Source of the DNA: Clostridia bacterium
Lineage (GTDB): Bacteria; Bacillota; Clostridia; Christensenellales; Aristaeellaceae
Length of the DNA: 35,922 bases
Assembly: GCA_030530315.1 (NCBI GenBank)
Contig: JAUMVG010000035.1
Span: 1 to 35,922 of the forward strand
Reading direction: 5' to 3'
The position numbers were made by a program, and so were the translations under genes. Positions 1 through 35,922 of this stretch are shown in pieces. Within the stretch, counting starts at the first letter, position 1. The number at the start of each line of letters is the position of its first letter. The notes beneath the pieces are model-generated. The model did not search any database and was not told the origin of the DNA. It saw only the letters and a list, made by a program, of their open reading frames with translations.

Positions 1-740
1 TTCTCATAGCAGGCGTCGGTGTGGGTGTGGCCCTCCGTCTCCGCCTTGCCGCAGCTCAACGTGTTCTCATAGCAGGCGTCGGTGTGGGCGTGGCCCTCCG
101 TCTCCGCCTTGCCGCAAACGTAATTGTCCGTCAGGCTGTAGCAGGCGTCCGTGTGCTGGTGCCCCGCGCTTTCCTCCTGTTTGCAGGTCAGCTGCCGGGA
201 GTAGCAGGCGTCGCTGTGCTGGTGACCGGGGTTTTCCTCCTGGTTGCAGCTTAAAACCTTTTCGCGGCAGGCATCGGTGTGCTGATGTCCACTGCTCTCA
301 TCCTGGCCGCAGATGTAATTATCCGTCAGAGTATAGCAGGCATCGGTATGGGTGTGGGCGCCTGCGCCCACCTCCTTGCCGCAGCTCAGCACGTTCTCAT
401 AGCAGGCGTCGGTGTGGGTGTGGCCCCCCTGGCCCGCCTCCTTGCCGCAGCTCAAAACCTTCTCGCGACAGGCGTCGGTGTGGTGATGGGCCTCGACCGC
501 CTCCTTGCCTCAGATCAGCGTCCGGGTGTAGCACGCCTCGGTGTGCGTGTGGGCTTCGGCCTCCTCCTTCCCGCAGATCAGCGTCCGGGTGTAGCAGGCC
601 TCGGTGTGGGTGTGCTCCTCCTTTTCGCAGGTCAGCACCTTCTGGCCGCCCTCGGCAAATGCCGGCAGCGCGGTCATCAGCAGCGCCGCGCACATCGCCA
701 GCGCCAGTCCAATCCACGGGATGCGGTGTTTTCTGTTCAT
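1..740 (-). pseudogene. Secreted His/Cys-repeat surface protein, interrupted by an in-frame TGA, running off the window edge
   Basis: The ATG at 738-740 follows GGAGG at good spacing and opens a signal peptide (basic start, hydrophobic core, ending near PAFAEG). After it come ten units of about 21-23 residues with the pattern H-x-H-[TS]-[DE]-A-C-[YR], then a second Cys about 7-10 residues on. I translated 509-1 by hand and found it open in the same frame. The only break is TGA at 510-512 (codon 77), where the neighbouring units have TGC in LICGK. One base change would therefore truncate the product to 76 residues. Similar HTHTDACY repeats are known to me in clostridial cell-surface proteins; paired His and Cys suggest metal binding or disulfides, which is inference. 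Sequencing error, a real nonsense mutation and recoding are all possible. The 3' end lies outside the window. Confidence 0.75.
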
Positions 741-794
741 ATAAGCCTCCAGTCTATGCTTGCCGCCTCGCGGCATCGCCGCGCCGTGCGCGTG

Positions 795-821
795 ATAATA
801 CATCGTTAACCTATGTATTAT
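795..821. promoter_or_regulatory. Perfect 9-bp inverted repeat upstream of the His/Cys-repeat gene
   Basis: Arms ATAATACAT (795-803) and ATGTATTAT (813-821) flank a 9-nt spacer that contains GTTAAC. The site is about 55 bp upstream of the start at 740. It is AT-rich in a GC-rich surrounding, so it could be a regulator binding site or overlap the gene's promoter; no convincing -35/-10 pair was found there. Confidence 0.45.
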
Positions 822-968
822 TCTCGCTTTGTGGTTAAAATCCTGCTTTTGCGGGGGGATTCGCGGAAAAGTGCCTCGTTTGACCCGCGCCCGCCACAGT
901 TTGACCGCTTTCAACCCGAAAAGGTTGCAAAAACTTTCACAAACAACCAAAAACAGGGTCCTGCCCCC

Positions 969-997
969 TTGATTTTTCTGCCGAAACCATATATTAT
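969..997 (+). promoter_or_regulatory. Sigma-A type promoter of the GH94 phosphorylase gene
   Basis: TTGATT (969-974), a 17-bp spacer and TATTAT (992-997) match a housekeeping promoter. Transcription would begin near 1004, leaving a leader of about 65 nt that contains the operator-like palindrome at 1026-1045. Confidence 0.6.
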
Positions 998-1025
998 TAT
1001 TATGATCTTTTATTTTTTTGCGCTG

Positions 1026-1045
1026 CGACTAAACCGTTTTAGTCG
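1026..1045. promoter_or_regulatory. LacI-family-like operator downstream of the GH94 promoter
   Basis: Arms CGACTAAA and TTTAGTCG enclose CCGT, giving a 20-bp palindrome with one mismatched pair and a central CG step, as is typical of LacI/GalR operators. It lies about 22-41 nt after the predicted transcription start, a roadblock position. Its sequence differs from the sites at 32306-32331, so a different regulator is likely. Confidence 0.5.
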
Positions 1046-1070
1046 GCGCGATTGGGAGGAGGAAGTCTCC

Positions 1071-3503
1071 ATGGAATACGGACACTTCGAGGATCTCGCC
1101 CGCGAGTACGTCATCACCCGGCCCGACACCCCCTCGCCCTGGATCAACTACCTGGGCAGCGAGGCCTTTTTCACCCTGATGAGCAACACCGGCGGCGGCT
1201 ACAGCTTCTACAAGGACGCCCGCATGCTGCGCCTCACCCGCTATCGCTACAACAACGTGCCCACCGACGCCGGCGGACAGTACTTCTACATCAACGACAA
1301 CGGCAGCGTCTGGACTCCCGGCTGGATGCCCGTGAAGGCGAAGCTGGACGGCTATGAGTGCCGCCACGGCCTGGGCTACACCCGCATCACCGGCGTGAAA
1401 GACGGCTTGAAGGCCGAGCAGCTCTCCTTCGTGCCCCGGGGCGTGAACGCCCTGGTGACCCGCGTGCGCCTGACCAACGAATCCGACGCCGCCAAGGACA
1501 TCTCCCTGTTCAGCTTCGTGGAGTTTTGCCTGTGGAACGCCCAAGACGACTCCACCAACTTCCAGCGCAACTTCTCCACCGGCGAGGTGGAGATCGAGGG
1601 CAGCGCCATTTACCACAAGACCGAATACCGCGAGCGCCGCAACCACTTCGCGGTGTACGCCGTGAACGCCGACATCGACGGCTTCGACACCGACCGTGCG
1701 TCCTTCATCGGCTACTACAACGGCTTCGGCGAGCCCCAGGTGCCCCTGGCCAACAAGAGCAACAACAGCGTGGCCAGCGGCTTCTCCCCCATCGGCAGCC
1801 ACTGGATCAGGCGCAGCCTGAAGGCCGGCGAGTCCGTCAGCCTGATCTTCGTGCTGGCCTACTGCGAAAACCCCGACGACCGGAAGTTCGTCGCGCTCAA
1901 CGTCATCAACAAGGCCCCCGCCCACGCGGTGCTGGACCAGTTCAAGACCGACGCCCAGTTCGACGCCGCCTTCGCGGAGCTGAACGCCTACTGGGCCGAG
2001 CTGCTCTCCTCCTTCCAGGTGAACAGCGGCGACGCCCGCGTGGACCGCATGGCGGGCCTGTGGAACCAGTACCAGTGCATGGTCACCTTCAACATGAGCC
2101 GCTCCGCCAGCTACTACGAGTCCGGCATCGGCCGCGGCATGGGCTTCCGCGATTCCACCCAGGACCTGCTGGGCTTCGTGCACCTGATCCCCGCCCGCGC
2201 CCGGGAGCGCATCCTGGACATCGCCGCCACCCAGTTCCCGGACGGCAGCGCCTACCACCAGTACCAGCCGCTGACCAAGCGGGGCAACAACGACATCGGC
2301 TCCGGCTTCAACGACGACCCGCTGTGGCTGATCTTCGGCGTGGCGGCCTATGTCAAGGAGACCGGCGACACCTCCATCCTGAGGGAAATGGTGCCCTTCG
2401 ACAACGACGAGAAGCTGGCCCAGCCGCTGATGGAGCACCTGCGCCGCAGCTTCCACTACACGCTGGAGCACCGCGGCCCCCACGGCCTGCCGCTGATCGG
2501 CCGCGCCGACTGGAACGACTGCCTGAACCTGAACTGCTTCTCCAGCACCCCCGGCGAGAGCTTCCAGACCACCGAGAACAACGAATCCGGCGCGGCGGAG
2601 TCCACCTTCATCGCCGGCATGTTCACCGGCGTCTGCCCGGACTACGAAGTCCTCTGCCGCCTGTACGGCTGGACGGAGGAGGCCGAACAGGTCTCCGGCT
2701 GGTATGACGAGATGGAAAAGGCCATCCTGACCCACGGCTGGGACGGCGAGTGGTTCCTGCGCGCCTATGACGCCCATGGCGACAAGGTGGGCAGCCACGA
2801 GTGCGAGGAGGGCAAGATCTACATCGAGCCCCAGGGCTTCATCGTCATGGGCGGCGTCGGTGTCAAGGAGGGCTATGCCCAGAAGGCGCTGGATTCCGTC
2901 AACAGGCACCTGCTCAGCGAGCACGGCGTGGCCATCCTCACCCCGCCCTACACCCGCTATCACCTGGAGCTGGGCGAGATCAGCTCCTATCCGCCGGGAT
3001 ACAAGGAGAACGGCGGCATCTTCTGCCACAACAACCCCTGGATCGCGCTGGCCCAGGCGCGCCTGGGCCACGGCGGCGCGGCCTTCGACATCTACCGCCG
3101 CACCTGCCCCGCCTGGATCGAGGACCAGGAGCTGCACTTCACCGAGCCCTACGTGTACAGCCAGATGGTGGCCGGCCCCTACGCTCCCCACTTCGGCCAG
3201 GCCAAGAACAGCTGGCTGACCGGCACCGCGGCCTGGAGCTTCTACACCATCAGCCAGGGCATCCTGGGCGTCAAGCCGGACTACGACGGCCTGAGGATCG
3301 ACCCGTGCCTGCCCAAGGAGCTGACGGACCTGCGCCTGGTGCGCAAGTTCCGCGGCAGCACCTACAACATCCACATCGTCAACAGAGCCGGCGACGAGAA
3401 GGGCAAGCTGACCCTGACCGTGGACGGCGCGGCCGTCGAGGGCGGCGTCATTCCCGCCGACGCGGCGTCCGCGACCCACGAGGTCGAGGCCGTGCTGGCG
3501 TAA
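1071..3503 (+). CDS. GH94 glycoside phosphorylase, probably cellobiose phosphorylase
   Basis: This 810-residue protein has no signal peptide and should act in the cytosol, splitting a beta-glucoside such as cellobiose with phosphate to give glucose 1-phosphate and glucose. Length and layout fit GH94: an N-terminal beta-sandwich (roughly residues 1-300), a helical linker, and an alpha/alpha barrel. Barrel signatures include GRGMGFRDSTQDLLG, YHQYQPLTKRGNNDIGSG and NDDPLWL; Asp415/416 in the last motif should include the general acid. The ATG at 1071 follows GGGAGGAGG. An in-frame extension to 813 would cross the promoter and is rejected. The gene is alone on its strand and ends at a long hairpin. 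Cellodextrin or other GH94 specificity cannot be excluded from sequence alone. Confidence 0.88.
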   Translation: MEYGHFEDLAREYVITRPDTPSPWINYLGSEAFFTLMSNTGGGYSFYKDARMLRLTRYRYNNVPTDAGGQYFYINDNGSVWTPGWMPVKAKLDGYECRHGLGYTRITGVKDGLKAEQLSFVPRGVNALVTRVRLTNESDAAKDISLFSFVEFCLWNAQDDSTNFQRNFSTGEVEIEGSAIYHKTEYRERRNHFAVYAVNADIDGFDTDRASFIGYYNGFGEPQVPLANKSNNSVASGFSPIGSHWIRRSLKAGESVSLIFVLAYCENPDDRKFVALNVINKAPAHAVLDQFKTDAQFDAAFAELNAYWAELLSSFQVNSGDARVDRMAGLWNQYQCMVTFNMSRSASYYESGIGRGMGFRDSTQDLLGFVHLIPARARERILDIAATQFPDGSAYHQYQPLTKRGNNDIGSGFNDDPLWLIFGVAAYVKETGDTSILREMVPFDNDEKLAQPLMEHLRRSFHYTLEHRGPHGLPLIGRADWNDCLNLNCFSSTPGESFQTTENNESGAAESTFIAGMFTGVCPDYEVLCRLYGWTEEAEQVSGWYDEMEKAILTHGWDGEWFLRAYDAHGDKVGSHECEEGKIYIEPQGFIVMGGVGVKEGYAQKALDSVNRHLLSEHGVAILTPPYTRYHLELGEISSYPPGYKENGGIFCHNNPWIALAQARLGHGGAAFDIYRRTCPAWIEDQELHFTEPYVYSQMVAGPYAPHFGQAKNSWLTGTAAWSFYTISQGILGVKPDYDGLRIDPCLPKELTDLRLVRKFRGSTYNIHIVNRAGDEKGKLTLTVDGAAVEGGVIPADAASATHEVEAVLA

Positions 3504-3564
3504 GCCGCCACCTTCCCCGAAAGGTTTTCGGCGGGTTCCACAGCGCCCGCCACCGGTAAAGAAG

Positions 3565-3610
3565 GGGGCTGTCCCAGAATGACCGTTGCAGGTCGTTCTG
3601 AGACAGCCCC
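3565..3610. terminator. Long hairpin terminator shared by the convergent GH94 and GNAT genes
   Basis: GGGGCTGTC at the left edge pairs with GACAGCCCC at the right edge, and inner blocks CAGAA/TTCTG and GACC/GGTC extend the stem to about 18 pairs around GTTGCA. It lies between the two convergent stop codons. The plus-strand exit is GTTTATT and the minus-strand exit TTCTTTA, so it probably ends transcription from both sides. Confidence 0.7.
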
Positions 3611-3641
3611 GTTTATTATGGAAGATCGCAGGCATTTCCAA

Positions 3642-4205
3642 TTATTCCCTGTTTTCTCTTCGCTCCAGTATGTACTCCATCGACGATTCCGTCCTGCCGT
3701 AGCGGGTTTGCCAGGGGATGGTCTTGACATAGCGAAAGCCGCACTTCTCGATCACCCGGCGGGAGCGGTCGTTGCGGACAAAGTGGCCCACGATGATGAA
3801 GTCCAGCTTCACCTCGTCGAACAGCCAGTCGATGACGGCCCGCACGGCCTCCGTCATCAGGCCCCTGCCCCAGTAGTCCCTGGACAGCACATAGCCGATC
3901 TCCCTGCCCCGCTTCCGGGCCAGGTCCAGCTCCGGGTAGCGATCCTCCTCATAGGTCTCGATACCCAGCGATCCGACCACCTTTCCCTCATATTCCAGGG
4001 CGAAGGTCCTTTTCTCGCGGATGAACATGTCGAGGATCTCCCGGGACTCGTCGATGCTCCTGTGGGGCAGCCAGCCGGCCATCTGGCCCACGCCGTCCAC
4101 CCGGGCATAGGCGTAGAAATCCTCCAGGTCCGTCTCCTGCCAGGGCCTCAGCACCAGCCGCTCCGTCTTCAACACGACGCCCGTTATGTCAATCGCCGCG
4201 TTCAC
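3642..4205 (-). CDS. GNAT-family N-acetyltransferase (RimJ/RimL type)
   Basis: The 187-residue product begins with the RimJ/RimL-type opening LKTERLVLRPWQETDLEDFY. It has the acetyl-CoA-binding region IGYVLSRDYWGRGLMTEAVRAVIDW, corresponding to the GNAT Q/RxxGxG/A loop, and the later segment NDRSRRVIEKCGFRYV. It would transfer an acetyl group from acetyl-CoA to an amine on a small molecule or protein N-terminus; the substrate is unknown. The start is GTG at 4203-4205 with a weak GGCGGGTGAG-like site upstream. It is the last gene of the minus-strand run, 83 bp after the Nudix gene, and faces the shared terminator. Confidence 0.85.
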   Translation of the reverse strand: MNAAIDITGVVLKTERLVLRPWQETDLEDFYAYARVDGVGQMAGWLPHRSIDESREILDMFIREKRTFALEYEGKVVGSLGIETYEEDRYPELDLARKRGREIGYVLSRDYWGRGLMTEAVRAVIDWLFDEVKLDFIIVGHFVRNDRSRRVIEKCGFRYVKTIPWQTRYGRTESSMEYILERRENRE

Positions 4206-4262
4206 GCGCTCACCCGCCTTCTGTTTCCAATATGCATATCAGCCTGCCCGTTCGGCAAACTC

Positions 4263-4297
4263 AATTCCCAATTCCCAATTCTCAATTCTCAATTCCC
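4263..4297. repeat. Five tandem 7-nt units (AATTCCC/AATTCTC)
   Basis: Five contiguous 7-mers, AATTCCC twice, AATTCTC twice and AATTCCC once, lie at the 3' end of the Nudix gene. Its stop codon (4289-4291) and last residues are inside the repeat. A degenerate relative on the opposite strand is at 17503-17524. Confidence 0.8.
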
Positions 4298-4846
4298 CAG
4301 GTATTGCCTCAGCACCTCCATCCCCGGCGTCGGCACGCAGTACACGTCTCGCCGGGTCGGCAGCTCGGCCCAGGTGGTCTCCAGGTCGAACCAGTCCACC
4401 CGCTCCACCTCGTCAGCCTGGAGCGTCAGCCGGTCGATATCCACCGGCTCCATGTAGACGAACACGTGGGCCAGCTCGTTGTCCCGGAAGGGCCTGTCGT
4501 AGAAGACCTTTTCATAGCGGATGTCGAAGGTGCCCGCCGGACGCAGCTGTTCCGGTTCGGCATGGATGCCCAGCTCCTCCTCCAGCTCCCGCAGGGCGGA
4601 CGCCAGCGGCGCGTCCCCCGCCTGGATGTGTCCGGCGGAGGAGGTGTCGTACTTGCCGGGAAAGGAGTCCTTGTGGGCGGCACGCTTTTGCAGCAGCACC
4701 TGCCAGCGCCCGTTCACGCGCCGGACCACCCACACGTGGGCCGTGCGGTGGCGAATGCCCACCCGATGGGCGACATCCCGGGCCACGATCTCGCCCGTGG
4801 GATTGCCCTGCGCGTCGCAGACGTCGAAGTATTCCATGTCCGTCAT
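4289..4846 (-). CDS. Nudix hydrolase, isopentenyl-diphosphate-isomerase-like subgroup
   Basis: The 185-residue protein has a recognisable Nudix box, GHIQAGD followed by RELEEELGI, with Asp where the consensus has the first Glu (G-x5-D). The N-terminal part (EYFDVCDAQGNPTGEIVARDVAHRVGIRHRTAHVWVV) and the QKRAAHKDSFPGKYDTS stretch resemble IDI/YfcD-like Nudix enzymes, which act on nucleoside or other diphosphates using Mg. The exact substrate is not readable. ATG at 4846 or ATG at 4837 could start it; a purine-rich GGGGGAGAG lies just upstream. It begins 37 bp after the SH3-like gene, so cotranscription is likely. Its last codons fall in a 7-nt tandem repeat, so the native C-terminus may have been altered. 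Confidence 0.85.
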   Translation of the reverse strand: MTDMEYFDVCDAQGNPTGEIVARDVAHRVGIRHRTAHVWVVRRVNGRWQVLLQKRAAHKDSFPGKYDTSSAGHIQAGDAPLASALRELEEELGIHAEPEQLRPAGTFDIRYEKVFYDRPFRDNELAHVFVYMEPVDIDRLTLQADEVERVDWFDLETTWAELPTRRDVYCVPTPGMEVLRQYLGN

Positions 4847-4883
4847 CTCTCCCCCGCATTGAAGTCCGGCGGTACCTCCCGCC

Positions 4884-5963
4884 TCAGTCGATCATGTCCG
4901 CGGGCACATAGCCCCGGCTGTTGCGCTGCTCGCCGTCGTCATAGAATTCGACGAACGCGAACTCCCCGTCGTACTCCAGCAGCGTGACGGACTCGCCGGC
5001 GTTCAGCCAGAAGCGCTCGGCGGCGGCCCAGTCCGGCGCGGCGTAGATGGTGCCGGACCAGTTCGCCCGGACGCGGGTCCTCAAGTGATCCGCCCAGGGG
5101 ATGTCCCCCTGCACCGTCATGCGCTTCAGGCCCGTGTAACCGCGGCACAGGCGTCCGTCCTCCCAGTATTCGATCAGCACCCAGGTGACGCCGTTGCCCT
5201 TTTCGTACTCCAGCGCGGTGATCCGGGTGGACTGGGGCATGTGGCCCAGCCACACGCTGTACCGGTCCGGGCAGCCCCGAAGCGCCAGGCGCTGGTTCGG
5301 CACGGCCGGGACGCCCTCGATGACGTCGTACCCCGCGCCGTCGTCCAGCCAGAAGCCGCCGACGCCGCCGAGCATGCCGCTCTCGCCGTACTCCCCGTCG
5401 TCATCGTCGCCGTACTGCTCGCTGCCGTAGCCGCCCAGCATGCCGCTCTCGCCGTACAGGCCGTCGTCCAGCGCCCAGTCGAATATGTAGCCCCGACTGT
5501 CCGCACGGTTGTCCCGATCGTAGAATTCGATGTAGGCGTAGCCGTTCTCGTAGCCCAGCACCGTCACCGCGTCGTCCTCTGACAATTTAGCCCGCCAGGC
5601 CCCCTTCTCCGAGGGCGCGGCGTACACCGTGCAGTCCTCCGCCACAGAGGCGCTCTGCCAGAGGTGGTCCGCCCAGGGAATGCTGCCGTTCACCGCCATG
5701 CGCTTCAGGCCTGTGTAGCCGCGATAGAGCTTCCCGCCGCTCTCGTACTCCACCAGCACCCAGGTGACATCGTTGCCCTCCTCATACTCATGGGCGATGA
5801 TCCGGGTGGACTGGGGCATCATGTCCAGCCACGCATAGCGGGTGTTCGGACCCGTCCTCAGGGCCAGGTCCTGATTGGGCGAGGCGCTCACGCCCGCCAT
5901 CGCGCCGACGGCGGACAGCGCAAGCATCAGCGCGCACACCCAGGCCAGTATTTTCCTCTTCAT
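4884..5963 (-). CDS. Exported protein with two copies of an SH3-like module
   Basis: The ATG at 5961-5963 follows AGGAGG at 7 nt and starts a signal peptide (MKRKILAWVCALMLALSAVGAMA). The mature part has two homologous units of about 135 residues, each starting PNQ-x-LALR and containing MPQSTRI, GNxVTWVLxEY, RGYTGLKRM, IPWADHL, a xxIYAAP-like strand and EFYD...SRGY. This pattern resembles bacterial SH3-like (SH3b) modules that bind cell wall or protein ligands. The units are joined by a Gly/Asp-rich linker in which YGESGMLGG occurs twice. No catalytic motif was recognised. It follows the lamin-tail gene after 174 bp and may form part of the envelope cluster. Product 359 residues. Confidence 0.75.
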   Translation of the reverse strand: MKRKILAWVCALMLALSAVGAMAGVSASPNQDLALRTGPNTRYAWLDMMPQSTRIIAHEYEEGNDVTWVLVEYESGGKLYRGYTGLKRMAVNGSIPWADHLWQSASVAEDCTVYAAPSEKGAWRAKLSEDDAVTVLGYENGYAYIEFYDRDNRADSRGYIFDWALDDGLYGESGMLGGYGSEQYGDDDDGEYGESGMLGGVGGFWLDDGAGYDVIEGVPAVPNQRLALRGCPDRYSVWLGHMPQSTRITALEYEKGNGVTWVLIEYWEDGRLCRGYTGLKRMTVQGDIPWADHLRTRVRANWSGTIYAAPDWAAAERFWLNAGESVTLLEYDGEFAFVEFYDDGEQRNSRGYVPADMID

Positions 5964-6137
5964 GCGGATTCCTCCTCTCGCGGGAGCTCTGCCCCCTCTT
6001 TCCAATCCTTGGACGGCACAGCCCCGTCTCGGGTTGCAGCTTTGGAGGAAATCTTTGGCTTTTATGATAACCCAAAGGGGCCGCCCATTCGCGATCACGA
6101 TCGGTCGCTTCAAGGCAGCCCCTTCATTCATCATCCG

Positions 6138-7409
6138 TCAGGCGGTGGGCGTTCCCACGCTCCAGCTGCCGTCCGTGCCGCGAATGTAGGCGGCGTCGGT
6201 CCTCAGCAGGTCGTAGGTCGCAGTATCCACCGGCTGGCCGTTGGCGTTGCTCAGCGTGACGGTCTCGCCTTCGCTGCTCAGCCGGAAGCCGGTGTGCAGG
6301 TGGGCCGGGTTGTCCAGGCGGTTCATGCCGGAGCAGTGCACCAGCAGGGTGCCGCCCGCGGGCACCACCACGCCGCTGGGGAACTTCCACAGGCGGGGCA
6401 GCTGCGGGTTGTCCGACAGATACCAGCCGCTGATGTCCACGTCGGCGCCGGAGGTGTTGCGCAGCAGCACGTAATCCTGGGCCACGCCGTTCTCGTCCAG
6501 CCCGTACTGGGTGCTGGAGGCCACGATCTCGGCCAGCTGCACGTTGGCGGACTGCACCACGCTGGTCATGGCCTGGTAGTTCTCATCGGTGTTCAGAAGG
6601 CCCGGCGTGGTCCGCGTGTCCTTGGCCCAGCTGTTGCGGTCCCGGCGCACATAGGCTTCGTTCTCCGCCAGCGCGGGGATGTTCACCGTATCCACAGCCA
6701 CGTCCGCCGTGTTGAACAGCATCAGCACGTCGCCGCCGGAGGACAGGCGGAAGGGCGCGTGCAGCTCCTCTCCCAGCTCCGCGTGGAGGGTGCTGTCGGC
6801 GTAGACGATGGCGCATTCGCCGGCCTGGAGAATCACATCCGGGAACACGAACACGTTGCCCGCCTTGGCGCTCTTGGCCAGTATGTAGCCCTGGAGGTTG
6901 ACGGGCCGGTTGCCGACGTTGGCCACCTCGATCCAGTCGGGCGTGGCGCCGTTGGCATCCACCAGCACGCCGCCGTTGGCGCTCATGATCTCGTTCAGGC
7001 GCACCGGGCCCTCGCCGTGGATCTCCGAAACCTGGGCGGCCACGGGCCGCTCGGCCTTGTCCTGGGTCCCGCCGAGGCTGAAGCCGCCGGGCATCAGGCC
7101 CTGGAGCACCAGTCCCAGCGCGATGATCGCCACGCATACGCCCAGCAGGGGCACAAAGCCCCGGGGCAGCCTGCCGCCGCTCGCGCCCTGGGGCGCGGCC
7201 TTCGGCCGCGGATTCGCCGCCGGACGCGGCGCCTGGGCCGCGGGCCTCTGCGCGGGACGCGGACCTGCCGCGGGGCGCTGGCCGGAATAGGCCCTGTTCC
7301 CCGTGGGCGCCGCGGTGCGCTGCGCCGGGCGGCTGTCGTTCAGGCTTCCAAACCGGCTGGGCTGCCCGCCGCTCGACTGCGGGCGCACCGGCCTGTTGTT
7401 ATCGGTCAA
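6138..7409 (-). CDS. Membrane-anchored protein with two lamin-tail (LTD) domains
   Basis: The product of about 423 residues has a Pro/Arg/Ala-rich, probably cytoplasmic N-terminus (1-80), one membrane helix (about 84-104) and an outside part with two LTD-like beta domains, near residues 136-255 (VRLNEIMSANGG, DWIEVANVGNRPVNLQGY) and 295-415 (VQLAEIVASSTQ, YVLLRNTSGADVDISGWYLSD). LTD domains are known as immunoglobulin-like modules in extracellular and CotH-associated proteins. I chose the TTG at 7407-7409 because GGGAG sits 8 nt upstream; the in-frame TTG at 7424 lacks such a site. It follows the DUF4956 gene closely and shares its domain type and topology with the CotH protein, which suggests they work together at the surface. 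Confidence 0.8.
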   Translation of the reverse strand: MTDNNRPVRPQSSGGQPSRFGSLNDSRPAQRTAAPTGNRAYSGQRPAAGPRPAQRPAAQAPRPAANPRPKAAPQGASGGRLPRGFVPLLGVCVAIIALGLVLQGLMPGGFSLGGTQDKAERPVAAQVSEIHGEGPVRLNEIMSANGGVLVDANGATPDWIEVANVGNRPVNLQGYILAKSAKAGNVFVFPDVILQAGECAIVYADSTLHAELGEELHAPFRLSSGGDVLMLFNTADVAVDTVNIPALAENEAYVRRDRNSWAKDTRTTPGLLNTDENYQAMTSVVQSANVQLAEIVASSTQYGLDENGVAQDYVLLRNTSGADVDISGWYLSDNPQLPRLWKFPSGVVVPAGGTLLVHCSGMNRLDNPAHLHTGFRLSSEGETVTLSNANGQPVDTATYDLLRTDAAYIRGTDGSWSVGTPTA

Positions 7410-7446
7410 GAGGATCACTCCCAATTATCAGATGTCACCGGTTGGA

Positions 7447-8106
7447 TCAGACGGCCTCGCCCTGATAGGAGACCAGGGTCGCGTCGTAGACGCCGGGCAC
7501 GCCGCGCAGCTTGTTCAGCAGGGCGTCGGGCTTGTCCACGCGCACCTCATAGGTGGCCTCGATGCCGTTGCCGGTGACGGTCTTGCTCTTCAGCTGCTGC
7601 ACCTTCAGGCCGTTGACCAGCTGGTTGGCCTGGCGCTCAGCCTCTTCGCCCATGCGGATGACCAGCAGGTAGCTGTTGATGCCCTTGGACTGGATGTGCA
7701 CCAGCAGGGTCAGCAGCAGGCCGATGCCCACCACCGCGCAGGCGGTCAGGAAGAACTGGCCCGCGCCCAGCAGGATGCCCATGGTCAGCGCCCAGAACAT
7801 GTAGGCGGTGTCCAGCGGATCCTTCACGGCAGTGCGGAAGCGAACGATGGACAGCGCGCCAACCATGCCCATGGAGAGCTGGATGGACTCGCGGATACAC
7901 ATGACCACCGGGCAGGTGATCAGCGTCATCATCACCAGGGTCAGCGTGAAGTTATTGGAGTACATCACGCCGCGGTAGTTGCGCCGGTAGATCCACGCGA
8001 TGAACAGGCCCGCCGCCAGCGCGAGCACCAGGGAGAGCAGGATCGTGGGAAAGGACGCGGGGGTGATGGTCTGTGAGCTGAAGAGATTGGCAAAGATGCT
8101 GTTCAT
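7447..8106 (-). CDS. DUF4956-family membrane protein
   Basis: This 219-residue protein has hydrophobic segments at about 20-40, 53-71 and 101-137, the last probably two passes or one long hairpin. The conserved segment MGMVGALSIVRFR...KDPLDTAYMFWALTMGI is the signature I associate with DUF4956. The C-terminal 80 residues are soluble and may fold as a small alpha/beta domain. Genes of this family are commonly found beside VTC-type polyphosphate polymerases. Because yeast VTC pairs a catalytic domain with small membrane subunits, a role as membrane partner or channel for polyphosphate is plausible but is inference. ATG at 8104-8106 has AGGAGG 10 nt upstream. It lies 66 bp after the VTC gene. 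Confidence 0.85.
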   Translation of the reverse strand: MNSIFANLFSSQTITPASFPTILLSLVLALAAGLFIAWIYRRNYRGVMYSNNFTLTLVMMTLITCPVVMCIRESIQLSMGMVGALSIVRFRTAVKDPLDTAYMFWALTMGILLGAGQFFLTACAVVGIGLLLTLLVHIQSKGINSYLLVIRMGEEAERQANQLVNGLKVQQLKSKTVTGNGIEATYEVRVDKPDALLNKLRGVPGVYDATLVSYQGEAV

Positions 8107-8172
8107 GGGCTTTCTTCCTCCTGTTGATCTGAATGTATATCAGGGATAGTCTATCCAAAGGTCACATTGCGC

Positions 8173-8880
8173 TTATGCCAGGGGCTCGTAGCGCCGGCAG
8201 AGTATGTACTTGGACACGGCGCTGCGCTCCGCCTCGGTGCCGCTGAGCAGGGCGGCGATGTAGTCCGGCAGGTAGTTGTTGAACTTGACCTCCAGGATCT
8301 CCACGTTGCGGTCGTGGGGGCAGACGGTGGGCAGGTTCGGGTTGAACAGGTCCCGGCTGAACAGCCCGGACCGCAGGCTCAGGTCGAAGGTGATCCGCAC
8401 GTCCTCCGCCGGGTGCAGGTAGGCCTCCCGGGCGTACTCCACGATCACCCTGGGCCGCAGCAGCCGCGTGCGCATCTGCACGTACATGTCCTGCAGCAGC
8501 GCGTTGGAGGACTTGTGCAGACCCGCCGGGTTGCCCTCGATCAGCTGGTCGCACAGCCGCCGGGTGATCTGCACGGAGGACTTCTGGATCAAATCGCCCA
8601 GCTTGCGCTTGCGCTCCAGAAAGATCTCCTTGTCCGAGTAGCGGTAGATGCGGATGCGGTACTTGTCGCGGTGCATCACGCCCGACTGCTTGTCGTAGAA
8701 GGCGGAATCCTCTATGTCGTCAAAGTACAGCGACCGTATGACGTAGGGCTTGCCGCCCACGCAGTGGCTGTCCAGGGTCAGCGCGCCGCGAAGCCGCGCC
8801 CGCAGGGCCTCCAGCTCCGCCGGATTGATGAAGTACTTCAATTCATGCCGGGCGGGCAGGCCGTTTCTCTTCTGCTGCAT
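8173..8880 (-). CDS. VTC-domain polyphosphate polymerase
   Basis: A soluble 235-residue protein that is almost entirely one VTC domain, the tunnel-shaped fold that in yeast Vtc4 builds polyphosphate from ATP. The tunnel motifs are present in order: RHELKYF (11-17), RSLYFDD (49-55), KYRIRIYR (73-80), FLERKRK (87-93), VEYAREAY (147-154), VRITFD (161-166), LEVKFNNYLP (196-205) and SKY (223-225). The basic and acidic residues expected in an active enzyme are therefore kept. No membrane segment is seen, so the catalytic part should be cytosolic. The ATG at 8878-8880 has AGAGGG 6 nt upstream; a TTG two codons earlier would abut that site. The gene lies between CotH and DUF4956 genes, a recurrent neighbourhood in clostridia. 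Confidence 0.88.
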   Translation of the reverse strand: MQQKRNGLPARHELKYFINPAELEALRARLRGALTLDSHCVGGKPYVIRSLYFDDIEDSAFYDKQSGVMHRDKYRIRIYRYSDKEIFLERKRKLGDLIQKSSVQITRRLCDQLIEGNPAGLHKSSNALLQDMYVQMRTRLLRPRVIVEYAREAYLHPAEDVRITFDLSLRSGLFSRDLFNPNLPTVCPHDRNVEILEVKFNNYLPDYIAALLSGTEAERSAVSKYILCRRYEPLA

Positions 8881-8948
8881 ACTCAACCCTCTCTATAATA
8901 GCCGATGTCCGCGCCGACCCGGGCCGAGGCCCGAATGGCAAAGCGGGA

Positions 8949-11900
8949 TCACGACGGTTTCTTGATGTCCTCGTAGCTCACGCCCACCTGCGCCATCACC
9001 GCGCCGAAGTACTGCTCCATCTGGGCCTTTGAAAGCGGCAGATAGTCGTTGTACTTGATGAACTGGAGCATGCGTCCCGGGCGCGACTGCGCGTAGCGGA
9101 TGAACCTGCGCACCTCCGACTTGTGCTCGGATTCGGTGAAGTCCCACCGCGCGTAGTGGTCCGGCATCAGCGGCTCGATGGCGTTGTAGAACTCCTCGGC
9201 CATCTTCGTGATGTTGTCGGCGCTGTAGGTGGTCGCCATCTGCTCGCCCAGATAGGTGAGGAACCGGTCGCAGAAGGTCGGGTTCTTCATGCAGGCGATG
9301 AACAGCGTGTTGTCGGTGCGATTCTTGTTGCCCATGCCGCCCGGCGTCAGCCAGCGCTTGGGGGAATTGGTGTCGGTGTAGAAGGCCCAGTCCAGGTCAA
9401 ACAGCACCCAGCGCCACTTGCCGTCCGTCTTGGGGTTCCGGTAGCGCTTCACGTTCAGGGTGTCCGTGTTGCCGGTGTACATCTCCACCGCCATGTATTC
9501 GATGTAGTTCTGCACGTCGATGGCGCTGTCGATGACGTTCCAGGCCTCCTCGGTCTTCATGTCGTGGCTCTTGACCCAATCCAGCAGCTGCACCATGGTG
9601 TCGTTGGAGCCCTGCATCACGTTGGTGTTGGCCTTGATCAGGTCCAGGTCGTCCTCATCGCCCTCCCAGCCCTCGAACTGGCAGATGTTGGCGGTGTTGA
9701 TGCGCTCGCGCAGGTTGTAGTGGCCCCAGTACTGGCCGTCGATGTACAGCACGCCGATCTCGGTCTCCTGGTAGTCCACGTGGCCGCCCTCCGCCAGCCG
9801 CTGCAGCAGCGCGTCGCGGAAGCGGGTCTTGTAGCCGTCCTCACTGGAGGAGCGCAGCAGGAAGGACTGGTAGTCCGGATAGGGCCTGTGGGAGAATAAC
9901 GCCGCGTTGAAGCGGTTCGCGCCGTACTTGCTGCGGGCGATCACCTTGAAGGCCTTCTGCTTCTCGGCGCGGCTGTACTGGCCGTGCAGCTTGATGCCGC
10001 ACTCCTGGGAGATCATCGTGCTGCCGTCGGGATTGAACACCTCGACGTGGGCCTCGCGCTCCCAGTCCATCCAGAAGTTGGCGCCCTTGTTCATGGAGCC
10101 GTAGGGGTAGTTCGGCAGGGCGTTGGGGCCCTTGACCATGATGCCCGCCTCGTCGCTGGTGAGGTTGTAGGGATCGCTCACCAGGGAGACCACGAACACG
10201 GTGCCTCCCCCGTTGTTCACGTCGTACAGGTAGCTCTGGGTGTCCATGAAGGACTCCAGGTAGCCCTCGCCGTAGACCCGCGTGCGCAGGATCGTCGTTC
10301 CCGTGACGGTGATCGGCCCGGTGTAGAGCGTGGAGCTCTCGGTGGGGTCGGTGTAGTCCAGCGTGTAGTAGACGCGGCAACCGGAGGGCACGGACAGCTC
10401 CACGGACAGCGTGTCGCCGGTTTTGTACAGCCCGCCCAGCGTGGAGTAGATGGGCCTCGGCGCGCGGCCGTAGTAGCTGGAGCTGTCGTTGGGCGACCCG
10501 GGGGTCACCGTGGTGAAGTAGCGCACCGCGTTCTGGGTTTCCATGCGGCCGAAGGAGATGTCCTCGTACTGCATGGGCACGAACAGCCGGTCGATGATGT
10601 GCCCGTTGGGCTCGGAGAGCACCACAGAATAGCCGCCGTCGGCGGACAGGTTGTAGTTGGTCTGGATGCGGTCCGCCGTGGAGGTGTTCAGCCCGTTGGC
10701 GAACACGCCCAGGTACTGGCCCGGCTGGATGACCGTGCCGGAGGGGAACTGCCACTTCCGGGGCCGGCCCGCGTTGTCGGACAGGCCGTAGCCGGAGAGG
10801 TCCACCGCCTCGGCGGAGTTGTTGTGCAGCTCGATCCAGTCGTCGGACTTGGAGGAGGAGGCCAGCACCTCGGTGATGGTGACGCCCTTCGTGTTCGCGC
10901 TGTCGATGCTGCTCGCGGCGGCGTCCGCCCCCTCGGGGGTGTTGGCGTAGTTCGGAGACGGCGAGAACTGCTTGGTCCAGCCGGTCTCCAGCAGCGAATA
11001 GGCCTGGTCCGGCTCCATCACCGGGGTCTTCACGTAGCTCACCGTGGCCCCGTCCGGGTCGGTCAGGAACACATTATCGCCCTTGTTGGAAATCTTGAAA
11101 TTGGCGTGCAGGTGACCCTCCACCGAGCCGCTCTTGCCGGAGCAGTGCACGGCCAGGTAGCCGCCCGCGGGCAGCGTCACCGAGGGGAAGCGCCACCGCA
11201 TCAGCTTGTCTGAGCGGTCGGACAGATACCAGCCCTCCAGGTTCACGGCGGAGGCGGAGGTATTGTGGATCTCCACGTAGTCCGGGCAGGCCCCGGTCTC
11301 ATCCGGGAAGAAGGTGGCGTTGTCCGCCATCACCTCGCTGATCTCCAGCGGCCCCTGCTGCACGACGATGGGGCGCTCCTCGCCCTCCGTGCCGCTGAAG
11401 CGCTCCACGCGGTTCGCCTGGCCCGGGGTGGGATAGTCGCTGATCTGCCACGCGCCGGAGGCATCCCGGCAGTAGGCCTGGTCCCTGGCCAGGGACGGGA
11501 GCTCCACCAGGTCCACCCCGTCGCCCCGCTTGTCCAGCAGCGCCAGGTTCTCGCCGGAGGCGGGCAGCGCGAAGGGGGCGTGATAGCCGTCCTCCTGGAT
11601 CTCCTGTCCGCTGCCGTCGGCGTAGACCACCACGTACTCGCCGGGCTGGAGCACGCCGCTGGGGAAGGCGAAGGCCTGGGCGGGCTTGGTCTCCCGCATC
11701 AGGGCGTAGCCCGTCAGGTCCACCGGCTTTGAGGAAGTGTTCTGCAGCTCGATCCAGTCCACGATCCCTCCCGCGTTGCCCACGCGGGTGGAAGCGTTCG
11801 CGGTCATGACCTCGCTGATGCGCAGCCCGGAGGCCTCCTGGACGGCGGCGCGGGTGGCGCTGCCGGAGAGGGGGCTGTTCTGCGCGAGATAGGTGACCAG

Positions 11901-12005
11901 TATGGCGACGGCTCCCACCAGCGCGATGAGCGCGGGGGCCGGGCCCAGGGGCCTGGGCCGACGCCAGATGATCTTCTTATTCTTATTTGAGGATTGCTTT
12001 GCCAC
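8949..12005 (-). CDS. Membrane-anchored CotH-type kinase with three lamin-tail domains
   Basis: A 1018-residue protein. A basic N-terminus and one membrane helix (about 21-41) place the rest outside. Three LTD domains begin near residues 61 (LRISEVMTAN), 220 (LEISEVMADN) and 376 (VTITEVLASS). Residues about 517-592 resemble the chitobiase/hexosaminidase C-terminal beta module (RPIYSTLGG...VYYTLDYTDPT). Residues about 640-985 form a CotH kinase domain with GIKLHGQYSRAEKQKAFKV, LRSSSEDGYKTRFRDALLQRL, GVLYIDGQYWGHYNLRERI and VLFDLDWAF, the last likely a metal-binding acidic motif. CotH of Bacillus is an atypical kinase of spore-coat proteins; here the context suggests envelope phosphorylation, not coat. 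The start is GTG at 12003-12005 with GGAGG 7 nt upstream. First gene after the promoter near 12100. Confidence 0.87.
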   Translation of the reverse strand: MAKQSSNKNKKIIWRRPRPLGPAPALIALVGAVAILVTYLAQNSPLSGSATRAAVQEASGLRISEVMTANASTRVGNAGGIVDWIELQNTSSKPVDLTGYALMRETKPAQAFAFPSGVLQPGEYVVVYADGSGQEIQEDGYHAPFALPASGENLALLDKRGDGVDLVELPSLARDQAYCRDASGAWQISDYPTPGQANRVERFSGTEGEERPIVVQQGPLEISEVMADNATFFPDETGACPDYVEIHNTSASAVNLEGWYLSDRSDKLMRWRFPSVTLPAGGYLAVHCSGKSGSVEGHLHANFKISNKGDNVFLTDPDGATVSYVKTPVMEPDQAYSLLETGWTKQFSPSPNYANTPEGADAAASSIDSANTKGVTITEVLASSSKSDDWIELHNNSAEAVDLSGYGLSDNAGRPRKWQFPSGTVIQPGQYLGVFANGLNTSTADRIQTNYNLSADGGYSVVLSEPNGHIIDRLFVPMQYEDISFGRMETQNAVRYFTTVTPGSPNDSSSYYGRAPRPIYSTLGGLYKTGDTLSVELSVPSGCRVYYTLDYTDPTESSTLYTGPITVTGTTILRTRVYGEGYLESFMDTQSYLYDVNNGGGTVFVVSLVSDPYNLTSDEAGIMVKGPNALPNYPYGSMNKGANFWMDWEREAHVEVFNPDGSTMISQECGIKLHGQYSRAEKQKAFKVIARSKYGANRFNAALFSHRPYPDYQSFLLRSSSEDGYKTRFRDALLQRLAEGGHVDYQETEIGVLYIDGQYWGHYNLRERINTANICQFEGWEGDEDDLDLIKANTNVMQGSNDTMVQLLDWVKSHDMKTEEAWNVIDSAIDVQNYIEYMAVEMYTGNTDTLNVKRYRNPKTDGKWRWVLFDLDWAFYTDTNSPKRWLTPGGMGNKNRTDNTLFIACMKNPTFCDRFLTYLGEQMATTYSADNITKMAEEFYNAIEPLMPDHYARWDFTESEHKSEVRRFIRYAQSRPGRMLQFIKYNDYLPLSKAQMEQYFGAVMAQVGVSYEDIKKPS

Positions 12006-12079
12006 TCAGCTGCCTCCGTACATGCTCTTCGGGGTTCAGTTGTGCCAATACCTTATCCATATTATAATACACTTTATAT

Positions 12080-12108
12080 ATTATAATATGATGGCGACAA
12101 TCCAACAA
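12080..12108 (-). promoter_or_regulatory. Promoter of the CotH-VTC-DUF4956 cluster
   Basis: On the minus strand TTGTTG (12103-12108), a 17-bp spacer and TATAAT (12080-12085) form a sigma-A type promoter about 75 bp before the GTG start. A second TATAAT at 12061-12066 lies downstream within AT-rich palindromic sequence and may be a second -10 or a binding site. Confidence 0.55.
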
Positions 12109-12132
12109 CCGCGTAAATATTCGATGTCTCCG

Positions 12133-13767
12133 TCACCTGCGGCGACGGCGGCGGCGATGGCCCAGCGTCCTGTAGGCGTACCAGCCGCCCACGCCCACCG
12201 TAGCCACGCCCGCGACGATCATGCCCACCGCCAGCGCGGCGCTGCCGCCGGAGGACTCGTTGGCAGGTCGAGGCGCGGGGGTGACCGTCGGCTGGGGCGT
12301 CTCCATGGCCGGGTCAGGCGCCTCGGAGGCAGCGGGCTGTTCCGCAGAAGCCGCTTCGGCAAGCTCCACGGCGGGCTGTTCCCCGCCGTCCTGCCCGGGC
12401 TCGTCGTCGTGCGCGACGGCAAACACGTCCTCCCCGTCGTCGGCTTCGACGACCACGGCGGCCCCGTCTACGTCCGGCGCGTCGCCCTGCCCGGCATCCT
12501 CGTCCTCATCCTCGGGCACCTCGGGCACGTCCTCCCAGAGCTCCGCCAGCTCCCGCACGCCGTGCTCCGCCAGGTAGTCCGCGGAGGCGTTGGGGGCGAT
12601 GTGCTCCAGGAAGTCGTTCTTGGCCACGTCCTCGCCCACGGTGGTGAAGTACAGGCCGAACTTGGAGTTGTCATAGGTGCCGTGGTTTTTGACGGCGTAA
12701 TACTTCAGCTGGGAAGCATGCTCGTTCATGCCGATCTGGGCCACCTTCAGCGGGCTGTAGCCGTTCAGGCTGTCCAGCTTGGTCTCCCAGTCCATCTGGA
12801 TCTGGTTCTTCTTGTACAGGTGGTGGTAGAGCTTCTTCACCTGCCACTCGCCGTACTTCTCCTGGGATTCTGGGTACTGCGCGGGGTCCGCCGCAGCCTC
12901 GATGGCGTACATCATCGCCCGGGCGGTGATCTTGTGCTGGATGTGGCCGTATTCGCCGTCCAGGTCCTGGGTGACGATGACCTCCGGCTTGTAGCGGCGG
13001 ATGCGCTCCACCAGCGCGGACAGGATGTTGTCCTTGCCGCCCCACAGGGCGATGCCCTTATTGATGCTCTCGACCTTCTTGTCCTGGAAGTTGATGAACT
13101 CCGGGTAGGTCCTTACGCCCATCACCCACAGCGCGTTCAGCGCCTCGTTGCGGCGATAGCGGGAGCAGTTGGTCATGTAGACCACGATGGTGGGCTTCTT
13201 CAGCGCCGTGGCGTAATAGGGAATCGTGCCGCCCAGGAAGATCAGCTCGTCGTCCTGGTGGGTGGAGACCACCATCAGGTCGGCCTTCTCCACGGGCCGT
13301 TCCCACACCTGGACCTCCTTGGGCAGGTCTCCCGCGGAATATACCCGCATGTTGCCGATCTGCTGGTTCTTCGCCGTCATCTTCAGCTGGAGGTAGGAGG
13401 TCTCCGGCAGCAGCTCCAGCATGGTGTAGATGTTGGGGAAGGTGCAGGTCTGGTCCCGGGTGCGCAGCTCGTTCAGGTCGGCGTCGTACTCAATCAGCTC
13501 GAAGCCCTTGGGGTCGTAGAGCCACTCGATGCGCAGCCAGCCCGCCCGTGCGTCCTTCGGCAGGTGGATGCCCACATAGGCGTCGGCCCGGCTGTACTTC
13601 CACAAGGACCGGATGTTCTTGTCGTACAGGTTTCCCCGGTCGCCCTCGGACACCTTGAACTTGCACTTCGACGTGATGTCCGCGGCCTCCTCCGCCAGCG
13701 CGCACCCCGCCGCAAACGCGGCGCACAGGCACAGCGCGACGATCAGCCGCACGATCATCCTCTTCAT
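12133..13767 (-). CDS. Secreted, C-terminally anchored PIG-L (LmbE-like) deacetylase
   Basis: The 544-residue product starts at ATG 13765-13767 with GGAGG upstream and has a signal peptide (about 1-25). An N-terminal beta domain (about 30-150) precedes a PIG-L/LmbE domain with the metal motif THQDDE (169-174; the family usually has HPDDE or similar) and GHIQH (274-278). Such enzymes remove acetyl groups from N-acetylated sugars using zinc, so a cell-wall or glycan substrate is plausible. A long Asp/Glu- then Ala/Pro-rich tail follows (about 420-510), then a membrane helix (about 513-535) and a tail of consecutive arginines, a sortase-independent stop-transfer anchor. It lies 49 bp after hemW and just upstream of the CotH promoter. 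Confidence 0.82.
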   Translation of the reverse strand: MKRMIVRLIVALCLCAAFAAGCALAEEAADITSKCKFKVSEGDRGNLYDKNIRSLWKYSRADAYVGIHLPKDARAGWLRIEWLYDPKGFELIEYDADLNELRTRDQTCTFPNIYTMLELLPETSYLQLKMTAKNQQIGNMRVYSAGDLPKEVQVWERPVEKADLMVVSTHQDDELIFLGGTIPYYATALKKPTIVVYMTNCSRYRRNEALNALWVMGVRTYPEFINFQDKKVESINKGIALWGGKDNILSALVERIRRYKPEVIVTQDLDGEYGHIQHKITARAMMYAIEAAADPAQYPESQEKYGEWQVKKLYHHLYKKNQIQMDWETKLDSLNGYSPLKVAQIGMNEHASQLKYYAVKNHGTYDNSKFGLYFTTVGEDVAKNDFLEHIAPNASADYLAEHGVRELAELWEDVPEVPEDEDEDAGQGDAPDVDGAAVVVEADDGEDVFAVAHDDEPGQDGGEQPAVELAEAASAEQPAASEAPDPAMETPQPTVTPAPRPANESSGGSAALAVGMIVAGVATVGVGGWYAYRTLGHRRRRRRR

Positions 13768-13816
13768 TCTTTCGCCTCCAGGTTTCCGCCCGCCCCGCGC
13801 GGGCAAGGCTTGTCTC

Positions 13817-14944
13817 TCATTCGTCCCCGAGCAGCTCCAGCACCACGGCGTTGTGCAGCTCCATGCCCCGCAGGGTCAGCCGCAAAAAGCCATCCTGGCG
13901 CTCGACCAGGCCGCCCGCTTCCAGCCGCGCCAGCGCGGCCTCCCGTCCCCTCTCAAAGGGAACGCCGAAGCGCGCCTGCCAGTCCTCGAGGTCCAGCCCC
14001 CGCGCCGTGCGGGTGGCCAGCATCACCGTCTCCTCCCGGGCGTCGGCCTCGGTCAGCGCCTGGACCTCCTCCGCCCCGCCGCCGACCAGGTAGTCCTCCA
14101 GCCCATCGGGGTTGTGAAAGCGCCGCCCCTCAAACAGCGAGTGGGCCGCGCAGCCCAGCCCCAGGTAGTCGCCCCGGAGCCAGTAAGCCAGGTTGTGCCG
14201 GCATTCGCGGCCGGGCCTGGCATAATTGGAGATCTCGTACCGGCCGTAGCCCGCCCGGGCCAGCCGGTCCACCGCCGCGCGCTGCATGGCGTTCACGGCG
14301 TCGTCGTCGGGAATCACCGCCTCGCCGGAGGCCACCCGCGCCGCCATGGGCGTGCCGTCCTCCACGATCAGGCTGTAGGCGGAGAGGTGCTCCACCCCCA
14401 GGGCCGCGGCGGCATCCAGGGTCTCATTCCACTGGTCCATCGCCTGTCCCGGCAGGCCGTACATCAAATCGAGGTTCAGGTTCGCAAAGCCCGCTTCCCG
14501 GGCCATCGCCACGGCCTCCCCGACCTGCGCCGCGGTGTGGATGCGGCCCAGGGATTTCAACAATCCATCGTCAAAGCTCTGGGCTCCGAGGGACAGCCGG
14601 TTCACACCCGATTTCCGGTAGGCCGTCAGCTTCTCCGGCGTCAGCGTGCCGGGATTGCCCTCCAGGGTGATTTCGGCGTCCCGGGCAAAGGGCACGACGG
14701 CCCGCGCCCGCTCGAGGGTCTCCACGATGTATGCCGCGTCCACCAGCGTGGGGGTGCCGCCGCCAAAGAACACCGTGGCGGCCTCATAGCCGCGCAGCCG
14801 TTCCCGCCAGCCCTCCAGCTCGCGCCACAGCGCCTCAAAGTACCGCCGCCACTCCCCCTCCCGGTTCGGCCAGGAGGCAAAGTCGCAGTAGGCGCACTTG
14901 CTGGCGCAGAAGGGAACGTGGATGTACAACGATAGGGGCCTCAT
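13817..14944 (-). CDS. hemW: HemW-type radical SAM protein (coproporphyrinogen oxidase-like heme chaperone)
   Basis: The 375-residue protein has the radical SAM cluster motif C13-x3-C17-x2-C20 (CASKCAYC), the SAM-binding GGGTPT at 61-66, and typical HemN/HemW segments ITLEGNPGTL, GVNRLSLGAQSFDDGLLKSLGRIH and NLDLMYGLPGQ. It lacks the long N-terminal extension of true HemN, which points to HemW, a heme-binding chaperone formerly annotated as an oxygen-independent coproporphyrinogen oxidase. ATG at 14942-14944 follows GAGGTG. It lies 10 bp after the YcxB-like gene and downstream of lepA, the usual Firmicute neighbourhood. Confidence 0.9.
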   Translation of the reverse strand: MRPLSLYIHVPFCASKCAYCDFASWPNREGEWRRYFEALWRELEGWRERLRGYEAATVFFGGGTPTLVDAAYIVETLERARAVVPFARDAEITLEGNPGTLTPEKLTAYRKSGVNRLSLGAQSFDDGLLKSLGRIHTAAQVGEAVAMAREAGFANLNLDLMYGLPGQAMDQWNETLDAAAALGVEHLSAYSLIVEDGTPMAARVASGEAVIPDDDAVNAMQRAAVDRLARAGYGRYEISNYARPGRECRHNLAYWLRGDYLGLGCAAHSLFEGRRFHNPDGLEDYLVGGGAEEVQALTEADAREETVMLATRTARGLDLEDWQARFGVPFERGREAALARLEAGGLVERQDGFLRLTLRGMELHNAVVLELLGDE

Positions 14945-14954
14945 CCGTCACACC

Positions 14955-15452
14955 TCAACCGCGCTTTGCGGTCAGGCCCGTCTTCTGCTCGATGAAGGGC
15001 AGGAAGTCCGCCGCGTTCCCCTGCACAAAGCCCGCCTTCGGCAGCGCAAAGGCCGCGCGCTTCTGGGGATAGACCAGGAAGTAGTCCTTCGCCTCCACCA
15101 GCTTCACCAGCGCGGGGTACTGCACCGTGGAATTCTCCACCGCGCAGTCGAGGCGCAAAGCGTCCTCGCCAAAGCTGTAGGTGACCTCGCCCACCTTCTT
15201 GTTGTAGCTCCGCAGCATGAGCCGTGGGTTCAACAGCCTGTACCCCAGGGACAGCACCACGAACCAGCCGCAGATCAGCCCCCAGAACAGCTTGTCCTCA
15301 TCCTTAAAGACAAATATCATCACCGCCGCCAGGACGATCGTCAGCGCCGTCACAAGCCAAAGCAGGATATGAAAGGCGCGGTTGGTGGCGCGGTCGACGG
15401 CTTTCGCGGCGTCCAGGTCGAACGTCGCCTTGACTACAAATCTGTTCTCCAT
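14955..15452 (-). CDS. YcxB-like small membrane protein
   Basis: A 165-residue protein with a short soluble N-terminus, two membrane helices (about 27-49 and 54-73) and a C-terminal beta-rich domain of about 85 residues (NPRLMLRSYNKKVGEVTYSFGEDALRL...). This arrangement resembles the YcxB-like family of unknown function. ATG at 15450-15452 is preceded by AAGGG. It sits between lepA and hemW and is probably cotranscribed with hemW. Confidence 0.65.
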   Translation of the reverse strand: MENRFVVKATFDLDAAKAVDRATNRAFHILLWLVTALTIVLAAVMIFVFKDEDKLFWGLICGWFVVLSLGYRLLNPRLMLRSYNKKVGEVTYSFGEDALRLDCAVENSTVQYPALVKLVEAKDYFLVYPQKRAAFALPKAGFVQGNAADFLPFIEQKTGLTAKRG

Positions 15453-15496
15453 TTTGCCCTTACCTTAATCGTTTTATTGCGGCAGCAAAAGGGGTT

Positions 15497-15519
15497 CCAA
15501 GGGGATAATTTCCCCTTGG
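15497..15519. terminator. Perfect 8-bp stem-loop after lepA
   Basis: CCAAGGGG (15497-15504) and CCCCTTGG (15512-15519) pair across a 7-nt AT-rich loop. With the adjacent hairpin at 15529-15554 it forms a tandem hairpin between lepA and the next gene. No long T-run follows on the minus strand, so it may be a weak terminator, a processing site or a repeat. Confidence 0.5.
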
Positions 15520-15528
15520 CAGGGGGTT

Positions 15529-15554
15529 CTGAGGGGGGACGGCGTCCCCCTCAG
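15529..15554. terminator. GC-rich stem-loop overlapping the lepA stop codon
   Basis: Arms beginning CTGAGGGG and ending CCCCTCAG form an 11-bp stem with one bulged G and a GGC loop. The lepA stop codon lies inside the stem. It may protect the 3' end or attenuate transcription into the YcxB-like and hemW genes. Confidence 0.5.
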
Positions 15555-17356
15555 TCCATTTTCAGGACCGCCATGAACGCCTCGGACGGCACGGCCACGC
15601 TGCCCACCTGGCGCATGCGCTTCTTGCCCTCCTTCTGCTTTTCCAGCAGCTTCTTCTTGCGGGAGATGTCGCCGCCGTAGCACTTGGCCAGCACGTCCTT
15701 GCGCAGGGCCTTGACGGTCTCGCGGGCGATCACCTTGCCGCCGATGGCCGCCTGGATCGGGATCTCGAACAGCTGGCGCGGGATGGCGTCCTTCAGCTTC
15801 TCGGCGATGGAGCGTCCCCGGGGATAGGCCCGGTCGCGGTGCACGATGATGGACAGCGCGTCGCACTGCTCGCCGTTCAGGAGCATGTCCAGCTTCACCA
15901 GGTCGCTGCGCTCGTAGCCCTTGAGTTCATAGTCAAAGGAGGCGTAGCCCCGGGTGCGGGACTTCAGCTGGTCGAAGAAGTCGTAGATGACCTCGTTCAG
16001 AGGCAGGTCGTACTTCAGCAGCACGCGGCCGCCCTCGATGTACTTCATGTCCCGGAAGGTACCGCGCTTGTCCTGGCACAGCTCCATGATCGCGCCGACG
16101 TAGTCCTGGGGCGTGATGACCTGGGCGTCCACCATCGGTTCCTCCATCCAGTCGATCTCCTGCACCGGCGGCAGATTGGTGGGGTTGTCGATCATCAGCT
16201 CGGTGCCGTCGGTCTTGACGACCCTGTACACCACGCTGGGCGCGGTGGTCACCAGGTCCAGGTCGAACTCGCGCTCCAGGCGCTGTTGGATGATCTCCAT
16301 GTGCAGAAGGCCCAGAAAGCCGCAGCGGAAGCCGTAGCCCAGGGCCACGGAGGTCTCCGGCTCGTAGGACAGCGCCGCGTCGTTGAGGCGCAGCTTCTCC
16401 AGCGCGTCCTTCAGGCTCTCGTAGTCCGCGCCGTCGGCGGGATAGATGCCGCAGTACACCATCGGCAGCACCGGCTTGTAACCCGGCAGCGGCTCGGCGG
16501 CGGGATTGGACGCCAGGGTGATGGTATCGCCCACGTGGATGTCCGCGATGTCCTTGATGGAAGCGGCGATGTAGCCCACCTCGCCGGCGCACAGCTCGTC
16601 CTTGGGGCTGTAGCCCAGGGGCAGGTAGGCGCCCACCTCGGTGACGTCGAACTCGCGGTTGCCCGCCATCATGCGGATGCGGTCCCCCACCTTCACGCGG
16701 CCCGCCTTCAGGCGTACCGAGGAGATGGCCCCGCGGTAGTTGTCGTAGTAGGAATCGAAGATCAGCGCCTGCAGCGGCGCGTCCACGTCGTCCTGCGGGG
16801 CAGGCACGTTCGCCACGATGTCCTCCAGCACGTCCCCGATGCCGACGCCCTGCTTGGCCGAAACCAGCGGGCAGCCCTCGCAGTCGATGCCGATCTCGTC
16901 CTCGATCTCCTGCTTTACTACCTCGGGCTGGGCCGAGGGCAGGTCGATCTTGTTGATCACCGGCCGAATCTCCAGGTCGTGCTCCAGCGCCATGTAGACG
17001 TTGGCCAGCGTCTGGGCCTCGATGCCCTGGCTGGCGTCCACCACCAGCACCGCGCCCTCGCAGGCCGCCAGCGCCCTGGACACCTCGTAGGTGAAGTCCA
17101 CGTGGCCGGGGGTGTCGATCAGGTTCAGCTCGTATTCCTTCCCGTCCTTCGCGGTGTAGGGCATGCGCACCGCCTTCGACTTGATGGTGATGCCGCGCTC
17201 CCGCTCCAGCTCCATGCTGTCCAGCACCTGATCGGTCATATCCCGCTGCTTCATCACGCCCGTCAGCTCCAGGATGCGGTCCGCCAGCGTGGACTTGCCG
17301 TGGTCGATGTGGGCAATGATGCAGAAATTGCGGATTCGGCTCTGATCGTACTTCAA
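15551..17356 (-). CDS. lepA: Elongation factor 4 (LepA) GTPase
   Basis: The 601-residue length is normal for LepA. GTPase motifs are AHIDHGKS (15-22), DTPGHVDF and NKIDLP. LepA-specific parts follow, including [14 protein letters not shown], the EF-G-like domains and the C-terminal region with [43 protein letters not shown]. It binds the ribosome and helps translation or assembly under stress. The start is TTG at 17354-17356 with GGAGG 10 nt upstream; no ATG alternative nearby keeps the conserved N-terminus. It has its own promoter at 17395-17423. Confidence 0.96.
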
Positions 17357-17394
17357 ATTGCAAACGCCTCCGTCGCGTGAAATGTCTACAATAT

Positions 17395-17423
17395 ATCTTA
17401 GCCTGTTCGTGTTAATTAATCAA
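17395..17423 (-). promoter_or_regulatory. Promoter of lepA
   Basis: On the minus strand TTGATT (17418-17423), 17 bp and TAAGAT (17395-17400) form a plausible sigma-A promoter 39 bp before the TTG start of lepA. An alternative -10, TATATT, overlaps just downstream. Confidence 0.5.
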
Positions 17424-17436
17424 GCGGCAATCAGGC

Positions 17437-17456
17437 AAGAGGCAACAAGAGGCAAC
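17437..17456 (+). repeat. Two tandem AAGAGGCAAC 10-mers
   Basis: Perfect tandem copies at 17437-17446 and 17447-17456, followed by further GGCAAC/GGGAACAGGCAAC variants to about 17471. They resemble low-complexity intergenic filler and not a coding repeat. Confidence 0.7.
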
Positions 17457-17502
17457 AGGGAACAGGCAACCGTCAGAGTGCCGGGAGGCGGGAACAAGCA
17501 TT

Positions 17503-17524
17503 GGGAATTGAGAATCGAGAATGG
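17503..17524 (+). repeat. Degenerate 7-nt repeat related to the one at 4263-4297
   Basis: GGGAATT, GAGAATC and GAGAATG follow each other. Read on the opposite strand, the repeat at 4263-4297 has the same GGGAATT/GAGAATT units, so both belong to one microsatellite-like family. Confidence 0.55.
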
Positions 17525-17703
17525 CGGGGACAGGTACGGGCAGCAGCGGTCTGCAGGATGCGCCTTTGCATATTGTGTATATTTATGCAATTGCGGCTCA
17601 GTTTTTTCAGCATTTCATTTTTCAAATAAATGCAAAAACAGTGTGTGTGCCCCCGTTTTCGCATAAAATTGCAATTCTTAACATTCGAGTTGGCAGTTTT
17701 CTG

Positions 17704-17732
17704 TTGCGTTTCAAATGGCTTTATTGTATAAT
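17704..17732 (+). promoter_or_regulatory. Promoter of the TAXI TRAP operon
   Basis: TTGCGT (17704-17709), 17 bp and TATAAT (17727-17732) precede the receptor gene. Just after the expected start, GCCGGA-AG-TCCGGC (17746-17759) forms a short palindrome that could be an operator or leader hairpin. Confidence 0.6.
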
Positions 17733-17780
17733 ACAGTCATTACCGGCCGGAAGTCCGGCTGCGAAATGGAGGAAAACACA

Positions 17781-18731
17781 ATGAAGAAGATCGTATCGCT
17801 GATCATCGCGCTGGTCCTGGCGTTCTCCTGCACCGCCGCTCTGGCTGAGCTGACCTTCACCACCGGCGGCACCTCCGGCACCTACTACGCCTACGGCAAC
17901 GTGCTGGCCCAGTTCATCACCAACAATTCTGACGTGGCCGTGACCGCCGTGGCCGGCAACGGCTCCGCCGCCAACATCGACCTGCTGGACATCGGCGACG
18001 CGCAGCTGGGCTTCGTGCAGAACGACGTGGCTGCCTACGCCTACAACGGCGTGCGCTTCGAGCAGTACGAGGGCAACCCCATCGACACCTTCACCGCCCT
18101 GTGCGCGCTGTACACCGAGACCGTGCAGCTGGTCACCTGCAACCCCGACATCAAGTCCGTCGCGGACCTGAAGGGCAAGAACGTGTCCATCGGCTCCCAG
18201 GGCTCCGGCGTGTACTTCAACGCCATGGACTTCTTCGCCGCCTATGACATGACCGAGGCCGACATCAATCCCCAGTACCTCTCCTTCGGCGACTCCGCCG
18301 AGGCCCTGAAGGACGGCAAGATCGACGCCGCGTTCGTCGTGGCCGGCGCGCCCACCCCCGCCGTGGTCGACCTGTGCACCACCAAGGGTGCCTACCTGAT
18401 CGGCCTGGACGACGAGCACGTCGCCAAGCTGCAGGAGATCTCCGCCGCCTACGCCAAGAGCGTCATCCCCGCCGGCACCTATGACGGCATCGACGAGGAC
18501 GTCACCACCGTGGGCATCAAGGCCACCATCATCGCCAACGAAGACGTGACCGAGGACGAGGCCTACACCATCGTCTCCACCATCTTCGAGAACGCGGACG
18601 CCATCACCGAGGCGCATGCCAAGGGCGCGGACCTGGATCTGGAGTACGCCTCCACCTGCGGCCTGCCCTACCATGCCGGCGCCGCCAAGTACTTCGCCGA
18701 GAAGGGCATCGAGGTCGAGGTGGCTGACTAA
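17781..18731 (+). CDS. TAXI-family TRAP transporter solute-binding protein
   Basis: The 316-residue protein begins with a signal peptide (MKKIVSLIIALVLAFSCTAALA) and continues with the TAXI receptor hallmark LTFTTGGTSGTYYAYGN and VTAVAGNGSAANIDLLDIGDAQLGFVQND. Later segments VADLKGKNVSIGSQGSGVYF and KIDAAFVVAGAPTPAV also fit. It should capture a small organic acid or similar ligand outside the membrane and deliver it to the permease encoded next. Cleavage is probably after ALA; the Cys at position 17 does not sit in a good lipobox. ATG at 17781 follows GGAGGA. The ligand cannot be predicted. Confidence 0.9.
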   Translation: MKKIVSLIIALVLAFSCTAALAELTFTTGGTSGTYYAYGNVLAQFITNNSDVAVTAVAGNGSAANIDLLDIGDAQLGFVQNDVAAYAYNGVRFEQYEGNPIDTFTALCALYTETVQLVTCNPDIKSVADLKGKNVSIGSQGSGVYFNAMDFFAAYDMTEADINPQYLSFGDSAEALKDGKIDAAFVVAGAPTPAVVDLCTTKGAYLIGLDDEHVAKLQEISAAYAKSVIPAGTYDGIDEDVTTVGIKATIIANEDVTEDEAYTIVSTIFENADAITEAHAKGADLDLEYASTCGLPYHAGAAKYFAEKGIEVEVAD

Positions 18732-18760
18732 GCCTCCCGCCCCAAAGGCACTCTGATTCA

Positions 18761-18796
18761 AACGGGGCTGCGGTAGGAACCTGCCGCAGCCCCGTT
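18761..18796 (+). terminator. Strong hairpin between TRAP receptor and permease genes
   Basis: AACGGGGCTGCGG (18761-18773) pairs perfectly with CCGCAGCCCCGTT (18784-18796), and the stem can extend inward to 17 pairs with one G-T wobble. There is no long T-run. Placed after a binding-protein gene, it probably stabilises the upstream message or attenuates the downstream one. Confidence 0.65.
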
Positions 18797-18810
18797 CCAA
18801 ACCCGCACCG

Positions 18811-18876
18811 TAGGGACGCCATACATGGCGTCCATTCCCCGTTTTCGGGAGACGCACGGCATGTATGCCGTCCCTA
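18811..18876. repeat. 66-bp nested palindromic element in the TRAP intergenic region
   Basis: TAGGGACG (18811-18818) is inverted as CGTCCCTA (18869-18876), and each end carries its own inner palindrome: GGACGCC/GGCGTCC around ATACAT (18814-18833) and ACGGCATG/TATGCCGT-like (18856-18871). The two halves match as inverted copies at 18 of 20 positions. It resembles small dispersed palindromic units found between genes in gut Firmicutes. Confidence 0.7.
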
Positions 18877-18915
18877 CAGTGACCCACGCATTTCACCCGA
18901 AAGGAGGCCACCCCC

Positions 18916-20931
18916 ATGGCCGATCCCAACCTGCGCGACCCGAACCTGAACGCGCCGGAAATCGACACCTCCACCGGCTCCGCGGCGGATGTCGAAGCCG
19001 TCATGCGCAAGTATGACCGCGAATCGAACACCCGCATCTGGACGGGAACGCCCAAGCTCATCGTCGGCGTCATCCTGGCGGCGTTTTCCCTGTTCTGCAT
19101 TTACGTCACGCTGTTCGCCAACTTCCTGGAGCAGGTGCGCATGACCTCCTTCATGGGACTGGTGATCATCATGGGCTTTTTGACCTACCCCGCCAAGAAG
19201 GGCCACGTCAAGCCCAACACCCTGCCCTGGTACGACATCGTCCTGATGCTGCTCGGCGCGGGCTCGTTCTTCTTCTACGCCTTCAACGCCCACGCGATCC
19301 TAAACATGCGCCTGAAGGAGCTGCTCACCAACCCGCTGTACACCACGGTGGCCGTCGTGGGCATACTGGTGCTGGGCGAGCTGTGCCGACGCAGCGTGGG
19401 CGTGCCGATCCTGTGCGTGGCCATCTTCTTCATCGGCTACACCTTCTTCAACGGCAAGACCCTCTCCCGCACCGCCTATGAGATGTTCTACGGCGACAAC
19501 GGCATCCTGGGCACGCCCGTCAGCGTGTGCTCAAAGTATATCGTCGTGTTCATCATCTTTGGCGCGTTCCTGGAGAAGACGGGCGTCTCCAGCTTCTTCA
19601 TCAATCTGGCCAACAGCCTGACCGGCCGCTTCGCCGGCGGTCCGGCGAAGGTGGCGGTCATCTCCTCCGCGCTGTGCGGCATGGTGTCCGGTTCCTCCGT
19701 GGGCAACACCGTCACCACCGGCTCGGTCACCATCCCGATGATGAAGAAGACCGGCTATAAGTCCGAATTCGCCGGCGCCGTGGAGGCGGCCGCCTCCACC
19801 GGCGGACAGATCATGCCCCCCATCATGGGCGCGGCGGCCTTCCTGATGGCGGACTACCTGGGCATCCCCTATTCCAACATCATCGTGCGCGCCATCGTGC
19901 CCGCGGTGCTGTACTTCCTGGGCATCTTCATCGCCGTGCACCTGGAGGCCAAGAAGCTGGGCCTGAAGGGCATCGACCGGCAGCTGCTGCCCCGGTTCAA
20001 GTCCCTGCTGAAGGACACCTACCTACTGCTGCCGCTGATCGTGCTGATCTACCTGGTGTGCTCCAACACCCGCACGATGCAGTTCTCCGCCGCGGTGGCC
20101 ATCGTCACGGCCATCGTCGTGGGCTTTGTCAACAACCTGACCGGCTACTACAAGCGCGCCGCCGCCAACAACCAGTCCGGCGCGGCGGGCGAGATCCCAG
20201 AGTCCTTCACTCCCAAGACCATCTTCGAAGCCCTGGAGGCCGGCGGGCGCAGCTGCGTCACCGTGGCCGTGGCCTGCGGCATCGCGGGCGTCATCTGCGG
20301 CTGCATCACCGTCACGGGCCTGGCCAACAAGCTGATCAGCGCCATCGTGGGCGTCTCCGGCAACTCCATGCTGCTGGGCCTGTTCCTGACGATGATCTGC
20401 TGCATCGTGCTGGGCATGGGCGTGCCCACCACGGCCACCTACTGCATCATGGCCTCCACCTGTGCCCCGATCCTGATCCAGATGGGCGTTCCGGCCATCG
20501 CGGCCCACTTCTTCGTGTTCTACTACGGCATCGTGGCGGACATCACCCCGCCGGTGGCCCTGGCGGCCTACGCGGGCGCGGCCATCGCCAAGGGCAAGCC
20601 AATGAAGACGGGCGTGACGGCCACGCGGCTGGCCATCGGCGCGTTCATCATCCCCTTCGTGTTCGCCGCCAGCCCCGCGCTGCTGTTCATCGACACCGTG
20701 TGGTACGAGGTCATCCTGATCACCCTCACCGCCACCATCGGCATGGTGGGCGTGGCCGCGGGCCTCTCCGGCTACCTGCTGACCAACATGAACGTGCTGG
20801 AGCGCGTCCTGCTGATCGGCGGCGGCCTGGCGCTGATCGTGCCCGGCACGCTGACCGACTTCATCGGCCTGGGCGTCATCGCCCTGGGCGTGGTGATGCA
20901 GCTGCTCCGCAAGCGCAGCGCCGCGGCCTGA
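18916..20931 (+). CDS. Fused TRAP transporter permease (4TM plus 12TM) of the TAXI type
   Basis: The 671-residue protein has about 60 N-terminal soluble residues and then many membrane helices along its whole length, as expected for fused DctQ- and DctM-like parts of TAXI transporters. Recognisable pieces include AALCGMVSGSSVGNTVTTG-like SSVGNTVTTGSVTIPMMKK, AAASTGGQIMPPIMGAAAF and GMGVPTTATYCIMAS, all typical of the large TRAP subunit. It would use an ion gradient to import the ligand of the receptor encoded upstream. ATG at 18916 follows AGGAGG. The C-terminus is short and basic. Expression may be limited by the intergenic hairpin. Confidence 0.93.
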   Translation: MADPNLRDPNLNAPEIDTSTGSAADVEAVMRKYDRESNTRIWTGTPKLIVGVILAAFSLFCIYVTLFANFLEQVRMTSFMGLVIIMGFLTYPAKKGHVKPNTLPWYDIVLMLLGAGSFFFYAFNAHAILNMRLKELLTNPLYTTVAVVGILVLGELCRRSVGVPILCVAIFFIGYTFFNGKTLSRTAYEMFYGDNGILGTPVSVCSKYIVVFIIFGAFLEKTGVSSFFINLANSLTGRFAGGPAKVAVISSALCGMVSGSSVGNTVTTGSVTIPMMKKTGYKSEFAGAVEAAASTGGQIMPPIMGAAAFLMADYLGIPYSNIIVRAIVPAVLYFLGIFIAVHLEAKKLGLKGIDRQLLPRFKSLLKDTYLLLPLIVLIYLVCSNTRTMQFSAAVAIVTAIVVGFVNNLTGYYKRAAANNQSGAAGEIPESFTPKTIFEALEAGGRSCVTVAVACGIAGVICGCITVTGLANKLISAIVGVSGNSMLLGLFLTMICCIVLGMGVPTTATYCIMASTCAPILIQMGVPAIAAHFFVFYYGIVADITPPVALAAYAGAAIAKGKPMKTGVTATRLAIGAFIIPFVFAASPALLFIDTVWYEVILITLTATIGMVGVAAGLSGYLLTNMNVLERVLLIGGGLALIVPGTLTDFIGLGVIALGVVMQLLRKRSAAA

Positions 20932-20988
20932 AGCCGGCTTTGCCCAAAACAATAATTATCCCACGGCGCAGCCGGGGTTTCAACCTGT

Positions 20989-21020
20989 CAAAAAAGGTCA
21001 CCGGAAGGTGGCCTTTTTTG
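20989..21020 (+). terminator. Rho-independent terminator of the TRAP operon
   Basis: CAAAAAAGG-CACC and GGTG-CCTTTTTTG pair around GGAA with one internal mismatch, ending in six T's. The symmetric A and T runs would let it work on both strands. Confidence 0.85.
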
Positions 21021-21142
21021 AGTTCTTCCGAAAACCCGGGAAATGATAACACCTCAACCGCCCTGCGGGCCACTAACGGGGCCTGACCGGCCCGGCCTTC
21101 TGGCGTTAGCCTATCGTAGCGTCCGAGGGGAGTCAGCCCCAG

Positions 21143-21183
21143 CTTTCCGTGAAGATCCTATTCTTTTGGCTCATCACGGAAAG
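21143..21183. repeat. Inverted repeat with CTTTCCGTGA ends
   Basis: CTTTCCGTGA (21143-21152) and TCACGGAAAG (21174-21183) are perfect inverted copies around 21 nt containing CCTATTCTTTTGG. The same 10-mer recurs at about 21354 and at 35875-35884, and a related ACCGTGAGAGCCTATTCTTTTG lies near 21464. Confidence 0.75.
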
Positions 21184-21243
21184 TTGGGGGTTGCATTGAT
21201 GTAATGGCAGAACATAGCCCTCAATGCCGCAGGGCAACGCAAT

Positions 21244-21318
21244 GTACAGATCCTTCGCTCCGCTCAGGATGACAAACGACGCAATGCTGTCATCCTGAGC
21301 GGAGCGAAGGATCTGTAC
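21244..21318. repeat. 31-bp perfect inverted repeat (GTACAGATCCTTCGCTCC family)
   Basis: The left arm at 21244-21274 and the right arm at 21288-21318 are exact reverse complements around 13 nt. The core CATCCTGAGCGGAGCGAAGG is a motif seen between genes in many bacterial genomes. The structure suggests a REP-like or miniature transposon-derived element. Confidence 0.85.
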
Positions 21319-21392
21319 GAAGCGTCGAGTGGCTGCATTCTGCAAATCCCTCGACTTTCCGTGAAGAACCAGGAATAATGGCGTTTCTGTGC

Positions 21393-21437
21393 TTGGCTCT
21401 CCCCCGTGAGGGGGAGAGCTGGCACGGCGAAACCGTG
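21393..21437. repeat. Double-hairpin repeat (TTGGCTCTCCCCC family)
   Basis: CTCTCCCC/GGGGAGAG (21397-21404 and 21411-21418) and CACGG/CCGTG (21423-21427 and 21433-21437) form two adjacent hairpins, followed by GACTGAGAGGGGGC. This layout matches a dispersed repeat I recognise from gut clostridial genomes. Confidence 0.65.
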
Positions 21438-21553
21438 ACTGAGAGGGGGCATCCCCCAGAAAACCGTGAGAGCCTATTCTTTTGTATAAAACAGGATCGC
21501 CGCGCGAGACGGCACGGCGATCCCTGAAACTTTCCCCCCGGGTCAGCGCGCCA

Positions 21554-21790
21554 GTCCTCGATGGCGCGGAATTCCTTGTCCATCTCCTTGAGCAGCTCGG
21601 GGGTGGCGCCCACCTCGGGGAAGGACAGGACCTTGCGATAGGTCATGCGGTAGCAGAGCTTCATCTGGGGGTTGGTGGTGCTGCCGGGGAAATGCTTCTC
21701 CATGGCTTCCTTGGTCTTCGCGTTGCGAAACAGATCCTTGACCTTGAGGTCGATGGCAGGCGCCTGGACAGGCTCATGCTCTGTCCCCGC
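21554..21790 (-). pseudogene. Orphan C-terminal gene fragment directly after the deacetylase gene
   Basis: The frame reads EPVQAPAIDLKVKDLFRN, then AKTKEAMEKHFPGSTTN, PQMKLCYRMTYRKVLSFPEV and GATPELLKEMDKEFRAIED, which looks like a compact helical domain of a real protein. There is no start codon with a binding site at its head; the first ATG (21703) is inside it. It is in the same frame as the deacetylase and separated from it only by the TAA at 21791-21793. After about 21554 the frame runs into the repeat island. I do not recognise the family. A remnant of a larger lost gene is the simplest reading; a former C-terminal extension of the deacetylase is possible. Confidence 0.5.
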
Positions 21791-22591
21791 TTACAGTGAC
21801 AAGGTCCTGCCGGCGGGCACGGGGATCGGCTTTTCGTCGTTGACCTGGATCCAGCACTCCCTGGCGCTGGGGTTGTAAACAAAGGTGTTGTCCGCCGCGA
21901 ACTGAAGGCGCTTGAAATCGTCCAGGCAGTCCATCAATTCGATGTTGGTGCAGTACCAGATGTCTTCCTGGCCGCCCATGGCCCGGCAGAAGTCCTCGAT
22001 CAGCCGCCAGCCGTCGCCGTTGTCGAACTCATAGCTGTGTCCCCAGACGTACATCAGGTAGAGGTACTGGCGCTTGAACAGCTCCCGGAACTGCTGGCCC
22101 AGGGCCATCAGGTTATGGCTGTGGTGGCAGGTGGCCATCCAGCGCAGCGGGTCCTCCGGCAGCGCAAAGCCGTCCGTAGAACCCACGACCCGGGAATAGC
22201 GTATGCCGCAGGCGGGCAGCAGGGCCTCGATGTCATCGCTCATGGAACCGTTGGGATAGCTCATTCCTCGCACCGGATACCCGGTCAGCGCCTCCAGCGC
22301 CTTCCTGTCCTCCAGCACCTCCTGCGCCACCTCCGGCAGTGGACAGCGGGCGATGGTCGGGTGGGTCACCGTATGGCAAGCCACCTCGTGACCGGCGTAG
22401 AGCGTGGAAACCTCATCCGGGCGTATGTGCCGTTCGTCCCCCAGGAAGCCGCTGTTCAGGTGAAAGGTGCCCCGGATGCCGTAACGGTTGAATATCTCCA
22501 CCAGCCGCCGGTCCTGGGTGCGTCCGTCGTCATAGCTCATGGTCAGCGCCTTGTGCCGGCCTCCGGGATAGCAGCAATAGACCTTGTTCAA
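21791..22591 (-). CDS. Polysaccharide deacetylase (NodB-like), cytosolic
   Basis: The 266-residue protein has NodB motifs: LTMSYDDGRTQD with the paired Asp residues, ACHTVTHP as the H-x3-H metal motif, and GMSYPNGSMSDD as the third motif. It should remove acetyl groups from an acetylated sugar with a divalent metal. No signal peptide is present, so the substrate may be an imported oligosaccharide. I chose the TTG at 22589-22591 because AAAGGAGG lies 7 nt upstream and the conserved region starts right after; the open frame upstream has no such support. A strong promoter is at 22723-22751. The last residues (IPVPAGRTLSL) look like a natural end. Confidence 0.82.
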   Translation of the reverse strand: MNKVYCCYPGGRHKALTMSYDDGRTQDRRLVEIFNRYGIRGTFHLNSGFLGDERHIRPDEVSTLYAGHEVACHTVTHPTIARCPLPEVAQEVLEDRKALEALTGYPVRGMSYPNGSMSDDIEALLPACGIRYSRVVGSTDGFALPEDPLRWMATCHHSHNLMALGQQFRELFKRQYLYLMYVWGHSYEFDNGDGWRLIEDFCRAMGGQEDIWYCTNIELMDCLDDFKRLQFAADNTFVYNPSARECWIQVNDEKPIPVPAGRTLSL

Positions 22592-22722
22592 TGGAAAGCC
22601 TCCTTTGTGTGTAGAGAGCGATCGTTCTGGCGGACGCGCCGCCGCCTGCTGACACGGCATCGCACGGGATCCGCGGTGGATCAGGTCGGTCCCCAAAGTA
22701 TGCGCGAGTTTGCGATGTATTC

Positions 22723-22751
22723 ATTATATAAACAACTTCAAAGGCTGTCAA
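22723..22751 (-). promoter_or_regulatory. Strong promoter of the polysaccharide deacetylase gene
   Basis: On the minus strand TTGACA (22746-22751), 17 bp and TATAAT (22723-22728) are consensus sigma-A elements. The leader to the TTG start is about 125 nt. Confidence 0.8.
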
Positions 22752-22752
22752 T

Positions 22753-22768
22753 CCATCGATGGTATACC
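22753..22768. promoter_or_regulatory. Overlapping palindromes abutting the deacetylase -35 box
   Basis: CCATCGATGG (22753-22762), a perfect 10-bp palindrome with a central CG, overlaps GGTATACC (22761-22768). They sit immediately upstream of the -35 element, a common place for an activator or repressor. Confidence 0.4.
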
Positions 22769-22955
22769 GACATACTTGTGCAGACTCGTGCTCTAATACT
22801 AAGCTTACATTGCTTTTATTTCTGGTTGAACCCATTGTTTCCGGAAACGCTCAGCCAATATGAATCCCCAACACCGCAAGCGTGTAAAAATGCAGACATC
22901 AAACATCAAATAAAACAATCAACAGCACGCCATAGGTCACGCCTCCATCAAAAAA

Positions 22956-22987
22956 CGGACAGGGTGAATGATCTTCTCCCCTGTCCG
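22956..22987. terminator. Bidirectional terminator downstream of araA
   Basis: CGGACAGGG (22956-22964) pairs with CCCTGTCCG (22979-22987). A run of A's lies on the left and a T-rich stretch (TATCTTTTTT) on the right, so it could stop the arabinan operon on the minus strand as well as plus-strand transcription. Confidence 0.7.
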
Positions 22988-23125
22988 GTATATCTTTTTT
23001 CTGCTTTAGATCTTCCCATAGTGTGTTTCTAAAGTCAAGGATGTGCAGTTTCGAGTGCATCGGGCTGCAGTTCAATGCGATTTTCGCGGTGCCGCTTCCC
23101 AATCCACGAGATTGTGACGTCGGCA

Positions 23126-23164
23126 GTCGGCCACAGGCCGACCGACAAACCTGAAGGTTTGTCG
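23126..23164. repeat. Two adjacent palindromes downstream of araA
   Basis: GTCGGCC-ACA-GGCCGAC (23126-23142) is followed directly by CGACAAACCT-GA-AGGTTTGTCG (23143-23164). They lie inside a segment bounded by GTGTTTCTAAA (plus strand, about 23022) and its inverse at the araA stop codon. Confidence 0.65.
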
Positions 23165-23246
23165 CCTTGAAGGTTTGCTGGCGGCAAATCAAGGAAAATC
23201 AACGCGGGTATGCAGTTCGAGGTGCCGAAAATGTATGTTCGGGATT

Positions 23247-24680
23247 TTAGAAACACGCTCTGAGGTCGGCCTCGGTGGTGTCGTCGCCGATGACGATCAA
23301 CTCGGTGCCGGTCAGGTGGGCGAACATGGCGATGTCCTCCCGGGTCAGCGCGGTGGACACCACGCTGTGGTGCGCGCCGCCGGCATAGCACCAGGCCGCG
23401 GTACCGATGCGGAAGTTGGGCTTGTGGCGATACATGATCTGGGCCACGGGCAGCTTCGGCATGGGATGGGGCACCTTCACCAGCTCGATGTCCGCGCAGA
23501 TGATGCGGAAGTGGTCGCCCAGGTCCACCAGGGTCACCTGGATGCCGTCGCCGGTGACGGAGTCGAACACCAGTCGGGCAGGGTCGGCCTTGTTGCCGAT
23601 GCCCAGCGGATGCACCTGGATCTTCGGCTTCGTCGCCGCGAAGGAGGCAGGCACCTCCAGCATGTGGCTGGCCAGCTCCAGCTCGCAGCCGGGGGTCAGG
23701 TCGTAGGTGTAGTCCTCGATGAAGCCCGTCGCGCCGTCCCGGCCCTCGGCCATCTTCATCAGCACCGCTGAGAAGGCGGAGATCTTGTAGTCGCCCTCGG
23801 GGCCGAAGCCCACGCCCTTGGCCATCAGGTTCTGGGCAGCGATGCCCGGCAGCTGGTTCAGGCCGAACAGGTCCTGGAAGGTGTCGGTGAAGGCCTGGCA
23901 CTCGTTCCTCGCCATGAACTTTTCAAAGGCGATCTCGTACTTCGCCTGCTCCCGCACGGCGGCGATGTTGTCGGTGTCCATCACGTACCTGTCGGCGTAT
24001 TCCTGCATCTTGGCCTCGGTCTCCTCCTCGGTGACCTCGCCGGCAATTTTGGCGATCAGACCGATGCCCCAGTACTTGATCTCCCAGCCGTACTTGATCT
24101 CCGCCTCCAGGCGGTTGCCGTCGGTGACGGCCACGTCCCGCATGTTGTTGCCGAAGGTGGCCACCCGCAGGTTGTGGGAGTAATCGATGGCCTTCGCGAC
24201 CTGGGCGAAGCGCCGGATTCCGGCCAGCACGTCCTCGTGCTCATAGTAGCCCGCCACCACCTCGTGGGGGATGCGCAGCTTGGCGAGGATGAAGCCGTAC
24301 TCCCGGTCGCCGTGGGCCGCCTGGTTCAGGTTCATGAAGTCCATGTCGATCTCGCCGTAGGGAAGCTTTTCGTTGGCCTGGGTGTGCAGGTGCAGCAGGG
24401 GCTTGCGCAGCAGCTGCAGGCCCTTGATCCACATCTTGGCCGGGGAGAAGGTGTGCATCCAGGTGATTACGCCCACGCAATCGTCGTCGTCCATGGCCCG
24501 GCGCATGTCCTCCACACAGATGCGGGAGGTCTCCACCGTGGGCAGCAGTTCAAAGGCAATGGTGTCGCCCAGCTTTTCATTGAAGAAATCCACCATCCGC
24601 GCGCAGTCCTCGGCCACCTGGCGCAGGCACTCCGCGCCGTAGAGATCCTGAGAACCGGGGATAAAGTACAGCTTTTTCAT
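23247..24680 (-). CDS. araA: L-arabinose isomerase
   Basis: The 477-residue enzyme converts L-arabinose to L-ribulose in the cytosol. It starts KKLYFIPGSQDLYG, contains GVITWMHTFSPAKMWI and the metal and active-site pieces GFGPEGDYK, FIEDYTYDL, ASHMLEV and GGAHHSVV, matching the Glu, Glu, His and His used by E. coli AraA. I prefer the ATG at 24678-24680, 9 nt from GGAGG; the ATG at 24686 is only 3 nt away. It is the last gene of the arabinan operon, directly behind the intracellular GH43. Its TAA stop lies at the edge of a repeat segment. No ribulokinase or epimerase gene is present nearby. Confidence 0.95.
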   Translation of the reverse strand: MKKLYFIPGSQDLYGAECLRQVAEDCARMVDFFNEKLGDTIAFELLPTVETSRICVEDMRRAMDDDDCVGVITWMHTFSPAKMWIKGLQLLRKPLLHLHTQANEKLPYGEIDMDFMNLNQAAHGDREYGFILAKLRIPHEVVAGYYEHEDVLAGIRRFAQVAKAIDYSHNLRVATFGNNMRDVAVTDGNRLEAEIKYGWEIKYWGIGLIAKIAGEVTEEETEAKMQEYADRYVMDTDNIAAVREQAKYEIAFEKFMARNECQAFTDTFQDLFGLNQLPGIAAQNLMAKGVGFGPEGDYKISAFSAVLMKMAEGRDGATGFIEDYTYDLTPGCELELASHMLEVPASFAATKPKIQVHPLGIGNKADPARLVFDSVTGDGIQVTLVDLGDHFRIICADIELVKVPHPMPKLPVAQIMYRHKPNFRIGTAAWCYAGGAHHSVVSTALTREDIAMFAHLTGTELIVIGDDTTEADLRACF

Positions 24681-24695
24681 ATCCATTGTCCTCCA

Positions 24696-25670
24696 TTATC
24701 GTTGAAACAGTTGGTTCTCCAGGCTGAACATCGGCAGGCCGTCCACAAAGGGCACGCGCATGACAAAGCAGTGCCGGTTGGGATCGTAGAGGGGATTGCC
24801 GATGATCTCATCGTAGGGGCGGGCGTGATAGGCGGTGCAGACCTCCCCCGCTTCATCGGTGAAGAAGGTGTTGTGGCCGGGGCCGAACAGCCCCTTCTCC
24901 GCGTCGGTGGTGAACACAGGGTGGTTCAGCTTGTGCCAGGACGAGATGTCCATCAGGTCGGCGTCGGCATCCGCCCAAAGCAGCCCCATGCAGTAGGCCG
25001 GGCTGGTGTCGCTGGCGGAGTAGGTGAGATACACCCGGTCTCCGTGGGCGATGAATGCGGGGCCCTCGTTGACCCAGAACTCGTGCCTTTCCCAGGGATA
25101 GGTGGGCGCGCTCAGCAGCATCTGGGGCGTCTTCAGCGTCAGCGGGTCAGCCATTTCGGCAATGTACAGGTTGGAGATCTTTTTCCCCACGCTGACCTTC
25201 TCCGCCCAGACGCAGTAGCGCCTGTGGCTGTGCTCGAAGATCGTCATGTCCAGCGAGAAATCGGTGAAGCTGAACACGTCGCCGTCGGCGCGCTTCAGTA
25301 TGCCGCACTCTGTCCACGGCCCGGCCATGGGATCATCGCCCTCGCACCGCAGCACCCATGGACGCAGCGCCCAGATATCGTCCTTGCGGCTGGCGGCAAA
25401 ATAGATGTACCACCTGCCGTCCAGGCAGTGCAGCTCCGGCGCCCAGATGTGCAGGCTCATATCGCCGCTTTCGTGGGCGCGCCAGAGGACAATCTCCCCC
25501 GCCTCCCGAAGGCCCTCCAGGGTGTCGGCGCACCTCAGCGCAATGCGGTCGTATTCCGGTACGGAGGCGGTGAAATACCACTTCCCCCCATGCCGAAGCA
25601 CATAGGGGTCGGCCCGCTGGGCGATGAAGGGGCTGTTCCAATCGGTGTGCCGGTAGTTATACTGATTCAT
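24696..25670 (-). CDS. Intracellular GH43-family glycosidase (alpha-L-arabinofuranosidase-like)
   Basis: This 324-residue protein has no signal peptide. It is a single five-bladed-propeller-type GH43 domain with the expected acids: Asp21 in RADPYV (general base), Asp141 in FSLDMTIF (pKa modulator) and Glu202 in WVNEGPA (general acid). It probably releases arabinose or xylose from imported oligosaccharides, working with the GH51 enzyme encoded just before it. ATG at 25668-25670 follows GAGGAG about 8 nt upstream; an extended frame to 25721 crosses an intercistronic hairpin. Arabinan context favours an arabinofuranosidase; beta-xylosidase activity cannot be excluded. Confidence 0.85.
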   Translation of the reverse strand: MNQYNYRHTDWNSPFIAQRADPYVLRHGGKWYFTASVPEYDRIALRCADTLEGLREAGEIVLWRAHESGDMSLHIWAPELHCLDGRWYIYFAASRKDDIWALRPWVLRCEGDDPMAGPWTECGILKRADGDVFSFTDFSLDMTIFEHSHRRYCVWAEKVSVGKKISNLYIAEMADPLTLKTPQMLLSAPTYPWERHEFWVNEGPAFIAHGDRVYLTYSASDTSPAYCMGLLWADADADLMDISSWHKLNHPVFTTDAEKGLFGPGHNTFFTDEAGEVCTAYHARPYDEIIGNPLYDPNRHCFVMRVPFVDGLPMFSLENQLFQR

Positions 25671-25689
25671 GGACGTTCTCCTCGACAAA

Positions 25690-25719
25690 GGGGATGGAGA
25701 CGTCAGCATCCCCATCCCC
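25690..25719. repeat. Intercistronic stem-loop between the GH51 and GH43 genes
   Basis: GGGGATGG (25690-25697) and CCATCCCC (25712-25719) form an 8-bp stem with a 14-nt loop. It may influence message stability within the operon. Confidence 0.45.
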
Positions 25720-25728
25720 ACTCATTGG

Positions 25729-28616
<2,888 letters not shown>

Positions 28617-28632
28617 ATCCTTCGACCTTCTG

Positions 28633-28689
28633 CAGAGTTCGGAGTTCAGTGAACGACTGCTCAGTCTGAACTCCAAACTCTAAACTCTG
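28633..28689. repeat. Hairpin built from AACTC/GAGTT repeats between permease and arabinanase genes
   Basis: GGAGTTCAG (28641-28649) pairs with CTGAACTCC (28666-28674), and outer CAGAGTT (28633-28639) pairs with AACTCTG (28683-28689). The right side is made of AACTCC/AACTCT units, a microsatellite-like pattern. It may attenuate or protect the operon message. Confidence 0.6.
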
Positions 28690-28691
28690 TA

Positions 28692-29558
28692 TCAGCCCTT
28701 GACTGCGCCGGCCGTCATGCCCTCGACGATGAACTTCTGCGCGAACAGGTAGATCAGCAGAAGCGGCAGGATCGCGAAGCAGGAGCCGGTGATCATCAGG
28801 TCGTAATTGTTGCCGTAGGGAGACCAGAGAGTGTTCAGGCCGATCGGGATGGTGTACTTCTTCATATCGGAGAGCACCAGCATGGGCCACAGCAGCGCGT
28901 TCCACGCGCCCATGCCCGTCAGAACCGCCATGGAGGCGTAGGCCGGCTTCATAACCGGCACGATGATGCGGAAAAACACGCCGTACTCCGTGCATCCGTC
29001 GATGCGGCCCGCCTCAATCATTTCATAGGGAATGCCGCTCAGGAACTGCCGGAAGAAGAACACCGCACTCATGCTGACCAGGAATGGCAGCATCACGCCC
29101 GCGTAGGAATTGCGCATGCCCATGGCATTCACTTGGGTATACATGGGCAGCATCAGGATTTCCAGCGGCACCATCATCACCATCAGCACGCACATAAAGA
29201 TCACGTTGCGGCCCTTGAAGTTGTACTTGGCCAGGCCGTAGGCCACCATGGAGCTGAGCAGCAGCGTGAGGCTTCCCTGCACCAGCACCACCATCAGGCT
29301 GTTGCGGTACCACAGGAAGTAGTCGTGGGGATTGTACTCGCCATTGCTCATCACGCCCGTGAACAGGTACTTCCAGGCCTTCGTGTGCAGAAGCTCGAAG
29401 GTGGGGTTCAGGTTCAAGCCGCTGACAAACAGCTCCGCGCCGCCCTTGAAGGTGCCCAGCAGCAGCGCGTACAGCGGGATCAGGAACAGGATGCACAGGA
29501 TGATAAAGAACACCGTCAACAGGACTCTTCCGACGGGATTCGGCTTGACGTCTTTCAT
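28692..29558 (-). CDS. ABC sugar transporter permease, MalG/AraQ type
   Basis: A 288-residue inner membrane protein with about six membrane helices and the EAA loop EMIEAGRIDGCTEYGVFFRIIVPVMKPA, the contact site for the ATPase. It is the second permease of the arabino-oligosaccharide importer. Its AGGAGG binding site lies in the last codons of the preceding permease gene, and its ATG is 2 bp after that stop, so the two are translationally coupled. No ATPase gene is in this operon; a shared MsmK-like ATPase elsewhere is likely (inference). Confidence 0.92.
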   Translation of the reverse strand: MKDVKPNPVGRVLLTVFFIILCILFLIPLYALLLGTFKGGAELFVSGLNLNPTFELLHTKAWKYLFTGVMSNGEYNPHDYFLWYRNSLMVVLVQGSLTLLLSSMVAYGLAKYNFKGRNVIFMCVLMVMMVPLEILMLPMYTQVNAMGMRNSYAGVMLPFLVSMSAVFFFRQFLSGIPYEMIEAGRIDGCTEYGVFFRIIVPVMKPAYASMAVLTGMGAWNALLWPMLVLSDMKKYTIPIGLNTLWSPYGNNYDLMITGSCFAILPLLLIYLFAQKFIVEGMTAGAVKG

Positions 29559-29560
29559 GT

Positions 29561-30754
29561 TCAGTCCTCCTTCTTCCCAATCACGCCGGTGATGCGCAGC
29601 TGGATCAGGGTGATGATCAGCGCGCCAAACAGCAGCACCAGGCCGACCGCGGAGGCAAAGCCGAACTTATCGACCTTCTCAAAGCCGTAGCGGTACAGGT
29701 AGCCGACGATGGTCAGGCCGTAGTTCTTCGGGCTGTTGTTGCCGCCGAAGATCATGTAGCTCTCGGTGAACATCGAAAGGCCCGCGTAGATGGAGATGGT
29801 CAGCACGTAGATGGTGGTGGGCTTCAGCAGCGGCAGGCAGATCTTCGTGAACTTCTGCACGCCGTTGGCGCCGTCGATGTCCGCCGCCTCGTACAGCTCC
29901 TTTGAGATGGACTTCAGGCCGGCCATGTAGTACAGCATGTTCATGCCCGTCCAGCGCCAGAAGCACAGCAACACCATGGCGAACATGGAGCCGTTCTTGT
30001 CCTTCAGCCAGGTGATGGGCTTCATGCCGAAGGCCCCGCGCAGCTGGTTCATCATGGCGCCGTCCAGCTCGGAGAACATCATGCGGAAGATGATACCGGC
30101 GACAACAACGGAGCACAGCACCGGCATGAAGGCCACGGTCTTGAACAGGCCGCCTGCCTTGGACAGCTTGGACTCCGCCAGGTAGGCCAGCAGCATCGGC
30201 ACGGGGATCAGGATCGCGCAGGTGAGCACCATGTAGACCATGGAGTTCTGCACCGCCGTGTAGAAGTTTTTGTTGGCGAACATGTCCTGGTAGTTCTTGA
30301 AGCCGATCCACCGGGTTCCGGCGCCGGTGATCTCCTGGAAACTCATCATGATGGTGGAGATGAAGGGATAGAGGAAGAACACCGAGAAGGTGATGATGAA
30401 CGGCGCCACGAACACGTAGGGCGCCACGCTCTGGGAGTAGAGCAGGTCCCGGTTCATCGCCACATAGGCAGCGATCAGCACGATGCCCGCCACGATCACC
30501 CACAGCCTGTAGCGGACCAGGCCCAACCACAGGTTCTGCATGAAGGAATAGCCCTGGCCCTCTTCCAGCGCGCCGAAGAAGTATGGGCTGAGGTCGCCCT
30601 TCTCGTCGTAGGCCTTGTCAAAGCGCACCGCCTTGCCCTGCAGGGAGAAGAGCCCCACAACGCCGAGCACCAGCAACAGCGCGCCGCAGATCAGCAGGAT
30701 CAGCGCACGCTTGCCGTTGCCTCGCGTCCTCGGTACAACCGCAGATGCTTGCAT
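29561..30754 (-). CDS. ABC sugar transporter permease, MalF/AraP type, with an extended N-terminus
   Basis: The 397-residue protein contains a standard MalF-like permease part from about residue 110 (YVFVAPFIITFSVFFLYPF) to the end, with the EAA loop LYEAADIDGANGVQKFTKICLPLLKP. Before it are about 105 extra residues with two more membrane helices (about 17-37 and 81-99) and a polar segment between. It should form the channel with the MalG-type partner encoded next. ATG at 30752-30754 has AAGGGG 8 nt upstream. The longer open frame to 30871 runs into the hairpin at 30841-30874 and is not used. Confidence 0.9.
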   Translation of the reverse strand: MQASAVVPRTRGNGKRALILLICGALLLVLGVVGLFSLQGKAVRFDKAYDEKGDLSPYFFGALEEGQGYSFMQNLWLGLVRYRLWVIVAGIVLIAAYVAMNRDLLYSQSVAPYVFVAPFIITFSVFFLYPFISTIMMSFQEITGAGTRWIGFKNYQDMFANKNFYTAVQNSMVYMVLTCAILIPVPMLLAYLAESKLSKAGGLFKTVAFMPVLCSVVVAGIIFRMMFSELDGAMMNQLRGAFGMKPITWLKDKNGSMFAMVLLCFWRWTGMNMLYYMAGLKSISKELYEAADIDGANGVQKFTKICLPLLKPTTIYVLTISIYAGLSMFTESYMIFGGNNSPKNYGLTIVGYLYRYGFEKVDKFGFASAVGLVLLFGALIITLIQLRITGVIGKKED

Positions 30755-30840
30755 GTCGATTTCCCCTTTCTGAATGGTAGAATGAACGGGTACGATTCCC
30801 ACAGCTTCAGGTGCCCTCGCGCGGACTCCTGAGACACGAA

Positions 30841-30874
30841 AGCATGGGAGGGAGCAAAGCTCCGCTCCCATGCT
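30841..30874. terminator. Hairpin between the sugar-binding protein and permease genes
   Basis: AGCATGGGAG and CTCCCATGCT flank an inner GAGC/GCTC pair. On the minus strand it is followed only by TTTC, so it is probably a partial terminator or stabilising stem that lets the binding protein be made in excess over the permeases. Confidence 0.65.
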
Positions 30875-30932
30875 GTTGAGGATTGGATTTTCCGGGTCCG
30901 ACCTGATGCGATCAGATCAGACCGAAGCCGGA

Positions 30933-32216
30933 TTAGAACAGATCGCTGTCGATGGCGTCCTGAGCAGTCTCCAGCGCCTCAGCGGTGTCCACGCCGTCAA
31001 CATAGACCTCGTTCCACAAGGTGGAGCCCAGGTAGCTGTTGATGGTGGGGCTGATGGAGGTGGACACGATGTAGCCGATGCTGTCCTTGATGGGCAGGAG
31101 AGCGTCGATCGGATAGCCGATGAAGTACTGGTTGAACTTGTTGTCGTCAGTCTTCATGATCGAATCGTCGTCCCAAATGGAGGTGTTGCAGGGGTCGAAG
31201 CCCATGACGTCCCAGATCTGAGCCTCGCCTTCGGGAGAAACCTTGGCATAGGCCAGGAACTCGGCGCACAGCTCGGGGTTGGTGCCGTTGGCATACACGA
31301 CGGTGCCGGTACCGCCCTGGCCGATGGACTGCAGCTGGCCTTCCTCGAACACCGGGCAGGGAGCCAGGACATAGCGGTCCTTGCAGCTCTCGCCGATCTC
31401 ATCGGTGAAGCGGCTCATGAACCAGAAGGGCATGATGACACAGGCGATCTTGTTGTTGGCGATGTAGGCCTTGCCTTCCTCGGTGTCGGGCTGGCCGCCG
31501 GGGCAGGTCTCGCAGATGCCGGCCTCGAGCCAGGACTTCTGGGTGTCGATGATCTTGGCCACCTCGGGGGTGTTGATGAAAGCGCTCTCGCCATCCTGCC
31601 AGTCGGTGCCCTGCTGCGCCAGCATCAGGGAAGCGACCCACTGGGTGGAGGTCTCAACGGTGCCCATCCAGGCTTCCGGATCGGCTTCCTTCAGCTTCAG
31701 GCCGGCCTCATACCAGTCATCCCAGGTCTTGATGTCCTGGTAGTTGACGCCAGCAGACTCCAGCAGAGCCTGGTCGTAGAAGCACACCATCGCGCCGACG
31801 TGCAGCGGAGCGCCGTAATACTTGCCGTCCTTGGCGTAGATCTCCAGGCGGGCCTGAACCAGGTCAGCCATGTAGGGCGCCATCGCGTCGGTCAGGTCAA
31901 CCAGCTTGTCAGAGAAAGCCAGAACGTTCGGGAACTGGCCCAGCTCGACGTCGCACATGTCGGGCGCGCCTTCGTCGGCCTGCAGGGCGACCTTCAGCTT
32001 GTTGTGCATGTCATCGTAGCCAATGGTGGTCACTTCGACGGCGATGGGACGATCGGGGTTGTCGCCGTTCCAACGCTCGGCGGCCTTCTCAAAGAACTCC
32101 TGATGCTGGGCGATGAACGTCCACATGGTCAGGGTGGTCACTTCTTCCGCGGACGCCACGGCGAAGGTGCCGATCAGCATGCACAGAACCAGAGCCATTG
32201 CAAACAGTTTCTTCAT
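30933..32216 (-). CDS. ABC transporter sugar-binding protein (AraN-like)
   Basis: The 427-residue protein has a signal peptide (MKKLFAMALVLCMLIGTFAVASA) with a likely cleavage after ASA and no clear lipobox. The mature part reads as a family 1 extracellular sugar-binding protein: TLTMWTFIAQHQEFFEKAAERWN, then GAPDMCDVELGQFPN, YGAPLHVGAMVCFYD and TWDDWYEAGLKLKEADP. The operon context makes arabinan-derived oligosaccharides the probable ligand. ATG at 32214-32216 has AGGAGG 7 nt upstream. It is the first gene after a consensus promoter with operator-like sites in its leader. Confidence 0.92.
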   Translation of the reverse strand: MKKLFAMALVLCMLIGTFAVASAEEVTTLTMWTFIAQHQEFFEKAAERWNGDNPDRPIAVEVTTIGYDDMHNKLKVALQADEGAPDMCDVELGQFPNVLAFSDKLVDLTDAMAPYMADLVQARLEIYAKDGKYYGAPLHVGAMVCFYDQALLESAGVNYQDIKTWDDWYEAGLKLKEADPEAWMGTVETSTQWVASLMLAQQGTDWQDGESAFINTPEVAKIIDTQKSWLEAGICETCPGGQPDTEEGKAYIANNKIACVIMPFWFMSRFTDEIGESCKDRYVLAPCPVFEEGQLQSIGQGGTGTVVYANGTNPELCAEFLAYAKVSPEGEAQIWDVMGFDPCNTSIWDDDSIMKTDDNKFNQYFIGYPIDALLPIKDSIGYIVSTSISPTINSYLGSTLWNEVYVDGVDTAEALETAQDAIDSDLF

Positions 32217-32305
32217 GGGAATACCTCCTTATATTTTGATGGGTCATTGGGCCCAACAATTCGCATCATAAAGTGCAATTCGTTACATCGGCGCATTGCA
32301 CAAAT

Positions 32306-32331
32306 CATTATCGTTCACATTATCGTTAATG
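32306..32331. promoter_or_regulatory. Operator-like sites in the leader of the arabinan operon
   Basis: CATTATCGTTAATG (32318-32331) is an imperfect palindrome with a central CG, as in LacI-family operators. A partial copy, CATTATCGTTCA, begins at 32306, 12 bp away. Both lie about 12-38 nt after the predicted transcription start of the operon and next to the LacI-family gene, their likely regulator. Confidence 0.6.
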
Positions 32332-32349
32332 TTCTTTTTATTTAAGTGC

Positions 32350-32379
32350 ATTATAACAAAACCCTCACTGAATTGTCAA
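32350..32379 (-). promoter_or_regulatory. Consensus promoter of the arabinan operon
   Basis: On the minus strand TTGACA (32374-32379), 18 bp and TATAAT (32350-32355) are perfect sigma-A boxes, so the operon should be strong when not repressed. Confidence 0.88.
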
Positions 32380-32387
32380 CCCCCAAA

Positions 32388-32417
32388 TTGACATTTGATG
32401 TAAAAATATGATAGAAT
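32388..32417 (+). promoter_or_regulatory. Promoter of the LacI-family regulator gene
   Basis: TTGACA (32388-32393), 18 bp and TAGAAT (32412-32417) point away from the arabinan operon. The two -35 boxes are only 8 bp apart, so one bound protein could affect both promoters. Confidence 0.75.
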
Positions 32418-32463
32418 GTTTAACGGAATGTCGAAAACAATCAATCAGGCCGAGGAAACAGGA

Positions 32464-33510
32464 ATGGGAAAAGGCAAAGAAAGCAAATCCATAACCCTTC
32501 GGGATATTGCCCGGGAAACCGGTTATTCCATAAACACGATCTCTCACGCCCTTCGATTCAAGGACGACATTTCCCAGGAGACCGGTGAAAAGATCCGCCA
32601 GATCGCCCATGAGATGGGCTATACCGGCAATCAGCTCGCGAGCTCTCTTCGGTCAGGGCGCACAAATCTGCTGGCCGTCATACTCGGCGGCATGTCCAAC
32701 CCCTTCTATGGCATCATGGCGGACACGATACAGGACGCGGCCCAGGCGGCGGGCTATTCGCTGATCATACTCTGCGCCCGCGACAATTCAGAACTGGAGC
32801 TCAAGCTGGTGGAACAGGCCATCTCGCGGCAGGTGGACGGCATCATACTCTTCCCCACGGCGGGGAGCAAAGCCACGATCCAGCGCCTCAGGGATTCCGG
32901 GACGCCCTTCGTGCTGATGTCCCGATATCTGACAGAAGGCGAAGCGGACAGCGTCGTATGCGATGAAGTCGGCGGCGCTTACCTCGCCACGCGCCATCTG
33001 ATCGAGCGCGGATGCAGGAAGCTGGCGTATATCTCCTCCACCACCGTGGTTTTTTCCAGCGAACAGCGCATCAAGGGCTTCACCCGCGCCTGCGACGACA
33101 GTGGGATCACACCCGAAAACCGATCCATCATCATTTCAAGCGACAGCATACTGAACAGCCACCCCGCCCCCGACTGGCAGGAAAAGCTGGCAGCGGATCT
33201 GTGCAAACTGAAGGCTTCAGGGTTTGACGGCCTGTTTGTATTCTGCGATGTTGAGGCGTGGCACGCCCTTGAGGTGCTGCAAAACACCGCGGACCTGCAG
33301 CCGAATGACTTCAGCATCGTCAGCTTTGACGATCTCGGGACCACCCTCTCCTACCCCATGACCGTTTGCAGCGTGGGCGGCAACTATGTGGAGATGGCTG
33401 AAAAGTGCATGGAGCTGCTCGAAGCGCGAATCCACCACGATACCAGCGCTCCCCGCACCGTCCTGTGCCCGGTCCATCTGCAGTGCCGCGGAAGCTGCAA
33501 AAGGCTATAG
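32464..33510 (+). CDS. LacI/GalR-family transcriptional regulator of the arabinan locus
   Basis: The 348-residue protein has a helix-turn-helix at about 11-31 (TLRDIARETGYSINTISHAL), a hinge helix near GNQLASSLRSGRT, and a periplasmic-binding-protein-like sensor domain (AVILGGMSNPFYGIMADTIQ onward). It probably represses the divergent operon until an arabinose-related sugar binds. The open frame begins at 32416, but that ATG overlaps the gene's own -10 box, so I use the ATG at 32464, preceded by GAGGA. The sugar effector is inferred from context only. Confidence 0.92.
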   Translation: MGKGKESKSITLRDIARETGYSINTISHALRFKDDISQETGEKIRQIAHEMGYTGNQLASSLRSGRTNLLAVILGGMSNPFYGIMADTIQDAAQAAGYSLIILCARDNSELELKLVEQAISRQVDGIILFPTAGSKATIQRLRDSGTPFVLMSRYLTEGEADSVVCDEVGGAYLATRHLIERGCRKLAYISSTTVVFSSEQRIKGFTRACDDSGITPENRSIIISSDSILNSHPAPDWQEKLAADLCKLKASGFDGLFVFCDVEAWHALEVLQNTADLQPNDFSIVSFDDLGTTLSYPMTVCSVGGNYVEMAEKCMELLEARIHHDTSAPRTVLCPVHLQCRGSCKRL

Positions 33511-33701
33511 GCGCATCAGGTTCACGCGGCGCAGCGGCTCTCAAAGGCGGCGGCATCCCTGACTGCCGAAACAACAGCTTCTGCACACAGGGCTGAAAAG
33601 CGGTCCCTTCAGGTGTCGCCCGGGGTCCGTTCTGCTGATGTCAGGACAGGAACAGGGGCTGCCACCGGTTTATATCCAGCTTCTCAGAGAAAGAGGGTTC
33701 C

Positions 33702-34442
33702 ATGAAGATGAAAGTGTTTGCGCATCGCGGCGCTTCAGCGTACGCTCCGGAGAATACATTGGAAGCCTTTGATCAGGCGGTGGAGATGGGCGCCGACGGC
33801 ATTGAACTGGATGTCCACATCTGTAAAAGTGGCGAACTGGTGGTCACCCATGACGAGACCGTAGAGCGGGTCTCAAACGGGTTTGGGTGGGTCAAGGATC
33901 TGACGCTGTCGGAATTGAAGGGCCTTCAATTCAACAAAACACACCCTGAATTTCAAACTGCGCGCATACCGACCCTTCAGGAGGTCTTTCAACGGCTCCG
34001 GCCAACAAGAATCAGCCTGAACATCGAACTCAAGAACAGCCTGATAGATTACCCGGACCTCGAGAGAAAGGTCATCGAGCTTGCCGACCGGGAGGGCATG
34101 ACGGACAGGGTACTGTTCTCATCCTTTAACCATCAGAGCATGCTCCGGGTGAAGGCAATCCGTCCTGAGCTTTTTTGCGGATTGCTGTATGAGGCTTCAT
34201 TGGTCAAGCCTTGGGCTTATGCCGTGGCGCTTGGAATGGACGCGATCCATCCCCACTATTCCGCGGTGATTACCCCGGGAGGAGCGTGCCTTGACGCGCA
34301 TAAGGCCGGAATCGCCGTAAACACCTGGACGGTGAATACCAATGAAGACATCACCAAGGTGATCCGCGAAGGCGTCGACATATTGATTACAAACAAGCCT
34401 GATTTGGCCATAGCTTGCGCCTCAAATATGAGGAATGCGTAG
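33702..34442 (+). CDS. Glycerophosphodiester phosphodiesterase (GDPD family)
   Basis: The 246-residue cytosolic protein opens with FAHRGASAYAPENTLEAF and continues GADGIELDVHICKSGELVVTHDETVERVSNG. Catalytic His8 and His50 and metal ligands Glu35 and Asp37 are present, as is ISLNIELKN. It hydrolyses glycerophosphodiesters to glycerol 3-phosphate and an alcohol, so it may recycle phospholipid or teichoic-acid fragments. ATG at 33702 follows AGAGGG; ATG at 33708 is possible. It lies 191 bp after the regulator with no clear terminator between, so it may share that transcript. No link to arabinan use is evident. Confidence 0.93.
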   Translation: MKMKVFAHRGASAYAPENTLEAFDQAVEMGADGIELDVHICKSGELVVTHDETVERVSNGFGWVKDLTLSELKGLQFNKTHPEFQTARIPTLQEVFQRLRPTRISLNIELKNSLIDYPDLERKVIELADREGMTDRVLFSSFNHQSMLRVKAIRPELFCGLLYEASLVKPWAYAVALGMDAIHPHYSAVITPGGACLDAHKAGIAVNTWTVNTNEDITKVIREGVDILITNKPDLAIACASNMRNA

Positions 34443-34455
34443 TATCGATGGGATA

Positions 34456-34483
34456 GGCCGAACGCCCTCTGTGCGTTCAGGCC
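34456..34483 (+). terminator. Hairpin downstream of the GDPD gene
   Basis: GGCC-GAACGC and GCGTTC-A-GGCC pair around CCTCTGT, starting 14 nt after the stop codon. No T-run follows, so a terminator role is tentative. Confidence 0.45.
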
Positions 34484-34580
34484 CGGTCTGTGGCTGGATC
34501 ACTGTACAAATGATCGTCGCCTTTTACGATGCAGGCAGCACGGAACCTTCGTGGCCCTGGCGCACAGACGCGGAAAACTG

Positions 34581-34603
34581 ACCGCGCCCGATATGGGCGC
34601 GGT
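34581..34603. repeat. Palindrome ACCGCGCCC-GATAT-GGGCGCGGT, copy 1
   Basis: Nine-bp perfect arms around GATAT. An identical 23-bp copy is at 34807-34829. Confidence 0.8.
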
Positions 34604-34700
34604 CGCAGGATGTTGACAAAGTCAACAGACTGGAGGCCGTTGAGAAAGTCTGCAAGGCAAGGCGGCAAGCCTGCAAAAAAGTGAGCTTACCCGGTCGTAA

Positions 34701-34805
34701 GTGACCGCATTTTGCAGGCGCAACCAACACAGCAAGCAAGAATCTCTGCCTGTTCTTTTCTGTCGGCAGAGATTCTTGCGTTTGCAGGCTTTGTCAACGG
34801 TTTGA
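34701..34805 (+). repeat. 105-bp direct repeat, copy 1, with a 15-bp hairpin
   Basis: This near-identical copy of 34840-34944 contains GCAAGAATCTCTGCC (34736-34750) and its inverse GGCAGAGATTCTTGC (34765-34779) around a T-rich 14-nt loop. Differences between copies are few single bases, mostly outside the arms. Confidence 0.85.
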
Positions 34806-34806
34806 G

Positions 34807-34829
34807 ACCGCGCCCGATATGGGCGCGGT
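34807..34829. repeat. Palindrome ACCGCGCCC-GATAT-GGGCGCGGT, copy 2
   Basis: Identical to 34581-34603; it separates the two 105-bp direct repeats. Confidence 0.8.
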
Positions 34830-34839
34830 TGCGTCGCAT

Positions 34840-34944
34840 GTGACCGCATTGTGCAGGCGCAGCCAACACAGCAAGCAAGAATCTCTGCCCGTTCTTTTCT
34901 GTCGGCAGAGATTCTTGCGTTTGCAGGCTTTGTCAGCGGTCTGA
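34840..34944 (+). repeat. 105-bp direct repeat, copy 2, with a 15-bp hairpin
   Basis: Offset 139 bp from copy 1. The hairpin arms at 34875-34889 and 34904-34918 are unchanged, while one loop base (CCTGTTC versus CCCGTTC) and a few flanking bases differ. Confidence 0.85.
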
Positions 34945-34989
34945 AGCGCCGCCGAAGCGACGCTTCTCTGGTTATTGATGCTTTATACT

Positions 34990-35595
34990 TTAATACCTGT
35001 TTCCAATTTCATAAGCCATGTCGAGATCTTTGGGGAATTGCGCTTCGTGCACCGCTTTCTTGTGTTCTTCGCTGAAGCAGCCGATCTCAAACCGGGAATA
35101 GTCCTTCACCTGCAGGGTATCGCAGACGGGATGGATCCTGACCTCTCCGTTCAGGAATCGCAGCGGGGCGAAATACTCCTTGATCCTTTCGGCGTAGTGC
35201 GCGTCGTAGAACGCCCGATCCACGTTCATCGCAAGAATGATGTCCACGTCGACCCTGCCCTTGAGCAGGCTCCTGTAGTCGTTGTAGCACATGGCCGGGA
35301 ACGCCAGCCGCTCCAGGAAGCAGCGCACCATGCCCGTGGGCTCCGCGTAGTAGATCGGCGAGCCGAGGATCAGCCGGTCGGCATGACAGACCTCCTCCAG
35401 CACGGGCGACAGCTCATCCTTCCAGTAGCACTTGCAGGGCTCGGCGATCCCGCTGCGCTTGCAGGCCAGGCAGCTGCGGCAGCCCGTATAGTTGAGGCTG
35501 TAGAGGTCGAACGTCTTTACCTCCGCCCCGGCATCCTCCGCGCCCTTCCTTGCCGATTGAAGCAGTTGAACCGTATTCCAGTTCCTGCGCGGACT
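34990..35595 (-). pseudogene. Flavodoxin-like (NADPH-dependent FMN reductase family) gene lacking its 5' end
   Basis: Reading back from the stop at 34990, the frame is open to 35595 and encodes about 200 residues: SPRRNWNTVQLLQSARKGA, then EVKTFDLYSLNYTGCRSCLACKRSG, a central ADRLILGSPIYYAEPTGMVRCFLERL and VDVDIILAMNVDRAFYD. These are hallmarks of iron-sulfur-flavoprotein/flavodoxin-like reductases. The expected N-terminal strand ending in NGSPR is missing: TGA (35596-35598) stands directly before SPRRN, and no ATG, GTG or TTG with a binding site precedes the conserved part. The first GTG is at 35403. It is therefore probably inactive, though a sequencing error near 35596 is possible. Confidence 0.65.
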
Positions 35596-35653
35596 TCATC
35601 GACCGGAGCCCGGACATCTGCACCTTTGAAAACTGGATGCTGAATCCGCAGCC

Positions 35654-35872
35654 TCAGAATCCTTCGATGGCGCTGACATAGTCCTCATAGGAGAAGCTCT
35701 GCATCAGCAGGGCTTTGTCCTTGTATTGAAGCAGGCAGGTCGGCAGCGAGCGGATCCCCAGCCGCGCCGCGTATGAAAGGTCATTTTGAAGGGCGGCTTC
35801 CGCCGTGCCATCGGTGTAATGTTGTTCAAACAGCGCTTTGTCTATGCCTGTTTGATTGACTATATCCAGGGT
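35654..35872 (-). pseudogene. C-terminal fragment of a DsbA-family oxidoreductase
   Basis: Seventy-three codons, including the stop at 35654-35656, read TLDIVNQTGIDKALFEQHY, then DGTAEAALQNDLSYAARLGI, RSLPTCLLQYKDKALLMQSF and SYEDYVSAIEGF. The RSLPTCLL stretch, with the cis-Pro-like turn before a beta strand, is typical of the C-terminal thioredoxin-fold part of DsbA/FrnE-like proteins. The N-terminal CxxC part is absent: an in-frame TGA at 35873-35875 comes from the repeat TCACGGAAAG that starts at 35875. The gene appears cut by that repeat. Confidence 0.6.
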
Positions 35873-35874
35873 TC

Positions 35875-35884
35875 ATCACGGAAA
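35875..35884. repeat. Further copy of the CTTTCCGTGA repeat end
   Basis: TCACGGAAAG followed by TTGTGGG matches the right end of the element at 21143-21183 (TCACGGAAAG followed by TTGGGGG). It marks the point where the DsbA-like frame is lost. Confidence 0.6.
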
Positions 35885-35922
35885 GTTGTGGGATTGACAG
35901 AAACGAGGTAGACAAAAGGAGC

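Follow-up and report, generated by a model that had tools for sequence, protein, structure and literature searches.

The locus studied here raises the question of whether four consecutive genes, encoding a CotH kinase-like protein, a VTC protein, a DUF4956 membrane protein and an anchored protein with LTD domains, act as one system, and what such a system would do for a kinase-like domain predicted to lie outside the cytosol. The source of ATP for the CotH kinase is itself named as an unanswered question in the literature (PMC7821199). The window, that is, the whole stretch of 35,922 nucleotides analysed, makes up one of the 144 contigs of a draft genome (3.58 Mb, 94% complete) whose closest named relatives found were uncultured Clostridia of the rumen and gut. 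An ORF and Pfam check recovered all four genes, with the domains that an earlier note on this DNA had named, including LTD domains on both anchored proteins; the intergenic gaps within the set measure about 20–70 bases (Table 1).

Table 1. Features of the four-gene locus and of neighbouring parts of the window.
Feature	Position	Strand	Evidence
GH94-family protein, 896 aa, catalytic and supersandwich domains full	813..3503	+	Pfam
Exported SH3_3-match protein adjoining the LTD gene	4884..6134	-	Pfam
Anchored LTD protein, 428 aa, TTG start, two LTD stretches	6138..7424	-	Pfam LTD E 1.2e-30
DUF4956 membrane protein, 219 aa	7447..8106	-	Pfam 2.6e-11
VTC protein, 237 aa from TTG	8173..8886	-	Pfam 1.9e-39, 136.1 bits vs cut-off 23
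CotH kinase-like protein, 1018 aa, GTG start, three LTD stretches	8949..12005	-	Pfam CotH 8.4e-38, 131.1 bits vs cut-off 23.8; LTD 7.1e-60
Possible cotH-operon promoter: AT-rich stretch with TATTATAAT-like motifs, between PIG-L gene and cotH	12036..12092	-	Sequence
PIG-L deacetylase-like protein; N-terminal hydrophobic segment, C-terminal transmembrane segment, arginine-rich tail	12133..13806	-	Pfam

The set is preceded by genes for the PIG-L protein and HemW and followed by genes for the SH3_3 protein and a NUDIX protein (Pfam). The PIG-L gene is present at 10 of the 12 congener loci compared, and relatives of the SH3_3 protein turned up at only one locus besides the window, L182; both genes were rejected as fixed members, being mostly confined to the genus. 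The LTD-only gene, present at 11 of the 12 congener loci and at few loci beyond the genus, was rejected as a core member because it is lineage-specific. Most of the 12 congener upstream stretches carry AT-rich motifs resembling, by eye, those of the possible promoter; a consensus promoter scan of the window found no promoter, and tRNA and Rfam scans of the window returned zero matches.

The VTC protein probably starts at the ATG at 8880 (235 aa), where its congeners begin, and is soluble and without an anchor according to hydropathy. Single-sequence PDB searches with the VTC and CotH proteins found nothing, but profiles did match. A profile of 27 VTC proteins retrieved yeast Vtc4 at 4.6e-18, and Vtc2 and Vtc3 at 5.4e-9 and 1.4e-8 at best. 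Residues K17, R77, R79, E91, K93, Y151, R153 and R164 of the window protein align with K200, R264, R266, E279, K281, Y359, R361 and R373 of Vtc4, respectively, tunnel residues that we take to be catalytic. All eight are identical in the window protein, and each is invariant among 134 VTC proteins of 200–330 aa from the collected loci, a set that contains some duplicates (e.g., L105 and L193) and leaves out proteins beyond these length limits. The claim that the protein has all tunnel motifs thus held for every Vtc4-equivalent residue examined. Four further residues, E199, K201, S225 and K226, lie C-terminally, outside the Vtc4 alignment, and we assume that they match Vtc4 sites.

Because of this likeness to Vtc4, the likely chemistry is the formation of polyphosphate from ATP at the membrane, and polyphosphate synthesis by the VTC protein is probable. 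VTC is a member of the triphosphate tunnel enzymes, a group with diverse chemistry. This variety would favour a product other than long polyphosphate, such as a short phosphate chain, a pyrophosphorylated lipid or a signal nucleotide, which DUF4956 would carry or sense; we consider such a product rather improbable, given that the profile ranks Vtc4 well above Vtc2 and Vtc3 and that the Vtc4-equivalent residues are invariant in both of the VTC lineages described below. The yeast VTC complex (Vtc4, PDB 3g3q, 8i6v) shares with the bacterial proteins the tunnel-domain likeness, the eight residues and a soluble catalytic domain working with membrane helices. Unlike its yeast counterpart, the bacterial VTC protein has neither an SPX domain (Pfam) nor a membrane helix, and the PDB search with DUF4956 gave no match to the membrane subunits of the yeast complex.

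Hydropathy analysis of the DUF4956 protein, which the earlier note had called multi-helix, revealed three clear hydrophobic segments (residues 21–39, 53–71 and 110–128). Its match to the MgtC Pfam model over residues 27–139 (15.5 bits, E 0.024) falls below the cut-off of 31.4 bits, and a distant kinship with MgtC may exist. A search of the PDB with a DUF4956 profile gave no match, even at E 10. With no PDB match and a likeness to MgtC that is weak if anything, a channel role is a guess; passage of polyphosphate through DUF4956 is conceivable, with a chance that we place somewhat short of even.

The CotH protein consists of an anchor (residues 23–41), three LTD domains, a CHB_HEX/Fn3-type domain and a C-terminal CotH domain (residues 671–976). 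Hydropathy assigns a single N-terminal anchor both to this protein and to the LTD protein (residues 89–107), and basic residues precede the anchors. This arrangement implies that the CotH and LTD domains would lie outside the membrane, and classifies CotH as the predicted exported type rather than facing the cytosol, as had been proposed. A profile of the CotH domain matched spore coat protein H (5jd9) at 3.7e-8. Of the 108 sequences, 105 retain E767, 107 retain D848 and all 108 retain D870, with K684 (94) and D872 (84) less constant. The kinase-like domain and the conserved acidic residues are shared with the Bacillus spore-coat CotH (5jd9; PMC7821199), whereas the CotH proteins of Bacillus size that were fetched are short forms lacking an export segment and occur mostly without VTC, in contrast to the LTD-fused CotH of the window, which is predicted to be exported.

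Among the 12 congener loci, identity to the window is 83–99% for VTC, 87–100% for DUF4956, 67–97% for CotH and 58–97% for the LTD protein (n = 11), and a VTC orthologue of at least 83% identity was present in each of the 24 congeners searched. In the best 80 named relatives, the locus contains CotH with LTD in 60 cases, CotH without LTD in seven and no CotH in 13, some of the latter at contig ends. Loci that we selected by hand comprised 40 from the class and two further sets of 20. In two relatives (locus L043 and genome G224), the VTC match is interrupted by one in-frame TGA. The suggested scaffolding by LTD domains would be specific to this lineage. The host genome encodes one VTC, one DUF4956, one PPK1 and, on a contig other than the window, one Cthe_2159 protein. 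Against this single VTC-DUF4956 pair stand three LTD-CotH proteins of about 960–1020 residues; the 18 kb fetched around the two LTD-CotH genes on other contigs contained no VTC or DUF4956 match. One pair may therefore serve several exported proteins.

We counted the gene families in a sample of 196 genomes of the class, with DUF4956 and PelG taken above the cut-off where stated; two DUF4956 genomes and one PelG genome lay under it and were dropped before counting. The sample contains VTC in 101 genomes, DUF4956 in 100 (98 over the cut-off), PelG in 11 (10 over the cut-off), PPK1 in 68 and, among the matches listed, CotH in 80 and Cthe_2159 in 77. DUF4956 over the cut-off is present in 98 of the 101 VTC genomes vs none of the 95 without VTC. 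The two genes sit side by side in the same orientation at 117 of 127 VTC places, with DUF4956 downstream at 116 and upstream at one; six of the other ten places are partial VTC matches. For 54 of the 127 places, in 46 genomes, a CotH gene on the same strand is located no more than 5 kb away (among the matches listed), and six CotH genomes of the sample are without VTC. In the control genomes, VTC and DUF4956 occur in the same three of 14, each with CotH or Cthe_2159; matches to VTC, DUF4956 and CotH all turned up in Corynebacterium glutamicum. That the association exceeds chance is well supported. These counts bear out the earlier note's view of the genes as one system; the recurrence in clostridia that it mentioned applies to the families of CotH, VTC and DUF4956, which co-occur widely, but not to the lineage-specific LTD-only gene. 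Some genomes (G019, G028, G042, G051 and G174) carry two or three VTC-DUF4956 sets, partly with different partners.

PPK1 was found in 43 of the 101 VTC genomes vs 25 of the 95 others. VTC as a stand-in for PPK1 was rejected, as there is no mutual exclusion and PPK1 is present in the host genome, where polyphosphate therefore does not require VTC. That the pair is no stand-in for PPK1 also speaks for a VTC product other than long polyphosphate.

When CotH is absent, the neighbour of the pair is often an exported β-helix protein of the Cthe_2159 family (PF14262), named by Pfam in eight of eight proteins scanned. This family, which is not kinase-like, replaces CotH at VTC-DUF4956 places: among the matches listed, CotH lies beside 54 of the 127 VTC places and Cthe_2159 beside 33, with no place having both and at most 40 having neither. 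Again among the matches listed, CotH or Cthe_2159 occurs somewhere in 98 of the 101 VTC genomes vs 12 of the 95 others; 29 of the VTC genomes have only CotH, 24 only Cthe_2159 and 45 both. Clustering of the neighbours at 140 loci singled out Cthe_2159, among the matches listed, as the family most clearly tied to a constant nearby position; the other clustered neighbours were genus neighbours, had varied positions or represented one 10-locus case about 6 kb away. A quick tree of 77 VTC proteins, with long branches, separated a group with mostly Cthe_2159 or no partner from a group with mostly CotH. The distance between the Cthe_2159-partner and CotH lineages on this tree again favours the alternative of another VTC product, although the invariant Vtc4-equivalent residues noted above span both. 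A few CotH partners, LTD-CotH included, are nested within the first group, which probably reflects partner switching. The coupled system thus comprises an inner pair, VTC and DUF4956, and an exported partner, either CotH or Cthe_2159.

Should exported CotH be what the pair serves, VTC would be expected to be missing from genomes with short CotH only. This prediction was fixed once CotH had been searched but before VTC was, with long CotH defined as a frame of at least 450 aa. The phylum sample of 378 genomes contained CotH in 60, VTC in 71 and both in 54, with VTC but no CotH in 17. In the classes other than that of the window, VTC was present in 45 of 47 long-CotH genomes vs one of five short-CotH-only genomes (52 CotH genomes). 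As for the exceptions, the match in G377 is below the cut-off and has an internal stop; in G537, CotH stops at a contig end, so that genes beyond it would be missing; and G291 has a short CotH and a VTC that adjoins Cthe_2159. An N-terminal hydrophobic segment was present in all ten long CotH proteins fetched vs none of the eight short ones. The B. subtilis control genome has CotH and no VTC; from this and from their size, we infer that the short forms are of the spore-coat type. That exported CotH is nearly always accompanied by VTC-DUF4956 in the sampled genomes suggests that the pair supplies something that the exported protein requires.

Neighbours without any joint function, their counts reflecting common descent, would offer another account, since near relatives inflate such counts and the Fisher tests on co-occurrence ignore kinship, with no full phylogenetic correction. 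We regard this account as very improbable. The association holds by genus, with CotH or Cthe_2159 in 71 of 73 genera with VTC vs nine of 61 without (among the matches listed), and in the other classes, with VTC in 46 of 52 CotH genomes vs 13 of 307 without CotH. Furthermore, gene order varies (CotH before or after; VTC-DUF4956 or DUF4956-VTC; most commonly CotH-DUF4956-VTC and CotH-VTC-DUF4956) while contact is kept, and the type of partner changes along the VTC tree.

CotH, a polyphosphate polymerase and DUF4956 have been described together as accessory genes of the Pel operon, contiguous with pel in streptococci and clostridia (PMC7112168), so as an accessory set of Pel the core trio has been published before. 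The remark that no joint function had been described is therefore partly outdated; no polyphosphate measurement on these proteins was found in the literature consulted. According to PMC12345266, deletion of the S. intermedius CotH gene SIR_1594 lowers Pel and deletion of SIR_1592 raises it, and in sputum medium either deletion cuts aggregation to less than half. SIR_1592 is a four-TM protein with an ACT domain, called MgtC/ACT in that paper; its position suggests that it is the DUF4956 protein. In these Gram-positive pel accessory genes (PMC7112168; SIR_1594 to SIR_1592, PMC12345266), as in the window, the same three families are contiguous, and CotH is secreted.

These reports favour a role of the set in regulating or modifying surface polysaccharide. 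An MgtC/ACT-like DUF4956 would sense and control VTC, and CotH would phosphorylate secretion or matrix components, with Pel the best-known client and other surface polymers taking its place elsewhere. The binding of cellulose and polygalacturonic acid by Cthe_2159 proteins (PMC6712302) points the same way, as does PelG at a distance of no more than 10 kb from five of the 54 CotH-VTC places (among the matches listed). At least in the class sample, the three-gene unit at those five places is the same as the CotH-VTC-DUF4956 unit elsewhere. However, no PelG over the cut-off was found in 39 of the 46 genomes with CotH beside VTC (among the CotH matches listed), nor did a search of the whole draft host genome (94% complete) return a PelG match. 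The set is thus common outside Pel loci, whereas the authors of PMC12345266 report failing to find synteny of CotH, the polymerase and DUF4956 there. No other polysaccharide family emerged as a general neighbour among the matches listed in the clustering of 140 loci, and the available text of PMC12345266 does not name the deletion of SIR_1593 (the polyphosphate polymerase, VTC) among those reducing aggregation. We judge the polysaccharide role unlikely, at about one chance in four. The window itself differs from the pel accessory module in that it is not contiguous with pelDEADAFG (PelG being the Pel gene searched), its CotH has three LTD domains, an LTD anchor gene lies next to it and no DUF4832 was found among the ten proteins scanned.

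Building on the observed genetic coupling, partner alternation, export segments and conserved residues, our preferred reading, to which we give a probability of roughly 0.42, is that VTC and DUF4956 make up a core of two proteins at the inner membrane face, serving exported surface proteins by means of polyphosphate. In the cytosol, VTC would most likely build polyphosphate from the terminal phosphates of ATP molecules, DUF4956 would hold the polyphosphate at the membrane and pass or gate the chain outward, and the exported partner, whether a kinase-like CotH or a Cthe_2159 β-helix protein, would use or bind the product outside. In the host genome, the exported side would comprise the three LTD-CotH proteins and the LTD anchor protein, served by the one pair. 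Counting against this core reading, up to 40 of the 127 VTC places have neither partner nearby (among the matches listed). The six CotH genomes of the class sample that are without VTC, the PPK1 of the host genome and the absence of the S. intermedius VTC deletion from those reported to reduce aggregation weigh the same way.

The accompaniment of exported CotH by VTC-DUF4956 fits a supply of phosphate to kinases outside the cell. Use of polyphosphate by CotH is nonetheless doubtful, and the narrower scheme, in which exported CotH is powered by VTC-made polyphosphate let out via DUF4956 and the short CotH inside needs no pair, is less likely still. Since 24 of the 101 VTC genomes have Cthe_2159 but no CotH (among the matches listed), the pair cannot in general be there to feed CotH; for its overall role, polyphosphate acting as a ligand at the surface, or some different shared service, is no less likely. 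If the pair does feed polyphosphate to exported kinases or surface binders, this would explain the phosphate source of a kinase outside the cytosol and would amount to a membrane-coupled bacterial polyphosphate route beside PPK1; the regular company of exported CotH with VTC-DUF4956 would unite three poorly understood families in one system.

As far as our literature searches show, the wide non-Pel occurrence, the alternation with Cthe_2159, the company of exported CotH with VTC-DUF4956 and the LTD-CotH variant are new. No paper joining Cthe_2159 with VTC or DUF4956 was found in the open-licence literature, searched under separate terms. A locus that resembles the window by its description is C. 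perfringens NELoc-2 (CP4_0460 to CP4_0465; PMC2879425), where the VTC genes each precede a gene for a membrane protein about as large as DUF4956, with the annotation tubulin/FtsZ, and CotH adjoins; it differs in having two VTC-membrane protein pairs around a resolvase. CotH and Cthe_2159 domains are also both among 40 reported as unique to anaerobic rumen fungi (PMC6712302); in the genomes studied here, these two families take turns beside the VTC-DUF4956 pair.
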